Part shown: piece after piece, positions 1 through 60,821 of the stretch
Position numbering within the stretch: the stretch's first letter is position 1
Layout of the letters: the number at the start of each line of letters is the position of its first letter
From: an archaeon
GTDB lineage: Archaea > Thermoproteota > Nitrososphaeria > Nitrososphaerales > Gagatemarchaeaceae
Assembly (NCBI GenBank): GCA_021819105.1
Contig: JAKASK010000002.1
Location: 118,992-179,812, forward strand
Direction: 5' to 3'
DNA length: 60,821 nt
Notes under the pieces: generated by a model
Database searches by the model: none
What the model saw: only the letters and a program-made list of their open reading frames with translations
Told to the model about the DNA's origin: nothing
Made by a program: the position numbers and the translations under genes

Positions 1-572
1 GAGCCGTCCCTGACGATGTTCGCCTTCCCGTACCGATACTCGAACCCGCTCTCGTAGACCACGGGGGTGGAAGACCTGGTCAGGCGGACGTAGAAGGGAC
101 CGGGGATCGAAGCGATGGCCTTGGCCACCGCCTTCGTGGACACGGCATCGGCGGGGACTATCACCTTCATCTTCGGGATCGCCCGCATTATCGCGATGTC
201 CTCGACCTGCTGATGCGAAGCCCCGTCCGGGCCCACCGAGATGCCTCCGTGGGAGCACACGAGCTTGACGTTCAGGTCAGGATAGGCGATGTTATTTCGA
301 ATCTGGTCCACTGACTTGCCCGGGACGAAGATGGCGTAGGTCCCTGCGAAGGCCACCTTCCCGGCGAGCGCCATCCCGGCGGCTATCGAGACGAGGTTCT
401 GCTCCGCGATGCCGACGTTGAAGAACCGCTCCGGGAACTTCGTAGCGAAGACCCCCGACTTCAAGGAACCGGTGGTGTCGGCCCCGATCACCACCACGTC
501 GCGGTTCGTGGCCCCCAGCTCCAGGAGGGCGTCGCCGTAGGCGTCCCTCATTGCCGCTGTCTTCGAGAGCAT
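1..572 (-). CDS. Transketolase, C-terminal half (partial, runs off left edge)
   Basis: This is the second subunit of a split archaeal transketolase, carrying the pyrimidine-binding and C-terminal parts. Reading the minus strand from ATG 572 gives MLSKTAAMRDAYGDALLEL, then VVVIGADTTGSLKSGVF, FFNVGIAEQNLVSIAAGMAL and SHGGISVGPDGASHQ. These are the hallmarks of the family: the GIAEQN motif holds the glutamate that activates thiamine diphosphate. Its ATG shares one base with the stop of the epimerase gene (TGATG), so the two are translationally coupled. The 3' end lies outside the window; about 190 codons are visible. With the N half at 1260-2081 it should form the active enzyme that transfers two-carbon ketol units in the non-oxidative pentose phosphate route. 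Confidence 0.9.
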   Translation of the reverse strand, partial: MLSKTAAMRDAYGDALLELGATNRDVVVIGADTTGSLKSGVFATKFPERFFNVGIAEQNLVSIAAGMALAGKVAFAGTYAIFVPGKSVDQIRNNIAYPDLNVKLVCSHGGISVGPDGASHQQVEDIAIMRAIPKMKVIVPADAVSTKAVAKAIASIPGPFYVRLTRSSTPVVYESGFEYRYGKANIVRDG

Positions 573-1258
573 CAGCGGGACCCCCTCGCCTTCTCGGCCT
601 CCTTCCTGAGGACCGCGATCGCCCCGACCGGGTCCTCTTTCGCGTACACCCCGGCCCCGGCCACCAGCACGTTCCCTCCGCTCCTGACGACCTCGGCGAC
701 GTTCTCAGGCTCCACCCCGCCGTCAATCTCGATGTCGGTCCCCAGCCCCCTCTCCTTCACCAGTCGGCTCAGGCGTTGGAGCTTCGGCATCACGGACATG
801 TCCATCCTCTGGCCGCTGAAGCCTGGGTTGACGGTCATGACCACGAGAGCCGAGACCTTGTCCAGCCGGTCACGGGCCCACCCTGGAAGGTCGGTCTGGG
901 GCTTGATTGCGAGGCCGACCTCCTTCCCCCTCGCCCTGACGGACCTGTGGAGCTCGTCGAAAGTCCGTCCGTTCAGGACTTCGGCGTGGAACGTGAGGAG
1001 GTCGGAGCCGGCGTCGAGGAACTTCTCAGCATAGTTCTGGGGGTTCTGTATCATGAGGTGGGTGTCGAACTTCATGTCCGTGAGGTGCCTGAGCGCCTTC
1101 ACCGTCCCGGGGCCAAAGGTGATGTTTGGGGCAAAGTTGCCGTCTATGACGTCCAGGTGGACCTGGTCTGCCTTCCCTTCCACAGAGATCTCCACCGCCT
1201 TCTCGAGGTTCCCCAGGTCCCACGCGAGTATCGACGGCGCTATCTTGATGCCTTCCAA
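572..1258 (-). CDS. rpe: Ribulose-phosphate 3-epimerase
   Basis: This enzyme interconverts ribulose 5-phosphate and xylulose 5-phosphate. The 228-residue TIM-barrel protein shows KIAPSILAWD at the N terminus, then HLDVIDGNFAPN (metal and catalytic Asp), HLMIQNP, VMTVNPGFSGQ (phosphate loop) and IEIDGGV near the C terminus. All are diagnostic. No ATG fits: the chosen start is TTG 1258, one base after the stop of transketolase N, with GGAGAAGTGAG just upstream as a ribosome site. A longer reading to 1318 would overlap the upstream gene and add residues that fit no homologue. It lies between the two transketolase halves, which fits co-production of the enzymes that supply and use xylulose 5-phosphate. 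Confidence 0.93.
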   Translation of the reverse strand: MEGIKIAPSILAWDLGNLEKAVEISVEGKADQVHLDVIDGNFAPNITFGPGTVKALRHLTDMKFDTHLMIQNPQNYAEKFLDAGSDLLTFHAEVLNGRTFDELHRSVRARGKEVGLAIKPQTDLPGWARDRLDKVSALVVMTVNPGFSGQRMDMSVMPKLQRLSRLVKERGLGTDIEIDGGVEPENVAEVVRSGGNVLVAGAGVYAKEDPVGAIAVLRKEAEKARGSR

Positions 1259-1259
1259 C

Positions 1260-2081
1260 TCACTTCTCCAGCTCGCTGAGCACGTCAGAAAGCCTGTCCT
1301 TGGTTGGCGCGGTCCCATGGTAATGCGGGGACCACTCCATGAAGGAGATGCCCTTCCCCTTGACTGTGTGGGCGATTACTACGGTGGGCCTGTTCCTAGT
1401 GCTCGTCGCCAGGTCGAAGCCATCCATAATCTGCGAAAAATCGTAGCCGTCGACCTCTATTACGTTCCAGTTGAAGGAGCGCCACTTGGCCGCGAGGGGC
1501 TCCAGAGGCATTATCTGCTCCGTGAGCCCGTCCTGCTGGATGCCGTTCCTGTCGATAATCGCCGTGAGGTTGTCGAGCCTGAACTTCGAGGCCGACATCG
1601 CCGCCTCCCATACCTGCCCCTCCTGCTGCTCGCCGTCCCCCATTAGCACGTAGGTCCTGAACGCCCTGCCGTCGAGCTTTGCCGCCAGCGAAGTCCCGAC
1701 CCCCAGCGAGAGCCCTATGCCCTCCGAGCCCGCCGGTGCTTCCACCCCCGGGACGCCCATGGATGGGTGACCCTGGAGCCGCGCGCCCATTTTCCTCAGG
1801 GTCATCAGCTCCTCGGCGGGGAAGTAACCTGCCTGGGCCAGGATGGAATACAGCAGAGGCGCGGCGTGCCCCTTGCTGAGGAAGAACCTGTCCCTGTCCT
1901 CCCACTTCGGGTTCTTGGGGTCGTGGTGCATCACGTGGAAGTAGAGGGTGACGAGGAGCTCGACTGCGGAGAGGGACCCGCCGGGGTGCCCCGACCCGGC
2001 CTCGGCGAGAGATTCGAGAATCAGCTTGCGCGTGCCGCGGGCCAGCTCCTTCAGGCGCCCGATCTCCTGCGCCGTCTCCAT
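1260..2081 (-). CDS. Transketolase, N-terminal half
   Basis: This is the thiamine-diphosphate-binding subunit of a split transketolase, 273 residues. Diagnostic features are SGHPGGSLSAVELL near residues 29-42, KGHAAPLLYSIL, GSLGxGxS-like SEGIGLSLGVGTSLAAKL, and GDGEQQEGQVWEAA followed by DRNGIQQDG, the GDG...N diphosphate and magnesium motif. Its ATG overlaps the stop of the PfkB kinase gene by one base (TGATG), and its TGA is one base from the TTG of the epimerase. The order kinase, transketolase N, epimerase, transketolase C is therefore one tightly packed operon. In archaea this route chiefly supplies pentoses and erythrose phosphate. Confidence 0.93.
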   Translation of the reverse strand: METAQEIGRLKELARGTRKLILESLAEAGSGHPGGSLSAVELLVTLYFHVMHHDPKNPKWEDRDRFFLSKGHAAPLLYSILAQAGYFPAEELMTLRKMGARLQGHPSMGVPGVEAPAGSEGIGLSLGVGTSLAAKLDGRAFRTYVLMGDGEQQEGQVWEAAMSASKFRLDNLTAIIDRNGIQQDGLTEQIMPLEPLAAKWRSFNWNVIEVDGYDFSQIMDGFDLATSTRNRPTVVIAHTVKGKGISFMEWSPHYHGTAPTKDRLSDVLSELEK

Positions 2082-3121
2082 CAGCGCCTCACCGGCATCT
2101 GGACGATCCGCTGGACGAACTCTTCGACCTTCTGTGTCCTGGTCTCCAGATCGTGCAACGAAAGGGTCGCTATCCTCGGGAGCTCGCTCCTAGCTTCGCC
2201 TGCGACGTTGGAGAGGACCGACGCCTGGTAGGGGTTCCCCCCCGACGCCAGCGCGAGGCCGAAGACCCCGGTCATGGCGTCTCTGACCCCGACCTTGCTG
2301 AACAGGTTCTTCTTTCCCCCTATGGGCGGGAAGAGAGTGACGTTGTCCTTGTCGAAGAGGGTGAGCCCCTGCTCCCCCCTGGTGACGAGTATCGCCTTGG
2401 ACTCGGTGCGGCTCAGCAGGTTCGTCCCCATGTTCCTGAGGCTGGTCTCGTTGACCATGGCCATCCCGGTGGCGTGCTCCGCCTCCTCGAGGTTAGACTT
2501 CACGTAGGTCACCCCCGAGAAGTCCAGATAGTGATGCATCTTCGGCTGCCCCACGATGATCTTGCCAGCCGCCCGTGCCGCCGAGACTATCCCTCCGATC
2601 AGGTAGCTGGTTATCGCCCCCCTGTCATAGTCAGAAAGCATGACGCAGTCGACTCCCTTGATCAGGGGCTCGGCCTCTGCCAACAGCTTTTTGCTAATCA
2701 CCATGGGCACGTCCCTACGGTCCTCCTTGTCCACCCTAAGCGCGTGGAAGCCGTTGACCATGTACCACGTCCTCAGCGAGGTGGGCCTGCTGGAGTCGGT
2801 TACCACGCCGCCGAACGACAGCCCGTACTTCCCGAACTCTGACTTCAGCCAGCTCCCGTACTCGTCGGAGCCGATCAGACCCACAAGGCCGACGGATGCG
2901 CCCAGCGAGACGAGCTCGCGTGAGAGGTTCGCCGCACCCCCAGGAAGGAGCGTCTGGCCCACGAAGTCCCCTGCTGGGACCGGGGCCTCCCTGGCGAGCT
3001 TGCGGGCCGCGACTTCGACAAAGCGGCTGACCAGGAGGTCGCCTACGACGAGAATCTTGCGCCCTTGAAATTGGCGAAGGACGGCGGTCAGCTTCTCCTT
3101 GTCGACCGTGTCCAGCGGCAA
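2081..3121 (-). CDS. PfkB-family (RfaE1/HldE-like) carbohydrate kinase with altered GAGD motif
   Basis: This 346-residue ribokinase-fold protein resembles the kinase domain of heptose kinases. VVGDLLVSRF lies near residue 25, LPGGAANLSRELVSLG near 59, the acceptor segment LRVDKED near 128, and MLSDYDRGAI near 161. The catalytic anion-hole motif, normally D-T-G-A-G-D, reads KVGVRDA (residues 276-282): the Asp is kept as D281, but Gly is replaced by R280. The activity may therefore be changed or lost. The start is TTG 3121; a possible TATA lies near 3155. It heads the pentose-phosphate operon and overlaps transketolase N, so a role on a sugar or sugar phosphate of that pathway is plausible. Substrate unknown. 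Confidence 0.8.
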   Translation of the reverse strand: MPLDTVDKEKLTAVLRQFQGRKILVVGDLLVSRFVEVAARKLAREAPVPAGDFVGQTLLPGGAANLSRELVSLGASVGLVGLIGSDEYGSWLKSEFGKYGLSFGGVVTDSSRPTSLRTWYMVNGFHALRVDKEDRRDVPMVISKKLLAEAEPLIKGVDCVMLSDYDRGAITSYLIGGIVSAARAAGKIIVGQPKMHHYLDFSGVTYVKSNLEEAEHATGMAMVNETSLRNMGTNLLSRTESKAILVTRGEQGLTLFDKDNVTLFPPIGGKKNLFSKVGVRDAMTGVFGLALASGGNPYQASVLSNVAGEARSELPRIATLSLHDLETRTQKVEEFVQRIVQMPVRR

Positions 3122-3154
3122 CCTTTTTCGAATTCGCTCGGCCCGCCGCCCTAG

Positions 3155-3661
3155 TTAAGGTTTGGCGGATTTTTTCCGGCGGGAGCCTGACCCTTCCTTC
3201 CATTTTTCTGCGAGCAGTCCCCCGATGGTCTCGACCGCCTTCCTCAGCTCCCTGTCCATGGCCAGGGGGTCGTACCCCTTCGGCGGAGGATAGTCGAGGA
3301 ACTTCTGGTTCGGGTCGGCGCTGAGGAAGTCCTTGCTTGACTCGAATATGGACATCAGGGCGGGGCCGTCGAGCCTCTGGAGCTCAGACTTCCAGGCGTG
3401 GTGGAACCCCTTCTCTGAGAGGAAGGTGAGCTTCACGTCCCCTTCGGCTTCCTTCTTCACGTCCTCCCAAAACACGCGGTCGAAGTCCCCCTCGACCGCC
3501 TCGCCTGACTTCAACTTGGACCCGTAAGCTCTGGCCAGGGCGGAGGCCCGTGCGGGGGTGGTTTCGAAGTGCCTCGCGATGTCCTCCGGCGTGAGGCCCA
3601 GCCTCGACAGGTAGTAGCACCCCTCCTCAAGAATCTCTTCGCTCACCTCGTCGGAGACCAA
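3155..3661 (-). CDS. Conserved hypothetical protein with HTH-like N terminus
   Basis: The product has 168 residues. Residues about 7-45 (ILEEGCYYLSRLGLTPEDIARHFETTPARASALARAYG) have the pattern of a helix-turn-helix: two short helices, a turn at TTPA, then a recognition-like helix. The rest is charged and predicted helical, ending in a basic tail (KEGSGSRRKKSAKP). No catalytic motif or membrane segment is seen. The start is TTG 3661, with a TTAAAG box centred near 3686, about 25 bases upstream, so a leaderless transcript is likely. It lies in its own unit between the kinase gene and the exporter. A DNA-binding role is only inferred from the HTH-like segment. Confidence 0.6.
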   Translation of the reverse strand: MVSDEVSEEILEEGCYYLSRLGLTPEDIARHFETTPARASALARAYGSKLKSGEAVEGDFDRVFWEDVKKEAEGDVKLTFLSEKGFHHAWKSELQRLDGPALMSIFESSKDFLSADPNQKFLDYPPPKGYDPLAMDRELRKAVETIGGLLAEKWKEGSGSRRKKSAKP

Positions 3662-3686
3662 CGTTGGTCTGTCCCCCGGCTCGGCT

Positions 3687-6644
3687 TTAAGACCTGCCGC
3701 CGGCGTCCTTGTCAGCTTCGTAAAGGGCCCGCGAGCGCTTCAGGTACGGTATGGGGTTGTACCAGTTCCACTTGCCCATGACCGACATCACGGCCGGGAC
3801 CATGTATGTCCTCACGATCAGAGCGTCGATGAGTATCGAGTAGGCGAAGGCGAAGCCTATCTCCTTCAGGAGGAGGTCGCTTGAGAGCATCAGCGCCCCC
3901 AGGGATCCTGCGAGGATCACGGCCGCAGCCGTGATGATCCCACCCGTCTGCTCCATCGCTGAGACGATGGCTTCGTCGAGGCGCTTCCCCTTCGTCGCCT
4001 CTTCGCGGACCCTGGTCAGGATGAACACGTTGTAGTCCATGCCGAGGCCGAGGAGCGCCACGAACAGGAAGAACGGGATGAGGAAGAGCATCTGGTAGTT
4101 GTAGAGCTGCTCAAAGACCAGCCTGGTTGCGGCCAGGGTCCAGACGATGCTCATCAGGACAGAGACCACGGCGAAGACCGGGAGGAAGAGGGAGCCGAGG
4201 ACGACGAGGAGGACCAGGGCCACCCCGACGGCTACAATGGGGACTATGGTCCCGAACTGTGAGTCGAAGAAGTTCTTCGTGTCCAGGATGGAACCCGAGG
4301 CGCCGCCTAGAAACACGCCGGTCACGTTGGCCGCACCGTCGTAGGACGCGTGGATCTGCTGGCGCAGGGCCTGGGCGTCCGAGATGGCCGCGGTCGAGTA
4401 TGGGTCAATCCCGTAGTTCGCAGTAATCAGGACCGTCTTGTTGTCAGAACCGATGCTCTGCATGATGGCGTTGAAGGTCTGCCTCCCGCCGGCGGTGCCC
4501 AGGTCCAGGGAGCTGTAGTTCACCGGCTGGCCGTAGGGGGAGGTGGGGCTGGTGACGTTCTGGACGTCGCGTGAAGAGGCGACGGTGGCCGTCATCGCAG
4601 CTATGGTGCCCATCTCACCGCCGTTGAAGGCGTGCCCAGTGACCACCGGCTGGGCGAAGGTGACGACGACGTAGGTGGGGAGGAGCTTCCCTCCGCCGAA
4701 GGATGCGGTCAGCTGGTTGGACGCTGCGATGGAGGGGAGGTTGCTCGGCGCTGCGGAGATGAAGTCGAAGGTCGGAGTCGTGTTGACGTAGATGTACACG
4801 GCAGGGATGGAGACCACCATCGCGAGGACGATGAGGACCTTCGCCCGCTTGACGGCGAAGGAGCCGCTCCTGGAGAAGTACCCCTTCCTCCCCTGGAGCC
4901 TCCCGAGGGCGGACGACGCATAGCGCTCGAAGCGCCGGCCGGAGGTAGGCCAGAACACCCTGCCTCCGAGCATGCTCACTGCGGCAGGGACGAGGGTGAG
5001 CGCCACCAGGAGGGCCACCAGGACCCCCAGTCCGACCACGTACCCCATGGTCTTCAGGAAGACCACGGAGGTGACCGCGAGCGAGAGGAATGAGATGATT
5101 ACCGTCGCGCCGCTGGTGGCTATGCTCTCTCCGGCCCAGGTGACCGAAGTCCCGATCGCGTCTTCCACCGACGCCCCTTTGACCCTCTCCTCCCTGTAGC
5201 GGGCTATGACGAAGACGCTGTAGTCGGTCCCCACCCCGATGAGGATGGTGAGGAGGATGGTCGGGACGGTGAAGTCGATCTTCGCGACGAAGAGCCCCAC
5301 CAGGACTATGAACACCTGCGAGATGCCGAGGGCCACCCCGATGGTCCCGAGGGTGACGAAGGGGGTGAGTAACGAGCGGAAGAAGAGGCCGGTGGCGGCT
5401 ATCAGGAGTATGATCGTGACCGGGAGGATGAGGGCCAGGTCCGCCTGGGTGGAGTTGCCGAAGTCGTAGGAGATCGCGTCCTCCCCCGTGACCTGGGCTG
5501 ACTTGACCCCCGAGGCTGCGCCGGAGGCCGACAGGGCATTCGAGACAACGGAGCGGACTTCGACGATGTTCTGGTTCTCAGAGACGCTCAGGCTGAGCGC
5601 CACCAGGGTCGTGCTCCTGGAAGGAGACACCAGCGACGAAATGAGCGTGGAGAGCTGGTGGCCCACTCCGTACTTTGACGGAGACCAGACCATGTTGCCG
5701 GCGAGCCGGTAGAGAGATGAGTTGTCGTAGGTCTTCCCGAGGCTGAAGGCCGACGTCACGAAGGCGTCGGAGAAGCCGGTCGCCTGGGCCGCGTACCCGG
5801 TCGCGAACGAGGTGAGGGTGGCCGCCGACTGTGCTCTGGTGTCTGTGACGAAGGCTGTGAGGTTGTAGGCCTGGAGCAGGGGGACGGCGAGCGACCTCGA
5901 GGCTGGAGCGTACTGGTCCAGGTACTGGCCGTCAGCCGCCTGGGCCGCGATGGTAGCCCTGGCAAGCAGAGTGGAGTTCGCCAGGGCCTGGTCGGACCAG
6001 CTCCCGGCCCAGGTCGAGTTGAAGAGGCTCAGGACGTGGGAAGAGTAGTTCGAGTAGGCGGTCGAGTTGGCCGCCGAGAGGGTGCTCGCAGTGGCGTTGT
6101 GGGCGGCCGCGTCAGCCATGGCCACGCTGTGCGTCGAAGAGTACGCCTGCTGCCAGGCTCCGAAATAGAGGGCAGGGACCCCGAGGAGGAGCTGGCTCGT
6201 CGCGTTGGCCCCAGAGAGGGAGGCGTAGGCGGCCCGGTTCGCCCCGCCTATCGCGGTGTAGAGCCTCGTGTAGACGTCAAGTGTCTCATTGAGGCCGCGT
6301 ATCCCCTTGTCAGCCTGCAAGGAAGATGCGAGGCTGGTAACGAACCCCTGGGTGGCGGGCGACGAGACGTTGGGGCCGGTCACCACGATGATGAGGGAGC
6401 TGTTGGGGACGGTCTTCGCGAACTCGGCGGAGATGAGGTTCGAAGCCTGGACCGACTCCAGGCCGCTTCCGGTGGCGGTCCCCAGCTGGAGGGAGGTGAC
6501 CTTCCCCTCGTTGGATATGACCGGGAGTACTGCGATGAGCGCGATAATCCATGCGACCACTATGACCTTCCTTCGCCTGTAGACGAACTTCCCCAGGCCC
6601 CTGAACAGCGAGGACCCGGTTCCCTTCCGCGGCTGGGAGGTCAA
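3687..6644 (-). CDS. MMPL/RND-family membrane transporter
   Basis: The product has 985 residues with RND/MMPL architecture. A first membrane helix (VIVVAWIIALIAVLPVI, about 29-45) is followed by a large extracellular loop rich in Asn-x-Ser/Thr, then a block of five helices, a second membrane helix, a second loop and a second block of five helices. Each block carries the proton-relay motif after its second helix: GVGTDYSVFVIARYREE in the first half and GLGMDYNVFILTRVREE in the second, with the Asp expected to carry protons. It probably exports lipids or other hydrophobic compounds with proton motive force; the substrate cannot be read. Start TTG 6644 has TTTATTACC about 27 bases upstream. Confidence 0.88.
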   Translation of the reverse strand: MTSQPRKGTGSSLFRGLGKFVYRRRKVIVVAWIIALIAVLPVISNEGKVTSLQLGTATGSGLESVQASNLISAEFAKTVPNSSLIIVVTGPNVSSPATQGFVTSLASSLQADKGIRGLNETLDVYTRLYTAIGGANRAAYASLSGANATSQLLLGVPALYFGAWQQAYSSTHSVAMADAAAHNATASTLSAANSTAYSNYSSHVLSLFNSTWAGSWSDQALANSTLLARATIAAQAADGQYLDQYAPASRSLAVPLLQAYNLTAFVTDTRAQSAATLTSFATGYAAQATGFSDAFVTSAFSLGKTYDNSSLYRLAGNMVWSPSKYGVGHQLSTLISSLVSPSRSTTLVALSLSVSENQNIVEVRSVVSNALSASGAASGVKSAQVTGEDAISYDFGNSTQADLALILPVTIILLIAATGLFFRSLLTPFVTLGTIGVALGISQVFIVLVGLFVAKIDFTVPTILLTILIGVGTDYSVFVIARYREERVKGASVEDAIGTSVTWAGESIATSGATVIISFLSLAVTSVVFLKTMGYVVGLGVLVALLVALTLVPAAVSMLGGRVFWPTSGRRFERYASSALGRLQGRKGYFSRSGSFAVKRAKVLIVLAMVVSIPAVYIYVNTTPTFDFISAAPSNLPSIAASNQLTASFGGGKLLPTYVVVTFAQPVVTGHAFNGGEMGTIAAMTATVASSRDVQNVTSPTSPYGQPVNYSSLDLGTAGGRQTFNAIMQSIGSDNKTVLITANYGIDPYSTAAISDAQALRQQIHASYDGAANVTGVFLGGASGSILDTKNFFDSQFGTIVPIVAVGVALVLLVVLGSLFLPVFAVVSVLMSIVWTLAATRLVFEQLYNYQMLFLIPFFLFVALLGLGMDYNVFILTRVREEATKGKRLDEAIVSAMEQTGGIITAAAVILAGSLGALMLSSDLLLKEIGFAFAYSILIDALIVRTYMVPAVMSVMGKWNWYNPIPYLKRSRALYEADKDAGGRS

Positions 6645-6716
6645 TTAGAGACGCCCTCGGAGGTTCGGTAATAAAGGGAGGGCTGTCTTTCGATGGTGGA
6701 AACCTGCGGGCCGGGG

Positions 6717-7028
6717 CTACCGCTTCTTCACGAAGAGGAAGCCGTCCTCCTCCTTCACGTCGTAGAGGGGCTCGTCGGCCAGGGGCTCGTCAAAGACCCC
6801 CTTGCCGGTCTTGAGGTCCCAAACGGTGCCATGCCCTGCACAGGTCACCTCGGTGTCCACGAGTGTCCCTTCGGAAAGGTCCCACTCCTCGTGAGTGCAG
6901 TACGCCCCCATGCCGTAGTACTTCCCATCGACGTTGGCTATGAGGACGGACTCTCCCCCTACCTCGACTGTCTTCATGCTGTCAGGGGGGACCTTGGATG
7001 CCTCGATGGCTTTCATGAAATCGGTCAT
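6717..7028 (-). CDS. Rieske-type [2Fe-2S] ferredoxin
   Basis: This 103-residue soluble protein binds a Rieske cluster. Box 1 is C44-T-H46 and box 2 is C63-A-G-H66, the two Cys/His pairs that ligate the iron atoms, followed by GTVWDLKTGKG, the usual proline-loop and strand region. There is no signal peptide or membrane helix, so it resembles the small ferredoxins that donate electrons to oxygenases or nitrite reductases rather than a respiratory complex subunit. No oxygenase gene lies beside it. A GATTTTAG box about 28 bases before the ATG suggests its own promoter, even though it follows the nucleotidyltransferase gene by only 37 bases. Confidence 0.92.
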   Translation of the reverse strand: MTDFMKAIEASKVPPDSMKTVEVGGESVLIANVDGKYYGMGAYCTHEEWDLSEGTLVDTEVTCAGHGTVWDLKTGKGVFDEPLADEPLYDVKEEDGFLFVKKR

Positions 7029-7065
7029 GTCGGCAGCTCGGTCGGCTGGCGGCTAAAATCTTTGC

Positions 7066-7761
7066 TCACGCGGGTGCCTTCAGCGAGGCCTCGAGCTCCA
7101 TCAGGTCCTTCATGGAGTCGACGAAGTTCCACTCGCCATAATAGGGGTACGACATCAGCTCCCCGTGGGTGACGAGCTTCGGGAAGGTCTCCCTTTCTAT
7201 GTCTCCCTTCTCGGGGAGGCTCTTCGCTAACTTGGGCCCGTTCAGGACATACACGCCGCCGTTGATCCACACGTCGGGGAACGCAGGCTTCTCGTCGAAG
7301 TCCCGCACCATCTTCAGCTTGTCGATCTTCACGACCCCGAACCGCGACCTGTAGGGGACGACCAGCATGGAGGCGGGCATCCCTCCCGCACTCTGGAACT
7401 CTTCGACCATCCTCTTCAGGGGGAGGTCCGTCATGATGTCGCCGTTCGTCACAACGACCGTCTCCTGGGATTCGTGGCCCTCCAGGGCCCTCTTTATCCC
7501 CCCTCCAGTTCCAAGAGGCTCGGACTCCACGGAGTAGTCCACCGGGACCCCCCCGAAGCTCTTACCGAAGTGTTCCTTCAGCCTCTCCCACTTGTAGCCG
7601 CAGGCGAAGGTGACCGCGTCCACGCCCCCCTCCTTGACGAGCCACTCGATCTGATACTCGGAAATTGGGCGGCCGTTGACAGGGATGAGCACCTTGGGTT
7701 TGTCGTCTGTCAGGGGCCTGAGCCGCATGCCGAGCCCTCCGCTGAGGATTATCGCCCTCAA
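7066..7761 (-). CDS. NDP-sugar pyrophosphorylase-type nucleotidyltransferase
   Basis: The 231-residue protein begins with LSGGLGMRLRPLTDDKPKVLIPV, the nucleotide-binding loop and the Lys of sugar-1-phosphate nucleotidyltransferases. It then has NGDIMTDLP (the metal-binding NGD) and WINGGVYVLN (sugar contact). The family joins NTP and a sugar 1-phosphate to give an activated sugar. Whether the product is GDP-mannose, UDP-sugar or another cannot be told. It lacks the C-terminal left-handed beta-helix domain of longer homologues. Start TTG 7761 lies downstream of a TATTTATC box near 7803. It may feed the glycosyltransferases elsewhere in the window. Confidence 0.88.
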   Translation of the reverse strand: MRAIILSGGLGMRLRPLTDDKPKVLIPVNGRPISEYQIEWLVKEGGVDAVTFACGYKWERLKEHFGKSFGGVPVDYSVESEPLGTGGGIKRALEGHESQETVVVTNGDIMTDLPLKRMVEEFQSAGGMPASMLVVPYRSRFGVVKIDKLKMVRDFDEKPAFPDVWINGGVYVLNGPKLAKSLPEKGDIERETFPKLVTHGELMSYPYYGEWNFVDSMKDLMELEASLKAPA

Positions 7762-7899
7762 TCTTTCACCGAAGACAGCGCCCCGGCGCGCCTCGACGCG
7801 ATAAATACTTTCCCGAAACTATCGCCGACTGGACATCTTCCGCCCTGACTCGGAGGTGAGCCCGTGGGGCGTTATTAGGGGAGCAGGGCCTGGAACCAC

Positions 7900-9054
7900 G
7901 TGCCCTTCATCTACCGCTCGGTGATCCAGCGTTCTGACCCTACTCCCAAAGCCAGGGAACTGCTGGCCGTGTTCCCGTCGATGGTCAACGACTGCCTGAG
8001 GGCCGGCCTGGAGAAGAAGATGAGTGACTTTCCACGGATCAAGGAACTCTGCTGGCCGAGGATGCGGGAGTATCGCGTGCACGACTCGTACAGGGTCTCG
8101 GCAATGTTCGATGCAGCGAACCTTATCAAGAAATTCCAGACCGACTCCAAGCGGACGAGGGCAGGACTCCCGCGGGTATCCAACGAGTACTTCTCGGCCT
8201 CGCTGGGAGTCTATCTGGAGGCCAAGGAGCTTCTCCTGCCGGGCAACATCAGAACGCCGCTGAACGGCCATACGCTTGCCGTGCTCCGCGCGAAGGGGGT
8301 GGAGGTCGTCTCAGCCACCATGACCCAGGAGACCTGCTCAGTGATCTACCGGAAGTTCGTCCAGGGGGTGGCCCCGCGGGGGATGGTAGCAGTCGACCTC
8401 AACCTGGACAACGTAACGACCTTCGACACCGAAGGGGAGTCGATCGTCTATGACACTTCGGCCCTGTCCCAGATCCACGAAGCCTACCGGAGGGTGAAGA
8501 GCCACTTCAGGCGGAACGATGCCCGGATGAAGGGGACGGTCTGGAGGAAATATGCCAGGCTGGAGCACGACAGGAAACTGGCGGTGCTTCATTCCGTCTC
8601 TTCCGAGATAGTGAAGCGCGCCGCCGCCAAGAAGCAGGCCATAGTCATGGAGGACCTCCGATGGCTGAGAGACATGTACAGGAGGCGCAGCGGCTACAGC
8701 GCATACTATCTCTCCAAGATGAACGCCTGGCCCTTCAGGCAGATCCTGCATCAGCTGGCCTACAAGGCCGAGTGGCTGGGGCTCCCTGTCGTGACGATAG
8801 ACCCTGACTGGACTTCGGAGAAGTGCTGCGAGTGCGACGGGCTGATGGAGGTCCCCCCGGTGGAAGGCATAGTCGTGTGCTCTGTCTGTGGGAACGCCAT
8901 CGACCGCCACCTTAACGGCGCCAAGAACATCCTCAGGAGAGGGCTGAGGTCCGGCCCCGGCTGGTCCGCAGGAGAAGCGGTGACAGGCAGCAATCTCCCC
9001 GGGTGGGAGACCAGGGCCCGAGTGGATGCGGACAACCCAGCGTCTCAGAGATGA
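7900..9054 (+). CDS. tnpB: TnpB (IS200/IS605 OrfB)-type RNA-guided nuclease homologue, third RuvC acidic residue replaced
   Basis: The protein has 384 residues, no frameshift, and the TnpB order: helical N terminus, RuvC-I VDLNLDN (D166), RuvC-II VMEDL (E251), zinc finger C309-x2-C312...C327-x2-C330, and RuvC-III IDRHLNGAKNI. In typical TnpB the last motif is DRDxNAAxNI; here the second Asp is H337. That position is usually the third catalytic acid, so DNA cleavage may be impaired. No tnpA transposase is next to it. The start GTG 7900 follows a GTTATTAG box by about 25 bases, giving it its own promoter. TnpB proteins use a guide RNA made from the 3' end of their element; the hairpin at 9087-9113 is a candidate part of such an RNA. 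Confidence 0.85.
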   Translation: MPFIYRSVIQRSDPTPKARELLAVFPSMVNDCLRAGLEKKMSDFPRIKELCWPRMREYRVHDSYRVSAMFDAANLIKKFQTDSKRTRAGLPRVSNEYFSASLGVYLEAKELLLPGNIRTPLNGHTLAVLRAKGVEVVSATMTQETCSVIYRKFVQGVAPRGMVAVDLNLDNVTTFDTEGESIVYDTSALSQIHEAYRRVKSHFRRNDARMKGTVWRKYARLEHDRKLAVLHSVSSEIVKRAAAKKQAIVMEDLRWLRDMYRRRSGYSAYYLSKMNAWPFRQILHQLAYKAEWLGLPVVTIDPDWTSEKCCECDGLMEVPPVEGIVVCSVCGNAIDRHLNGAKNILRRGLRSGPGWSAGEAVTGSNLPGWETRARVDADNPASQR

Positions 9055-9086
9055 GATGCGGGGAGGATCAGAGCGTAATTGCTGCG

Positions 9087-9113
9087 CCGCCGCGGGGACC
9101 AACCCCGCGGCGG
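9087..9113. repeat. Perfect 11-bp inverted repeat (hairpin) downstream of tnpB
   Basis: The arms CCGCCGCGGGG and CCCCGCGGCGG are perfectly complementary around a 5-base loop ACCAA. The repeat begins 33 bases after the tnpB stop. It could be the right-end hairpin or guide-RNA scaffold of a TnpB element, or a structure at the 3' end of the converging surface-protein transcript. T-rich runs that could stop the minus-strand transcript lie at about 9117-9180. Confidence 0.7.
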
Positions 9114-9197
9114 AAATGATTGCAAAAACTGAGAAACGGAAAAGGTCTACAGCTCACGCTAGGTTTCGCAAAAACAAAAGGAGGGGAAACCGTCCGC

Positions 9198-11864
9198 TTA
9201 GGACAGTTTCCTTACTAATATTGCTAGCTCTAGTACCAAGGTTATGGCAGCCAACACTGCGACTACGAGGACGTAGGTCGAGGTGTTGGATAGTCCGCTG
9301 GTGTTCGAGGCTGCCTGCTGGGCTGCCGTAGCCGCGTTGTTCGCGGCCGTGGCTGCTGAGGAGGCGCTCGATGCGGCGCCGCTAACCGAGGTTGCGAGTG
9401 ACGTCAACTGGCTTCCGATGTTGGTGACGCTTGTCTGGAGGTTGCCCACGTCGGTCGTGAGCGTGCCTATGCTGGTCTGGATGCTGCTGATGGAGGTCTG
9501 CATGTTCGAGATGGAGGTGGACAGCCCGCTCACGGTGGTCGAGAGGCTGTTCATGGTCGCTGTCAGCGACGCGAAGCCGCTGTAGATGTAGTCGCCGGTG
9601 GTGGTGACGTTGAAGAACCCGTAGGTGGCAGGCGTCGAGAAGTTCCCTTCGCTGGCCTGCTGCAGGAAGCAAGACTGGTAGTACTCACGGCAGTAGAACC
9701 CGAAGTTGACCGGGTTCGGCACGGTTGGCTGCATGCTCGTGTCGATTTCGATCTGGTGTAGACCAGGTCTGAATCCGGCAGAAGTCATGTTGATCACCGC
9801 GTTGCCGTTGAATTGGTTGGTGCCGAGTGCGTTGTTGAAGGTGCTGAGGTAGCCGTGGCTGGCGCTGTCGACGAACACCTGGTAAAGGGTGGTCGGCGAG
9901 AGCCCTTCAGCGTAGGCCGTGACCGAGGACTGGGCGTTGGCGTTGACCGACTGGATGGTGGGACTGCCTGAGGCGCCCACGCAAGAGGTCGATGTGCCTA
10001 CGTCGATGCAGAGAGTCGGGGTGACGAGGAAGGTGTGGTAGGTCGTGGAGTCGGAGGCTGCGTCATAGATGCTTGTCGTCCTGTACCCGTTGACGATGTT
10101 CCCCATGACCGAGGGGACGGTCTCGCCCAGGTTGCTGAGGGTGATGTTGTCCAGCGCATAGACGTAGTGGATGCCCCCGAAGGTCGGGTCTGGGACCGAG
10201 AAGGTCGCAGACGCCAGCGCGCCGGTGGCATCGCTGGTCGTGTTGACCACGTTGTAGGCGTTGAAGTCGTTGGTGGTTATTTCGTTCCAGAAGATGTACA
10301 CACCCGCGTTCGCCGGGAAGCCGAAGCCAGTCACCGTGACTACGGTGTCTGGGCTGCTCGGTGATCCGGAGTCAGGGGTGAGGATGAGCGCTGGGATGAT
10401 GTTGATGGCGAAGACGTAGGGGACGCCATCGGAGGTGATGGTGATGTTGTGGAGTCCGAGCGGGACGTTGGGGACGTTGAAGCCTATCGAGAACAGCCCG
10501 CCCGTGGTGGGCTTGCTGGTCCCGTTGAAGGTCGCGATCACGCCGTACCCGCTGAGTGTCACGGTGAGTGCACCCCCGGTGTAGAAGTTGGAGCCGGTGA
10601 CGTTGATGTCACCGCTGTCGAAGACATTGAGCGCGTAAGGAGATACGCTGGTGCTGAAGTAGGTGATGTCGTTGGCCGCCTGCTGGCCGCTGTCGTTGCC
10701 GACATCGGTGGAGCTCGGATAGTACTGGGGGCCCTTCGAGTCGGTGTAGCTCCCCTGGAACCCTGACTGCAGGAAGTTGAACTGCCTGCTGTTCTCCGCG
10801 AAGTAGGGCCTGAGGCTCTGCTTGTAGTAGTCCTCCTGTGCGAGGTTGAGGATGCCGCCGTTCGTGGTGTCACGGACGTTGGGCTGCCAGGCCGAGGCGT
10901 TGATGTTCACCGTCGGGTAGATGTTCACACCAACCCGCTCGTTGAAGGCCTGCTTGGTGTCGAGGGCCTTGCCAGAGAGGCAGAAGGTCCCTTCGATGTT
11001 TGCAGGGCCGTAGAAGCTGTGGCTGTTGGCTGGCGCCGGGCAGGAGCTGAAGGTCTTCCCTGTGACGATTCCAGTGAACCCTGACCAGGTGCCGTTCTTG
11101 ATGGACGTGATGCCCTCCCAGCTGGTGAAGGAGTAGGCGTAGGTGATGTTCATGTGGACGCCGTTGCCGAACCCTCCGCCCATGATGGTCACCGGGTCAC
11201 CGGCTGAGCCGGAGGCCGGGGTGATCGAAATCCCTGGGAGGATGTTGAGCAGCTGCTTGGCTCCGGCGATGCCGGTGCCTGTGCAGCCAAAGCTGGTGGC
11301 GTTGGACGGAGTCCCGCAGGAGCCGTCGTAGAGCTTGACGTACTGGTAGGACGCGTTCACCAGAGCCGGGATGGGCCCGACGATGGCGTTCTGTCCTATG
11401 AAGTACGGACCGTTGGTGCTAGCGGTTCCGCTCGCCGAGAAGCCTGAGAGTGTGGCAGCGCTCAGCTGCAGCGCCGGGAATGGCCCTGCGTAGAAGATGT
11501 CTCCTGGGCACATCCCTCCCCCGCATGATCCGGGGGACGGGGCGTTATTGATCTGGGCGTTTCCATTCGCTGACAGGTAGAGGTAGATGTTGGCGCCGCT
11601 GAACGTGACGCCGGTGGTGGCCAGAGCGAAGTACGCCGGCTGAACGACGGCTGAACCGTCCAAAGCCGTTACTCCGGCAGTGCCTGCGATGACAGTGACC
11701 GAAGCGGACGCTGGCGTGATGGTCGCTGACCCAGCTGCGTCGATGTTGGAATCAGCCAGAACTGGCGTGCCGGTGATGGTCGCATGCGCCGCGATTGGCA
11801 CAAAGACCATGAGGGCTGAAAGTGCAAGAAGTGCGATGATTAGTATAGAGCTAGTTTTCTTCAT
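9198..11864 (-). CDS. Large secreted, membrane-anchored surface protein (S-layer-like), copy 1
   Basis: The 888-residue product starts with a signal peptide (MKKTSSILIIALLALSALM...AAHA, cut probably near residue 28), continues as a long extracellular region with many N-glycosylation sequons and beta-sandwich-like segments (ITPASGSAGDPVTIMGGGFGNG is typical of IPT/Ig-like folds), then a Ser/Thr/Ala-rich coiled-coil-like stretch, and ends with one membrane helix (YVLVVAVLAAITLVLELAIL) and a short basic tail. That is the layout of archaeal S-layer or stalk proteins. The N-terminal part is clearly paralogous to the protein at 36752-38476 (shared HATITGTP, YLYxSxxGNAxI, LYDGSCG, GTGIAGAKQ). ATG 11864 is preferred to TTG 11888 because it gives a standard signal peptide and a leader of about 33 bases after the TATA box at 11919-11928. 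Confidence 0.82.
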   Translation of the reverse strand: MKKTSSILIIALLALSALMVFVPIAAHATITGTPVLADSNIDAAGSATITPASASVTVIAGTAGVTALDGSAVVQPAYFALATTGVTFSGANIYLYLSANGNAQINNAPSPGSCGGGMCPGDIFYAGPFPALQLSAATLSGFSASGTASTNGPYFIGQNAIVGPIPALVNASYQYVKLYDGSCGTPSNATSFGCTGTGIAGAKQLLNILPGISITPASGSAGDPVTIMGGGFGNGVHMNITYAYSFTSWEGITSIKNGTWSGFTGIVTGKTFSSCPAPANSHSFYGPANIEGTFCLSGKALDTKQAFNERVGVNIYPTVNINASAWQPNVRDTTNGGILNLAQEDYYKQSLRPYFAENSRQFNFLQSGFQGSYTDSKGPQYYPSSTDVGNDSGQQAANDITYFSTSVSPYALNVFDSGDINVTGSNFYTGGALTVTLSGYGVIATFNGTSKPTTGGLFSIGFNVPNVPLGLHNITITSDGVPYVFAINIIPALILTPDSGSPSSPDTVVTVTGFGFPANAGVYIFWNEITTNDFNAYNVVNTTSDATGALASATFSVPDPTFGGIHYVYALDNITLSNLGETVPSVMGNIVNGYRTTSIYDAASDSTTYHTFLVTPTLCIDVGTSTSCVGASGSPTIQSVNANAQSSVTAYAEGLSPTTLYQVFVDSASHGYLSTFNNALGTNQFNGNAVINMTSAGFRPGLHQIEIDTSMQPTVPNPVNFGFYCREYYQSCFLQQASEGNFSTPATYGFFNVTTTGDYIYSGFASLTATMNSLSTTVSGLSTSISNMQTSISSIQTSIGTLTTDVGNLQTSVTNIGSQLTSLATSVSGAASSASSAATAANNAATAAQQAASNTSGLSNTSTYVLVVAVLAAITLVLELAILVRKLS

Positions 11865-11867
11865 GTT

Positions 11868-11883
11868 TACGCTTTGAAGCGTA
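11868..11883. promoter_or_regulatory. Perfect 7-bp inverted repeat in the leader of the surface-protein gene
   Basis: TACGCTTTGAAGCGTA is a perfect palindrome (7-bp arms, 2-base centre) that ends four bases before ATG 11864 and lies within the predicted 5' leader. It replaces a recognisable Shine-Dalgarno sequence. It could be an RNA hairpin affecting translation or stability of an abundant mRNA, or a protein-binding operator. Confidence 0.6.
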
Positions 11884-11918
11884 TACAATGTATTTTCGTA
11901 GAAAGGCCCCCCGACTAG

Positions 11919-11928
11919 TTATATAAGC
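11919..11928 (-). promoter_or_regulatory. TATA box of the surface-protein gene
   Basis: The minus strand reads GCTTATATAA, a near-ideal archaeal TATA element. The usual 26-base offset puts transcription start near 11897, about 33 bases before ATG 11864. It is one of the strongest TATA boxes in the window, as expected for an abundant surface protein. Confidence 0.75.
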
Positions 11929-12122
11929 AGAGTGGACAAATCGTCTATTTCGCGGTTCGTTCGGGGAAAAGACAGCCTGAATCTGGCCCCTTCGACCGTA
12001 GCCCACGCAAGTCCGGCTGTTTCCACGAGATGAGCCGCAATCGGTGGCTTAAAGGGCCAAAGAGCCCTGGAAAAGGCACCTTGGCTGGCGAGCCTACGGG
12101 GGGTCCGACACTACCTGGAAAC

Positions 12123-13964
12123 TCAGGCTGTGCTCGCTATCTCGAATATCATGACGTCCCCGTTCTTGTAGACGAGGGTCAACCCCGCCGACTGGGGGAA
12201 GGTGTACCAGGGGAGGGACTGGCTGTCGGAGACGACGGTGCCGTTGCCCGTGTCGACGTCGTAGCGGGTGACGACGATGTAGCTTTCTCCGTGGGCCCTG
12301 GCGAAGGAGATGGAGTCGTTGGGCGAGGCCGAGTAGTGGTCGCTGGTGATCCTGTCGATCACAGTCCTTGCGAAGATGAACCTGGGGTCGGTCACCGAGA
12401 GGACGAGGGAAGTCGGCGGGGTGTTCTGACCCATCCAGGTCATCGCCTGGAGCAGCTGGCTCTGGACCTGGGCCTCCTGCTGGGTGCCGACGGTGGCGTT
12501 CTGGGCCGTGGACCAAGCCCACCCGTTGTAGACGATGGGGACGAGGAAGAGGAGGCAGACGGCGACCATCCCCACGCGTCGGAGGCCAGGCGACTTCGGA
12601 GCCCGCAGGCGCACCTTCTTCGGGACCGCCGACGGCCCGCGGGAGAGGAGCGAGTCGAGACCGTAGCCGGCGAGCAGGATGACGGGGACGACCGCCTCGA
12701 AGCCGAACCTCCAGGCGCCGCCGTTTTCGGGCGACACGGCGAGGAGGGCGAAGAACCAGACCCCCAGCAAGAGGGCGGGGAGGCTCCGGGAGCGGCAGGC
12801 CCAGTAGAGCCCGAGGGCGAGGAGGGCGAAGAGAGCCACGAACCCGGGGTCGTTGGAGACGTCGACGGCGATGAAGGCGACAGAGGGGATGGGGCTCAGT
12901 AGCCGCGAGACGTAGGTCGTGAACCCCGGCGAGGAGAACTCGTTGTACGAGATGTTGAGGATGTTGGTGACGGTGCTGTGGAACACGAGGGCCCCCAGGG
13001 CGCCTGGGGCGAGGAAGACCGCCGTCGCCAGGAGATGCCCCCTGGCCGAGGGCCTCCTCAGGAGGCCGACGGCGACGGAGAAGAAGAGGAAGGCGCCGAA
13101 GGTCGAGATGGCGGTGTAGTGGGAGAAGTAGCCGGCGACGAGGAAGACCCCCGAGGAGAGCCACACCGAGGGGGACCTGTACCCGGACGAGAGGTCGAGG
13201 AAACCGACGACGAGGAGGAGCTCGAGGAGGACCCCGACGAAGTTGGCGTAGAGCCCGTCGTTCAGGACCAGGGGGGTCCAGACGGTCCCGGAGAGGGCGA
13301 AGATGGCGGCCGCGAAGAGGGCGGCCCTCCTGCTGGCGAAGAGCCGCTTCGCGACGGCGTACACGAAGAAGGGGGAGAGGACCGTCAGCAGGGCCATGGT
13401 GTGCCTTACAGTCGCCAGGGGGAGGCCCCCGACGGCGAGCAGGGCCATGCCCAGCTGGTAGTCCGCGGCCCCGTAGACCAGCATCCGGGGGACGGAGGAC
13501 AGGGTCCCGAGGGTCAGGCCGGTGGCCTGGACCTGGTGGACCAGGAAGTCGGGGTTGAAGTAGGGGAATATGGGGAACTTTCCAAGATACAAGGCGATGA
13601 CGGCGGCGACGAAGGCGGCGAAGAAGACGGTGGCGAGGTCGTCGCGGGCGAGCCTGGGGGGCCCTGTGAACCGCCTCCGCCGGGCATAGGAGACCCCCAG
13701 GGCGGCGACCCCGACGAGGACCAGGAAGTAGACGAGCCCTATGCCTGCGCCGTAGAGGAATCCTACGCCCAGCCCCAGGGTCTTGAGCGCGAAGACAACC
13801 GTGTCCACGGCGATGCCGACCCCGAAGGAGAAGCCCAGCCGGTCTGCAAGGGTGTCGTCGTCCTTCCACCTTCCCAGGACCTCCCAGAGGCCGTAGCCGG
13901 GGACGAAGATGGCGGCGAGGTAGACGACGTAGCCCGGGAGGAACTCGACGGGGAGGCTGGTCAC
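12123..13964 (-). CDS. Polytopic membrane protein, GT-C-like, tandem copy 1
   Basis: The product has 613 residues with about a dozen predicted membrane helices and a C-terminal extracytoplasmic domain of about 130 residues. Conserved with the two neighbours are LPVEFLPGYVVYLAAI at the N terminus, FNPDFLVHQVQATGL, YGAADYQLGMALLAVGG, FASRRAALFAAAI, DGLYANFVGVLLELLLV and SHYTAISTFG. An acidic residue with a nearby His in the first large loop, many helices and a soluble C-terminal part resemble GT-C glycosyltransferases that use lipid-linked sugars outside the cell; this is inference. GTG 13964 matches the N termini of the paralogues and overlaps the stop of the upstream mini-ORF as GTGA; ATG 13967 is an alternative. 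Confidence 0.78.
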   Translation of the reverse strand: MTSLPVEFLPGYVVYLAAIFVPGYGLWEVLGRWKDDDTLADRLGFSFGVGIAVDTVVFALKTLGLGVGFLYGAGIGLVYFLVLVGVAALGVSYARRRRFTGPPRLARDDLATVFFAAFVAAVIALYLGKFPIFPYFNPDFLVHQVQATGLTLGTLSSVPRMLVYGAADYQLGMALLAVGGLPLATVRHTMALLTVLSPFFVYAVAKRLFASRRAALFAAAIFALSGTVWTPLVLNDGLYANFVGVLLELLLVVGFLDLSSGYRSPSVWLSSGVFLVAGYFSHYTAISTFGAFLFFSVAVGLLRRPSARGHLLATAVFLAPGALGALVFHSTVTNILNISYNEFSSPGFTTYVSRLLSPIPSVAFIAVDVSNDPGFVALFALLALGLYWACRSRSLPALLLGVWFFALLAVSPENGGAWRFGFEAVVPVILLAGYGLDSLLSRGPSAVPKKVRLRAPKSPGLRRVGMVAVCLLFLVPIVYNGWAWSTAQNATVGTQQEAQVQSQLLQAMTWMGQNTPPTSLVLSVTDPRFIFARTVIDRITSDHYSASPNDSISFARAHGESYIVVTRYDVDTGNGTVVSDSQSLPWYTFPQSAGLTLVYKNGDVMIFEIASTA

Positions 13965-14074
13965 CATTGGGGGTCCACGAGGTCCCGCCGGACGGACGAG
14001 GGCCGGCGCCCCTGCACGCCTTCCTCCGGAGGAGCTGCCGGGCGGGCCGGGAGCTCTGGGGTGGCGGCTTTCAT
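13961..14074 (-). CDS. 37-codon leaderless mini-ORF coupled to membrane protein copy 1
   Basis: The ORF starts at ATG 14074, about 30 bases from the centre of the conserved TATA box, as expected for a leaderless transcript. Its TGA (13961-13963) shares bases with the GTG start of the membrane protein. The peptide begins MKAATPELPARPAAPPEE and is Pro/Arg-rich with no membrane helix. It has no sequence likeness to the mini-ORFs before copies 2 and 3, so its position rather than its product seems conserved. It may load ribosomes that re-initiate on the main gene. Confidence 0.5.
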   Translation of the reverse strand: MKAATPELPARPAAPPEEGVQGRRPSSVRRDLVDPQW

Positions 14075-14101
14075 CGGAAGAGAAGGTCTCGGCTCACGGC
14101 A

Positions 14102-14118
14102 GTTATAACCTGATTGGG
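14102..14118 (-). promoter_or_regulatory. Conserved promoter of membrane protein copy 1
   Basis: The minus strand reads CCCAATCAGGTTATAAC. GGTTATAAC fits a BRE/TATA element, and the same 17 bases occur before copy 2 (16126-16142) and, with one base missing, before copy 3 (18167-18182). In each case an ATG follows at 27-28 bases from the box edge. Confidence 0.75.
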
Positions 14119-14157
14119 CAGCGCCAGGCAGGCCCCCGGCGGGCCGCCCCCTGGACG

Positions 14158-16014
14158 CTATCCGCTCGGCGTGACTTCGAAGATCATCACGTCGGTGTTG
14201 TTGTAGACCATGGCGATGCCGTTCTGGGAAGGATAGGTGTACCACGGGAGGTTGGTGCTGTAGAAGTCCGGGGCGAGGGTGGACAGGCTGAAGCGCACGT
14301 CGAAGTGGGTGACTATGATGTACTGCGCGCCAAGCTGGTCGGCGTAGGTTATCGCCTGGGGGGCGTTTCGGAAATATTGGTAGGTGGTGTTCCTGTCGAT
14401 GACCGCTCGGTCGTATTCGAACCTCGGCTCGGTGACGGACAGAAACTTCGACCCCGCCGGCGTGTTCTGCCCCATCCAGCTCATGGCATGGAGGAGCTCC
14501 CCCTGAAGCTGCGCCTCCTGGCTCGCGTTCGCCGTCACGTTCTGCACCATGAACCAGGTCGGGCTCCCGGCAACCGCGGGGACCAAGAACAGCAGGGCCA
14601 CGACCACCGAGCTGAGCCTGGGCGGGCCGCCCCCCCTGGCAGCCTTCAGCTTGCTTCGCCTGACGGCGGTCCGCGGAGCATACTCGGGGAGAAGCGCATG
14701 GAGCCCGTAGCCGGAGAGGAGGAGGAGCGGGATCGCCGCTTCGAAGGAGAAGCGCCACGCCAGGTAGTCCTCAGGGGCGGCCACCAGGATGGCGACGAAC
14801 CAGAGCGCCAGGAGCAGGGCAGGCACGTACCTGGACTTGTACCCCTTGTAGAGCGCGACGGCCAGAAGCGCCATCAACGCGACGAAGCCAAGGTCGTTGG
14901 AGACGTCCACCGCGATGTAGGCGAGGGCCGGGATGGGGCTCAGCAGGCCGGACAGGTATGTGCTCAGGACCACGGGGCTCCCCACGGTGTAGGAGATCGC
15001 CAGAATGGTCCCCAGGGTCTTCTCGAAGACGAGGGCGCCGACGGCCCCGGGTGCGAGGAACGCTGCCCCGACTGCGAGGTAGCTCTTGTACCCGGGCCGC
15101 CTGAGGAGCGCCATCCCGAGCCCGAAGATCAGGAACGAGCCTAGTATCGTGATTACCGTGTAGTGGGAGAAGTAAGACGCGACGAGGATCGCTCCGTCGG
15201 CGACCCAGGCGGTCCGGGACCGAAGGTTGGACGAGAGGTCGAGGAAGGCGCTCACGAGGAGCACCTCGAGGAGGACCCCGACGAAGTTGGCGTATAGGCC
15301 GACGGCGTACACCATCGGGACCCAGACTATCCCAGAAAGGGCGTAGAGGGCGGTGGTGAAGAGGGCGGCCCTCCTGCTGGCGAAGATCCTGCTGGACGCG
15401 GAGAAGACGAGGAAGGGAGAAAGCAGCACCATGATGGCCATGGTCCGCTGAGCAGTCAGGAGGGCCCAACCGCCCACCGCGAGGATGGAGGCGGCGATCT
15501 GGTAGTTGCCTGCGCCGTAGAGCAGCATCTTCGGGACGGTCACCACGGCCCCCGTGATGAGCCCCGTCGCCTGGGTGGCATGGGCGGCGTAGTCGATCTG
15601 ATAGTCGGGGAAGTAGGGGTACTTCGCGAAGTAGACGTAGATGGCGGCGGCCAGGACCGCCACCATGGCGAACACGGCGGCGTCGTAGAGGGCGAAGGAA
15701 GGCGGCCTGGCGAAGGACCTCCGCCGGAGGTATGAGGCGCCCAGGGCCGCGACGCCCAGGAAGACCATGAGGTAGACCACGGATATTCCCATGCCGGCGA
15801 GGCGGAACCCACCGACCCCGACGCCGGCCGTCTTCAGGGCGTAGACCACGGTGTCTGCCGACAGCCCCAGACCGAAGGAGTACCCCGCCCGCTCTACCAG
15901 GGTGTCCCCCTCCTTCCACCGCCCCAGCAGCTCTCCCAGCCCGTAGCCGGGGACGAAGATGGCCGCGAGGTAGACGACGTAGCCCGGGAGGAACTCGGGA
16001 GGGAAGCCCGTCAC
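14158..16014 (-). CDS. Polytopic membrane protein, GT-C-like, tandem copy 2
   Basis: This 618-residue paralogue of the flanking copies keeps FPPEFLPGYVVYLAAI, DYQIDYAAHATQATGL, YGAGNYQIAASILAVGG, FASRRAALFTTALYALSG, VGLYANFVGVLLEVLLV and SHYTVITILG. It is the most divergent of the three: the segment after the first helices and the C-terminal domain differ most. GTG 16014 aligns with the other N termini (MTGFPPEF against MTGLPVEF); GTG 16026 is possible. A mini-ORF ends four bases upstream. It probably acts in the membrane on the same class of substrate as its paralogues, perhaps with another specificity. Confidence 0.77.
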   Translation of the reverse strand: MTGFPPEFLPGYVVYLAAIFVPGYGLGELLGRWKEGDTLVERAGYSFGLGLSADTVVYALKTAGVGVGGFRLAGMGISVVYLMVFLGVAALGASYLRRRSFARPPSFALYDAAVFAMVAVLAAAIYVYFAKYPYFPDYQIDYAAHATQATGLITGAVVTVPKMLLYGAGNYQIAASILAVGGWALLTAQRTMAIMVLLSPFLVFSASSRIFASRRAALFTTALYALSGIVWVPMVYAVGLYANFVGVLLEVLLVSAFLDLSSNLRSRTAWVADGAILVASYFSHYTVITILGSFLIFGLGMALLRRPGYKSYLAVGAAFLAPGAVGALVFEKTLGTILAISYTVGSPVVLSTYLSGLLSPIPALAYIAVDVSNDLGFVALMALLAVALYKGYKSRYVPALLLALWFVAILVAAPEDYLAWRFSFEAAIPLLLLSGYGLHALLPEYAPRTAVRRSKLKAARGGGPPRLSSVVVALLFLVPAVAGSPTWFMVQNVTANASQEAQLQGELLHAMSWMGQNTPAGSKFLSVTEPRFEYDRAVIDRNTTYQYFRNAPQAITYADQLGAQYIIVTHFDVRFSLSTLAPDFYSTNLPWYTYPSQNGIAMVYNNTDVMIFEVTPSG

Positions 16015-16018
16015 AGCC

Positions 16019-16099
16019 TCAGTCACCCAAGGCGGTGGGTCCGCTGGGACCGTTTCCGGATGAAATCGTGACTGCGGTCGCGGGACCTCTCAGGACCAT
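16019..16099 (-). CDS. 26-codon leaderless mini-ORF before membrane protein copy 2
   Basis: ATG 16099 lies 27 bases from the edge of the TATA box. The frame encodes MVLRGPATAVTISSGNG and a few more residues, and stops at TGA 16019-16021, five bases before GTG 16014. The sequence is unrelated to the other two mini-ORFs. Position relative to promoter and main start is the conserved property. Confidence 0.45.
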   Translation of the reverse strand: MVLRGPATAVTISSGNGPSGPTALGD

Positions 16100-16125
16100 C
16101 GGGGTTGAGAGGGGGAGCCTCGGCC

Positions 16126-16142
16126 GTTATAACCTGATTGGG
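16126..16142 (-). promoter_or_regulatory. Conserved promoter of membrane protein copy 2
   Basis: The minus strand has the same CCCAATCAGGTTATAAC as before copy 1, with no mismatch over 17 bases, although most of the leader that follows is unlike copy 1. Confidence 0.75.
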
Positions 16143-16179
16143 GAGACGGGCCTCGGGGGGAGTGGGCGGCTCGCGGGCG

Positions 16180-18030
16180 CTAGGCGCCTGCGGAGATTTC
16201 GAAGATCATCACGTCGGTGTTGTTGTAGACCATCGTCAGCCCGCTCTGAAGAGGGTAGGTGAACCAGGGGAGGGTCGTGTCGTTGGTGTCTGACACGGAG
16301 GTGCCGTTTGTCGTGACGACGTCATGGCGGGTGACGACGATGTACCTCTCTCCGTGGAGAGTGGCGTAGGCGATGGCACCCGAGGCAGTCGGGGAGTAGT
16401 AGTCGCTGGCGATCCTGTCGATCACGACCCTGGCGAAGATGAACCTGGGGTCGGTCACGCTCAAGACCGTGGAAGTAGGCGGGGTGTTTTGGTCCAGCCA
16501 GGCCATGGCCTGGAAGAGGGCGCCCTGGACCTGGGCCTCCAGCTGCGTCCCTCTGGTCGAGCTGTTGGCGGTCCCGGCTGCCTGCCCCTGGGCAGCGATC
16601 GGGACCAGGAAGAGGAGGCAGACGGCGACCATCCCCACACGGCGCAGGTTCGCCGAGCCGGGAGCCGGGAGCCTCATCTTCTTCGCATGGGCCGGCGAGG
16701 GGGGGTGAGAAAGGAGGGAGTCGAGGCCGTAGCCGGCGAGCAGGATGACCGGGACGATGGCTTCGAAGGCGAACCTCCAGGCGCCGCCGTTCTCAGGGGA
16801 TGCGGCGATGAGGCCGACGAGCCACGCCGCCATCAGGAAAGTGGGAAGGTGCCTGGACCTGTAGGCCCAGTATAAGGCGACGCCGAGGAGCGCGAAGAGG
16901 GCCACGAACCCGGGGTCGTTGCCGAGGTCGGAGGCTATGTAGGCGACCGCAGGGACGGCGCCGAGGAGCTGCGAGAGGAAGGTAGTGAGCGGAGGTCGGC
17001 CCAGGTAGACATAGGAGGAACTCAGGACCTGAAGGAGCCAAGATTGGAACAGGATGGCTCCAAGCGCCCCCGGGGCGAGGAACGCGGCGGACGCCAGGAG
17101 ATACCCCCTGGACCCTGGCCTCCTGGAGAGACGGGCTGCCAGTGCGAAGATCAGGAACCCCCCGAAGAGGGAGAGGACGGTGTAGTGGGAGAGGTAGCCT
17201 GCGACGACGATCGTACCGGAGGAGAGCCAGATCGAGGCGGAACGGTAGCCGGAGGCCAGGTCGAGGAAGGCGACCACCAGGAGGAGCTCGAGCAGCACTC
17301 CTACGAAGTTCGCATAGAGCCCGGTATACAGCACCATGGTAGACCAGAGGGTCCCAGAAAGCGCGTAGATGGCGGCCGCGAAGAGGGCGGCCCTGCTCCC
17401 GGAGAAGAGCTTCCTGGCGACGGCGTACACGAGGAAGGGGGAGAGGACCAGGAGGACGTCCATGGTGTGCCTTACGGTCACCAGGGAGAGTCCGCCCACG
17501 GCGAGCAGGGCCATCCCCAGCTGGTAGTCCGCCGCTCCGTAGATCAGCAGATTGGGGACGGTTGCCTGGGTCCCTTGGATGAGGCCGGTGGCTTCGGCTG
17601 TGTGGACCAGGAAGTCCTGACTGAAGTACGGGAAGAACGGGAACTTCGCGAAGTAGAGCGCGGTGACGGCGGCCATGAAGGCGGCGAGGAGGATGACGAC
17701 GAAGTCGTTTCGGGTGAACGATGGAGGTCTTGTGAAGCGCCTCCGCCTCACATAGGACGCTCCCAGGGCGGCGAGCCCAAGGAAGATGAGGAAGTAGTCG
17801 ACCCAAGTGCCTGCGCCCAGAAGCGCTGGGACCCCCAGGCCCATGGTCTTGACCGCGAACACCACCGTGTCTACGGCTATGCCGACGCCGAAGGAGAGGC
17901 CGAGCCGGTCTGCAAGGGTGTCGTCGTCCTTCCACTTCCCCAGGGCCTCCCAGAACCCATAGCCAGGGAGCAAGATGGCGGCAAGATAGGTTGCATAGCC
18001 CGGGTAGAATTCGACGGGAAGGCCGGTCAC
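16180..18030 (-). CDS. Polytopic membrane protein, GT-C-like, tandem copy 3
   Basis: The product has 616 residues and is closest to copy 1. Shared stretches include KWKDDDTLADRLG, GVGIAVDTVVFAVKT, FSQDFLVHTAEATGL, YGAADYQLGMALLAVGG, GSRAALFAAAIYALSG, LYANFVGVLLELLLV, SHYTVLSLFG and a C-terminal VVIDRIASDYYSPTA domain. About twelve membrane helices precede the soluble C-terminal part. GTG 18030 is the start; it overlaps the TGA of the mini-ORF as GTGA. Three tandem copies with matching promoters show repeated duplication of a unit consisting of promoter, mini-ORF and membrane protein. Role in glycan transfer to the surface proteins is inferred from the neighbourhood. Confidence 0.78.
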   Translation of the reverse strand: MTGLPVEFYPGYATYLAAILLPGYGFWEALGKWKDDDTLADRLGLSFGVGIAVDTVVFAVKTMGLGVPALLGAGTWVDYFLIFLGLAALGASYVRRRRFTRPPSFTRNDFVVILLAAFMAAVTALYFAKFPFFPYFSQDFLVHTAEATGLIQGTQATVPNLLIYGAADYQLGMALLAVGGLSLVTVRHTMDVLLVLSPFLVYAVARKLFSGSRAALFAAAIYALSGTLWSTMVLYTGLYANFVGVLLELLLVVAFLDLASGYRSASIWLSSGTIVVAGYLSHYTVLSLFGGFLIFALAARLSRRPGSRGYLLASAAFLAPGALGAILFQSWLLQVLSSSYVYLGRPPLTTFLSQLLGAVPAVAYIASDLGNDPGFVALFALLGVALYWAYRSRHLPTFLMAAWLVGLIAASPENGGAWRFAFEAIVPVILLAGYGLDSLLSHPPSPAHAKKMRLPAPGSANLRRVGMVAVCLLFLVPIAAQGQAAGTANSSTRGTQLEAQVQGALFQAMAWLDQNTPPTSTVLSVTDPRFIFARVVIDRIASDYYSPTASGAIAYATLHGERYIVVTRHDVVTTNGTSVSDTNDTTLPWFTYPLQSGLTMVYNNTDVMIFEISAGA

Positions 18031-18140
18031 TGGCTCGGTCCTCCAAAGAGCTCAGGGTCGGGAGAGGACTCCGTGGTCGTTGCTCCCTTCACAAAGAGGC
18101 CCGCCAGGGAGCCGAGGAGGTCCCCGTAGGAGCTCGCCAT
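18027..18140 (-). CDS. 37-codon leaderless mini-ORF coupled to membrane protein copy 3
   Basis: ATG 18140 lies 27 bases from the TATA edge. The peptide begins MASSYGDLLGSLAGLF and ends at a TGA overlapping the GTG start of the membrane protein. It has the same length as the mini-ORF of copy 1 but no clear sequence match. Confidence 0.5.
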   Translation of the reverse strand: MASSYGDLLGSLAGLFVKGATTTESSPDPELFGGPSQ

Positions 18141-18166
18141 CGGAGATGAAAGCCGACGGGCGGCGC

Positions 18167-18182
18167 GTTATAACCGATTGGG
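18167..18182 (-). promoter_or_regulatory. Conserved promoter of membrane protein copy 3
   Basis: The minus strand reads CCCAATCGGTTATAAC, the copy 1/2 element with one A missing between the upstream CCCAATC block and the GGTTATAAC box. Spacing from the box to the ATG is unchanged. Confidence 0.75.
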
Positions 18183-18314
18183 AGAGGGAGCGGCCTCTGC
18201 ACCCCTTGAAGACGGCCCAGGCGAGGGACACTTGTCTTGGATCCCCTCGACGGCGTGGCCATGGCAGCTTTCCCAGCGACTCCCGTTAATAGGAACACGC
18301 GGGGGGCCCAGCCC

Positions 18315-18338
18315 ATGGAGGCACGCGCTGCCCCATGA
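18315..18338 (+). CDS. 7-codon leaderless mini-ORF overlapping the phosphodiesterase start
   Basis: ATG 18315 follows a GTTAATAG box (18285-18292) by about 26 bases. It encodes MEARAAP and ends at a TGA that overlaps ATG 18335 of the next gene (ATGA). It mirrors the arrangement of the divergent membrane-protein genes but is very short, so chance cannot be excluded. Confidence 0.35.
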   Translation: MEARAAP

Positions 18339-19870
18339 GAGTCCTGGTGGTGGGATTCGACGGGGCTACCTGGGAGCTGCTGTCAAGGTACGCCCAGGAC
18401 GGGACGATGCCCCGCCTCGGGGAGCTTTGCGGCAAGTCGAAGTGGGGGGTGCTGAAATCGACCATCCCCCCGGTCACGGGTCCGGCCTGGGCGGCGCTTT
18501 CGACAGGCAAGGGCCCGGGGAAGACGGGCATCTACAGCTTCTACGTGGCGACGGACTCGATCGACCGCTTCAGGCCGACCACTTCGCTCGACGTAAAGGC
18601 AGAGACCCTCCCTGAGCTCCTCGAGCGGGCGGGGCTGGCCGTCCAGGTCGTGAACCTCCCGACATTCTCGTTCCCCAGGAAGATTAGGGGGCCGGTGCTG
18701 GGTGACGTCCTCTGCCCCCCCACAGACACGGTCCAGCCTGCGTCTCTCCGTTCAAGGGAGCCCTTCCGGAGCTACAGGAGCTTCCCCAACCTCTCTCTGA
18801 AGAGGGACACGCTGGGATATCTCGACGACATCAGGGGGCTAGAAGATGTAAGGTTCAGGTGCGCGAAGGAGCTGTTCCTCTCGAAGTGGGATTTCATGTT
18901 TGTGATGTTCAGCGGGGTCGACTGGATGCAGCACGAGCTCTATTCGGACCTTCTGAGTGGGAAAGCGACAGGGGGGGCTTCCCTGGCCAGGGAGATCTAC
19001 AGGGACCTCGACGGGTACCTGGACTGGTTTGCCTCCAGCCTTGGGCCGGAGGACTACCTCTTTCTGGTGTCCGACCATGGGTTCAAGTCGTACTCGGGCG
19101 GGTTCAGCATAAACCACTGGCTTGCTGAGAACGGGTACTTGCACACGAAGCCGGGCCCGGTGGGGATTTCCCGCCTCTCCCATGGCCTTCCCTTCGCCGT
19201 CCCCAGCGGGGTCCTGTCGGCCGTGGCGCGCCACAGGCGCCTCTGGGAGGCGGGGACGAGGGCCTGGGCCGCAGCGTCGGGGACGTCGAGCCGGTCAGAG
19301 GGGATGAAGCCCGACCCGTCGACCTCGCTGGCCGCTTCGCAGGACTTCACTCTGGGGATAAGGCTCAACACGAAGCGCCGCTTCCGCAACGGGGTCCTGG
19401 ATGAGGAGCGGGAGAGGAAGGTGGCGGGGGAGATCCGCTCGAAGCTGGAGGGCCTCGCGAAGAGGGGAATAATATCAGGCTGCCTCCCGGCAGCCGAAGT
19501 CTACAAGGGCCCGTACGTGTCGCAGGCGCCGGAGCTGGTCGTGTTCCCAGGCGAGAGAGGCATCGGCGGGTACAGCAGGACGGTCCTGTCCGAAGGTCCG
19601 CAGAACGGCCACTCGATGGAGGGGATCTACCTCATGCGGGGGGCGGGGGTGGAGCCAGGGAAGGGCGAAGAGGCATCGATCTGCGACATAGCCCCGACGG
19701 TGCTGACGCTCTTCGGGCTCGAAGTCCCGGACGACATGGACGGGGTCTCGCTCTGGGGGAGCCCCAAGATCCGCGGAAGCGGGGTCGGGAGCAGCGGGCC
19801 GGGACCCACCCTGACACAGGCCGACGAGAAGCTGATCGAAGAGCGACTGAAGAGCCTCGGCTACGTCTGA
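18335..19870 (+). CDS. Alkaline-phosphatase-superfamily type I phosphodiesterase/nucleotide pyrophosphatase
   Basis: The 511-residue protein has the superfamily metal-site pattern: VVGFDGATWELL (metal Asp, residues about 5-16), a Thr/Ser nucleophile region TIPPVTGPAWAALSTG near 47-62, FSGVDWMQHELY (Asp...His) near 192, and LVSDHGFKSYSGGF (Asp-His) near 243. The C-terminal part has ICDIAPTVLTLFGLEVPDDMDG, also typical. Such enzymes cleave phosphoesters or transfer phospho-groups of lipids and glycans. There is no signal peptide or membrane helix, so it looks cytoplasmic. It is divergent from the membrane-protein tandem and may act in the same envelope pathway; substrate unknown. Confidence 0.85.
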   Translation: MRVLVVGFDGATWELLSRYAQDGTMPRLGELCGKSKWGVLKSTIPPVTGPAWAALSTGKGPGKTGIYSFYVATDSIDRFRPTTSLDVKAETLPELLERAGLAVQVVNLPTFSFPRKIRGPVLGDVLCPPTDTVQPASLRSREPFRSYRSFPNLSLKRDTLGYLDDIRGLEDVRFRCAKELFLSKWDFMFVMFSGVDWMQHELYSDLLSGKATGGASLAREIYRDLDGYLDWFASSLGPEDYLFLVSDHGFKSYSGGFSINHWLAENGYLHTKPGPVGISRLSHGLPFAVPSGVLSAVARHRRLWEAGTRAWAAASGTSSRSEGMKPDPSTSLAASQDFTLGIRLNTKRRFRNGVLDEERERKVAGEIRSKLEGLAKRGIISGCLPAAEVYKGPYVSQAPELVVFPGERGIGGYSRTVLSEGPQNGHSMEGIYLMRGAGVEPGKGEEASICDIAPTVLTLFGLEVPDDMDGVSLWGSPKIRGSGVGSSGPGPTLTQADEKLIEERLKSLGYV

Positions 19871-20022
19871 GCCTCTGATATCCGCTGACGCAGAAGGGCA
19901 TCCAGCGCAAGGCGGCGGCGCCCGACCAGACCGCCCGGGCAACTGGAGGTTGGTGGGTCGAAGGTCGGCGTTGGGCCTGGGGGAGCGGGAACCAGGTAAG
20001 CCGGGCCTGCGAGGAGGCTCCG

Positions 20023-20847
20023 TTACTGGGCCGCGTCGGGACCCGTTGGGGGCTTCAATAGTCCCAGGGACTCTCGGATCGCCCTGCAGTAGTCCTCGTA
20101 GCGGGGATCATTTCTCGCCGCCATGGACCTCGGCCTCGGCAGGTCGATCTTCAGGTCCAGGGAGACCGTGGCCGGCCTTGGGGAGAGGACGACCACGCGG
20201 TCTGAGAGCAGGACCGCCTCGGGGACGCTGTGGGTGATGAAGATGACGGTCTTCCTGATGGCCTGGATCAGCCTGAGGAGTTCCCCCGACATCTCCTCCC
20301 TCGTCAGCTCGTCCAGGGAGCCGAACGGCTCGTCCATGAGGAGGATCTTTGGGTCGAGGAGCAGCGCCCTCGCTATCGCGACCCGCTGCTGCATCCCACC
20401 CGAGAGCTCTTTCGGCCGCATCCCCTCGAACCCCGACAGCCCCGCCCTGGACATCAGCTCGAGGGCTCTCTGTCGGTACTCATCGGGGCTCTTGTGCACC
20501 AGCTCCGCCGGAAGTAGGACGTTCTGGAGGACATTCCTCCAGGGCATGAGGAGAGGGTTCTGGAAAGCGAACCCGATGGAGCCCAGAGGGGAATCCACCG
20601 CGTCGCCGAACACCTCCACGTCGCCTCCCGAAGGAGGGAGGAGGCCGGAGATGATCTTCAGGAGGGTGCTCTTGCCGCATCCGGACCTGCCGACTATCGA
20701 TACGAACTCCCCCTCGGCGACGGCGAAGGTGACCGACTTCAGGGCCTCGACCTCGCCCCCTCCAGAGGTGCGGTAGGTCTTCGAGACGCCGGAGACCCAT
20801 ATCGCCGACCTCGACCCCGGCGGCGTCGCCGGCTTCACCTCCTCCAT
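20023..20847 (-). CDS. ABC transporter ATP-binding protein, NitT/TauT (SsuB) type
   Basis: The 274-residue ATPase shows Walker A GRSGCGKST, Q-loop FAFQNPLLMPW, signature LSGGMQQRVAIARAL, Walker B ILLMDEPFGSLD and switch THSVPEA. This subfamily powers import of nitrate, sulfonates, thiamine precursors and similar small molecules with NMT1/THI5-like binding proteins. ATG 20847 overlaps the permease stop by 13 bases; ATG 20862 is possible. It is the only ATPase gene for the two permeases and three binding proteins in the island, so it may serve both permeases. The operon order is PaaK ligase, permease, ATPase. Confidence 0.92.
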   Translation of the reverse strand: MEEVKPATPPGSRSAIWVSGVSKTYRTSGGGEVEALKSVTFAVAEGEFVSIVGRSGCGKSTLLKIISGLLPPSGGDVEVFGDAVDSPLGSIGFAFQNPLLMPWRNVLQNVLLPAELVHKSPDEYRQRALELMSRAGLSGFEGMRPKELSGGMQQRVAIARALLLDPKILLMDEPFGSLDELTREEMSGELLRLIQAIRKTVIFITHSVPEAVLLSDRVVVLSPRPATVSLDLKIDLPRPRSMAARNDPRYEDYCRAIRESLGLLKPPTGPDAAQ

Positions 20848-21671
20848 GTGACGACCGTCCATTCGACGAGTAGTATCGCTGCGTACAGCATCAGGGAGAG
20901 GACGACAAGGATTGTCACGGCGGCGAAGGCCAGGGTGGTGTCGAGGTTTGCCTGGGCGGAGAGTATCAGGTATCCGAGGCCCGAGCTGGACTGGACGAAC
21001 TCGGCGACCACCGCCCCAACCATGGCCAGGGTTATCGAGACTTTCAACCCGGAGAAGACGCTTGGGAGCGCCGTCGGGAACGACACCTTCCGTATGAGGT
21101 CGAGGGTGCTCGAGTTGAACGACCTGACCAACTGGACCATCTCAGGCTCGACCGAAGCCAGGCCGGTTTCGGTGTCCACTACGACCGGGAAGAAGCAGAC
21201 GAGGAAGACCGTGAGGACACGCGGAAGCGGAGCGAATCCGAGCCAGAGGAACAGGACAGGGACGAGCGCTATCTTTGGGGCGACCTGGGCGGCGAGGATG
21301 ATCGGGCTCAGGACCATCTTCAGGGGCCTGAAGAAGTGCATCACGATCGCAAGAGGGATGCCGAAGGCGACGGCCAGCAGGAACCCCCCCAGGGCTTCGT
21401 AGAGGGTGATCTCCGAGTGCTCCAACCACGGGATCCGCGGGGAAGCGAGGAGGGAGAGGACCGAGCTGGGGAGAGGCACGAATATCGACGGGACGTGCAG
21501 GTAGGGGAGGGCGACCTGGATCAGGAGAAGGAGGAGGACGATGGCGGCAACCGGAGGGAGCAGGAAGGCCGCTGCCGAGCGCAGTTGGGGCACGACAGAA
21601 GAAGCCTGCCGCATGCTGCCGATATGAGGGTTGCCCCGCGCGGGCGTGGCCCGCTCCCCCTGGCCGTCCAT
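20835..21671 (-). CDS. ABC transporter permease, NitT/TauT type, copy 1
   Basis: This 278-residue inner-membrane protein has about six helices and the cytoplasmic EAA-type loop FNSSTLDLIRKVSFPTALPSVFSGLK, which docks to the ATPase. Pfam family BPD_transp_1 would be expected. The ATG follows the TAG of the PaaK-family gene after a single base, and the 3' end overlaps the ATPase gene, so ligase, permease and ATPase are made from one mRNA. It is paralogous to the permease at 26812-27585 (shared FLVCFFPxVV, KVSFPxALPSxFxGLK, VGAVVAEFxxSxxGLGxLIL). An internal Met (21614) could be the true start. Confidence 0.9.
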   Translation of the reverse strand: MDGQGERATPARGNPHIGSMRQASSVVPQLRSAAAFLLPPVAAIVLLLLLIQVALPYLHVPSIFVPLPSSVLSLLASPRIPWLEHSEITLYEALGGFLLAVAFGIPLAIVMHFFRPLKMVLSPIILAAQVAPKIALVPVLFLWLGFAPLPRVLTVFLVCFFPVVVDTETGLASVEPEMVQLVRSFNSSTLDLIRKVSFPTALPSVFSGLKVSITLAMVGAVVAEFVQSSSGLGYLILSAQANLDTTLAFAAVTILVVLSLMLYAAILLVEWTVVTWRR

Positions 21672-21672
21672 C

Positions 21673-22986
21673 CTAGGCGTCGCTGAGGATGGACCTCGCC
21701 TTCCCTTCGAGGTCGAAGTCGGCCGTTTCTTTCAAGGAGACCCTGACGGCGGTCCCCACCTGCGCCCCAAGGACAGCCGAGAGCCTTTCCTCCAGGCCGG
21801 GACCCGAGGCACCCCCCTGGGGGACGTTGACAGTGAAACTGTCGACGCAGGTCTGGCGGACCTGGAACTCTCTGAGGGAAGTGGAAGCTTCGATCGCTAC
21901 TACCGTCCTCAGAGGAGGGATCCGTTCTCCGGCTTTCGTCAAGATTCCGTCGGAAGCACGGCCCAGTATGCTGGAGACGCGGGTGAGGGATGAACCGCAG
22001 CCGCACCTTCCCCCGTCGGCAAGCTCAACCAGGTCTCCCAGCCTGTAGCGGACGAGAGGCATTATGCCGTTGTGCAGGGTCGTGACCACTAGCTCGCCGA
22101 CCTCGCCCGGACCGACGGGCTCGTCGCCGCGCAGTACCTCGCAGTAGGTGTAGTCTTCGCTGAGATGGAACCCCCGGCGCTCCGTGCAGTCACCGCCCAG
22201 GCTCCCCGTCTCGGTCGCTCCGTAGCTCCTGCATGTGGGGGCGCCGTAGGCCCCCTCGAGCTCCTTCCGAGAGGTCGGGGAGATGTCCCGGCCGGTCAGG
22301 AAGATTCCCTTCAGGTTCACGGCCAGCTTCCCCGACTTCGCCGCCTCCGCAAGCTTTTGCAGGTGGCCGGGTGAAGAGTAGACGAACCGGGGACCGAACT
22401 TGTTGAGCGCCTTCACCTCCTCGGTCAGGTCCGGAGGGCCGCTGACAATCACGCGGACCGTGGGCGCCGGCCTGCCGAAGGCGGTCGCGAATGGGAGCTC
22501 GTACACGGTCGTGCTGGCCCTTCGCCGTCCGCTCGCGTCGTAGGCATGGCGCCAGACGATCTTCTTGGGCCATATGGTCGCGACCTTCTCCCAGGGCCTG
22601 AAGCCGAAGTTCAGCATCCGTCTCATGCTGAGCGCCTTCCTGACGTCGTCCATCTCGCTAGTCCACTCCACCTTGAAAGGGCCCCCGGTGGTGCCGGCGG
22701 TGGACCAGACGACCTCCGGCCTCATTCCCCTGGCGGTTACCCCGTCGCGATAGTTGGCCAGCAGGTCGGCCTTGGTGGTCGTCGGCAGCCTCCTGAGGTC
22801 GCTCGCTCGTTGGAAATCCTCGGGGGTCTTTCCGATCTGCCTGAACAAAGAACGGTAGAGCGGGATGTACGCGTACGCCCAGCGGAGCATCCGCAGGAGC
22901 TTCCTTCGCTGGAGGTCTTCCAGCTGGTCTCTCCTGAGAAGATAGTTCCTCCTCGCTTCGGCGAGGTTCTTCAGGACCAGGGGCAT
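21673..22986 (-). CDS. PaaK/CapK-family adenylate-forming enzyme, copy 1
   Basis: The 437-residue protein belongs to the phenylacetate-CoA ligase/CapK branch of adenylating enzymes. Seen are the P-loop STAGTTGGP (95-103), SYGATETGSLGGDC (A5 motif), YRLGD (ATP ribose contact), a CGCG pair and a C-terminal FDLEGKARSIL with the Lys expected for adenylation. The family activates a carboxylate with ATP and usually passes it to CoA. ATG 22986 is preferred to TTG 22989; a TTAATC box lies about 30 bases upstream. It heads an operon with permease and ATPase and is divergent from binding protein 1, so its substrate may be what the transporter imports. Confidence 0.87.
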   Translation of the reverse strand: MPLVLKNLAEARRNYLLRRDQLEDLQRRKLLRMLRWAYAYIPLYRSLFRQIGKTPEDFQRASDLRRLPTTTKADLLANYRDGVTARGMRPEVVWSTAGTTGGPFKVEWTSEMDDVRKALSMRRMLNFGFRPWEKVATIWPKKIVWRHAYDASGRRRASTTVYELPFATAFGRPAPTVRVIVSGPPDLTEEVKALNKFGPRFVYSSPGHLQKLAEAAKSGKLAVNLKGIFLTGRDISPTSRKELEGAYGAPTCRSYGATETGSLGGDCTERRGFHLSEDYTYCEVLRGDEPVGPGEVGELVVTTLHNGIMPLVRYRLGDLVELADGGRCGCGSSLTRVSSILGRASDGILTKAGERIPPLRTVVAIEASTSLREFQVRQTCVDSFTVNVPQGGASGPGLEERLSAVLGAQVGTAVRVSLKETADFDLEGKARSILSDA

Positions 22987-23070
22987 CAACTCAGTCGGGG
23001 CCAGGCGTCTGGATGATTAAGCCATTCTCGACCGGCCAGCTAAACCCTTAAGCATGCCCGGCCGGTCTCC

Positions 23071-24129
23071 GTGCTGTTGCGTAGGGACGCCCGCCCCGGT
23101 CTGGCTACGAGGCTGGCATTGTCGGTCGTGATTGTGCTGCTCGTGGCGGCAGGGCTCACCGCCTACTACCTGTTCCAGGGGTCGGGGGGTCAGAGCACCA
23201 GTGTCACACTGACCCTCGGCATCCCGCCCGGCCCCGAAAACGCTCCACAGTACTACGCGCTGCAGCAGGGCTACTACTCCAGCGGGGGACTGAACGTGAC
23301 GATCCTCCCTGGCACCGGGGGGACGGCTGCCATCGCAGCCGTCTCGAGCGGCGAGGTGGACTTCGCGCTCACCGACGCGTCGGGCCTGGTGTACTCGCTC
23401 ACCAAATCCAACGTGACCAACGTCAGGATCGTGGCGGTCCTCTTCCCCACTTCGTTCTTCTCGGTCGTCTACAACGAGGCCGCGATCTCCAGCCCCGACG
23501 GCATAGCGGGGAAGCCGGGCGCGGCGACGAATCCGTCCATCGGCATTGCGACAAAGCTCTTCCTCGCGCTGGCGGACCAGAACAACCTGACCGTCGCGCC
23601 CTACCTGCAATTCGGGTCGTCACAGTCGGTCGTCTGGGGCGACCTGGGGACAGGGAAAGTGGACTACGAAGTCGGTGGGGCCCATGACATCGCGTTCCTC
23701 CAACCCTCCGCGTCGCTCCAAGGGATACAGCTCGGATTCTTCCCATTCAGCGACTACGGGTTCACTTCGTACGGTGAGGTCCTGGTCACTAGCTCTGCCA
23801 TGATCGCGGACCACGGTGGGGTCGTGAAGAGCTTCGTCTCCGCCACCCTCAAGGGGATGGTCGAAGCAGCCCTGAACCCTGCTGCTGCTGCCGCCGCAGA
23901 GGTCCGCTACCAGCCACAGCTGAACGAGTCGCAGATGCTCCAGGGTTGGAACCTGGACGTCGCCTGCTGCATGCAGGGCGTCACTGCCGCCACCAACCCG
24001 CTGGCGTTCGGATACCCAGATCCGGTCCGGATGCAGCAGACAGTGAATTTCGTCCTCCTCGGTGAGGGCGTCAGCACGGCCGTGAACGCGACACAGTTCT
24101 ACAGCGACGCCTACACGCAGCAGCCCTAG
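23071..24129 (+). CDS. NMT1/THI5-like ABC substrate-binding protein, copy 1
   Basis: The 352-residue protein has an N-terminal membrane anchor (residues about 13-35) and a two-lobed binding fold of the NMT1/THI5/SsuA class: LGIPPGPENAPQYYALQQGYY, LNVTILPGTGGTAAIAAVSSGEVDFALTDASGL, and a C-terminal lobe. It would sit outside the membrane and deliver ligand to the permease. DVACCMQGV near residue 294 has a vicinal Cys pair shared with copy 2. GTG 23071 has TTAAACCCTTAAG about 30 bases upstream, suggesting a leaderless mRNA. It is divergent from PaaK copy 1. The ligand cannot be read. Confidence 0.88.
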   Translation: MLLRRDARPGLATRLALSVVIVLLVAAGLTAYYLFQGSGGQSTSVTLTLGIPPGPENAPQYYALQQGYYSSGGLNVTILPGTGGTAAIAAVSSGEVDFALTDASGLVYSLTKSNVTNVRIVAVLFPTSFFSVVYNEAAISSPDGIAGKPGAATNPSIGIATKLFLALADQNNLTVAPYLQFGSSQSVVWGDLGTGKVDYEVGGAHDIAFLQPSASLQGIQLGFFPFSDYGFTSYGEVLVTSSAMIADHGGVVKSFVSATLKGMVEAALNPAAAAAAEVRYQPQLNESQMLQGWNLDVACCMQGVTAATNPLAFGYPDPVRMQQTVNFVLLGEGVSTAVNATQFYSDAYTQQP

Positions 24130-24230
24130 GCTCGGGCGCGCAGGCGTGGCATGGCCGCCCTTGAGTCCGTGAATCGGGGGATCAGCATCTCAGACACAGA
24201 TATTAACCGAATCACGAGGGCGAGGCTGAT

Positions 24231-25277
24231 ATGATTCATGACGGTCGGGCAGGCGCCAGCGGCAAGATGATGGCGGTCATGATCATCGCGGTGGTCGCCG
24301 TCGCGGGAGTCGCAGCCTACTTGCTGATCGGGGCGCCGACTCAGAGCAGCGTGACGTTCGCCCTCGGCGGACCTGCCGGGCCGGAGGACGCACCGTTCTA
24401 CTACGCGGTTCAGCAAGGGTACTACGCCAGCGAGGGGCTCAACGTCACCATAATCCCAGGCTCGCCGGGGACGCCGGGGGTATCCGCGGTCTCCACCGGA
24501 GAGGTGTCATTCGCTCTCAACTACGCCCCGGCCGTCACGCTCTCACTCCTCACTGCCAACGTCACGAATGTGAAGATAGTGGCGGCCCTCTACGCGAAGT
24601 CGCCCCTAGGGATCGTATACAACACGGCGAAGGTCTCCAGCCCGTCCGACGTGTACAACACGACGGGAGCCGCCCTGAACCCCTCCATTGGAAGCTCGAC
24701 GAGGCTGTTCCTGTATCAGGCGAAGCAGGAGTATCCCAACCTCACCCCTCCGATATTCTACGGCACGTCTCAGGCGACAGTCAACCAGTTCCTGCTTACA
24801 GGCCAGGCAGACTGGGCCATTGCTGGGGCCCAGAACTTGGCGCTGCTGCAGCCCGCCGCCGCGGCCAAGGGGATCCAGCTCGGGTTCATGTCCTTTGACT
24901 CGCTGGGTATCCACACCCTCGGGTACGTGCTGCTGACAAGCGAAGCGATGCTGCAGAGCCACAGCGGCACGGTCAAAGGATTCGTGCTCGCGACCTTGAA
25001 GGGGATGGTGGGCGCGGCGCTCAACCCGTCGGCGGCCGCCGCTGCGGAGGCTGACTTCCAGCCCCAGCTGAGTCAGACCAAGATGCTCGACGGGTTCAAC
25101 ATGGACGTCTCCTGCTGCATGAGCGGAGTGACGCAGAGCACGAACCCCCTGGTCTACGGCTACGTCGACCCTGCGCTGATGCAGCAGACGGTGAATCTGA
25201 TAGCGGCGCTGTCAGGCAGGACAACGAACATCGACGCGACCCAGTTCTACACTAATGCGTACACGCAAGCGGCGTGA
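24231..25277 (+). CDS. NMT1/THI5-like ABC substrate-binding protein, copy 2
   Basis: This 348-residue close paralogue of copy 1 shares GPAGPEDAPFYYAVQQGYY, EGLNVTIIPGSPGTPG, TLKGMVGAALNPSAAAAAEADFQPQL and DVSCCMSGVTQSTNPLVYGY. The membrane anchor is at residues about 13-33. ATG 24231 lies 27 bases after TATTAACC, a clear leaderless promoter, so it is transcribed separately from copy 1. PaaK copy 2 follows in the same direction 126 bases later, so the binding protein and ligase are probably co-expressed. Differences around the binding cleft suggest another ligand. Confidence 0.88.
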   Translation: MIHDGRAGASGKMMAVMIIAVVAVAGVAAYLLIGAPTQSSVTFALGGPAGPEDAPFYYAVQQGYYASEGLNVTIIPGSPGTPGVSAVSTGEVSFALNYAPAVTLSLLTANVTNVKIVAALYAKSPLGIVYNTAKVSSPSDVYNTTGAALNPSIGSSTRLFLYQAKQEYPNLTPPIFYGTSQATVNQFLLTGQADWAIAGAQNLALLQPAAAAKGIQLGFMSFDSLGIHTLGYVLLTSEAMLQSHSGTVKGFVLATLKGMVGAALNPSAAAAAEADFQPQLSQTKMLDGFNMDVSCCMSGVTQSTNPLVYGYVDPALMQQTVNLIAALSGRTTNIDATQFYTNAYTQAA

Positions 25278-25403
25278 TAGACCTGCGGCCAGTTCACGGG
25301 TAGCCCGGTGAATGTGATGACTGGCTCCTGCGCACAGGACCGTCCGCGAGGCCGACCCACCCCGTGGAACGTCAGCTTCGCCGGTCGGAGGGGTCCCTGA
25401 GGG

Positions 25404-26714
25404 ATGCTTGGCCGCGCCCTGCGGTACTTCGCCCGTTCCATGCGCGACTACACCCTCAGGCGCCCTCAGCTCGAAGCGCTTCAGGCGAAGAGGCTCAGGC
25501 GCACCTTGTCCCTCGCATACGACGAGGTCCCCCACTACCATGAACTGATGCGGCAGATGGGGAGGACCCCGGTCGACTTCACCATCGACGACCTGCGGCA
25601 GTTCCCCCTCCTGACGAAGGAAGAGGTCATCCTGGGAGGCAAGGGCCTCGTCTCGAGGCGAGGAGCAAGCTTCGTGAAGGAAGGGAGCGGGACCAGCGGC
25701 CTGCCCCTGCGGGTCTACTACGACCAGAACTACGTGGATCACGCGATCGCATTTCAGCTCAGGAAGTACGCGGAGTTCGGAGTCCGTCCCTGGGACAGGC
25801 TTGTCACGGTCTGGCCCCCGAAGAAGTACTGGAGGCGGGCGCTCTTCGGCAGGAAGAAGGGGAAGCCCACCACCTGGGCGGAGGAGATGGGGGCCCTGTC
25901 CACCCTGGCCAGGATGTCGAAGAGGGCTCTGTACCTGGAGGCCGCCGAGGACGACCCAGGCCAGGACATGAGGGAGCTCGTGCGGATGAGACCGGGATTC
26001 GCCCTTGGCAGACCCTCCCACTTCCTGAGGATGGCGGAGTTCCTCCCGCCCGGCGGCGCCGGGATGGACCTCCGTGGGATGGAGTGCAGGCACGAGGCAT
26101 TCACAGACGACGCGGCCAGGAAGCTCGAAGGTGCGTTCGGGGGGAAGGTCATGCAGGGGTACGGCTCCAACGAGACAGGTTCAGGGGGCGCCGAGTGCAG
26201 GTTCCAGCGAGGGATACACCTCAACGAGGACTGGCTGATCTACGAGGTGCTCAGGGACGGGGAGCAGGTGGGGCCCGGAGAAATGGGCGAACTGGTGGTG
26301 ACTGTGCTCCTCAACGACTCCATGCCCCTGGTCAGGTATGCGACGGGGGACACGGTCGAACTGGCGGACGGCGGCGCCTGCGAGTGCGGCTCCTGGATGG
26401 TCAGGGTCAGGAAGACGCTGGGGAGAAGGCAGGACTGGCTGAAGACCGCCGTCGGGACACTGGTCCCTCCGCTCGAAGTGGCCGAGGTGGCGGAAGCTGA
26501 GCTTGGAATGAAGGAGTATCAGATAGTCCAACTGAAGGTCGGCGAGTTTGTGGTGAAGTCCTGGAGCCCCGAGAGCGACGAGCGGAGGTTGGCTGGCCCC
26601 CTCCGAAGCTACCTCACGCAGCTGGTCGGGACTCCCGTCACAGTGGCGTTCGTTGAGCAGGCACGCGACGAGATTTGGCTGAAGAACCGGTCGGTCGCTT
26701 CGGCGGTCCCCTGA
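25404..26714 (+). CDS. PaaK/CapK-family adenylate-forming enzyme, copy 2
   Basis: The 436-residue protein has P-loop EGSGTSGLP (93-101), GYGSNETGSGGAEC, YATGD, ECGSW and a C-terminal IWLKNRSV whose Lys may replace the usual GK lysine. It is closest to copy 4 (shared MRQMGRTP/RRIGRTP, PKKYWRRAL/PKKYWKRGL, GRxSHxxRMAxFLPxGG, GIHLNEDW, YQIVQLK), and both use Ser instead of the second Thr in the P-loop. The ATG has GGAGGGG and GAGGG upstream as ribosome sites. It follows binding protein 2, supporting import plus activation of one carboxylate. Confidence 0.86.
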   Translation: MLGRALRYFARSMRDYTLRRPQLEALQAKRLRRTLSLAYDEVPHYHELMRQMGRTPVDFTIDDLRQFPLLTKEEVILGGKGLVSRRGASFVKEGSGTSGLPLRVYYDQNYVDHAIAFQLRKYAEFGVRPWDRLVTVWPPKKYWRRALFGRKKGKPTTWAEEMGALSTLARMSKRALYLEAAEDDPGQDMRELVRMRPGFALGRPSHFLRMAEFLPPGGAGMDLRGMECRHEAFTDDAARKLEGAFGGKVMQGYGSNETGSGGAECRFQRGIHLNEDWLIYEVLRDGEQVGPGEMGELVVTVLLNDSMPLVRYATGDTVELADGGACECGSWMVRVRKTLGRRQDWLKTAVGTLVPPLEVAEVAEAELGMKEYQIVQLKVGEFVVKSWSPESDERRLAGPLRSYLTQLVGTPVTVAFVEQARDEIWLKNRSVASAVP

Positions 26715-26811
26715 CCGAGCCCTCCCAGGGTCAGAACGGGACACGGGCTGCAAACGCCGGGGGGCCGATGGTGGGGACCCCAAGGGGGGAAGCCCTCGAC
26801 CAGGGGCCTGC

Positions 26812-27585
26812 TCAGGAGTTCGACCAGGGAATGACGAGTTTCTCAGCGATGAGGACGATCCCGTAGAGCAGGAAAGCCCCCAGGATCAGGACTGCTGTGG
26901 CGGCGAAGACCAGGGTAGTGTTCAGCTGTTCCTCGCCCGCTAGGATGAGGAATCCGAGGCCGGCCTGGCTGGAGATGAACTCGGCGACGACCGCGCCTAC
27001 AGGCGCCAGTACGATCGCTATCTTGAGGCCTGCGAATATGCTTGGGAGCGCGACCGGGAAGGAGACCTTCCTGAGCATCAGGAGCTTGCTGCTGCTGTAG
27101 GACCTGACCAGGTCCGCCAGGTTCTCGTCTACCGCCATGAAGCCGGCTGCCGAAGCGACCACGATGGGGAAGAAGCAGACGAGGAACACGGCGACGATGC
27201 GTGGGACCACGTCGAAGCCGAACCAGAGGAAGAGCACCGGTATGAGGGCGACCTTGGGGATGAGCTGGGCGGCCACGACGAGGGGCTCGGCGACGGTCCG
27301 CAGGGGCCTAGAGAACGCTATGGCAGCCGCGAGCGCCACGCCGACGATGGCCGCGACAGAGAACCCCAGGAGGGCTTCGGCCAGTGTGAGGAAGGCGTTG
27401 TATGCCCAGTGGACCTTGGCCGACAGCACGAGGTCGATGATAGCGCTCGGGAGAGGGAGGATGTAGCCTGGGACGTTCAGAAGCGGGACCCCCAGCTGCC
27501 AGAGGAGGGCGATGGCAAGGACCGTCAGGATCGCTGGGAAGAGGGAGCGGAGGCGCCTCTTCGCTGACTGCGCCCAAGGAGCCAC
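26812..27585 (-). CDS. ABC transporter permease, NitT/TauT type, copy 2
   Basis: The 257-residue polytopic protein has the same fold and EAA-type loop (YSSSKLLMLRKVSFPVALPSIFAGLK) as copy 1. It lies 21 bases after binding protein 3 in the same direction, forming a two-gene operon without an ATPase gene. It probably borrows the ATPase at 20023-20847 or one outside the window. The chosen start gives a short basic N terminus (MAPWAQSAKRRLRSL) before helix 1, which fits positive-inside topology. Confidence 0.9.
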   Translation of the reverse strand: MAPWAQSAKRRLRSLFPAILTVLAIALLWQLGVPLLNVPGYILPLPSAIIDLVLSAKVHWAYNAFLTLAEALLGFSVAAIVGVALAAAIAFSRPLRTVAEPLVVAAQLIPKVALIPVLFLWFGFDVVPRIVAVFLVCFFPIVVASAAGFMAVDENLADLVRSYSSSKLLMLRKVSFPVALPSIFAGLKIAIVLAPVGAVVAEFISSQAGLGFLILAGEEQLNTTLVFAATAVLILGAFLLYGIVLIAEKLVIPWSNS

Positions 27586-27606
27586 GGCCAGGCGTCACCG
27601 GCCTCT

Positions 27607-28656
27607 TCAGGGAGGCTCCACGAACTGATTGGTGTAGAGGGTGGTCGCGTTGATGGCGGCCCCCAGGTTGTTGGCAACTATCTCGTTGTCAACGGTCTGT
27701 TGCATGTACTGAGGATCCATCCAACCATACTGGAGTGGGCTGGTCAGGCCCTGCGGGTCGATCGAGCAGTATCGCAGGAGGATCTGGTAGGCCTGGAGGT
27801 TTGAAGTCTGGTTCAGCTGCGGGTTGTCCCTTACCAGGTCCGAGACCGCCTGCTCCTGGTTCGAATACGCGGACACCATGCTCTGCATCGTCGCCTGTAC
27901 GAAAGCCCTGACGATGTCCGGGTGCTGCTGGATCATGGACCTCGTCGTCGCCAGCGAGTCCCCGGCGCTGGCGACCCCGTAGTCTGCCATGACGAAGGCC
28001 CCAAGTTTGAGTCCCTCCGCTGCCCCCGTCGCCTGGACTACCGGGAGGTTCTGTATCGCGACGACGATGAACTGGACCTTTCCAGACAGCAGAAGGTCGT
28101 CAGATGTCGTCACAGAGCCGTACTGCAGGTCCATCGAACTGACGTTGAGCCCGTTGGTGGTCGCGAAGAGGTGGAAGTCGCCGCTTACGTCGCCAAGGGC
28201 AGGGCTGAGCATCGCGCCGGCTTTCCCGTTGAGGTCGGATACCTGAGAGATGCTGGCGTTGTTGAAGACCACGGCCAGGTCGCTCTTCGCAAACTTCGAC
28301 GCGACGATCACGATGTCCGTGGAGTTGTTGTGGGCTACATAGTCGACGACGGCGGCAGGGCTCACCACCGCAAAGTCGACGTCCCCGGCCACCAGGGCGG
28401 ATATGCCCGCGACATGGGACGCCTCAGGGATGATAGACAGGTTGATTCCATTCTGCCTGTAGATCCCACTTTCCAGGCCGTAGTAGATCGGGGCGTCGCC
28501 TCCGTTCGGGGTGAATCCGAGTGCCAGGGAGACGGTGTCGGGCTTGACTGCGGTCTGCTCGTAGAGCACGTAGCCCAGCCCGGCGAGGGCGAAGACGACG
28601 ATAAGGCCCATCGCCAGGACGACCCTTCCTAGGCCGCGCCTTCGCGCCGCACGCAC
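27607..28656 (-). CDS. NMT1/THI5-like ABC substrate-binding protein, copy 3
   Basis: The 349-residue anchored binding protein is more divergent than copies 1 and 2: LGFTPNGGDAPIYYGLESGIY, INLSIIPEASHVAGISALVAGDVDFAVVSP, and near the C terminus LLRYCSIDPQGLTSPLQYGWMDPQYMQQTVD, with one Cys where copies 1 and 2 have two. The N-terminal helix (VVLAMGLIVVFALAGLGYVL) anchors it. GTG 28656 follows a TTATGTAA box by about 24 bases. It is followed by permease copy 2 and is divergent from PaaK copy 3. Confidence 0.88.
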   Translation of the reverse strand: MRAARRRGLGRVVLAMGLIVVFALAGLGYVLYEQTAVKPDTVSLALGFTPNGGDAPIYYGLESGIYRQNGINLSIIPEASHVAGISALVAGDVDFAVVSPAAVVDYVAHNNSTDIVIVASKFAKSDLAVVFNNASISQVSDLNGKAGAMLSPALGDVSGDFHLFATTNGLNVSSMDLQYGSVTTSDDLLLSGKVQFIVVAIQNLPVVQATGAAEGLKLGAFVMADYGVASAGDSLATTRSMIQQHPDIVRAFVQATMQSMVSAYSNQEQAVSDLVRDNPQLNQTSNLQAYQILLRYCSIDPQGLTSPLQYGWMDPQYMQQTVDNEIVANNLGAAINATTLYTNQFVEPP

Positions 28657-28742
28657 GGCGGTGCGAACTCGGTCGGTTTACATAAGCGTTGGGCACTCAG
28701 AAAGGGTCAAAACCGACGCCTGGATGCCGACGGCCACGGTCC

Positions 28743-30077
28743 ATGACGGTGCTGGAGGCGCTGTACTATCTCCGGTCGCTGCGGAGCTACAAGCTCCCCA
28801 GAAGGGAACTTGAGGAGCTTCAGGCCAAGAAGCTGAGGGGTGTGCTGGCTCACCTCGAAGGGAGTTCTCCGAAGTACAGGAGGATGCTCAGGCAGAAGGG
28901 GCTGGGGGCAGAAGACTTTCGGCGGATCGAAGACATCCGGAAGCTCCCCTTCTCGACCAAGGCGGACCTCGTGAGAGAGCAGCAAGGGACCGCCACCGGC
29001 GGCAGGGCCCACGGGAAGGTGATCACTTCGAGCGGCACGACGGGCCGGCGAGTGGCGCTGGCAAGGACCCGTGAGCGGGGGGCAGTCAACAGGGCGCTGT
29101 CCCTGAGGACGATGTTCCACATCGGCATCATGCCCTGGAGCAGGGTGGCGACCCTCTGGGGGCCCCGGGAGTATTGGAAGAGGGAGGTCATGAAGGACGG
29201 TTCCTCCAGGCCCTACACCACGTCGGACGATTATCCTGTGAGGCTCTTCGGCAGGAACCTGCCCAACCTCCTGGCGCTGCAGACTGACCTGGACGACCCG
29301 GGCAGAGACGCGCGGGCCCTGAGGGAGTTCGGACCAGATTTCATATACAGCAGGCCGTCCTTCCTAAGGAGGATAGCGCGGGCCGCCGGGACACCCCTGG
29401 GGGTCGAGCCGCGTGCGATTGTCGCCACAGGGGAAACAGTCACCGAGACTGGGCTTCGCGAGCTGCGCAGAGACTACGGCGCCAAGGTCATAAGGAATTT
29501 CGGCAACAGCGACGTGGGGAAGATAGGCTCCGACTGCCTGTACGAGGCCGGGCTGCACACCTGGGAGGACTTCAAGGTCTTCGAGATCCTGAAGGACGGT
29601 GAGCCGGTATCCGAGGGAGAGGTGGGGGAGCTCGTCGTGACGACCCTCTACAGGGACGCCTCGCCCAGGGTCAGATACAGGACCGGGGACTACGTCAGGC
29701 TCGGCGAGAGGACCCGCTGCGAGTGCGGATCCAGCACCACCAGGATAGCTTCGGTTGAAGGCAGGAAAGACGACTGCCTGTTCGGCAGGACCGGAGCGAG
29801 AATCTGGGGCAACGAAGTCTCAGACCACCTAGAGTCTGCGTTCGGGCTGAGGGATTTCAGGCTGGTCCAGGACGGCGCCGAATATACGCTGAAACTCCCC
29901 CCCGGCGAAGCCGCTCGGTTTGCGCTCGGGCCCGCCCTCGGAGCCTATCTGGAAGAAATGACCAGCCTCCCGGCTCACCTTCAGGTCGACGTGATGGACC
30001 AAAAAGACTACTGGGTGAAGGCAAGGCCTGTCACATGCGTGGGCGTCCGGCCCGAGCAGGCTGACCTGCGGGATTAG
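28743..30077 (+). CDS. PaaK/CapK-family adenylate-forming enzyme, copy 3
   Basis: The 444-residue protein has P-loop TSSGTTGRR (95-103), NFGNSDVGKIGSDC in place of the usual YGxTE (the Glu is Asp here), YRTGD, ECGSS and a C-terminal YWVKARPV with a candidate Lys. It is the most divergent of the five at the A5 motif, so its acid may differ. ATG 28743 is chosen over TTG 28689 because MTVLEALYYLRSLRSYKL aligns exactly with the N termini of copies 2 and 4. It is divergent from binding protein 3, forming another binding-protein/ligase pair. Confidence 0.84.
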   Translation: MTVLEALYYLRSLRSYKLPRRELEELQAKKLRGVLAHLEGSSPKYRRMLRQKGLGAEDFRRIEDIRKLPFSTKADLVREQQGTATGGRAHGKVITSSGTTGRRVALARTRERGAVNRALSLRTMFHIGIMPWSRVATLWGPREYWKREVMKDGSSRPYTTSDDYPVRLFGRNLPNLLALQTDLDDPGRDARALREFGPDFIYSRPSFLRRIARAAGTPLGVEPRAIVATGETVTETGLRELRRDYGAKVIRNFGNSDVGKIGSDCLYEAGLHTWEDFKVFEILKDGEPVSEGEVGELVVTTLYRDASPRVRYRTGDYVRLGERTRCECGSSTTRIASVEGRKDDCLFGRTGARIWGNEVSDHLESAFGLRDFRLVQDGAEYTLKLPPGEAARFALGPALGAYLEEMTSLPAHLQVDVMDQKDYWVKARPVTCVGVRPEQADLRD

Positions 30078-30244
30078 CCGCCGCCTCCCTTCCGAGACGA
30101 GCTGAATCCGATGTGTTGGCCGTCGACTCGGAACTGAACTTCGCCCTGTCGCGGGCCGGGACCCCGGCTAGGGAGTGGGCGCGGCAGGGGAGGAGGGGAC
30201 GCCGCCCCAAGCAGATAAAGAAGCTGAAAGCGAACCTAGCGGCC

Positions 30245-30277
30245 GTGAGTCGCCGAGCCCGACGGGTTGCCGAATGA
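30245..30277 (+). CDS. 10-codon leaderless mini-ORF overlapping the GT4 start
   Basis: GTG 30245 is 27 bases after an AGATAAAG box. It encodes MSRRARRVAE and stops at a TGA overlapping ATG 30274 (ATGA). The box is a weak TATA and the ORF is short, so this is a candidate only, supported by the same layout at 13961-18338. Confidence 0.33.
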   Translation: MSRRARRVAE

Positions 30278-31452
30278 AGGTCCTCTACATCTCAGAGATC
30301 TACCCCGACCCGAAGACGGGCGTTGGCGTCTGGGGAGGCGGCGAAAGGCAGTTCTACGAAATATCCCGGAGGGTGAAGTCGGCACAGAACGGGGTCAAGG
30401 TCCTGACCTGCAGGTTCCCGAAGCAAGCCAGTCGCGACAGCGTCGATGGGGTCGAAGTGCTCCGGCAGGGGCTCTCCCGCGACCCGGCCACGGGGGGGGT
30501 CCTGAAGTCTCCCCTGGGGGTGCTGGCCTATATCGCCAGGACGCTCTCTCAGGCGCTCAGGGCCGACTGCGATCTGATCCACTGCAACGCCTACTATCCG
30601 ATAATCGCCGGGCGCCTGGCCTCCGCCTTCAAGGGGGTCCCCCTTGTGGCGACGGTGCACGACCTTCCGACCGCAGCCGAATGGGGGGCCCACGTCGGGT
30701 CGCGCGGCTGGGGAGCGGTGGGGCTCCTCGCCACCCGCCTGTCGCTGATGCTGGCCGACGGCCCGGTCATCTGTGTGTCCGGCAGGGTGAAGACCAAGCT
30801 GCTGAGGGCGGGTCGGCGGGAAGTGTACGTCATCCCCAATGGGGTCGACGTGACCCTCTTTGACGCAGTAGAGGCGCAGGAGAGGAGCGGCCAGGTGCTG
30901 TACGTCGGGAGGCTCGTCAGCTACAAGCACGTCGACACCCTGCTGGCCGCCTTCGCAGAAGTCCTGCGGCGTGTCCCCGGCTCGAGCCTCGTGGTCGTAG
31001 GCGACGGGCCAGAGAGGGAGTCCCTCGAAGCGAAGGCGGAGGAGCTTGGGGTCAGGGACAAGGTCTCGTTCAGGGGGACCGTCAAGAGCAACCTGGAGGT
31101 CGTCAAGATCTACAGGGAGTCGGCCGTCTTCGTCTTGCCGAGCGTGCTGGAGGGGGAGGGGCTGGCCGTCAAGGAGGCGATGGCGGCGAGGGTCCCAGTT
31201 GTGGCCGTCGACTCCCCAGGTTCGGGGATAGCAGACGTCGTCAAAGACGGGGTGAACGGGTATCTTGTCCCACCGGAAGAAGCGGGCCCCATGGCAGACA
31301 GGGTCGCGGGGCTCCTCCTCGACCCCGGCGAAAGAGCGCGGGTCGGGTCGGAAGGGAGGAAGGGCGTTGAGAGGTGGACCTGGGATCAAGCGACGGCGGA
31401 GACAATGTCAGTCTACGAGAGTGCTCTTGGAGGACTCGGGCGACGCCATTGA
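30274..31452 (+). CDS. Glycosyltransferase family 4 (GT-B)
   Basis: The 392-residue GT-B enzyme has YISEIYPDPKTGVGVWGGGERQFYEIS at the acceptor-side N terminus, VYVIPNGVDVTLFD, VLYVGRLVSYKHVDTLLAAF, VVVGDGPERESLE and the donor-site motif LPSVLEGEGLAVKEAMA (E-x7-E region), all usual for GT4. It transfers a sugar from an activated nucleotide donor, probably to a lipid or glycan on the inner membrane face. ATG 30274 is preferred to an in-frame TTG/GTG further upstream because homologues start with MKVLYIS. It lies between two PaaK genes; CapK-like enzymes elsewhere occur with polysaccharide genes, so a link with surface glycan modification is possible. Confidence 0.88.
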   Translation: MKVLYISEIYPDPKTGVGVWGGGERQFYEISRRVKSAQNGVKVLTCRFPKQASRDSVDGVEVLRQGLSRDPATGGVLKSPLGVLAYIARTLSQALRADCDLIHCNAYYPIIAGRLASAFKGVPLVATVHDLPTAAEWGAHVGSRGWGAVGLLATRLSLMLADGPVICVSGRVKTKLLRAGRREVYVIPNGVDVTLFDAVEAQERSGQVLYVGRLVSYKHVDTLLAAFAEVLRRVPGSSLVVVGDGPERESLEAKAEELGVRDKVSFRGTVKSNLEVVKIYRESAVFVLPSVLEGEGLAVKEAMAARVPVVAVDSPGSGIADVVKDGVNGYLVPPEEAGPMADRVAGLLLDPGERARVGSEGRKGVERWTWDQATAETMSVYESALGGLGRRH

Positions 31453-31607
31453 AATTGAGAGATACGGGAGACGTTCTCGCTGCGTGGATTGTGCGGACGG
31501 CAGATATGCGCGCCCCGGAGGGAGAGGAGTACGTCGGTCCATGGGAACGCTTGGAGCGGTCACGGGCGGAGCCGCGGAGCTCTGCAGGGAGATGAGGCTC
31601 TTCTGAT

Positions 31608-32924
31608 ATGGTGCTGAGGTTCTTTCGCTACTATGCCGACTCCCTGCGAGCATACAGGTTGGACCGGGCCGGCCTCCGGTCTCTTCAGATGAAGAGGCTA
31701 GCCTCCTTGCTCAAGGGGGCATACGAGGACGTCCCATATTATCACGGGGTCTTGCGACGCATAGGTAGGACCCCGTCGGAGATCAGGAACCTTCAGGACC
31801 TGAGGGAGATTCCGGTGCTCACCAGGCGGGGGGTGACTGAAAACGAGCCGAGCTTGGTCTCTGGGAAGGCCACAGGTGTGCACATCAGGGGGAGCAGCGG
31901 TACGAGCGGCGTGTTCGTGCGGGTGGCTTTTGACCAGGGATTCAGGGACCTGATACTCGCTCTCCAAGCCAGGCGGCTGACCGAGTGCGGTGTGAAGCCC
32001 TGGCACCGCCTGGTGTCGATCTGGGCGCCCAAGAAGTACTGGAAGAGAGGCCTCGAATCAAGGTTCAAAGGGCGGGCGTTCACCTGGGCGGACGAGCTGG
32101 GCCCGGCGAGGACCCTCGCAGTGCTCTCGACGAGGGTCCGCTTCATGCAGTCAGCCCAGGACGACCCGGAAAGAGACCTCGAAGAGCTCGCCCGGCTCCG
32201 GCCGGACTTCGCCATGGGGAGGGCTTCCCACCTCGCTCGGATGGCCGACTTTCTCCCGAGCGGAGGGAAACGGTTGAGGATCAGGGGGATCGAGTGCAGG
32301 CACGAGACGTTCACCACCACGGCTGCCAGCAAGATCGAGGAGGCATATGGAGGGAGGATCTACAGGTCCCATGGTTCGAACGAGCTGGGGACGGCGGCGA
32401 GCGAGTGTAGGTTCCAGACGGGGATGCACCTGAACGAAGACTGGATTATGTTCGAAGTGCTCAGGGGAGGCGAACAGGTGGGGCCGGGCGAGCAGGGGGA
32501 GCTGGTGGCGACAGCGCTAGGGAACCATGTAATGCCCCTCATCAGATACGCCACCGGCGACACCGTCGAACTTGCGGATGGGGAGAGGTGCGCCTGCGGG
32601 TCGACCATGCTCCGAGTGAAGAGGTTCCTCGGGAGGAAGGAGGACTGGCTCCAGGGCGCCGGCGGGACGCTCGTCTCCCCGCTGGACGTCGCCGAAGCGG
32701 TGGAAAGGGAGACCGGGATGCGAGACTATCAGATAGTCCAGCTGAAGAGAGGAGAGTTCGAGGTCAGGGTCAAGAGCCCCGACCAGGAAGAGAAGCGGTA
32801 TTCGTCGGCCCTCGGGGAGTGCCTTTCCAGGGCGATGGGAACTCCCGTCACCCTGAGCTTCACGGCAAGGCCTAGGGACGACCTGTGGCTCAAGAACAGG
32901 CCGGTCGTCACGGCCGGGGGTTGA
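31608..32924 (+). CDS. PaaK/CapK-family adenylate-forming enzyme, copy 4
   Basis: The 438-residue protein has P-loop GSSGTSGVF (95-103), SHGSNELGTAASEC, YATGD, ACGST and C-terminal LWLKNRPV. It is clearly the sister of copy 2 throughout, including the PKKYW segment and the Ser-variant P-loop, which argues for a recent duplication. It follows the GT4 gene by 155 bases with no strong TATA of its own seen, so it may be co-transcribed. No binding-protein gene is adjacent to it, unlike copies 1-3. Confidence 0.85.
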   Translation: MVLRFFRYYADSLRAYRLDRAGLRSLQMKRLASLLKGAYEDVPYYHGVLRRIGRTPSEIRNLQDLREIPVLTRRGVTENEPSLVSGKATGVHIRGSSGTSGVFVRVAFDQGFRDLILALQARRLTECGVKPWHRLVSIWAPKKYWKRGLESRFKGRAFTWADELGPARTLAVLSTRVRFMQSAQDDPERDLEELARLRPDFAMGRASHLARMADFLPSGGKRLRIRGIECRHETFTTTAASKIEEAYGGRIYRSHGSNELGTAASECRFQTGMHLNEDWIMFEVLRGGEQVGPGEQGELVATALGNHVMPLIRYATGDTVELADGERCACGSTMLRVKRFLGRKEDWLQGAGGTLVSPLDVAEAVERETGMRDYQIVQLKRGEFEVRVKSPDQEEKRYSSALGECLSRAMGTPVTLSFTARPRDDLWLKNRPVVTAGG

Positions 32925-33130
32925 GAGGAACGCCTGCGTTGCGGGGCCGGCAGACCAGACCGAAGCCCCGTCGAGCTGGAGTTCGACCCATGGGTTCAGG
33001 CAGGATGTCGGGCCGGCTCCACGAGTTGCCCGCGCCTGGGCTTCCCCGATGGGATGATCGCAGCGGCCCATCACCAGAATCCAGTTCTGAGGCAGCTCGA
33101 TAGGGGGGCCAGAAACAAAGACAAGGTCCG

Positions 33131-33144
33131 AAGGCTTAACTAAG
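33131..33144 (+). promoter_or_regulatory. Promoter shared by the zinc-ribbon membrane proteins, copy A
   Basis: AAGGCTTAACTAAG lies exactly 38 bases before TTG 33169 measured from its first base. The identical 14-mer lies exactly 38 bases before TTG 36196 of the paralogue. CTTAACTAAG is the probable TATA element. Confidence 0.65.
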
Positions 33145-33168
33145 CTCGACCTGTCGGCGTGCAAGAGT

Positions 33169-33672
33169 TTGCCATTCTGCCCCGAGTGCGGAAAGGAGAT
33201 GGAGGCGGGGGCGAAATTCTGCCCGAACTGCGGCTCCGCGATCTCGAGCGCCCCTGCACAGTCTCAGGCTGAATCTCAGGTCCAACCTCAGCCCCGCACT
33301 GGCGGGCCGAAGCCGCCCCTGACCAAGCCGCTGATGGCGTTGGGCTATGCGCTCGGGCTGGTCCTGCTGGCCCTTGGAGTGGTGGGCATGGGAGCCAGCG
33401 GAGTTTCGGCGTCGGCGCTCCTGCTGGACCTGGTGATCTTCCTGGTGGTCGGGTTCCTCGATTTGGCCGCGGGGTATGGGGTGATGAAGGGGAGGCGGTG
33501 GCTCAGGAACGGAGGGCTGGTCGCTGGAGTCGCTTCGGTCCTGGCGGGGGCCCTGTTCGTGATTACGTTCAGCGCCTTGCTGCTTCTGATAGGGGCCTTC
33601 GAGCTGGTCTTCGGGACGGCCCTGTTGGTCTACCTCAGGCGTCCGCAGGCAAAGCAGTATCTGGAGACCTAG
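33169..33672 (+). CDS. Zinc-ribbon membrane protein, copy A
   Basis: The 167-residue protein begins with a zinc ribbon, CPECG...FCPNCG (Cys at 4, 7, 18 and 21), followed by a Gln/Pro-rich linker and about four membrane helices. It is paralogous to 36196-36693 in both the ribbon and the helix layout. Start TTG 33169 places the ribbon at the very N terminus, as in zinc_ribbon_2 proteins, with a shared promoter upstream that implies a leaderless mRNA. No enzyme motif is seen; a membrane-bound sensor or scaffold role is only a guess. Confidence 0.75.
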   Translation: MPFCPECGKEMEAGAKFCPNCGSAISSAPAQSQAESQVQPQPRTGGPKPPLTKPLMALGYALGLVLLALGVVGMGASGVSASALLLDLVIFLVVGFLDLAAGYGVMKGRRWLRNGGLVAGVASVLAGALFVITFSALLLLIGAFELVFGTALLVYLRRPQAKQYLET

Positions 33673-33767
33673 ACCCCACTGCCCAGGAGCGGACGGCTCC
33701 CATCGGCACGGCTCAGGACTTGCGGATGGCGTCTGCTTCAGGGCGACAGTTCTGCGGGCGGGTCCGC

Positions 33768-34712
33768 TCAGGGACGCCTGCGAGAGGACCATCTGAGCAC
33801 GTCTGCCACTCCGGCTCTCAGGGGGACCGCGGGTCGGAAGCCGAGCAACCGACGGGCTTGGACCGTGTCTGCATAGCTCGCCTTCACCTCCTTCTGAGCG
33901 GGAAGGTGCTTGATTGGGAGCTTCTTCCCAGAGGACTCGAGGAACATCCCGGCGAGGCGGTTGATGGCGGTGGGCCTCCCCGTGCCGATGTCCGCGACCC
34001 TGAAGCCCCCCACTCCGGCGGCGAGGGCGGCGAGAATGGCCCCTACGACGTCGGTCACGTGGACGAAGTCCCTGGTCTGCCTCCCGTCCCCGAGTATGCG
34101 GAGCGGTTCGTCGCGGGCCACGGCCGTCGCGAACTCGGCCATCACGCTGGAATTGCTCCCGGTCCGCATCCGCGGGCCGTAGACATTTGCCAGCCTCAGC
34201 GCGAAGCAGGCCGCACCCTGGTCCGCGGCGAACCTCTCGCAGAGCGCTTCGGCCTCCAGCTTCGAACGCCCGTAGGGGGACGCGGGGGCGACGACGGGCT
34301 TGCCTCCACGGTCGTTGGCGCGGTCTTGGTAGACGGCGAGCGACGACGCGAAGACGAAGTTCTTCACCCCTGCGGCCGCGCACGCCTCCAGGAGGTTGCC
34401 GGTCCCCTCGACGTTCACCTTCTGCAGACGGCCAGACGGCGACGGGCCCCTTATGCCGGCGATAGCCGCCAGGTGGACCACGGCCTCCTTCTCCCGTGCC
34501 GCCTTTCGAACTGCCTGCAAGTCTGCCACGTCTGCTATCACCACGCCAGGCTTCTTGCTCGTGAGGTTGGCCCGGTCCCCCGTCGACAGGTCGTCGAGCA
34601 CGGTCACAGCGCACCCCCTCGACAGGAGCGCGTCGACTGCGTTGCTCCCGATGAAACCCAGTCCCCCGGTGACCAAGACGGAACCGGGAAGCCGCCCGGC
34701 CGTGCGGGCCAT
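33768..34712 (-). CDS. NAD-dependent sugar epimerase/dehydratase (SDR)
   Basis: The 314-residue extended SDR protein has the NAD-binding GGLGFIGSN near residue 17, LDDLSTG, HLAAIAG, the catalytic SSLAVY...SPYGRSK (Ser, Tyr-x3-Lys), LRLANVYGPR and DFVHVTDVV. These match UDP-glucose 4-epimerase-like enzymes. It likely makes a nucleotide sugar for surface glycans. ATG 34712 is chosen: it begins one base after the stop of the GT2 gene (TGA-g-ATG), so the two genes are one operon. A longer form from 34751 would overlap GT2. Confidence 0.87.
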   Translation of the reverse strand: MARTAGRLPGSVLVTGGLGFIGSNAVDALLSRGCAVTVLDDLSTGDRANLTSKKPGVVIADVADLQAVRKAAREKEAVVHLAAIAGIRGPSPSGRLQKVNVEGTGNLLEACAAAGVKNFVFASSLAVYQDRANDRGGKPVVAPASPYGRSKLEAEALCERFAADQGAACFALRLANVYGPRMRTGSNSSVMAEFATAVARDEPLRILGDGRQTRDFVHVTDVVGAILAALAAGVGGFRVADIGTGRPTAINRLAGMFLESSGKKLPIKHLPAQKEVKASYADTVQARRLLGFRPAVPLRAGVADVLRWSSRRRP

Positions 34713-34713
34713 C

Positions 34714-35658
34714 TCAGGACAGCGCCGTGGACCTTGCGGCCCTCCGGGCACCGACGGCAGGCCCGAAAGACCTCGCGTTGCGATACAGCGGGTCGCGCAT
34801 CAGGGTTATCATTATCCAGAGTATCAGAGCCGTGATGCCGAGGATCAGGCCCACCAGGATCATCCCTATCGCTATGAGCGTGCTCCCCACGAGGACCACC
34901 CGGGCGCTTTCGTAGACCCTGAGGGCGTTGGACCCGAGGTAGAGGCCGTAGAGAATGAAAACGGTGGCCGGGAGCCCGTAGACCATCAACGGGTGGAGTA
35001 TGGAGAGGTGCTTGAACGTCGAGAAGAGCACCTCGACGCCGTGGTAGACCGGGTTTCGGGCTGCCTTCTCGTCGTAGGAGACGGTAATCGGCACTTCGGC
35101 CACCCTGAGGTTCGCACGACCCGCCCTCAGGAGAATCTCCGTGCTCGCCCCCATCCCCAAGTCTGCGGGGGTCACCGACTCGATGACCTTCTTGCTATAC
35201 GCGCGGAAGCCTGACTGCGCGTCGGTTATCTTGATGTCGCCGGCCTGATTGGAAACCCCTGTTATCACCCTTATCCCCACCTTCCTGTAGCCGGGGACCC
35301 CTTCGCCCTTCCCCAAGAACCTCGAACCCACGACCACGTCTGCCTGGTCCTTCAGTATGGGCTCGACCAACTGAGGTATGGCTTCGGGGTCGTGCTGCCC
35401 GTCGGCATCCAGGGTGACCACAACGTCACCCCTGCCGCTCAAGGCTGCGCCGAAGAGGGACGAGAGGCTCGCTCCGTACCCCAAGTTTCGTTCATGCCTG
35501 AGCACCTCTGCTCCGAGCTTCTCGGCGATCTCAGCGGTCAGGTCGTTTGATCCGTCGTCGCAGACCACTACCCTGTCTGCGTGCTTCATGGCTCCCAGGA
35601 GGACCTTCGCAATGCTGGATTCTTCGTTGTACGCCGGAATCAGCACGACGACCGACAC
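34714..35658 (-). CDS. Glycosyltransferase family 2, polyprenyl-phosphate (DPM1-like) type with C-terminal helices
   Basis: The 314-residue protein opens with a GT-A domain: LIPAYNEESSI, VVCDDGSND, TLDADGQHDPE (metal-binding DxD) and VVGSRFLG. Residues after about 220 hold two to three membrane helices (GLPATVFILYGLYLG; VLVGSTLIAIGMILVGLILGITALIL). This layout fits dolichyl-phosphate mannose/glucose synthases, which load a sugar on the lipid carrier used by GT-C enzymes. That would match the GT-C-like tandem at 12123-18030. GTG 35658 follows a GGATAATAG box by about 28 bases. Confidence 0.88.
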   Translation of the reverse strand: MSVVVLIPAYNEESSIAKVLLGAMKHADRVVVCDDGSNDLTAEIAEKLGAEVLRHERNLGYGASLSSLFGAALSGRGDVVVTLDADGQHDPEAIPQLVEPILKDQADVVVGSRFLGKGEGVPGYRKVGIRVITGVSNQAGDIKITDAQSGFRAYSKKVIESVTPADLGMGASTEILLRAGRANLRVAEVPITVSYDEKAARNPVYHGVEVLFSTFKHLSILHPLMVYGLPATVFILYGLYLGSNALRVYESARVVLVGSTLIAIGMILVGLILGITALILWIMITLMRDPLYRNARSFGPAVGARRAARSTALS

Positions 35659-35817
35659 GACTTTGAACCGCCGAAGAAGCGCTATTATCCTTTCTCTGGG
35701 TCACCTGCCGAGGGCTTCCATCAGGGGACGCGGCGCAGCGGCGGCGGGACGGATCGAAGGCCTCGCTAATCGAAGTGGGCCTTGAAACGATTATAAGTGC
35801 ACCCCGACCGCGCGAAG

Positions 35818-36120
35818 TTGTTGGCGACGGTCGGCAAGCTGTCCGACGTGGTTTTCCTATTGCGGGTCGGTTTTGTGGTGGGGCTGGTCGTGGCAGCCCT
35901 GATAGCGCTCCTGCTTTCATTCATGCAGGGGGTCTCATACTATGAAGCAGCCTACTCGACGGTCCTCACGCTGCTTCTCATCGGGCCCACCATCCAGCCT
36001 TCATCCGGCGCTGTCGGGGTCCTGATAGCGCTGACGGGCATCGATGGGTTTGTGATGCTCCTGTCGGCCCTGGGGCTGGTGTTCGCCGCCGTGGACGCAA
36101 GAGTCAGGGCTAGCGTCTGA
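35818..36120 (+). CDS. Small membrane protein of unknown function
   Basis: The 100-residue protein has three hydrophobic segments (VVFLLRVGFVVGLVVAALIALLL; YSTVLTLLLIGPTIQ; VGVLIALTGIDGFVMLLSALGLVFAA) and a short charged tail. No family is recognised. The TATA box GATTATAAG at 35789-35797 runs into an in-frame GTG at 35797, so that GTG is probably not transcribed; TTG 35818 or 35821 lies about 26 bases after the box and would be leaderless. It is divergent from the GT2 operon. Confidence 0.6.
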   Translation: MLATVGKLSDVVFLLRVGFVVGLVVAALIALLLSFMQGVSYYEAAYSTVLTLLLIGPTIQPSSGAVGVLIALTGIDGFVMLLSALGLVFAAVDARVRASV

Positions 36121-36157
36121 GCTGGGGACCACAGGTCTGCGCGGCCAAGCGGCTCTC

Positions 36158-36171
36158 AAGGCTTAACTAAG
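36158..36171 (+). promoter_or_regulatory. Promoter shared by the zinc-ribbon membrane proteins, copy B
   Basis: AAGGCTTAACTAAG is identical to 33131-33144 and has the same 38-base distance to the TTG start. Surrounding bases differ. Confidence 0.65.
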
Positions 36172-36195
36172 GAGCCAGGCTCCTGGATCCTGCGA

Positions 36196-36693
36196 TTGCC
36201 CTTCTGCTTTAACTGCGGGAAAGAGCTGAAAGCGGGAGCAAAATTCTGTCAGGAATGCGGGACGCCGACGTCTTCGGTTCCGCAAGCCTCCGCGAAGATA
36301 GCCCAGGCGCCCATGGCGCGCAGCCGCAGGCCTGCGCTCGCTATTGTGATTTCAGTGCTCGACTTCGTCTCGGGCCCCATACTCATGGTCTTGGGCTCCC
36401 TCTACCTGGTGCTCGCCGTCCCTCCGTCGGTCGCCGCACTTTCGACCGCTTTGGGGATAGCCGGTCTCGTAACAGGGGTGCTGGCGATACTCTCGGGGTA
36501 CGCCTTGCTGAAAGCGCGGGGCTGGGGCCTGTGGACTGGAGCAGTATCCGACCTGGGTCTGGTCTTGATCGGGTCCGTTCTGGCGCTGCCTCACAACTCC
36601 TGGGTCGCAGGAGCTGGGATGGTCGCTCTCGCGTCCGGGGTGGTTTCAGCGTACTATCTGTTCTTCGGCGGAGCCAAGGGATATCTGAAGTGA
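36196..36693 (+). CDS. Zinc-ribbon membrane protein, copy B
   Basis: The 165-residue paralogue of 33169-33672 starts MPFCFNCGKELKAGAKFCQECG (Cys at 4, 7, 18, 21), has a Ser/Ala linker and then about four membrane helices (ALAIVISVLDFVSGPILMVLGSLYLVLAV and following). TTG 36196 is the start, as in copy A. The two copies flank the sugar epimerase/GT2 operon. It lies just before the second surface protein in the same direction; no operon is evident because that gene has its own TATA-like box near 36722. Confidence 0.75.
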   Translation: MPFCFNCGKELKAGAKFCQECGTPTSSVPQASAKIAQAPMARSRRPALAIVISVLDFVSGPILMVLGSLYLVLAVPPSVAALSTALGIAGLVTGVLAILSGYALLKARGWGLWTGAVSDLGLVLIGSVLALPHNSWVAGAGMVALASGVVSAYYLFFGGAKGYLK

Positions 36694-36751
36694 AAGACGG
36701 GACCTCCCCGTGAAGAGCTATTAGACGGGGAACCCCGTTGCGTGTCAGGTC

Positions 36752-38476
36752 ATGGCCCGGAACAGTCGCCCCACGTCCGCTGAGCCCCATAGAAGGATGC
36801 TCGTGGCCCTAGCCGTTGGACTGACCCTTCTCGCGTCCACGCTTTTCATTGCCGTGCCACCCGCCGCCCACGCGACAATCACGGGGACTCCCAGCCTCGG
36901 AACCGTGGACTCCGCGACGGCGCCAAGCTCCTTCGCAGGCGCGAACAGCTCTTTGGACGTGATAGCGGGCACGGAGATCGTGACGGTCATAGACGGCTCT
37001 CCCGCGTCCCAGCCTTCGCTGTTCGCCATCTCGTTCACAGGGGTGACGTTCGCAGCGCCGAGCATCTATCTCTACATGTCGATGGACGGTAACGCCGAGA
37101 TAAGCAATGCCCAGGGAGACGTCTTCTACGGGGGCCCCTTCCCGGCGGCGGCCCTTGGGGCGCCGACCGCTTCGGGGTACACGGCCACCGGAGCGCTCAG
37201 CCCCGGCGGTCCGTACTTCGTGGGGGGCAACGTCATCACCGGACCTGTGGCCACGCTCATCAACTCTTCATTTCGGTACCTCAAGGTGTATGACGGCTCC
37301 TGCGGAGCCCCGACCGGAGCTGTGACGTTCAGCTGCTCGGGGACCGGCATCGCCGGAGCAAAGCAGGCCGTGGTACCCGTCCCGGGGATATCGTTCTCTC
37401 CAGCCTCGGGCCCGGCGGGGACCGCGGTCACGTTGGAAGGGGGCGGGTTCGCCGCAGGCGCCACGGTCGACATCGAGGCCAGGTACTCCACCGCCCCCTG
37501 GGTGGGGAGCAACAGCACGAAGACTGCCTTCTGGAGCAAGGATGTGGCGACTGACACCGGGTTCTTCAAAGTCACAGCCCCCATGGTTGACACCAAGCAG
37601 GTCATCAACCCCTCCACCACAGGGCCGTTCACCACTGTTCCGGTCGTCCTCTCCGTCGTCTCCGCGTCCAACACCGCCACTGTGCTCAATTCGGCCCAGG
37701 AATCACTTGGTCCTCCGACGTTCAAGGAGTTCAGCAGGGGCATCGCCAGCGTCCTGTCCTACGACTCTTCGGGGCGCCCGGTCGACGTCACGGACGGCGC
37801 CTTCGCGCTCAACCATCTGTATGGGAACGACTCGGGGAGCACCGGGACCGTCGGGTCGGTCACCGTCAGGGGCCTGACTCCAGTCAATGCGGAAGTCTTT
37901 GGGACCCTCAAGGTGGCGGGGAACTTCTCGGACGTCGGACAGCCCGTCACGTTCTGGGTCGAGACGACACCTGGGACCTTCGAGCAGATGAACACCACCG
38001 CCCCCGTGATCCCCGACTCCGTGGGGTCGTGGAAGGCAACGGTGGAGATACCTGTTCTGAGCGGAGGCGCGCACACGATCCTGGTCATCAACGACGGGGT
38101 GGACTACGGGCTCTCCAATTCGGCCGGCGGCACCATCACCACCACTACTACCACGACTACGTCGACCACTACCACGCGCACCACGGTCAACAGCACCGCC
38201 ACTTCGAGCACGGTGACGTCGGCCACCTCGGCGTCGACGAGTTCGACCACCACGACCAGCTCCGCTACAACCACGACGGGGAGTCCGACCACATCGTCCA
38301 CGACTTCGCCCTCGGGGTCCTCCAGCTCGTCCACGACCTCCGGCGGGGTCCCCGTGTTCCCCTACGACGGAGCGGCCCTTGCGGCTATGGTCCTGGTGGT
38401 GTTCGCCGGATATCTGATCGCGCGCTCAAGGATGAAGGCTGCGGGCAGGTACCCCGGGACCGGGCCCAGGGACTGA
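36752..38476 (+). CDS. Secreted, membrane-anchored surface protein (S-layer-like), copy 2
   Basis: The 574-residue product has a twin-Arg-free signal peptide (hydrophobic MLVALAVGLTLLASTLFIAV, cut after AAHA), an extracellular region paralogous to the N-terminal part of 9198-11864 (ATITGTP, LYMSMDGNAEI, DVFYGGPFPAAAL, LKVYDGSCGAP, GTGIAGAKQ, SPASGPAGTAVTLEGGGF), a Thr/Ser-rich linker of about 70 residues likely to be O-glycosylated, and a final membrane helix (DGAALAAMVLVVFAGYLIA) with a basic tail. It lacks the coiled-coil region of copy 1. It is probably a minor or alternative envelope protein. ATG 36752 has a CTATTAG box about 29 bases upstream. Confidence 0.82.
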   Translation: MARNSRPTSAEPHRRMLVALAVGLTLLASTLFIAVPPAAHATITGTPSLGTVDSATAPSSFAGANSSLDVIAGTEIVTVIDGSPASQPSLFAISFTGVTFAAPSIYLYMSMDGNAEISNAQGDVFYGGPFPAAALGAPTASGYTATGALSPGGPYFVGGNVITGPVATLINSSFRYLKVYDGSCGAPTGAVTFSCSGTGIAGAKQAVVPVPGISFSPASGPAGTAVTLEGGGFAAGATVDIEARYSTAPWVGSNSTKTAFWSKDVATDTGFFKVTAPMVDTKQVINPSTTGPFTTVPVVLSVVSASNTATVLNSAQESLGPPTFKEFSRGIASVLSYDSSGRPVDVTDGAFALNHLYGNDSGSTGTVGSVTVRGLTPVNAEVFGTLKVAGNFSDVGQPVTFWVETTPGTFEQMNTTAPVIPDSVGSWKATVEIPVLSGGAHTILVINDGVDYGLSNSAGGTITTTTTTTTSTTTTRTTVNSTATSSTVTSATSASTSSTTTTSSATTTTGSPTTSSTTSPSGSSSSSTTSGGVPVFPYDGAALAAMVLVVFAGYLIARSRMKAAGRYPGTGPRD

Positions 38477-38491
38477 CGGCAGGCTAGCGCT

Positions 38492-38518
38492 CTCGGGCCT
38501 TATTTCAGCAGGCCCGAG
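38492..38518. terminator. Hairpin between converging surface-protein and aIF2-gamma genes
   Basis: CTCGGGCC and GGCCCGAG form a perfect 8-bp stem around an 11-base loop containing the aIF2-gamma stop codon. It lies 15 bases after the surface-protein stop. It could terminate or protect the 3' ends of both transcripts. Confidence 0.45.
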
Positions 38519-39765
38519 CCGATGAGCCGCCACCTTTCGGCTATCCTCCTGCTAATGGCAGCACGCATCCCCAGTTCTACGGCGACCGGCTTCTTGAGGT
38601 CCAGCTCCACGACTTCGCCCCTCACCGAGGTCGTCGTCGCGAGGGTGGACGCGGTGCCGAGGTTCACCCTGAGCGGCTCCGCGAGCTTGAGCTTCTCCAC
38701 CTTGGTCAGCTCGGCCGAGCCCACCACGTTCTCCAGGAGGGTCACTTCCAGTGTGATGTGCTCCAGGGTGTCAGGCAGGGTCCCTGGCTTGCCTATCACG
38801 CTCCCCACCATCTGGTCCCCTTTGATGAAGGTCGGGTCGAGGTGCGTCCCCACCGCCACCAGCCCCCCCGGGCCCACCTTGTCGGTCGGACCGGCGCCCG
38901 TCTGCAGGCTCGAGACCTTCGTCAGGACAGGCACGTATTTGCCTGACCGCTCGTCCACCATCCCCGGCCTGAGCTCGACGTCGTCTCCGACCTTCAGCTC
39001 TCCCCTGGTGAGGCTCCCGCCAAGGACTCCGCCGGCGAGGGCGCCTATGTCGGCGCCTGGCCTGTTGACGTCGAAGCTCCTCACCACGAACATCAGAGGG
39101 TCGACGCCTGCGTCCCTCTTCGGGGTGGGGATGACGTTCTCTATTCCCTGGATGAGCGCGTCGATGTTCAGCCTCTGCTGAGCAGAGATGGGGATTATCG
39201 GCGCATCCGCGGCCACGGTGCCGCTCACAAACTTCTGTATCAGCTCGTGGTTCTTCCTCGCTTCCTGGTCGGTGACCAGGTCTATCTTGTTCTGGGCGAT
39301 GACGATCCTCTTCATCCCCAGCATCTGCAGCGCCTGGAGGTGCTCCCGTGTCTGCGGCTTCGGCACCTGCTCGTTGGCGGCGATAACCAGGATGGCCCCG
39401 TCCATCAGGAAGGCGCCTGCGAGCATGTTGGTCATCAGGCTCTCGTGCCCGGGAGCGTCGACGAAGCTCACGGCCCTGAGGAGCGAAGTCTTCCTTCCGC
39501 AGACGGGGCAGACTCCGCTGGTCGAGTAGCTTCCTGCGCCGTGGTCCTGGGTGCACTTGTAGAACGCGGCGTCTGCGTAGCCGACCTTGATTGTGATCCC
39601 ACGCTTCAGTTCCTCGCTGTGGGCGCTCGTCCAGACGCCGGTGAGGCTCTGGGTTACCGTCGACTTTCCGTGGTCCACGTGGCCCGAGGTCCCGATGTTC
39701 ACTTCAGGCTGCTTCGGGAGCAGAGGCTGAGGAGCGGGGGGTTCGACCAGTTCCTGTGCTGGCAA
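38500..39765 (-). CDS. eif2g: Translation initiation factor aIF2, gamma subunit
   Basis: The 421-residue GTPase binds initiator tRNA as part of aIF2. GTP-binding motifs are GTSGHVDHGKST (G1), RGITIKVG (switch I), DAPGHE (G3) and AQNKIDLV (G4). The zinc knuckle specific to this subunit is present (C-TQDHG...CPVCGRK). The C-terminal beta-barrel domains end in RAAISRRIAERWRLIG. Start TTG 39765 lies about 28 bases after a TTTAAA box, so a leaderless mRNA is likely. In many archaea the gene is followed by a PIN-domain gene and rpoE; here an MFS gene and a PaaK gene separate them. Confidence 0.96.
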   Translation of the reverse strand: MPAQELVEPPAPQPLLPKQPEVNIGTSGHVDHGKSTVTQSLTGVWTSAHSEELKRGITIKVGYADAAFYKCTQDHGAGSYSTSGVCPVCGRKTSLLRAVSFVDAPGHESLMTNMLAGAFLMDGAILVIAANEQVPKPQTREHLQALQMLGMKRIVIAQNKIDLVTDQEARKNHELIQKFVSGTVAADAPIIPISAQQRLNIDALIQGIENVIPTPKRDAGVDPLMFVVRSFDVNRPGADIGALAGGVLGGSLTRGELKVGDDVELRPGMVDERSGKYVPVLTKVSSLQTGAGPTDKVGPGGLVAVGTHLDPTFIKGDQMVGSVIGKPGTLPDTLEHITLEVTLLENVVGSAELTKVEKLKLAEPLRVNLGTASTLATTTSVRGEVVELDLKKPVAVELGMRAAISRRIAERWRLIGSGLLK

Positions 39766-39913
39766 GCAGAGCCGAGTGGGATGTGGTCTTTTTAAACCAA
39801 GTAGGCGCGGACGTTGTCAACGAGTTTGCGCCGACATACACCAGGGCCCGAGCGCTTGCGCACGCACCCGCGCGGGGTGATTCACTTCGGCCCCGGGGGA
39901 AAGTGGCGCTAGC

Positions 39914-41224
39914 CTGGAGACCGACAGCGCCCGCCCTTCGGTCGCGGGGATAGCAAAGATCGGCATCGGCGCCCAGATAGGGACCCTGATCGACTGGTAC
40001 GATTTCTTTCTCAGCGCCACGGTGGCGGCGGTCGTCTGGCCGGCGGTCTACTTCAAGTTCCTCTCTCCCGCGCTCGCCCTGGAGGCTTCGGTCTTCACCT
40101 ATGTCATATCATACTTCACAAGGCCGGCGGGGGCCCTCGTCTTCGGCTACCTGGGAGACAGGGCCGGCAGGCGGGGCGCACTCGTGGCGACCCTCATCCT
40201 TTCTGGCGGCGCGATATTCGGGATAGCCCTGACCCCCGGGTACTCATCCATAGGGGTCTACGGGGCCGCCCTCATCATCCTGTTCAGGCTGATGTTCGGG
40301 CTCGCCCTGGGAGGAGAGTTCGGAGGCGCCCAGTCATGGCTGAGCGAGTTCGCGGGGGACAGGCGCCGCGGGCTCTGGAACAGCATCGTGATGACAGCGC
40401 TTCCCCTCGGCATCGGACTCGCGGCCCTGTCCTTCCTGCTGACCATCGACTCCTTCGGGCCCGCCGGTTTCGTGAGCTACGCGTGGCGATACCCCTTCCT
40501 GTTTGGTGGTTTCGCCGTGATGGCAGGGATCATCGTCAGGTACAGGCTGCAGGAGAGCCCGATGTTCACCCGCCTCAGGGAGGAGCGGAGGCTCGCCGCG
40601 AACCCTGTCAGAGAGGCCTTCTCGATGAACTGGAAGAAGATGATCCCCCTGTTCCTGCTCAACGCCCCTGGCCTCGCCTTTGCCCTCATCGAAGGGAACG
40701 GTCCCATCCCCATTGCCTTCGGCGGGGCGCTCCACGTCCCGTCGTCCACGGTCATCGAGGCCCAGGCTATCGGAGCCTTCGTGGCCGTTCCGGTGGTGGT
40801 CCTGGGAGGGGTCGCCGGAGACAGGTTCGGCCGCAAGCCCGTGGTTGCCGCTTCGCTGTTGCTCATGCTGGTCCTGGCCGTGCCGGCATTCGCCCTGATG
40901 AAGTCGGGAGGCCTCCTTTCGAACACGGTCGCACAGATCATCGTAGCCTGCTCCTGGGGCGTCTCTACGGGGGGCGTCCTCGGGGCTCTGTACTCGGAGC
41001 AGTTCCCCACGGCTCACAGGTACACGGCTTCCGGGGTGGTGTTCAACGTGTCAAGCCTATTCGGTAGCCTCGCAGGAGGGATCCTGGCCCCGGCCATCGC
41101 GGTCGCCTATGGCGGATACGTGGCGGCATACCTCCCCCTCGCTGGGATCACCATGGTACTCTCTCTGGCGGCTCTGGCCGCCCTCTTCTTCGTCAAGGAA
41201 TCCTCCAAGGAAGGCCTCGGCTGA
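39914..41224 (+). CDS. MFS transporter, metabolite:H+ symporter type, non-canonical start
   Basis: The protein has twelve helices of the metabolite:proton symporter group (sugar-acid/carboxylate carriers). IGTLIDWYDFF is the family's N-terminal signature and GDRAGRRGAL the loop 2-3 motif; LALGGEFGGAQSWLSEF and GDRFGRKPVV follow. The first ATG/GTG/TTG in frame is GTG 40022, which would delete IDWYDFF and half of helix 1. The frame is open back to 39881 but contains no ATG, GTG or TTG; CTG 39914 gives METDSARPSVAGIAKIG... and is proposed. It converges on PaaK copy 5, and both interrupt the aIF2-gamma/rpoE neighbourhood. Confidence 0.82.
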   Translation: METDSARPSVAGIAKIGIGAQIGTLIDWYDFFLSATVAAVVWPAVYFKFLSPALALEASVFTYVISYFTRPAGALVFGYLGDRAGRRGALVATLILSGGAIFGIALTPGYSSIGVYGAALIILFRLMFGLALGGEFGGAQSWLSEFAGDRRRGLWNSIVMTALPLGIGLAALSFLLTIDSFGPAGFVSYAWRYPFLFGGFAVMAGIIVRYRLQESPMFTRLREERRLAANPVREAFSMNWKKMIPLFLLNAPGLAFALIEGNGPIPIAFGGALHVPSSTVIEAQAIGAFVAVPVVVLGGVAGDRFGRKPVVAASLLLMLVLAVPAFALMKSGGLLSNTVAQIIVACSWGVSTGGVLGALYSEQFPTAHRYTASGVVFNVSSLFGSLAGGILAPAIAVAYGGYVAAYLPLAGITMVLSLAALAALFFVKESSKEGLG

Positions 41225-41244
41225 GGCTTTCGTAGGAGAGGCGC

Positions 41245-42561
41245 TCAGTCCCCGCTGGCCAGGTCGGTCGAGACTGCGAGATACTTCACGGGCATCTCTT
41301 CCAAGTCCCACTCCTCGGTCTCCACGGACTGACGGGCCCCGAGCAGTTGGGAGAAGAAACCAGAAAGCGCGGCCAGGTTCTCCTTGGTGTCGTCCTCCTT
41401 GCGCAGCCTGAGCAGAATGGCGTCTCCCTTTCGCTGGACCACCTGGTAGTCCCTGATCCCGTACCGCCCTTCGAGTGACTCCGTGACGTAGGAGGTGGGT
41501 ATCAGCGCGCCGTCTGCCGCCACCAGCCTGCTCTTTCTCCTGCCTTCAACCCGGGCCAGCCGTGGGAGGCTTGAACCGCAGTCGCACTTCTCGTCGCCCC
41601 CCACCACCACCATGTCTTCGAGCCTGTACCTCAGGATGGGCATGGCCTCGTTCTCGAGCGTAGTGACCACGACGTCGCTGGATTCGCCCTCAGAAGCGGG
41701 GCCGTCCCCCCTCGTCAGCTCGAAGGCGAAGTAGTCGGAGTTCAGGTGGATCCCCCTGTGGGCCCTGCACTCGTAGCCCAGGATCCCGAGCTCTGTCGCA
41801 CCATATATGTCGAGGACGTCGCAGCGGTAGAGGTCCATCAGTTCTCTCCTGCATGCGCGGGTCAGCGGCTCGTTCCCTGCGAAGACGAGCTTCATGTCGA
41901 GGCTCTTCCCTTCATCCCTCAGCATGTAGCCGACCCTCCTGAGGAAGGTAGGGGGCATCTGGACCACCTGCGGCCTGTAGGCATAGAACTCCAGGGCCGC
42001 CGTCCGGACCCTCCCGGCTCTCAAGTCAATCCTCTTTGGCCTGAGGGTGACGACATGGAGGGCGAACGACCTGAACATGAGCCTCCACATGACCACGGCG
42101 GGGGTGTATCTGTTGAAGGGGATGTCCGGCCCCTGGACCTGGAAGAGGGGGGTCTTCCACCAGGGCCTCACCCCGCCGACCCACATCTTGCGTATCTGCA
42201 GGGCCAGCAGGACGTCGCTGTAGCGCACCCCCCTCTGGACTCTGAGCGGACCGGAAGAGGTAGTCCCGGACGTAGTGAGGGTCATACCGACGGGGGCTCC
42301 CCTGACGGTGATGTCCCCGGGGAAGCTCTTCCTGATCTCGTCGCGGGTGAGGATCGGCAGCCTCGCCAGGTCAGAGAGGCCGTTGACGTCGTCGGGGACC
42401 ATCCCTCTGTCCCTGAACCATCTGTGATAGAGAGGGACGTTGTCGAAGGCGTAGCGGACAGTGCTTCGCAGCTTCCGCCGCTGTATCTCCAGTAGCTCGG
42501 CCCTTGGCCTGTAGTAGTTGCCGATGGCGACCTGCGCTTCCAGGAGAGTCCTCCAGAGCAA
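41245..42561 (-). CDS. PaaK/CapK-family adenylate-forming enzyme, copy 5
   Basis: The 438-residue protein has TTSGTTSSG (96-104) as P-loop with an inserted Ser, IYGATELGILGYEC, YRLED (Gly of YRxGD replaced by Glu), DCGSS and C-terminal EMPVKYLAV with a candidate Lys. It is separated by about 8 kb from copies 1-4 and is not especially close to any of them. It faces the MFS carrier with 20 bases between stops. TTG 42561 is the only start that gives the conserved N-terminal helix; no convincing TATA is seen nearby. Confidence 0.84.
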   Translation of the reverse strand: MLWRTLLEAQVAIGNYYRPRAELLEIQRRKLRSTVRYAFDNVPLYHRWFRDRGMVPDDVNGLSDLARLPILTRDEIRKSFPGDITVRGAPVGMTLTTSGTTSSGPLRVQRGVRYSDVLLALQIRKMWVGGVRPWWKTPLFQVQGPDIPFNRYTPAVVMWRLMFRSFALHVVTLRPKRIDLRAGRVRTAALEFYAYRPQVVQMPPTFLRRVGYMLRDEGKSLDMKLVFAGNEPLTRACRRELMDLYRCDVLDIYGATELGILGYECRAHRGIHLNSDYFAFELTRGDGPASEGESSDVVVTTLENEAMPILRYRLEDMVVVGGDEKCDCGSSLPRLARVEGRRKSRLVAADGALIPTSYVTESLEGRYGIRDYQVVQRKGDAILLRLRKEDDTKENLAALSGFFSQLLGARQSVETEEWDLEEMPVKYLAVSTDLASGD

Positions 42562-42886
42562 CGCCTAGCTCATCCGCCCGTCAGCTCACTGGATTCCCGG
42601 CAGCGGCGTGCGCTCCATGCCAGGGGGACGGACGGCCGAACCCCGGCAGAAGGAGGGGTGGAGTGTTACGACAAGCTGGGCCCGTTCGCCCAGAAGAGGA
42701 TAACCGAGGGAGCGCCGTGAGCCCGTGACTGCGGGGGTGGCTCCGTGGAACGTCAACCGGCGCCGGCACCAGGCCGCCCGTATTTAGCGACAGAGGAAGG
42801 ACGCAGCGAAGGCCGGCGTGACCTGAGCGGGCTTCGCCACGTATTTGAGCCCCCACGGGCGGCGGAGGGGGCGGCGGAGAGCGGCA
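42562..42886. other. Intergenic region between PaaK copy 5 and the PIN-domain gene
   Basis: This 325-base stretch separates divergent genes. Two TATA-like boxes, CGTATTTAGCG near 42779-42789 and CGTATTTGAGC near 42840-42850, could drive the PIN gene; the first, read on the minus strand, could also serve PaaK copy 5. Short open frames here have no recognisable product. Confidence 0.5.
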
Positions 42887-43252
42887 GTGAGGGTGATCTT
42901 TGACAGCAGCTTCCTGATGGCAGTGGTCGAAAGGCCCACCACCTGGGCCGAGGACATCGCGGCGGACGTAGGGAGGTTCCAGCCGGTCCTGCTGGGGTGC
43001 GTCAGGGACGAGCTGCGCGCGATCGCCTCCGGCCGGGGAAGGAAGGCGAGGACCGCACGGGTCGCGCTGGAGCTGGCGGCAGGGTTCGCAGGGGGGAGCT
43101 GCGGCGGCGCGTCCGTAGACGACGAGATAATGTCTCAGGCACTCTCGGACGGCGCGCTGGTCGCGACGATCGACTCCGGGCTCCTCCGCTCTCTCAGGGC
43201 GGCCCATGTGAAGGCGGTGACCCTGAGGAGGGGGAGGGTAGCCCTGGGCTAG
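42887..43252 (+). CDS. PIN-domain protein, Fcf1/Utp23-like
   Basis: The 121-residue PIN nuclease fold has the acidic residues in order: VIFDSSFLMAV (Asp near residue 5), RDELRAI (Glu), and VATIDSGLLRSL (Asp). Archaeal proteins of this type are related to eukaryotic Fcf1 in rRNA processing and commonly sit between aIF2-gamma and rpoE. Here the gene is still next to rpoE. GTG 42887 is preferred, giving MRVIFDSS; a longer Arg-rich start at 42845 falls inside the TATA-like box. Confidence 0.8.
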   Translation: MRVIFDSSFLMAVVERPTTWAEDIAADVGRFQPVLLGCVRDELRAIASGRGRKARTARVALELAAGFAGGSCGGASVDDEIMSQALSDGALVATIDSGLLRSLRAAHVKAVTLRRGRVALG

Positions 43253-43363
43253 GGACGGCGCCTGTTCGGCCAGCCTTGGCACGACTTTTGCAGGATTTCA
43301 TCTCTTCTCAACCAAAGATTAAAATCGCTGAGCCGGCGGGGTGCCACAGTTTCTGATTCGTTC

Positions 43364-43948
43364 ATGTTTGAGCTAGTCAACCTTGAAGATGTCGTAAGGG
43401 TCCCCCCCGACAGATTTGGGTCGCCCCTTGAGAAGGTGGCGCTGGACCTTCTGAAGCTGAAGTACGAGAGCACCATCAACCCGGAACACGGATACCTCGT
43501 GCTCGTCACCAGGGTGGACGTTGACAAGGTAGGCAAGATCATCGCAGGGGACGGCGCCACCTACCACAGGGTGAAGTTCGAGGTCCTGTCGTTCTTTCCG
43601 CTGAAGCAGGAGATAGTCGAAGGGGAGATCGTCGAAGTGACTGACTTCGGCGCGTTCGTGAGGGTCGGTCCGGCAGACGCGCTCCTTCACCTGAGCCAGA
43701 TAATGGACGACTACCTGACCAGCGACGTGAAGTCAGGCATAATCACCGCTTCGCAGAGCAAGCGGACCCTCAGGGTGGGAAGCAAGGTGAGGGTCAGGAT
43801 CACGGCCGTCAGCCTCGGCCACGGGATTTCGATGGGCAAGATAGGGGTCACCTGCAGGCAGCCGTTCCTTGGCGCACTCGAGTGGATAGACGACGAGGTG
43901 GCGAAGGCAGGCAAGGCCCGCAAGGCCGAGGAAAGACCGGAGAAGTAG
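43364..43948 (+). CDS. rpoE1: DNA-directed RNA polymerase subunit E' (Rpb7-like)
   Basis: The 194-residue stalk subunit has the N-terminal tip domain (MFELVNLEDVVRVPPDRFG...ALDLLKLKYESTINPEHGYLV) and a C-terminal S1/OB domain (GEIVEVTDFGAFVRVGPADALLHLSQI). It pairs with the E''/Spt4-type neighbour or RpoF in promoter opening and RNA binding. The ATG follows a GATTAAAATC box by 43 bases. The gene begins the cluster rpoE', spt4, dephospho-CoA kinase, S24e, S27ae. Confidence 0.95.
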   Translation: MFELVNLEDVVRVPPDRFGSPLEKVALDLLKLKYESTINPEHGYLVLVTRVDVDKVGKIIAGDGATYHRVKFEVLSFFPLKQEIVEGEIVEVTDFGAFVRVGPADALLHLSQIMDDYLTSDVKSGIITASQSKRTLRVGSKVRVRITAVSLGHGISMGKIGVTCRQPFLGALEWIDDEVAKAGKARKAEERPEK

Positions 43949-43953
43949 GCCCG

Positions 43954-44139
43954 ATGAGAGAGCTGGCCTGCCGGAAATGCAGGATGCTGACCACAGAGAA
44001 GACCTGTCCCAACGACGGCTCGACCGAGCTGAGCAACGAGTGGTCGGGGCTGATCATAATCATCAACTCGGAGAAGTCCCAGGTGGCCAAGACCCTGGGC
44101 ATCACACGACCCGGAAGATACGCCCTGAAGGTTAGCTGA
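43954..44139 (+). CDS. spt4: Spt4/RNA polymerase subunit E''
   Basis: The 61-residue elongation factor partner of Spt5 has an N-terminal zinc site, CRKC...TCPND, then NEWSGLIIIINSEKSQVAKTLGITRPGRYALKV, the beta-sheet that binds Spt5. The fourth zinc ligand, usually Cys in CPxC, is Asp here (CPND). It begins five bases after the rpoE' stop and is in one operon with it. Confidence 0.93.
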   Translation: MRELACRKCRMLTTEKTCPNDGSTELSNEWSGLIIIINSEKSQVAKTLGITRPGRYALKVS

Positions 44140-44143
44140 CCCC

Positions 44144-44668
44144 TTGGCCAGGGTGTACAGACTCCCTGAAGAACTGAGGTCGAAGCTCGCCAGGCCCCTC
44201 GGGAGGGTCTACACCGGAAAGGAGACGGAGGGAGGCGAGTTCGCAAGGCTCGTCGGCCAGGAGGCCATGGCGATCACCGTCGGAGACAGGGTGACCGAGA
44301 CCCTTGGGAAAATGGGGCGGACCCCCGAAGTGCAGGTGGTCGACGGCGTGGAGATGCGGAGCAGGAGGGAGCCCCCCAAGCTGCCCTTCCGCCGCCTGGT
44401 CAGGGTCAAGAACCCGGCAGGCACCATCACCGAGTCGGCGATCAAGGGGATGGGGAAGGCCTTCGGGGGGACGAAGCCAGTCAGGGTCCTGGTCGAAGGG
44501 GAAGAGGACCTGATGGCCATGCTCGCCGTCGCCCTGGCGCCCATTTCGTCCACCGTGTTCTACGGCCAACCGGGTGAAGGGGTGGTGGCGGTCAAGGTCA
44601 ACGCGGAGTCGAAGTCCAGGAACCGGGCGATCCTGGCCAAGATGGGGATCAAAGGGCTCAACAGCTGA
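44144..44668 (+). CDS. GTP-dependent dephospho-CoA kinase (DUF359)
   Basis: The 174-residue protein belongs to the archaeal DUF359 family, shown in Thermococcales to phosphorylate dephospho-CoA with GTP as the last step of CoA synthesis. Seen are YRLPEELRSKLARPLGRVY, ITVGDRVTETL, VVDGVEMR, KNPAGTITESA, LVEGEEDLMAMLAVALAP and VFYGQPGEGVVAVKV. TTG 44144 starts four bases after spt4, consistent with an operon. CoA supply is relevant to the PaaK-type ligases, but the location is the usual archaeal one. Confidence 0.88.
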   Translation: MARVYRLPEELRSKLARPLGRVYTGKETEGGEFARLVGQEAMAITVGDRVTETLGKMGRTPEVQVVDGVEMRSRREPPKLPFRRLVRVKNPAGTITESAIKGMGKAFGGTKPVRVLVEGEEDLMAMLAVALAPISSTVFYGQPGEGVVAVKVNAESKSRNRAILAKMGIKGLNS

Positions 44669-44740
44669 ACGATTCTGATACCAACGGATACCAGTCACTA
44701 CCAATCAGGTGGGGGCTTTACTAATCCGAGATAAAATGAT

Positions 44741-45276
44741 GTGAAGCTATCAGACTGGGCACGGCAGAACGGTCTCGACTACAAGACAGCCTATCGCCTA
44801 TTCATGAATGGGAAGTTCCCGCGCCCGACCGAACAACTTCCCACTGGTACGATTCTCGTCCACGAACTCTCAGGTCGAACGACGCCGTTCTCTATGCGAG
44901 GGTGTCATCGAGCGGCCAGAAAGAAGATTTGGAACGTCAACTCGACAGGTTGCGTGATTTTGCTGCGGCGAACGGCCTCCATGTGGTCGGCGAGTTCAAA
45001 GAAACCGGGTCTGGGCTCAACGGTCATCGCAAGGCCCTGCTGAAGATTCTCGGGATTCCCTCTTTCTCGATAATCGTCGTCGAACATCGTGACAGGCTCG
45101 CCTCGCTGGCGATAGCCTTTCGTGGCAGCCGTCTTTGCGGCCAACCGTTCGCCGTGAGCGCGGACGCCTCTTGGCACCTTTTGAGGAATGAATACCTGTG
45201 GCATGGCCCCGTAGCCGACACGACCATGGCAGGTAGGACTGAACAGGGTGTCAACGCTCCGAAAGGAGTGGTCTGA
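44741..45276 (+). pseudogene. Decayed IS607-family serine recombinase (TnpA)
   Basis: The first frame gives a MerR-like HTH (MKLSDWARQNGLDYKTAYRLF, MNGKFPRPTEQLPTGTILVHE). A one-base shift near 44875-44885 moves the frame to DAVLYARVSSSGQKEDLERQL, the catalytic serine motif of IS607 recombinases, followed by EHRDRLA. After about 45110 the sequence loses the family pattern. The region is visibly less GC-rich than its neighbours, pointing to foreign origin. No tnpB gene is next to it. It lies between the dephospho-CoA kinase and S24e genes. Confidence 0.8.
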
Positions 45277-45344
45277 ATGACCACGTTCTGTCAACGGCTG
45301 GCATAGCCTCAACTTAATATCCCCGCCAGATTCGGGCTGCCCGT

Positions 45345-45689
45345 TTGCCAGTGGAGAAGAAGTCAGAGTCGAAGGTCCTGGACAGGGCCTACGTCGAGCT
45401 GTCCATGGATGACAAGGCAGGGAAGCTTTCGAGGAAGGATGCCGTAGCGGCGGTAGCGCAGGAGATGGGGGTGGCGGCGGAGAACGTGGCCCTCGTCCGG
45501 ATGGAGGGGAAGTCAGGGACCAGGATCGTCAGAGGGAAGTTCTACGTCTACGGCTCGGCCGCCTCGAAGAAGAGAGTCCACCCGTCCTACCTGGACGAAA
45601 GAGCGCTCAGCAAAGAGGAGAGGGAGAAGCTGAAGCAGGAGAGGAAGAAGGCGGCGACCCCGGCGCCGGCAGCAGAGGCGAAGAAGTAG
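45345..45689 (+). CDS. rps24e: Ribosomal protein S24e
   Basis: The 114-residue small-subunit protein shows LDRAYVELSMDDKAGKLSRKDAVAAVAQEMG, VALVRMEGKSGTRIVRGKFYVYGS and an acidic/basic helical tail, matching archaeal S24e. TTG 45345 is about 28 bases after ACTTAATAT, so it has its own leaderless promoter downstream of the IS607 remnant. S27ae follows three bases later. Confidence 0.92.
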   Translation: MPVEKKSESKVLDRAYVELSMDDKAGKLSRKDAVAAVAQEMGVAAENVALVRMEGKSGTRIVRGKFYVYGSAASKKRVHPSYLDERALSKEEREKLKQERKKAATPAPAAEAKK

Positions 45690-45692
45690 GCC

Positions 45693-45962
45693 ATGTCGAA
45701 GGCGCCTCCCCCGACCCCGGCACCCGCAGCCGCTGCCGTGCCAGCGGCGCCGGTAGAGGAGAAGAAACCAGAGAAGAAGGAGAAGCCGAAGGCTCCCAAG
45801 CGGAGGATACAGGTACACAAGCTCTACAAGGTCGAGGGAGAGTCGCTGTCAAGGCTGAGGAAGGAGTGCCCAAGGTGCGGCAAGGGGTACTTCATGGCCC
45901 AGCACGGCAACCGCCTCACCTGCGGCCACTGCGGCTACACCACCTACACCCAGAAGGGCTAA
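45693..45962 (+). CDS. rps27ae: Ribosomal protein S27ae with Pro/Ala/Lys-rich N-terminal extension
   Basis: The C-terminal 50 residues are the S27ae zinc protein: [28 protein letters not shown], with a four-Cys site. The first 38 residues are a low-complexity extension ([16 protein letters not shown], then [17 protein letters not shown]) not usual in archaeal S27ae. It is in operon with S24e. Its stop overlaps the stop of the convergent gene by four bases. Confidence 0.92.
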
Positions 45963-47584
45963 ACGTACGCCGAGATAACGTCCTTCAGCATCTTCGCCAT
46001 GCCGGGAGTGAGGAACGGCCTGAAGGGCCCGAAGTACTTCTGCCCCTTCGCCTTGGCTATGCTCGAGCCGTCCCCGGACCCCGCGTAGGAGTCAAGGAAC
46101 GAGACCGCCACCTTCTTCATCGCGTCTTCCCTCACCGAGAGTTTGGCTGTGTAGTAGAGGAACTCTGCGAGGTCCCATGCCTTGTCCCCCCCGGGGACGG
46201 CCTGCTCGAGGTCCGTCAGGTACAGCCCGTGGCTCGAAAGTATCACGTTGCTGGGCTTCGTGTCCCCCAGGGCGATCCCCCAGGAGTGGATCCCGGCCAT
46301 GAGCCTCCCGTAGGCAGCCACCGACTCGGTGCTGCCAAGGCCCTCCTTCAGGAAGTCGTTGATCTTGGAGGCCAGGGTCGGCCCGCCGACGAAGTCCTTG
46401 ACCAGTATCCTCTCGGCCGGGGCCACGGCGAGTATGGGCGGGACGAGGACCCCCTTCGCCCTGAGCGCCAGGGTCATCCCGTACTCCCTGTCCATGCGGG
46501 AGACGGGGTTGGTGCTGAACTTGTTCGCAGTCGAAGCCCAGATGCCAAGGAGCGCCCACTTCAGGGACCTCACGTCGGTGTAGTTCTTGACGACCACCGC
46601 CTTCTCGCGGGCGGCGTCCTTGAAGGTGAGCACCCTCGTGGTGGAGTACGGCTCCCCGATGTCCCGCTCCCTCGTGGAGTATGACTCGAACCCGAGCAGC
46701 CGGGCCAGCTCCTTTACGAGAAACGACGCGTCGGGGACGACCGAACCTTCCTCGAGGCGGAGAAGGGACCGGGGCAGCTCCAGCGGGACGAACGGCGGAG
46801 GGCTCTCCCTCATCCTCCTGAGCTTCGAAAGGGCTTCCCTGGAGAAGACCGACGGACCGACCCTGCCGGCGTATCCGTGGACGGCGTACTGCGTCACCCC
46901 CCGGGCGGTCACCGAGAACATCGAGTGGACCCTTGTGAAGGCGTCCCCCTTCAGCTTCTCGGGGAGCAGCTTTACGCCGGACGACTCGGCACGCAGGAAT
47001 CCGCCAGGCTGGAGGGCCTGGGCCGCCGCTTCGAACCCGGAGGTCGAGATGCCCCTGTTCTCGTCTCCAAGCGCGCAGGTGTAGGTGTGGACGTAGCTGT
47101 AGGCGGCTGGTGGATAGATGGCCGCCCTCCGGTGCAGCTTGTCGAACAGGAAGTAGTCGTAGGGGACGAGAAGGTGCCTCCCGAACTCGCCGTAGTCGGA
47201 CGAGAGTTCGAGGAGCGCTTCAACTATGACCCTCTTCTTGTACTGGAGCTCCACCGCACAGAAGAGGTCCGGGTTCGCTATGGGCTCGTAGACGTTGAGG
47301 AGCCTTCCTACCACGAACTCTCCGAGGTACGACGAGCGCGCGTCCTGGTCCAGCATCTCCTGGTCGACGATGAGCGCAGAGGCCGCGACAGGGGTGTCGA
47401 TGTAGCGGTAGCGGACTCCTTCCCTGAACCGCTTGGACACCACGATCAGGTCGTAGTCGGAGTCCGGACGCGAGTAACCCGCCACCTTCGAGCCGTAGGC
47501 TGCGATGGCTGCTATCCTGGCCGGCTCTATGAGGGTCCCGGCAAGTTCGCTGAGGGTCCGCCGCTCGTCCGCTGTGAGTCTCAA
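45959..47584 (-). CDS. Nucleotidyltransferase domain fused to a Bud32/RIO-like kinase domain
   Basis: The 541-residue protein has an N-terminal minimal nucleotidyltransferase motif, [22 protein letters not shown] (residues about 28-49, GS...DxD). Its C-terminal half (from about 300) is an atypical kinase: [11 protein letters not shown] (Lys), [33 protein letters not shown] (catalytic Asp, Lys and Asn) and LYLTDLEQA (metal Asp). The GD-x-KPSN pattern is nearest to Bud32/Kae1-associated kinases. Bud32 usually lies after S27ae in archaea; this gene is there but convergent. It overlaps the HExxH gene by four bases (ATGA). Substrate of either domain is unknown. Confidence 0.75.
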
Positions 47585-48294
47585 CTTGGCTTCTTCTCTT
47601 CCAGCAGTGCGATCTTGGCCAGGACCGCAGGGTCGAACTTGGTGGAAGCTACCGCCCCCATGGGAAGCTTGACCCAGTTGTCCTGTGGGCCCACCCAGCG
47701 GATCGGCAGTTCCTTGGCGATCCAGGAGTCCCCGACCTTCTTGTTCAGCGCCTGGTCAGAGAGCTGGTCCTTGAACTTGCGACTGATGAGTGAGACGAGG
47801 TGCCTGTCGGAAAAGATGAGTTTGGGAGGGACTAGCCGCTCCGCGTCGGCATAGGATGCCTCGTAGAGGGTGGTCGCTATCTCGTCGCTGGCGACGTCGA
47901 CGGTGCTCAGCTTCCGGACGAGCTCGACGTAGTGGGTGAACTCGTGGGCGGCGACCGCCTCGATGGTCCCCTTGGTCCCGTAGGCCAGCAGGGCCGCCGT
48001 GAACTGCACCAGGATCAGGACGCCCCCGTTCAGGGTGGTCGGGATCACCCGGGCGAAGAGGACCCCCATCTGCCCGTACTCGTTCCCGGTCCTGGAGACC
48101 GGGAGGACGGGCTCGATGTAGTACGGAGGGTACCTGAGCCCGCTCGCCTTCTCGACCCTCTGGACCGCCCCCTGGAGGTACTTCATCTTCAGCCTGACCC
48201 TCTTGGCGAGCACCCTGGGCACCTTGTCCTGGGCGACGGCCTGGTCGAGAAGAATCAGCGGGTCCAACTGCTTCGTGACCGTCCCAGCGTCCAT
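47581..48294 (-). CDS. HExxH metallopeptidase-like protein
   Basis: The 237-residue protein contains AVAAHEFTHYVELV near residue 115, a zinc-metallopeptidase HExxH helix. A downstream Glu in TTLYEASYADAERL could be the third ligand. No signal peptide or membrane helix is seen, so it would be cytoplasmic. The flanking protein sequence is not one I recognise. It is coupled to the nucleotidyltransferase-kinase fusion by an ATGA overlap, so the two probably act together. Confidence 0.65.
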   Translation of the reverse strand: MDAGTVTKQLDPLILLDQAVAQDKVPRVLAKRVRLKMKYLQGAVQRVEKASGLRYPPYYIEPVLPVSRTGNEYGQMGVLFARVIPTTLNGGVLILVQFTAALLAYGTKGTIEAVAAHEFTHYVELVRKLSTVDVASDEIATTLYEASYADAERLVPPKLIFSDRHLVSLISRKFKDQLSDQALNKKVGDSWIAKELPIRWVGPQDNWVKLPMGAVASTKFDPAVLAKIALLEEKKPS

Positions 48295-48308
48295 ATGAAC
48301 GTTAAGCG

Positions 48309-48767
48309 CTATTCCGAGAGTTTGAAGTTGACCGGCGGGCTGCGCCGGGACACCTCCATGAATATCTCCGCCTGGATCACCCCGGGGATCTTCCCTATCA
48401 CGTCGTAGACGGCACCGTGAAGTTCGTCCAGGGACTGTCCCTTCAGGTTGACGATGATGTCGAAGCGCCCGGTCACCTCGCGGATGAGCCTCACCCCCTC
48501 CACCTTCATCACCTGGTCCAAGATCGGCTCCCTCTGCTTGGGGTCGATGTTCAGCCCGGCGATGGCACCCGCCCTCATGCCTAGTTTCTCCTCGTTGACC
48601 AGGACCGTGAACCTCTCGATCACGCCGCGCTTCTGGAGCCGCTTTATCCTGCTGTACATCACCGAAAGGTTGACTCCGAGGTCTCTGCTCAGCTTGGGCA
48701 CCGAGACCGAGGCGTCGGAGTAGAGCGACGAGAGTATCTTCATGTCCAGGTCGTCAAGGCGAGCCAA
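48309..48767 (-). CDS. Lrp/AsnC-family transcriptional regulator
   Basis: The 152-residue protein has an N-terminal winged HTH (LDDLDMKILSSLYSDASVSVPKLSRDLGVNLSVMYSRIKRLQKRGVIERF) and a C-terminal RAM-like domain (GAIAGLNIDPKQREPILDQVMKVEGVRLIREVTGRFDIIVNLKGQ). Such regulators sense amino acids and bind DNA as dimers or octamers. TTG 48767 aligns with homologues. It lies 14 bases upstream of the HExxH gene in the same direction, so may be in its operon. Confidence 0.9.
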   Translation of the reverse strand: MARLDDLDMKILSSLYSDASVSVPKLSRDLGVNLSVMYSRIKRLQKRGVIERFTVLVNEEKLGMRAGAIAGLNIDPKQREPILDQVMKVEGVRLIREVTGRFDIIVNLKGQSLDELHGAVYDVIGKIPGVIQAEIFMEVSRRSPPVNFKLSE

Positions 48768-48863
48768 GCTGCAGACCTATGTTGCTCGCTGTCCGGTGAT
48801 ATTTCTGCTTTCTCGAGAGATACTCGGATAATATTCCGCGAAAGCCTGGTGGATTGAGTGAAA

Positions 48864-49223
48864 CTAGCTGGTCTTGGCCGTCTCTTCGACTTTCTTCGCA
48901 TTGACCTGATAGGTCTCTTCGGTGATGGTGTTCCCGCGGACAAGCTTCCTCTTCTTGATCCCCCTTTCGGCGGTCTTGTACCCCACGCCGCGGGTCATGA
49001 GGACGTAATTCTTGCCTCCACCCATGGTGTCGCCCCGCATGGGGAACCCAGCCTTGTCGCTCCCGCCGGTTATCATTATCTTCCCGGCGAGCCCGACGGA
49101 GGCTCCGTCTATGACTTCACCCACCCTTCGTCCGACGAGCAGCTGGGCGCTGGCGTCCTTGACCTCGGAGGCCTCTGACTTGCCGGTCTTCGGGTCCGAG
49201 ACGACCAGCTTGTAGGTGACCAT
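48864..49223 (-). CDS. rps6e: Ribosomal protein S6e
   Basis: The 119-residue protein shows YKLVVSDPKTGKSEASEVKD, LVGRRVGEVIDGASVGLAGKIMITGGSDKAGFPMRGD and GVGYKTAERGIKKRKLVRGNTI, all diagnostic of archaeal S6e (the eukaryotic C-terminal phosphorylated tail is absent). CTTAAATCC lies about 27 bases before the ATG, a leaderless promoter. It is downstream of aIF5B in the usual archaeal neighbourhood. Confidence 0.95.
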   Translation of the reverse strand: MVTYKLVVSDPKTGKSEASEVKDASAQLLVGRRVGEVIDGASVGLAGKIMITGGSDKAGFPMRGDTMGGGKNYVLMTRGVGYKTAERGIKKRKLVRGNTITEETYQVNAKKVEETAKTS

Positions 49224-49292
49224 TCAGGTGCGCCGAAACCGACGTGGATTTAAGCTGTGGGCCCCCGGTCCCCGGCTGGAGAGTAGGACGGG

Positions 49293-51080
49293 CTAGAAGC
49301 CGTACATGGGGTCCGACGGCGTCTTGATGGCGATGATCTCGTTCAGTACCTCGTGCTCCTGCTCGCTCAGGGAAGCGTAGAGCTTCGTCCTGAGGACCTT
49401 GGCCTCGTGGCTCCGCGGCATGGTGTAGATCGTGTCGTTCTCCCTGACCTGGCGGCCGAGGGTCGGCCCGTCGACCGAGACGGCCACCTTGTCCCCTGAG
49501 TTCGCTGCGGCGAGTGACTTGCCCTGGTCCTGGATCTGTTCGAGGGTCCCCAGCTCCACCCCTTCCGCCGTCATCAGTTTCACCTTGGGACGCAACCGGC
49601 CGGCGACGACCTCCACCCCGAAGACCGCGGGGGCGTTGCGCCTGAAGAAAGTCCCGGGGATCACCCTGAGCTTACACGGCCTGGTGAGGCTCGAAAGGGC
49701 TGACTTCTCGTCGGAGGCCCTCTTCTCGGTGGCCCAGTTGATGTAGTTGTCTATCACTTCGTAGATTATGGCGGAGAGGAATATCGGGCTCCCAGAAACA
49801 TGCTCCTTGGCCTCGGGAAGGACCTTCGAGTCGAACCCCAAGATGGCGCCGAGGTAGGGGTCGTGGTCGCCGACCACCTGCGCGTCTATGATGTCGTTCT
49901 TCGAGATGTCGCCTATGTCCGCCTGCCTGACCGGGATGCCGCGTTCCTCGAGCATCCTCAGGAGGGCCTCCAGCCCCCCGATGCTCCCCGCCTTCACTAT
50001 CACCCCCATGTTGTTCGTCTTCACCACCACGTTGGAAAGCTCCTTCTCCATCTCTGCCCTCAGGTCCTGGAACTGCTTCTCGGTCTTGAACGAGGCCACC
50101 GAAGTGCCCGGCACCACCCCCGACAGGTCGGGGGAGACGAGCTTCACGCCTGCCGCTGCGTAGACCGACTGCACCGAGGTGAACCTGTCGCGGGGGTCGC
50201 GCATCTCGTCGAGGGGCTTGGGCATGAACAGGGCCTTCACCTTGGACCTGAAAGCGCCGTCTCGGCGCACGAGGCTGATCGAGTCGCCGACGCTCAGCGT
50301 CCCCTCGGTGAGGATCACGTTGGCCGTCTCCCCGATGCCCACTTCTTCCTGCATCTCGAGGATGATGCCCCTGGCCGACTTCTCCGACCTCTCCAGCCTC
50401 CCCTGTAGGAACTGCTGGGCGAGCCCGATGAGCATCGCGAGCATCTCCGGGATGCCGGCGTGGGTCCTCGCTGAGACCGGGACTATCGACACCTGCTGCC
50501 TGAAATCCTTGACCCTGTAGTAGGCGTCAGATTGGAACCCCAGGCGGGAGAGCCCCCCTACGACGTTGTACAGCCGTTCCTCGAGCTCGTCGTTCCAGGA
50601 TGGGAGCTGCTCCTTGAGGACCTGGGCCAGGGGGCCGCGGGTCCCCTTCTTCCACCCGGCGATCATGTCGATCTTGTTGAGGGCGACGAGGAACGGGACG
50701 TGCCTCTGCTTCAATATGTCGATGCTCTCTAGGGTCTGGTTCTCGAGCCCCTTCTGCACGTCGACAACGAGTATGGCGATGTCGGCGGCCGAGCCTCCTC
50801 TGAGCCTGAGGTTGGAGAAGACGGCGTGGCCTGGGGTGTCTATCATGAGCAGCCCCGGCAGCCGGAGCGCCCCGCCCGCTCTGTCGAGGAGTGAGCCGCT
50901 GATCTGCTCCAGGGTCTCCATGGGGAAGAAGCTGGCGCCGATTTCCTGGGTGATGCCGCCCACCTCCCTGGCCTGGACCCCCGTCCCCCTGAGGGCGTCG
51001 GCCAAGCTGGTCTTGCCGCTATCGACGTGCCCGAGTATGACGACGATGGGCTGTCTCAGGCGCGGTGCGTTTTCTGACAT
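49293..51080 (-). CDS. infB: Translation initiation factor aIF5B (IF-2-like)
   Basis: The 595-residue GTPase promotes subunit joining. It has GHVDSGKTSL (G1), GGITQEIGA (switch I), LMIDTPGHAVF (G3), ALNKIDM (G4), and the later domains including VIVKAGSIGGLEALLRML and a C-terminal domain IV with LYASLSEQEHEVLNEI. The long N-terminal extension of the eukaryotic factor is missing, as in other archaea. ATG 51080 is 26 bases after the nucleoside diphosphate kinase stop, in an operon L24e, ndk, infB. Confidence 0.96.
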   Translation of the reverse strand: MSENAPRLRQPIVVILGHVDSGKTSLADALRGTGVQAREVGGITQEIGASFFPMETLEQISGSLLDRAGGALRLPGLLMIDTPGHAVFSNLRLRGGSAADIAILVVDVQKGLENQTLESIDILKQRHVPFLVALNKIDMIAGWKKGTRGPLAQVLKEQLPSWNDELEERLYNVVGGLSRLGFQSDAYYRVKDFRQQVSIVPVSARTHAGIPEMLAMLIGLAQQFLQGRLERSEKSARGIILEMQEEVGIGETANVILTEGTLSVGDSISLVRRDGAFRSKVKALFMPKPLDEMRDPRDRFTSVQSVYAAAGVKLVSPDLSGVVPGTSVASFKTEKQFQDLRAEMEKELSNVVVKTNNMGVIVKAGSIGGLEALLRMLEERGIPVRQADIGDISKNDIIDAQVVGDHDPYLGAILGFDSKVLPEAKEHVSGSPIFLSAIIYEVIDNYINWATEKRASDEKSALSSLTRPCKLRVIPGTFFRRNAPAVFGVEVVAGRLRPKVKLMTAEGVELGTLEQIQDQGKSLAAANSGDKVAVSVDGPTLGRQVRENDTIYTMPRSHEAKVLRTKLYASLSEQEHEVLNEIIAIKTPSDPMYGF

Positions 51081-51106
51081 TGTCCACCCCGCTCCTTATG
51101 AGCCCG

Positions 51107-51529
51107 TCACCCTCTCGACTTGCCGAAAAAAGCGGCTCTCTCGTGGCTGAAGCTCTCCGCCGAGTCGGATGCGTGGATGAGGTTGTCTGTGTACCCGAGG
51201 CCGAAGTCGCCTCTGATCGTGCCTGCCGCCGCCTCCCAGCTCTTGGTCGCCCCGACCATCCTCCTGACAGTCGCCACGGCGTCCCTCCCCGACAGCACCG
51301 CCCCGAACACTGGCCCGGAGGTGATGAACCCTACCAGCTCGCCGAAGAAAGGCTTCTCCTTGTGGACGCTGTAGAACTCCTCCGCCTGCGGCTTCGACAT
51401 GGTGAGCATCTTGACATCCTTCACCGAGAACCCCTTGCGCTCGAACCTCCCGAGAATCTCCCCGACGAGCATCCTCCTGACGCCGTCAGGCTTGACCACT
51501 ATCAGAGTCTCTTCGACCGGCGAGCTCAT
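51107..51529 (-). CDS. ndk: Nucleoside diphosphate kinase
   Basis: The 140-residue enzyme exchanges gamma-phosphates between NTPs and NDPs. Motifs are TLIVVKPDGVRR, VKMLTMSKPQAEEFYSVHKEKPFF, GPVFGAVLSG, TIRGDFGL and NLIHASDSAESFSHERAAFF, with His of NLIHASDS as the phosphorylated residue. ATG 51529 overlaps the L24e stop by four bases (ATGA). A longer reading to 51691 would overlap L24e in full and is rejected. Confidence 0.95.
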   Translation of the reverse strand: MSSPVEETLIVVKPDGVRRMLVGEILGRFERKGFSVKDVKMLTMSKPQAEEFYSVHKEKPFFGELVGFITSGPVFGAVLSGRDAVATVRRMVGATKSWEAAAGTIRGDFGLGYTDNLIHASDSAESFSHERAAFFGKSRG

Positions 51530-51708
51530 TTCTTGGTGGGCCTCCTCGCCCATTTCAGCTTGCGAGGGTCTCGGCCCAGCTTCAGGTCGTTGGTCTTGCA
51601 CTTCGAGGAACAGTAGGCCCGGGTGGAACCGTCGTTTTTCACGAAAAGGATGCCGGAGCCGAGTCTGACCTCTCTGCCGCAGAAGACGCATTTCTTTGGA
51701 ACGTACAT
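51526..51708 (-). CDS. rpl24e: Ribosomal protein L24e
   Basis: This 60-residue zinc protein has CVFCGREV near the start and YCSSKCKTN, giving the four Cys of L24e, followed by KLGRDPRKLKWARRPTKK. A GCATTTATATCC box near 51755 would give a leader of about 20 bases. It is the first gene of the L24e, ndk, infB operon. Confidence 0.95.
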   Translation of the reverse strand: MYVPKKCVFCGREVRLGSGILFVKNDGSTRAYCSSKCKTNDLKLGRDPRKLKWARRPTKK

Positions 51709-51898
51709 CTCAGGCTACCGCACCTTCTTTCGTTCCCCTTCGGAAGTCGGGATATAAATGCGGCGCCGCCTGCGCCGGCCTCTGGAGCGCCTCCGCCCCC
51801 GCGTCTTCGCGGGTGGGAAGAGTCCCGCTCCGCGAACCAGATGGCCGGACGAGCCGTGACAGAACCAGAGGACTAGGCCTCCTGAACGGCCAAGAAGC

Positions 51899-52117
51899 CT
51901 ACTTGAGCTTTCTAGCCTCGCGCTCAGTCTCTCTGAGGACGAGCACGTCGGCGAGCCTGATGGGGCCCTTCACGTTCCTGGTCAGAATCCTTCCCTTCTC
52001 CTTGCCTTCGAGTATCTTGACGCGGACCTGGGTAATTTCTCCTGCGACGCCGGTCCTCCCCACTATCTGCACGACTTCGGCCGGGGTTAGAGTCTCTGCT
52101 TCTCTCTTGCTGCTCAT
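51899..52117 (-). CDS. rps28e: Ribosomal protein S28e
   Basis: The 72-residue protein shows [58 protein letters not shown], the full S28e OB fold with the conserved RNVKGPIR and LRETEREAR. Its ATG overlaps the L7Ae stop by four bases. About 190 bases without a gene separate it from L24e. Confidence 0.95.
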
Positions 52118-52515
52118 GCGGCCTTTTTCAGCCTCGAAAGCTCCTGGGTGATCTGCTCGAGAATCTGCGAGCCTTCGCCGGCGTCAAGAACTGCAGCGGC
52201 TGCTGTGGAAACGTCGATCCCTATCGCGGGGCCGATCTGGTCCTTCGATGGGACGAAGACGTAGGGGATCTTCCTCTCGTCGCAGAGTATCGGAATGTGC
52301 GCCACCACCTCGGGGGGTGTGACATCCTCGGCGATGACCACGAGCTTTGCCATGCCTCTCTCGATGGCCTTCGTCGACTCGTTGGTCCCCTTGCGGACCT
52401 TCCCTGTGCGGGAGGCCTGCCTGAGGACTTCATAGGCTGCTTCCGAGACCTCCTTCGGGGTCTCGAACTTGATGTAGTAGGGCTTCTTGTCTGGGGTCAT
52501 CCTTGAATCTCCCAA
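52114..52515 (-). CDS. rpl7ae: Ribosomal protein L7Ae
   Basis: The protein of about 130 residues binds kink-turns in rRNA, C/D and H/ACA guide RNAs and RNase [39 protein letters not shown] is the RNA-contact signature and VFVPSK follows. A TTTATATG box at 52536-52543 is about 24 bases before TTG 52515, favouring a leaderless TTG; ATG 52500 (MTPDKKPYY) is an alternative with a 15-base leader. It heads the operon with S28e. Confidence 0.95.
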
Positions 52516-52570
52516 GCGAGCCCGATTCGCCCAGCATATAAACGGTTGGCCCCTTGAAGCGGCTTTGCCC

Positions 52571-54286
52571 TCAACCTGTCATTATGAAGCGACCGGGAGA
52601 GTCAAGGCGGCAGAACCCGAACCTGGGGAACTGGACGATGTCCCCCGGCTTGAGCTCAGAGGCGGCCCATTCGACCAGGCCCTTCACTTCCTTCAGGCTC
52701 TCCTTGTTGTAGACGCCCCCTTCAAGGAAGAGCTCTCCTGGGACCGTGACGTCGACCTCCGAGCGTGCGCCGGCGACCCACTGGAACTTCCTTGTGTTCG
52801 GGACGATGTCGTCGCCTGCGTACTTCGCCCTTGGGTTCGGCCCCGACGCGGTCAGCTCGACGTTGTAGAGGTCCATCAGCCTGAACACGGTCCCCTCTGC
52901 CACCCCCCTCACATCCCCTGAAGAGACGAAGAACTCGCCTGCGGTGTCGATTGTCCTGCTCCCGAGGTCGCTCTGCGGGTGGAACGGGATGACGGCCTTC
53001 CGCTCCGGCGCTCCTTCGACCGACAGCGGGACCGGGTCGGGGACGAAGAACAGGCGCTTCGATACGGGGTCGAGGATCTTCCTGTTCACCGACAGGAGGA
53101 TGCTCCAGTCGTACTCGTGCTCGGTCTTGGTGTATCCCACCTGCAGTGTGAACTCCCTGATCGCCTCGGGGGTGATCCCTCTCCTCTTCAGCCCGTCGAC
53201 GGTCGGCATCCTCGGGTCGTCCCAGCCCGAGACAGTCTTGTTCTCCACCAGCGGGCGGAGGAGCCTCTTGGACACCGGGGTCCCCTTGAAGTTGAACCTG
53301 GAGAACTGGATTACCTCGAGCCTCCTGAACTTCAACGCGTCCCTGATGAGCTGCTGGAGCTCGTTCCGGAACTCGGAGCTTCTCAGGACGTGGGTGATGC
53401 CGCAGACCTCGTCCTCGACCGCGTTTGCCAGGTCGTAGGTCGGCCACAGGGTGTACCTGTCGCCGGTCAGGGGGTGGGGCTGCGCGATGACCCTGAACAG
53501 GTTTGTGTCCCGCAGCGAGTAGTTGGGGCTCTGCATGTCCCCCTTGAACCGGACGACGTAGGATCCCTCCTTGTGCTTCTTGGCCAGCAGTTCGTCCCAG
53601 AGCCTGAGGTTGACCTCAGCGGGGTAGCTGCGGTGCTCGCATGCCACTCCGTCGAACCGGAGGCGCTTGACCTTGGCCTCGTCGCAGGAGCAGGCGTATG
53701 CGTCCCCCTGCTCGAGGAGCTTCCTGCCGCTCTCGTAGATGGTCTCCATGTCGTCGGAGACGTTCTTTTCGTGGTCGCACACGATGCCGAGCCAGGAGAT
53801 GCCTCGGCGGAAACTGTCATAGTAGCGGGGCTGGACCTTCCTCGGGTTCGTGTCCTCGAAGCGGAGCCAGAGCTCCCCATCGTACTGCTGTTTGTACAGG
53901 TAGTTGATGGTGAACGCCATCGCGTGCCCGATGGTCATGAACCCCGAAGGCTCAGGGGGGAGCCTGAACGCGGCCTTCCCCTTGACGGCGTTGGGGAGAG
54001 GCGGCAGGCCCACCCGGCCCTGCTTGTGCGGGGCGTCGGCAGCCTGGGGGAACTTCGCCGCGAGGAGCTCCTGCTGCGCCACGGGCGAGAGGGAGTTGAC
54101 CCTGTTCACTGCTGCGGACGACTCCTTTGATATCTTACCGGCCTCGGCCTTCAGGTCGGGGTGCTCCGCGAGGACCCTGCCGATGACCGCGCCCAGCTCG
54201 GCCTTGCCGTCGTGCTTGACCGCGTTCATGAGGGCGGCCCTCTCGATGGCGTCCAGCACCTCCTTTTCCAGCGAACCGGCTACCAT
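52571..54286 (-). CDS. gltX: Glutamyl-tRNA synthetase (archaeal type)
   Basis: The 571-residue class I synthetase has an N-terminal archaeal helical domain, the HIGH-like PEPSGFMTIGHAMAF near residues 112-126, LRFEDTNPRK, WLGI, SCDEAKVKRLR, the AGxxL-like LAKKHKEGSYVVRFKGD, and the KMSKS-like FKGTPVSKRLLRPLV. The C-terminal beta-barrel anticodon domain is of the GlnRS-like archaeal kind. It charges tRNA-Glu and, where GatDE exists, tRNA-Gln. Its start overlaps the end of the polyprenyl synthase gene by seven bases. Confidence 0.94.
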   Translation of the reverse strand: MVAGSLEKEVLDAIERAALMNAVKHDGKAELGAVIGRVLAEHPDLKAEAGKISKESSAAVNRVNSLSPVAQQELLAAKFPQAADAPHKQGRVGLPPLPNAVKGKAAFRLPPEPSGFMTIGHAMAFTINYLYKQQYDGELWLRFEDTNPRKVQPRYYDSFRRGISWLGIVCDHEKNVSDDMETIYESGRKLLEQGDAYACSCDEAKVKRLRFDGVACEHRSYPAEVNLRLWDELLAKKHKEGSYVVRFKGDMQSPNYSLRDTNLFRVIAQPHPLTGDRYTLWPTYDLANAVEDEVCGITHVLRSSEFRNELQQLIRDALKFRRLEVIQFSRFNFKGTPVSKRLLRPLVENKTVSGWDDPRMPTVDGLKRRGITPEAIREFTLQVGYTKTEHEYDWSILLSVNRKILDPVSKRLFFVPDPVPLSVEGAPERKAVIPFHPQSDLGSRTIDTAGEFFVSSGDVRGVAEGTVFRLMDLYNVELTASGPNPRAKYAGDDIVPNTRKFQWVAGARSEVDVTVPGELFLEGGVYNKESLKEVKGLVEWAASELKPGDIVQFPRFGFCRLDSPGRFIMTG

Positions 54287-55311
54287 TCTCTCTCTACTGC
54301 GAACCTTGCGTAGGCTGCGAGGAGCGACGCCGACTCCCTGTCCCCCCTCCAGTCTATGCTCTTCAGGGTGCTGAGGGCGTCCTTCAGGAGTTCGGCCGCG
54401 CGCTTCCTGGCGTAGCCTATCGCGTCGTGCTTTTCGATCAGCGAGAGGACGTAGGAGACGTCGGATTCGGTCTTCTTCGCCCGTTCCTTGCTCATGATGC
54501 CGATCACCCTGTCCCTCTCGCTCTGGCTCGCGGTCGCGAGAAGGCGGAGGAGGATCAGCGTCCTCTTCCCCTCGAGCAGGTCGTCGGACCTCGCCTTGCC
54601 ATACTTCTTCTCGTCCCCGATAAGGTTGAGGGAGTCATCCTGGATCTGAAAGGCAATCCCCAGGCTGGTGCCGAACTCCTTCAGGTCGGCGAGGACGCCC
54701 GCCCCGGCCCCGGCGACGATCGCCCCCAGCCTGCAGGGGCTGGCTACGGTATACCAGGAAGTCTTGCGCTCGCACATCTCGAAGTAGTCTTTCTCCTTGA
54801 GGTCCCATCTCTTGTGGGCCACCCATCCGAGCTCCATGTGCTGCCCCTCGGTGGTCTCGTTCACCATCCTGGAGAACTCCCCCATGACCGAGAAGGTCCG
54901 CTCGAGGCCGAGCCTGGGCTTGTTTCTCAGGAGCGCCTCCCAGGTGCGCGCGTGGAGCGCGTCCCCCGCGTTCAGCGCGAGGGGCTCCCCGTAGGCACGG
55001 TGGAGGGCGGGAGACCCCCTCCTGAGGTCAGAGCCGTCTTCGATGTCGTCGTGGATGAGGATCCAGTTCTGGAAGAGCTCGATGCAGGCAGCGGTGAGGA
55101 GGGCGTCGTCCTCGGCCCCGCCGGCGGCCTTGCAGGCCGTGACGCACAGAAAGGGCCTCATCCCCTTGGCCGGACGCGCAGGATAGTCCCTCATCATCCT
55201 GTACAGCAGGTCCACCTCCTTGATGGGGCTCGATTTCGGCAGGAGCTGGTCGAGGATGACTTCGTCGACCCTGTCCTTGACGCGCTTCATCTCCTCCTGG
55301 AGGTTGGACAT
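54280..55311 (-). CDS. Polyprenyl diphosphate synthase (geranylgeranyl/farnesyl type)
   Basis: The 343-residue trans-prenyltransferase has the first Asp-rich motif IHDDIEDGSDLRRG near residue 93, GDALHARTWEALL, KTSWYTVASPCRLG, and the second Asp-rich motif FQIQDDSLNL followed by GDEKKYGKARSDDLLEGKRT. It condenses IPP units to make the C15-C20 (or longer) chains of archaeal ether lipids. Neighbouring IPK and mevalonate kinase genes feed it. The Asp-to-Asn at the end of the second motif (DDSLN) is tolerated in archaeal homologues. Confidence 0.92.
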   Translation of the reverse strand: MSNLQEEMKRVKDRVDEVILDQLLPKSSPIKEVDLLYRMMRDYPARPAKGMRPFLCVTACKAAGGAEDDALLTAACIELFQNWILIHDDIEDGSDLRRGSPALHRAYGEPLALNAGDALHARTWEALLRNKPRLGLERTFSVMGEFSRMVNETTEGQHMELGWVAHKRWDLKEKDYFEMCERKTSWYTVASPCRLGAIVAGAGAGVLADLKEFGTSLGIAFQIQDDSLNLIGDEKKYGKARSDDLLEGKRTLILLRLLATASQSERDRVIGIMSKERAKKTESDVSYVLSLIEKHDAIGYARKRAAELLKDALSTLKSIDWRGDRESASLLAAYARFAVEREW

Positions 55312-55338
55312 GCCCAGAACCTTCTTCCCTGGCCCGGC

Positions 55339-56085
55339 CTAGGACCTTACCACTGTCCCGTAGAAGTCCAGGCCCTTGAGCGCCTTCGAGAACTCGTTCC
55401 TCCGGTAGCCCGATACGAAACAGACCTTGGTCCCCCCGGCCACGATCCGGGAAGCGGCGTCCAGCTTGAGCTTCATGCCGCCGGTCGCGTCGTCCCCGTT
55501 CTGCACCCTCATACGCTTGACCTTGGAAGGGGTGAGCTCGGGGATGATGACCCTTGTGTTCTCCTCGTAGACCCCGTCCACGTCGAGGGCGAACACGCAC
55601 CGCTCCGGCTCCATGATCTTCGCGAGCTCCTGGACTATCACGTCCCCTGAGATCACCTTGAACCCGCCTGGCGCTAGCCCCACGTCCCCGAAGGTGACCG
55701 GGGTGAGCCCCTCCTTGAGGAGCCCCTTGAGCCACGAGGACACGGCCGCACCCCCTGCCCTGCTCACCGCATCGAAGGGGGAGAAGGGGTATGGGCTCAG
55801 CTTGAACTCCATCATTGTCTTGCAGACCAGCCTGTTGAGCTCGTACATGGCGCCTCTGGTCTGCGCCACCCCGGCCGCAGGGGCTGCCCCCGCTTCCGAG
55901 CTGATGCCGTGCTGCTTCGCCACCACGTGGCCGAAGGACCCTCCGCCGTGCACAACTACGACCTTCTGGTCTGACGAAGCTATTTCCTCGGAGAGCGCCG
56001 AGACCACGTCTGGGCGGTAGGAGAAAGGCTTGGACTTGTCGGTGATGACAGAGCCGCCGAGCTTGGCGACTACCGCTCTAGCCAG
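55339..56085 (-). CDS. ipk: Isopentenyl phosphate kinase, no canonical start codon
   Basis: The protein (about 248 residues) makes isopentenyl diphosphate from isopentenyl phosphate in the archaeal mevalonate route. Motifs: VVAKLGGSVITDKSKPFSY, KVVVVHGGGSFGHVVAKQHG (with the catalytic His), GDVGLAPGGFKVISGD, VFALDVDGVYEEN, and ATGGMKLKLDAA. The frame has no ATG, GTG or TTG between the mevalonate kinase overlap and the first motif. CTG 56085 is proposed: GGAGTGA sits a few bases upstream as a ribosome site. GTA 56073, which overlaps the upstream TAG as GTAG, is less likely. The gene overlaps the mevalonate kinase end. Confidence 0.88.
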   Translation of the reverse strand: MARAVVAKLGGSVITDKSKPFSYRPDVVSALSEEIASSDQKVVVVHGGGSFGHVVAKQHGISSEAGAAPAAGVAQTRGAMYELNRLVCKTMMEFKLSPYPFSPFDAVSRAGGAAVSSWLKGLLKEGLTPVTFGDVGLAPGGFKVISGDVIVQELAKIMEPERCVFALDVDGVYEENTRVIIPELTPSKVKRMRVQNGDDATGGMKLKLDAASRIVAGGTKVCFVSGYRRNEFSKALKGLDFYGTVVRS

Positions 56086-56996
56086 CTTTTCACTCCCTCG
56101 ACCGGTATTCTCGCTGCGAACGTCTCGAACCCTCGCGCGGACAGGCCCGAAACAATGCTTTTTTCCTTTGCCTCTGGAGCCACTCCAAGGACGCTCCCGC
56201 CCCCTCCGGCGCCGGTCAGCTTCGCGCCGTAGCACCCGAGCGAGCCCATGAGGTCGACGATGGAGTCCAGGGTCTCGTTCGAGACCCCCAGGGAGTCGAG
56301 GGCGGCGTGGTCCAGGGCCAGCAGGCCTCCGAGCCCCTCCAGGTCCCCGCCGGCGAGGCGCCGGCTCGCGTCCAAGCTGAGTTCGCTGACCGCGCCCGCG
56401 AGCCCTGAGAAGAGCCCGGGGTACCTTTCCTTGACCTGGGAGACCCTGCCGATCTGTCCCTTCGTGGCGCGCTTGACCCCCGAATAGGACACTATGACCG
56501 TCATCGGGCGGCTCAGACGGACCCTCCTCGGCCTTGAGCCCGGCTTGAAGAGTATGACGCCGCCGTAGGCGCATATGGTAGGGTCGATCCCGGAGGGCCT
56601 GCCGTGTACGTCCTGCTCGCCGAGCATCGAAAGGCGCACGATGTCGTCGACCTTCAGGCCGAGGGAGTGGAACTTCGACAGGGCGGATGCGACGGCGACC
56701 ATTGTCGAAGCTGACGACCCCAGCCCCGCGCCCTCGGGGACCTGGGAAGATATCGTGACTTCCACCGAGTCGCCAACGGAGAACTCCTTCCTCACCCCTT
56801 CCACGATCCGGCGGACCGGGGCGAGGTCTGGCGCCGCGGCGCCGTACCTGTCGGACCTGACCGCAAGCTTGCGTGCCTGGCTGACCTTCACCCTCACCTT
56901 CCTGGGGAGTGCGGCGGCGAGGGCCCACGCTCCGTGGACCACGAAGTGCTCCCCGGTGATGATGACCTTCGAGGGAGCCTCGGCTACTGCCTCCAT
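56070..56996 (-). CDS. mvk: Mevalonate kinase
   Basis: The 308-residue GHMP kinase shows SKVIITGEHFVVHGAWALAAAL (N-terminal motif), PEGAGLGSSASTMVAVASAL (ATP loop), GEQDVHGRPSGIDPTICAYGG (catalytic Asp) and KLTGAGGGGSVLGV (motif 3). It phosphorylates mevalonate, the entry to the lower mevalonate pathway. ATG 56996 is one base after the MEMO gene stop, so they share an mRNA, and its 3' end overlaps the isopentenyl phosphate kinase gene. Confidence 0.95.
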   Translation of the reverse strand: MEAVAEAPSKVIITGEHFVVHGAWALAAALPRKVRVKVSQARKLAVRSDRYGAAAPDLAPVRRIVEGVRKEFSVGDSVEVTISSQVPEGAGLGSSASTMVAVASALSKFHSLGLKVDDIVRLSMLGEQDVHGRPSGIDPTICAYGGVILFKPGSRPRRVRLSRPMTVIVSYSGVKRATKGQIGRVSQVKERYPGLFSGLAGAVSELSLDASRRLAGGDLEGLGGLLALDHAALDSLGVSNETLDSIVDLMGSLGCYGAKLTGAGGGGSVLGVAPEAKEKSIVSGLSARGFETFAARIPVEGVKSWLER

Positions 56997-56997
56997 G

Positions 56998-57840
56998 TTA
57001 TACGAATCTGAGGGCGCCGTAGCCCACGACTTGAAGGTTGTCTCCTGAAGTCTCCCCGCTCGAAGCGTACTTCATGAGCTCGGCCTTCTTCAGGCCCAGC
57101 GCCGACGCCGTCTGCATCACCGTGGCGATGGCGCCGTAGCCGCAGGCCGTGACCCCCAGCCTCTCCAGGGTCGAATAGAACCCCTCCACGTCCATCCCGA
57201 CGACCTGCTGCAGGAGGGCCGTGTCCTTCTCCCTGGCGACGGCGGCGGGTTCGTAGTGCGTAAGGTCAGAAGATGCGACCAAGACCGCCTTCCTCTCCCT
57301 GACGACCCTTGCCAGCGCGGAGGCGAGCACCCTGGACGTGTCGATGTCCTGGAAGAGCAGGGAGACCGGGAGGAACGGGACGGAGTCGCCGTAGATCTTC
57401 TGGAGGAAAGGAAGCTGGACCTCCAGCGAATGCTCCAGCCTGTGGGCGGCCGGGTCAACGGTAACCGCGTCGCACAGCTCGGTGAGCCGCCTGGAAGCCC
57501 CCTGGTCCACCCGCATCCTCCCCAAAGGGGTCTCCCACTCCCCCTCAGAGAAGGTGGACACCCCGCTGCCGATGCCGTAGTGGTTCGGGGCGACTACGAC
57601 TATGAGGTCCGGGTCACGCATCGAGGAGACGTGCAAATAGGAGTGGGCCGCGACCGGGCCGGAGTAGACGTAACCCGCGTGGGGGGCGACCACGGCGACG
57701 GCGACGGCCTTGGAGGGAGGAGCTGGGGGCGGCTTTCCTGGCCCGAGGCTGTGGGTGTAGCAGCTGTCTATGAGCGCCGACAGCTCGGCCCCGTCCGAAG
57801 GATAGAACTGACCGGCTACGGCAGGCTTCCTCAGGGGCAC
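56998..57840 (-). CDS. MEMO-family protein (AmmeMemoRadiSam system protein B)
   Basis: The 280-residue protein has PAVAGQFYPSDG at the N terminus, APHAGYVYSGPVAAHSYLHV, VVAPNHYGIGSG, HSLEVQLPFLQKIYG, VASSDLTHYEP and ACGYGAIATVMQTA, all typical of the MEMO1/extradiol-dioxygenase-fold family. Conserved His and Asp could bind metal, but enzymatic role in archaea is unproven. It is commonly beside mevalonate kinase and rps2 in archaea, as here. Confidence 0.92.
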   Translation of the reverse strand: MPLRKPAVAGQFYPSDGAELSALIDSCYTHSLGPGKPPPAPPSKAVAVAVVAPHAGYVYSGPVAAHSYLHVSSMRDPDLIVVVAPNHYGIGSGVSTFSEGEWETPLGRMRVDQGASRRLTELCDAVTVDPAAHRLEHSLEVQLPFLQKIYGDSVPFLPVSLLFQDIDTSRVLASALARVVRERKAVLVASSDLTHYEPAAVAREKDTALLQQVVGMDVEGFYSTLERLGVTACGYGAIATVMQTASALGLKKAELMKYASSGETSGDNLQVVGYGALRFV

Positions 57841-57848
57841 GAAGGGCG

Positions 57849-58541
57849 CTACTCGCGCCTTTCTGATATGTGTTCCTCGGCGCCTTCGGGGCGAGGCTCC
57901 TCTTCTGCCTTCGTCTCGAAGTCTTCGATGGTGTACTTCATCGGCTGGTCGTCGGTCAGCTGTCCGGCGTGGACCAGGGTGGCCCTGGCCAGGAGCCAGA
58001 ATATCGCTGCGATTGCCTTCCTCCCCCTGTTGTTCCCTGGGATGACGAGGTCGATGTCGTCGGTCACGTTGTCGGTGTCGCAGACAGCGATGACGGGCAC
58101 CCCGAGCTTCCCTGCCTCCACCATCGCCTGCATGTCAGATATGGGGTCGGCAACCAGTACCAGCTCGGCGTCCAGGTGTCCGGGATAAAGCGGGTTGGTG
58201 AAGGTCCCGGGCATGAACCTTCCGATCCTTTGCATGGCCCCGGTGAGCTCGCAGAACTTCTCGATCGCCATCGCGCCGTGCTCCCTGCTCGTGTACACCA
58301 CGGTGTTCTTGGCGCCGGTGGCGGCGATGAACTTGCCGGCGATATCGATCCTCTGGAGGGTCTTGGCGTAGTCGATCATGTGGAGGCCGTCGGGGCGCGG
58401 CCGGGCGGTGAACTGCTCCATGGTCTTGGTGCGGACCTGGGTGCCGATGCGGATCCCGGTGGCCAGCAGGGCCTTCTCCGAGAACCCGGGGGCGACCATC
58501 TTGTCCGCCGAACCGGCGTCATCGTCGTCGAACTCTGACAT
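57849..58541 (-). CDS. rps2: Ribosomal protein S2
   Basis: The 230-residue archaeal S2 (SA-type) has ATGIRIGTQVRTKTMEQFTARPRPDGLHMIDYAKTLQRI, TGRFMPGTFTNP-like IGRFMPGTFTNPLYPGHLDAELVLVADPISDMQAMVEAGKLGVPVIAVCDTDN and DLVIPGNNRGRKAIA. An acidic N terminus and C-terminal extension are present. It follows rpoN by 16 bases in the operon rpoD, L18e, L13, S9, rpoN, S2. Confidence 0.96.
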   Translation of the reverse strand: MSEFDDDDAGSADKMVAPGFSEKALLATGIRIGTQVRTKTMEQFTARPRPDGLHMIDYAKTLQRIDIAGKFIAATGAKNTVVYTSREHGAMAIEKFCELTGAMQRIGRFMPGTFTNPLYPGHLDAELVLVADPISDMQAMVEAGKLGVPVIAVCDTDNVTDDIDLVIPGNNRGRKAIAAIFWLLARATLVHAGQLTDDQPMKYTIEDFETKAEEEPRPEGAEEHISERRE

Positions 58542-58557
58542 GGCGCGCTCCCTCTGC

Positions 58558-58767
58558 CTAGAGCTCTGCCTTCCTGCTGTAGAAGGGCAGAACCTGGTCG
58601 ATCACGTCCACCGAAGATATCAGCATCCTGCGGCAGCAGTACCTCTTGAGCCCCAGGTCGTCCAGCACCTTCCCCGGGTCCTCCCCGGCCTTCACCCTCG
58701 CCTGGAACGGGGCGAACTTGTCGCCGATGAGGTTGCCGCAAGTGAAGCAGCGTATTGGTATCATCAT
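58558..58767 (-). CDS. rpoN: DNA-directed RNA polymerase subunit N (Rpb10)
   Basis: The 69-residue zinc-bundle subunit starts [18 protein letters not shown] and has [23 protein letters not shown]; the CxxC and CC pair bind zinc. It helps assemble RpoD and RpoL with the large subunits. It starts three bases after the S9 stop. Confidence 0.96.
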
Positions 58768-58770
58768 GGT

Positions 58771-59202
58771 CTATCTGTAGCTCTTTTGTCTCTTCCGTCT
58801 TGCGCCGGGACCGCCGAATTTCTTGGGCTCAGCTTGTCGCGGGTCGCCCGAGAGCAGGTATTTATTGTATGCATTCAGCCTTTCCCTGATCTCGCTCCCC
58901 CTCACCTGGTCGACGTAGGCCCTCGCGATCGCCATCGCTGCGGCGTCGGCCTGGCCCATGAAACCGCCGCCGGCCACGCTGACGTCCAGGTCGTACTTCT
59001 CGCGCAGCTCCCCGACGACGAGCACCGGGCCGAGCAGATGGAGCCTCGCCGGCTCCGGCTCCCAGAGCTCGACAGGAGTCCCGTTGACCCTTATCCTGCC
59101 GGCCCCGGCCGAGATGGCCGCGGTGGCCCTCGCCGTCTTCCTTGCGCCTGAGTAGAGCTTCGGTCCCTTCTTCGCAGGCACCCTCGGGGTCGGGCTAGGC
59201 AT
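58771..59202 (-). CDS. rps9: Ribosomal protein S9
   Basis: The 143-residue protein has GARKTARATAAISAGAGRIRVNGTPVELW, VSVAGGGFMGQADAAAMAIARAYV and the C-terminal GARRKRQKSYR that reaches the ribosomal P site. ATG 59202, two bases after the L13 stop, is preferred to an upstream in-frame start at 59217 that overlaps L13. Confidence 0.95.
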   Translation of the reverse strand: MPSPTPRVPAKKGPKLYSGARKTARATAAISAGAGRIRVNGTPVELWEPEPARLHLLGPVLVVGELREKYDLDVSVAGGGFMGQADAAAMAIARAYVDQVRGSEIRERLNAYNKYLLSGDPRQAEPKKFGGPGARRKRQKSYR

Positions 59203-59204
59203 GT

Positions 59205-59645
59205 CTACTCGTTCCACCCCAGACTCTTCGACAGGTCACCCATGGTAACATAGACAGGGATCGGCCTGGAGGCCGCGGCGTCGTCGAACTTCTCGAACTT
59301 CGCGGCGTCCACCCCGGACGGCACCCCGATGTAGACCCTGAGCCGCTTCATCGCAGCGGCCCCCTTGGGTTTCTTCCTCGGGACCATCCCCCTCACCATG
59401 CGCCTGAGGATGTTGTCCGGGCGCCTCGGGTGGATGGGACCGTAGATGGGGTTGACCTTGCTCGCGAGCTCGAGCCTCTCCTTCCACTGGGTGACCACCG
59501 AAGTCCTCGAGCCCGAGATCAAAGACTTCTCTGCGTTGACCACTATCACCCTCTTCCCGGTGAGCAGCAGTTTGGCGACCTTGGACGACAGCCTGCCGGC
59601 GATCTGGTTGGAGGCGTCGACGTAGACTGTTTCGTTACTTGACAA
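59205..59645 (-). CDS. rpl13: Ribosomal protein L13
   Basis: The protein (146 residues) shows YVDASNQIAGRLSSKVAKLLLTGKRVIVVNAEK, NPIYGPIHPRRPDNILRRMVRGMVPRKKPKGAAAMKRLRVYIG and TMGDLSKSLGW, as in archaeal L13/L13a. TTG 59645 overlaps the L18e stop by 11 bases and has GGTG upstream; GTG 59654 is an alternative. Confidence 0.94.
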   Translation of the reverse strand: MSSNETVYVDASNQIAGRLSSKVAKLLLTGKRVIVVNAEKSLISGSRTSVVTQWKERLELASKVNPIYGPIHPRRPDNILRRMVRGMVPRKKPKGAAAMKRLRVYIGVPSGVDAAKFEKFDDAAASRPIPVYVTMGDLSKSLGWNE

Positions 59646-59988
59646 GCTGCACACCGCTCCCGTCGGGGTACTTCTTCAGGAACTGTTCAATCGAAAGCGC
59701 CGACCCTCCGGCAGACTCCACCTTGGACTTCGCCGACGCGGAGAACGAGTACGCACCAACTACAATCTTCTTGTCCATGACCCCCGTCCCCAGCACCTTC
59801 CCCGGCACGAACAGAGCCCGGCCGCTCTCTGCGATCCTTGACATCCTACCGACGTTGACCTCTACCCGGTTTCTTGACTCGGCCGAGAGGAGCCTTGAAG
59901 CCTCGTCCCATATCGGGGCCCCTTGCTTCTTCGAAGCCCTCTCCAGCATCACCGCTGCGCGCCTGAGGAGCGGGTTTGAGGCGGTCAT
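59635..59988 (-). CDS. rpl18e: Ribosomal protein L18e
   Basis: The 117-residue protein has NPLLRRAAVMLERASKKQGAPIWDEASRLL, EVNVGRMSRIAESGRALFVPGKVLGTGVMDKKIVVGAYSFS and SIEQFLKKYPDGSGVQLV, matching archaeal L18e (L15 superfamily). ATG 59988 overlaps the rpoD stop by four bases (ATGA), so the longer reading to 60156 is rejected. Confidence 0.95.
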   Translation of the reverse strand: MTASNPLLRRAAVMLERASKKQGAPIWDEASRLLSAESRNRVEVNVGRMSRIAESGRALFVPGKVLGTGVMDKKIVVGAYSFSASAKSKVESAGGSALSIEQFLKKYPDGSGVQLVK

Positions 59989-60629
59989 GAGGCACCGCCC
60001 ACGGCGGCCTGGATCTCCTTGAGCTTCTTCTCCAGGAGCTCGATCGCCTTCAGGACGATCTCCTTTGCCGGGAGCCCTCCCGCAGACTCGACGGTCAGCA
60101 GGAACGTCCCATCCTTCTTCCCGTCGGCGAGGGTCGCCACGGTGCACGGCTGCCACTTCGCGTGCTCCTTCCCCCTGCCCAGGCGAGCGTACGCCTCGAG
60201 CTTCACCGACTGCCCCGTCGCAAGCTTGACCAGGGGGATCGACTCGCTCACAGGGCGGACGTCCCTGTCCTCGGAGACCAGATCACCGGAATTGACTGTC
60301 GACACCTTGTCCCTCCCCTTTGCGTCGAGGACGAAGAGGACCCTGCACTTGTGGCACCCGAGAGGGTTGCCGCAGTCGCACTCGTCGGGAAGGTTGTATC
60401 TCTCGAGGTCGGTCTTGATGGGGACCATCCCTAGCCTGTGGGCCAGTATCTCGTCATAGAGCACCGAAGAGTTCTCGAGTATGACGACGTCGTCGATGGC
60501 CATGCAGGGGACCTCGGCGATGCAGAACCTGCGCACTGCGTTCGCATAGGACCGGTCTATCCCCTCCAGCTGGAGGGAGACGGCGTTGCCGCTGTCCTGC
60601 AGCACCTTTACCTCAACCAATCGCTCCAC
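59985..60629 (-). CDS. rpoD: DNA-directed RNA polymerase subunit D (Rpb3-like)
   Basis: The 214-residue assembly platform subunit shows LQLEGIDRSYANAVRRFCIAEVPCMAIDDVVILENSSVLYDEILAHRLGMVPIKTD, then a zinc loop ECDCGNPLGCHKC (four Cys as in Rpb3), and a C-terminal alpha-CTD-like dimerisation helix KEIVLKAIELLEKKLKEIQ. It pairs with RpoL. No separate Fe-S ferredoxin domain is seen. GTG 60629 is the start. A CTTTTTAACC element near 60690-60700 may be its promoter, giving a leader of about 40 bases. Confidence 0.95.
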   Translation of the reverse strand: MERLVEVKVLQDSGNAVSLQLEGIDRSYANAVRRFCIAEVPCMAIDDVVILENSSVLYDEILAHRLGMVPIKTDLERYNLPDECDCGNPLGCHKCRVLFVLDAKGRDKVSTVNSGDLVSEDRDVRPVSESIPLVKLATGQSVKLEAYARLGRGKEHAKWQPCTVATLADGKKDGTFLLTVESAGGLPAKEIVLKAIELLEKKLKEIQAAVGGAS

Positions 60630-60767
60630 CGACCATTGCCAAACAAGCTCTCATGAGACGTCGCGTTTCGAGGTCGGGATTTAGTTCGGGTTAAAAAGTT
60701 TTGGAGATGAAATAACAAAATCGATGCGGGAAGAAACCCCCAGTTTTCAACATGAGAGCGTTCAAAC

Positions 60768-60777
60768 CTTATATCCG
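60768..60777 (+). promoter_or_regulatory. TATA box for the gene entering at the right edge
   Basis: CCTTATATCC is a good archaeal TATA element about 30 bases before ATG 60802. It reads away from rpoD, making 60630-60801 a divergent promoter region. Confidence 0.65.
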
Positions 60778-60801
60778 AAGGGCGAAGGGCAGCCCCAGAT
60801 T

Positions 60802-60821
60802 ATGTCAGAGGCTCAGGAGTT
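60802..60821 (+). CDS. Start of a gene cut by the right edge
   Basis: ATG 60802 opens a frame MSEAQE and then leaves the window. The upstream TATA box supports a real gene start. Six codons are too few to name a product. Confidence 0.4.

Follow-up and report, generated by a model that had tools for sequence, protein, structure and literature searches.

The window under study is a stretch of 60,821 nucleotides from an uncultured Nitrososphaerota archaeon, whose assembly is incomplete (65%), has 63% GC and amounts to 914 kb. On its minus strand lie three tandem paralogous genes for polytopic membrane proteins of ~615 amino acids, and each unit runs in the same order, that is CCCAATC(A)GGTTATAAC, an ATG, a short ORF (hereafter mini-ORF) and the start of the main gene. 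The features of the three units, with mini-ORFs read by translation and given with the proportion of shuffled leaders showing the same arrangement, are:

18167-18182 (-), promoter box of copy 3, CCCAATCGGTTATAAC (BRE/TATA), PWM score 9.9
18027-18140 (-), mini-ORF 3, ATG, 37 codons, TGA within GTGA (shuffles, 1.2%)
16180-18030 (-), main gene 3, GT-C glycosyltransferase-like membrane protein, GTG start, GGAGG 9 nt upstream
16126-16142 (-), promoter box of copy 2, CCCAATCAGGTTATAAC, PWM score 8.4
16019-16099 (-), mini-ORF 2, ATG, 26 codons, TGA 4 nt before GTG 16014 (shuffles, 2.3%)
14158-16014 (-), main gene 2, start GTG 16014, alternative in-frame GTG 16026
14102-14118 (-), promoter box of copy 1, CCCAATCAGGTTATAAC, PWM score 7.5
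13961-14074 (-), mini-ORF 1, ATG, 37 codons, TGA within ATGGTGA (shuffles, 0.5%)
12123-13964 (-), main gene 1, start GTG 13964, alternative ATG 13967, no Shine-Dalgarno motif

A preliminary description of this DNA had reported three boxes, mini-ORFs of 37, 26 and 37 codons, a GTGA overlap of mini-ORF stop and main start in copies 1 and 3, and a near-abutment in copy 2, and we found all of these to be present. It gave the distance from box to ATG as 27-28 bases; our counts from the box end are 27, 26 and 26 bases in copies 1, 2 and 3. The distance from ATG to GTG is identical in copies 1 and 3 (110 nt). The junction of copy 1 places an in-frame ATG ahead of the GTG, and the second in-frame GTG of copy 2 lies upstream of the first and overlaps the end of the mini-ORF. 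Shine-Dalgarno-like motifs stand ahead of main starts 2 and 3, copy 1 being without one.

The box has exactly these three matches in the assembly. With A or T at one TATA position, it was found in 2 of the 30 genomes scanned from the genus, in both cases ahead of the homologous gene. A wider regulon was rejected, as the extended box is confined to this gene family within the genus.

The main genes and their neighbours

Two kinds of evidence bear on the identity of the main proteins. First, matches to the Pfam family PMT_2 fall near the cut-off (26.6 versus 26.1 bits for copy 3 and 25.5 for copy 1, with none for copy 2). Second, a structure model of medium confidence (pLDDT 62, pTM 0.66) was searched with Foldseek, and the best folds were the oligosaccharyltransferase STT3 (OST), archaeal AglB, DPY19 and ALG9, all of them GT-C enzymes, with TM-scores of 0.2-0.4 only. 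A sequence search against solved structures gave no match. Because PMT_2 matches lie near the cut-off and GT-C folds are among the model's best matches, the main genes are likely, but not proven, to encode GT-C glycosyltransferases.

Genes nearby encode a phosphodiesterase-family protein, an ABC transporter and an AMP-binding ligase, and parts of this neighbourhood are retained in relatives. Beside the glycosyltransferase-like genes, 9198-11888 (-) encodes a large secreted-looking protein with a C-terminal coiled coil and a hydrophobic end, possibly an S-layer or stalk protein, with no clear family. Just downstream of a TATA box before this S-layer-like gene (11890-11935, -) we noticed a near-palindrome, TGGACAAATCGTCCA (or TGGACGAAATGTCCA), which is also present upstream of several homologues in relatives (L008 ~1087-1102, L009 ~46-60 and L010 ~1173-1190) and looks like a putative operator. 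A transposon-type OrfB protein with a Cas12f1-like TNB domain (TnpB-like) is encoded at 7900-9054 (+).

First genes in this lineage look leaderless

We learned the promoter from the regions upstream of 945 host genes (genome G000), called with a simple home-made codon-based caller whose start calls are imperfect. In the resulting motif, AA.GCTTATAT.C, the TT is most frequent at 29-31 nt ahead of start codons, and the same peak was recovered in G005, a congeneric genome in one contig, and over 400 kb of G009. Because the TATA motif peaks ~30 nt before start codons, first genes look leaderless in this lineage. Shine-Dalgarno 5-mers precede 28% of operon-internal genes versus 6% of leadered first genes, the latter being the background level. 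A like pattern is known from Haloferax, with the Shine-Dalgarno motif used for re-initiation rather than for first initiation (PMC6728339).

In the window units, the TT lies 33-34 nt before the mini-ORF ATG, a few bases more than the genome peak of ~30. Since this spacing exceeds the leaderless peak, a leader of 1-5 nt is as likely as none, and the spacing suggests that mini-ORF transcripts would carry 0-5 nt of leader rather than strictly none. The earlier claim of a leaderless mini-ORF is supported by sequence comparison in the form of leaderless or nearly so.

The arrangement is kept in a clade of homologues

The homologues in the public collection come from metagenome-assembled genomes (Thaumarchaeota, now Nitrososphaerota). 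In the tree, the window copies and homologues from five other genomes form a clade with 100/100 support. We analyzed eight leaders of this clade, namely the three window copies, G001, G014, G009a and the two of G019, and in all eight a promoter-proximal start codon opens an ORF that ends at the main start. The codon that opens it is ATG in the window copies, GTG in G019 and TTG in G001, G014 and G009a. In the relatives, mini-ORF stops lie 4-17 nt before the main start, overlap it by 8 nt in G009a and, in G014, are in frame with no canonical start after them. G001 and G009a have weak promoter boxes (scores of 3.7-3.8), and the main starts include weak codons (GTG, TTG, even CTG). The only plausible start of the G019a main gene is a CTG (L009, near position 434), where its paralogue G019b has TTG.

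The preliminary description had singled out close relatives with the same promoters as the place where mini-ORFs might be missing; relatives keep the arrangement, the two with almost the same box included.

Outside the clade, the box lies 31-35 nt before the main start in five of seven lineages (G009b, G004, G033, G063 and G061; G049 not counted), so the main gene itself is probably leaderless there, judging from this spacing. G009b has a weak mini-ORF candidate besides, and G062, also outside the clade, has a mini-ORF of 13 codons that opens with TTG and ends 17 nt before the ATG of its main gene; G067 is ambiguous. In the simplest history, the promoter of the clade's ancestor would have moved upstream, with a leaderless mini-ORF taking over as the entry point.

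One exception concerns G014 and G006, in which the mini-ORF is in frame with the main gene and a single UAG stands between them, two codons after a conserved GTG (L007 ~1480-1520, +, and the matching place in L006, -). The next ATG, GTG or TTG comes only several codons past the beginning of the conserved region, at a point well within the first transmembrane helix. Both genomes have the UAG in common despite one SNP in the leader; a non-canonical start, readthrough or decay are possible. A general reading of homologues as pseudogenes was rejected: apparent internal stops vanish once the match is trimmed so as to end with the gene, and only the UAG of G014 and G006 stays.

The arrangement exceeds chance expectation

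The same features could arise from a duplicated promoter followed by an ordinary 5' untranslated leader, the mini-ORFs being chance frames and the main genes being translated via a Shine-Dalgarno or other leader-dependent route. Long open frames come with GC-rich DNA, the motifs before main starts 2 and 3 would provide such a route, and the units are tandem duplicates, with a residual leader identity between copies 1 and 3 of 41% versus 29% for shuffled sequences. We compared the leaders with two null models. First, with the promoter kept constant and only the leader shuffled, the arrangement recurred in 0.5% (copy 1), 2.3% (copy 2) and 1.2% (copy 3) of shuffles, and in 0.1-0.5% for the window copies if only ATG starts were counted. 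For each of the seven clade leaders tested in this way the value was 0.5-2.5%, and it was 1.7% for G062. Second, in a scan without fixed promoter, in which the promoter was shuffled too, p was 0.0025-0.03 for each of the eight clade leaders. Fisher's combination over these eight gives 1.7e-10 if they are independent, which they are not fully, as the window copies are one family and the G019 copies another; with one leader per lineage in four lineages (0.0053, 0.0217, 0.012 and 0.0247, promoter-fixed null) it gives ~3e-5. The three-copy arrangement is beyond chance.

The rarity of the arrangement among shuffles of each leader, its presence in all eight clade members across diverged lineages and the lack of a Shine-Dalgarno motif at copy 1 all speak against an ordinary leader, which we regard as unlikely.

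Position is conserved and the peptide is not

That the position of the mini-ORF and not its product is kept, as the preliminary description had put it, agrees with our comparison: the mini-peptides of the clade are unrelated to each other, with no similarity among the three window paralogues, while the architecture is retained in relatives. The paralogue pair of G019 allows a closer view. Identity between the two is 95% over 318 upstream columns, 89% in the main gene and 69% in the mini-ORF, so that the mini-ORF has diverged by 31%, the main gene by 11% and the upstream region by 5%. The 35 substitutions in the mini-ORF are spread over codon positions as 14/9/12, without indels, and both mini-ORFs start with GTG, have 37 codons and stop at the identical place, one with TAA and the other with TGA. 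Open frame, stop and start have thus outlasted 31% divergence, another point against an ordinary leader; because simulated drift preserves all three in 8.5% of runs, this pair alone is modest evidence. The divergence is sharply local (L009 versus L017, alignment A2, columns 319-432) and could come from relaxed constraint, a mutation hotspot or conversion of the flanks.

A second alternative is that the mini-ORFs are real, fast-evolving small protein partners of the glycosyltransferase-like enzyme, the coupling being ordinary operon structure. Some promoter-proximal short ORFs elsewhere in these genomes are clearly small genes (a zinc-ribbon protein, a membrane peptide), which lends this reading some weight. 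Against it, the peptides of the three paralogues are dissimilar, the codon score of the mini-ORFs is near zero versus 0.49 for real genes, and dN/dS in the G019 pair is not clearly below 1 and is similar in other frames. The true frame does score best of three in eight of eight mini-ORFs, by a small margin in some. We therefore rejected a function of the peptide, which has neither similarity nor a protein-like codon score or substitution pattern, and consider small protein partners very improbable.

Coupled short ORFs are enriched before other genes

We scanned G000 together with G005 (1.2 Mb) and G009 (0.4 Mb), ~2.5 Mb in all, for start codons 29-36 nt after a promoter that open a short ORF ending -12 to +8 nt from the start of the next gene, excluding the window family and counting one event per gene. 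Such coupled short ORFs precede 29 of 83 genes versus 14.2 expected (p 3e-5), about a twofold excess, and the exact 4-nt overlap occurs 11 times versus 4.9 expected (p 0.007). Five control offset windows gave no pooled excess, G005 alone being mildly raised at one offset. A first genome-wide test had looked very strong for ATG starts, and the effect came to about twofold after removal of the family and addition of two more genomes. Part of the excess consists of genuine small genes such as those named above, so true entry mini-ORFs are fewer than the excess. One short ORF (41 amino acids in G005) ending GLAGLAILLLFSKKKI is similar in two genomes and lies just upstream of a HAD-like gene; it is probably a genuine unannotated small membrane protein:

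G005 C1 763521 (-) and G000 C11 152273 (-) (strand-oriented coordinates), short ORF ending GLAGLAILLLFSKKKI

The mini-ORFs might instead be regulatory uORFs or attenuators, whose translation would sense an amino acid, stress or membrane load and set the dose of the membrane protein. Their position at the 5' end and their coupling to the main start are as in leader-peptide systems. The unrelated peptides without codon runs, the substitutions without protein-like pattern in the G019 pair and the enrichment of the same layout before other genes weigh against this idea, to which we give little credence. Folding of the three leader RNAs was no better than that of shuffles (z 1.07, -0.44 and 0.89), and an Rfam search of the leaders gave no match. 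A riboswitch, a structured leader or a leader-peptide attenuator was rejected on the lack of an Rfam match, a folding signal and a conserved peptide or diagnostic codon run. Because other genes, too, have this architecture ahead of them about twice as often as expected, a route for ribosome entry is a simpler reading than dosage control. Sequence comparison supports the earlier interpretation in part, namely the leaderless or nearly leaderless mini-ORF, position over product and retention in relatives; its suggestion of dosage control of membrane proteins found no support, as nothing points to regulation.

A proposed route for ribosome entry

The best explanation, and in our judgement a fairly probable one from the sequence comparisons, is that a leaderless mini-ORF couples ribosomes to the main gene. 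Transcription from the TATA box would yield an mRNA whose 5' end coincides with the start codon of the mini-ORF or lies a few bases from it. Where first genes look leaderless and rarely bear a Shine-Dalgarno motif, as in this lineage, this 5'-terminal start codon would be the ribosome entry point. After reading the mini-ORF, ribosomes would terminate at the GTGA overlap, or a few bases short of the main start, and then re-initiate at the main start codon, which is a weak one. The peptide would be a by-product, selection keeping the promoter-proximal start, the open frame and the stop at the main start. At copies 2 and 3, direct initiation at the main start is possible because Shine-Dalgarno-like motifs precede it. 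Other points that weigh against the coupling are the TTG of several relatives, which may or may not serve as a start on a leaderless transcript, the weak boxes of G001 and G009a and the exception of G014 and G006.

We more tentatively propose a general, product-free entry module: a gene whose transcript starts upstream would keep a leaderless mini-ORF, as the 5'-terminal start would be the usual place of ribosome entry in this lineage, and this may have evolved separately in archaea and mycobacteria. In this broad form the idea is possible, though doubtful.

If the proposed coupling is true, the coupled leaderless ORF of mycobacteria would extend to archaea, with comparative evidence of a selected architecture and an unselected peptide. 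It also provides a concrete way to test how ribosomes in archaea get to genes that lack a Shine-Dalgarno site and are not leaderless, and it cautions against annotating such short ORFs as proteins unless other evidence supports this.

Comparison with known systems

The literature searched contained no account of coupled leaderless mini-ORFs from an archaeon. The combination of a leaderless coupled ORF with ATGA-type coupling appears to be new in archaea, on evidence that is weak because coverage of the literature was incomplete.

Two known systems have a short ORF upstream of a gene. In Escherichia coli, a 5'-terminal uAUG opens a uORF and can affect expression of the gene behind it (Beck et al. 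2016, PMC4965119); the 5'-terminal uORF is shared, but the main gene there is preceded by a Shine-Dalgarno leader of its own, to which the uORF is added. A 2016 dRNA-Seq paper described uORFs of 15-31 amino acids in Haloferax volcanii, in long 5'-UTRs between transcription start and gene (PMC4983044). These are archaeal short ORFs too, but they lie in leaders of 150-250 nt, and their coupling and conservation were not tested there.

In Haloferax volcanii, gene pairs that overlap by ATGA are read by termination-reinitiation, the downstream gene being translated by ribosomes that have completed the upstream ORF (Huber et al. 2019, PMC6728339). Those pairs are likewise archaeal and overlap by 4 nt, as do copies 1 and 3 with GTGA, whereas copy 2 has a 4-nt gap. 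Both cistrons are real genes in Haloferax, whereas here the first is a mini-ORF without a conserved product.

Mycobacterial genomes are enriched in leaderless small ORFs that an RTGA overlap couples to the gene behind them, and the position of these ORFs is kept as the peptides diverge (Shell et al. 2015, PMC4633059, Fig. 6). Like these ORFs of 5-50 codons with a 5'-terminal start, the mini-ORFs described here keep the linkage without the peptide and are accompanied by a genome-wide excess. The mycobacterial system is bacterial, documented by mapped starts and ribosome profiling, and limited to RTG starts, whereas ours is archaeal with a promoter inferred from sequence. Compared with the RTG/RTGA of mycobacteria, the window copies have ATG, with GTGA in copies 1 and 3, whereas some relatives have TTG and a stop that is sometimes a few bases off. 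The arrangement looks like a ribosome entry ramp of the mycobacterial kind, although an RTG start and an exact RTGA overlap are found in only part of the present family.
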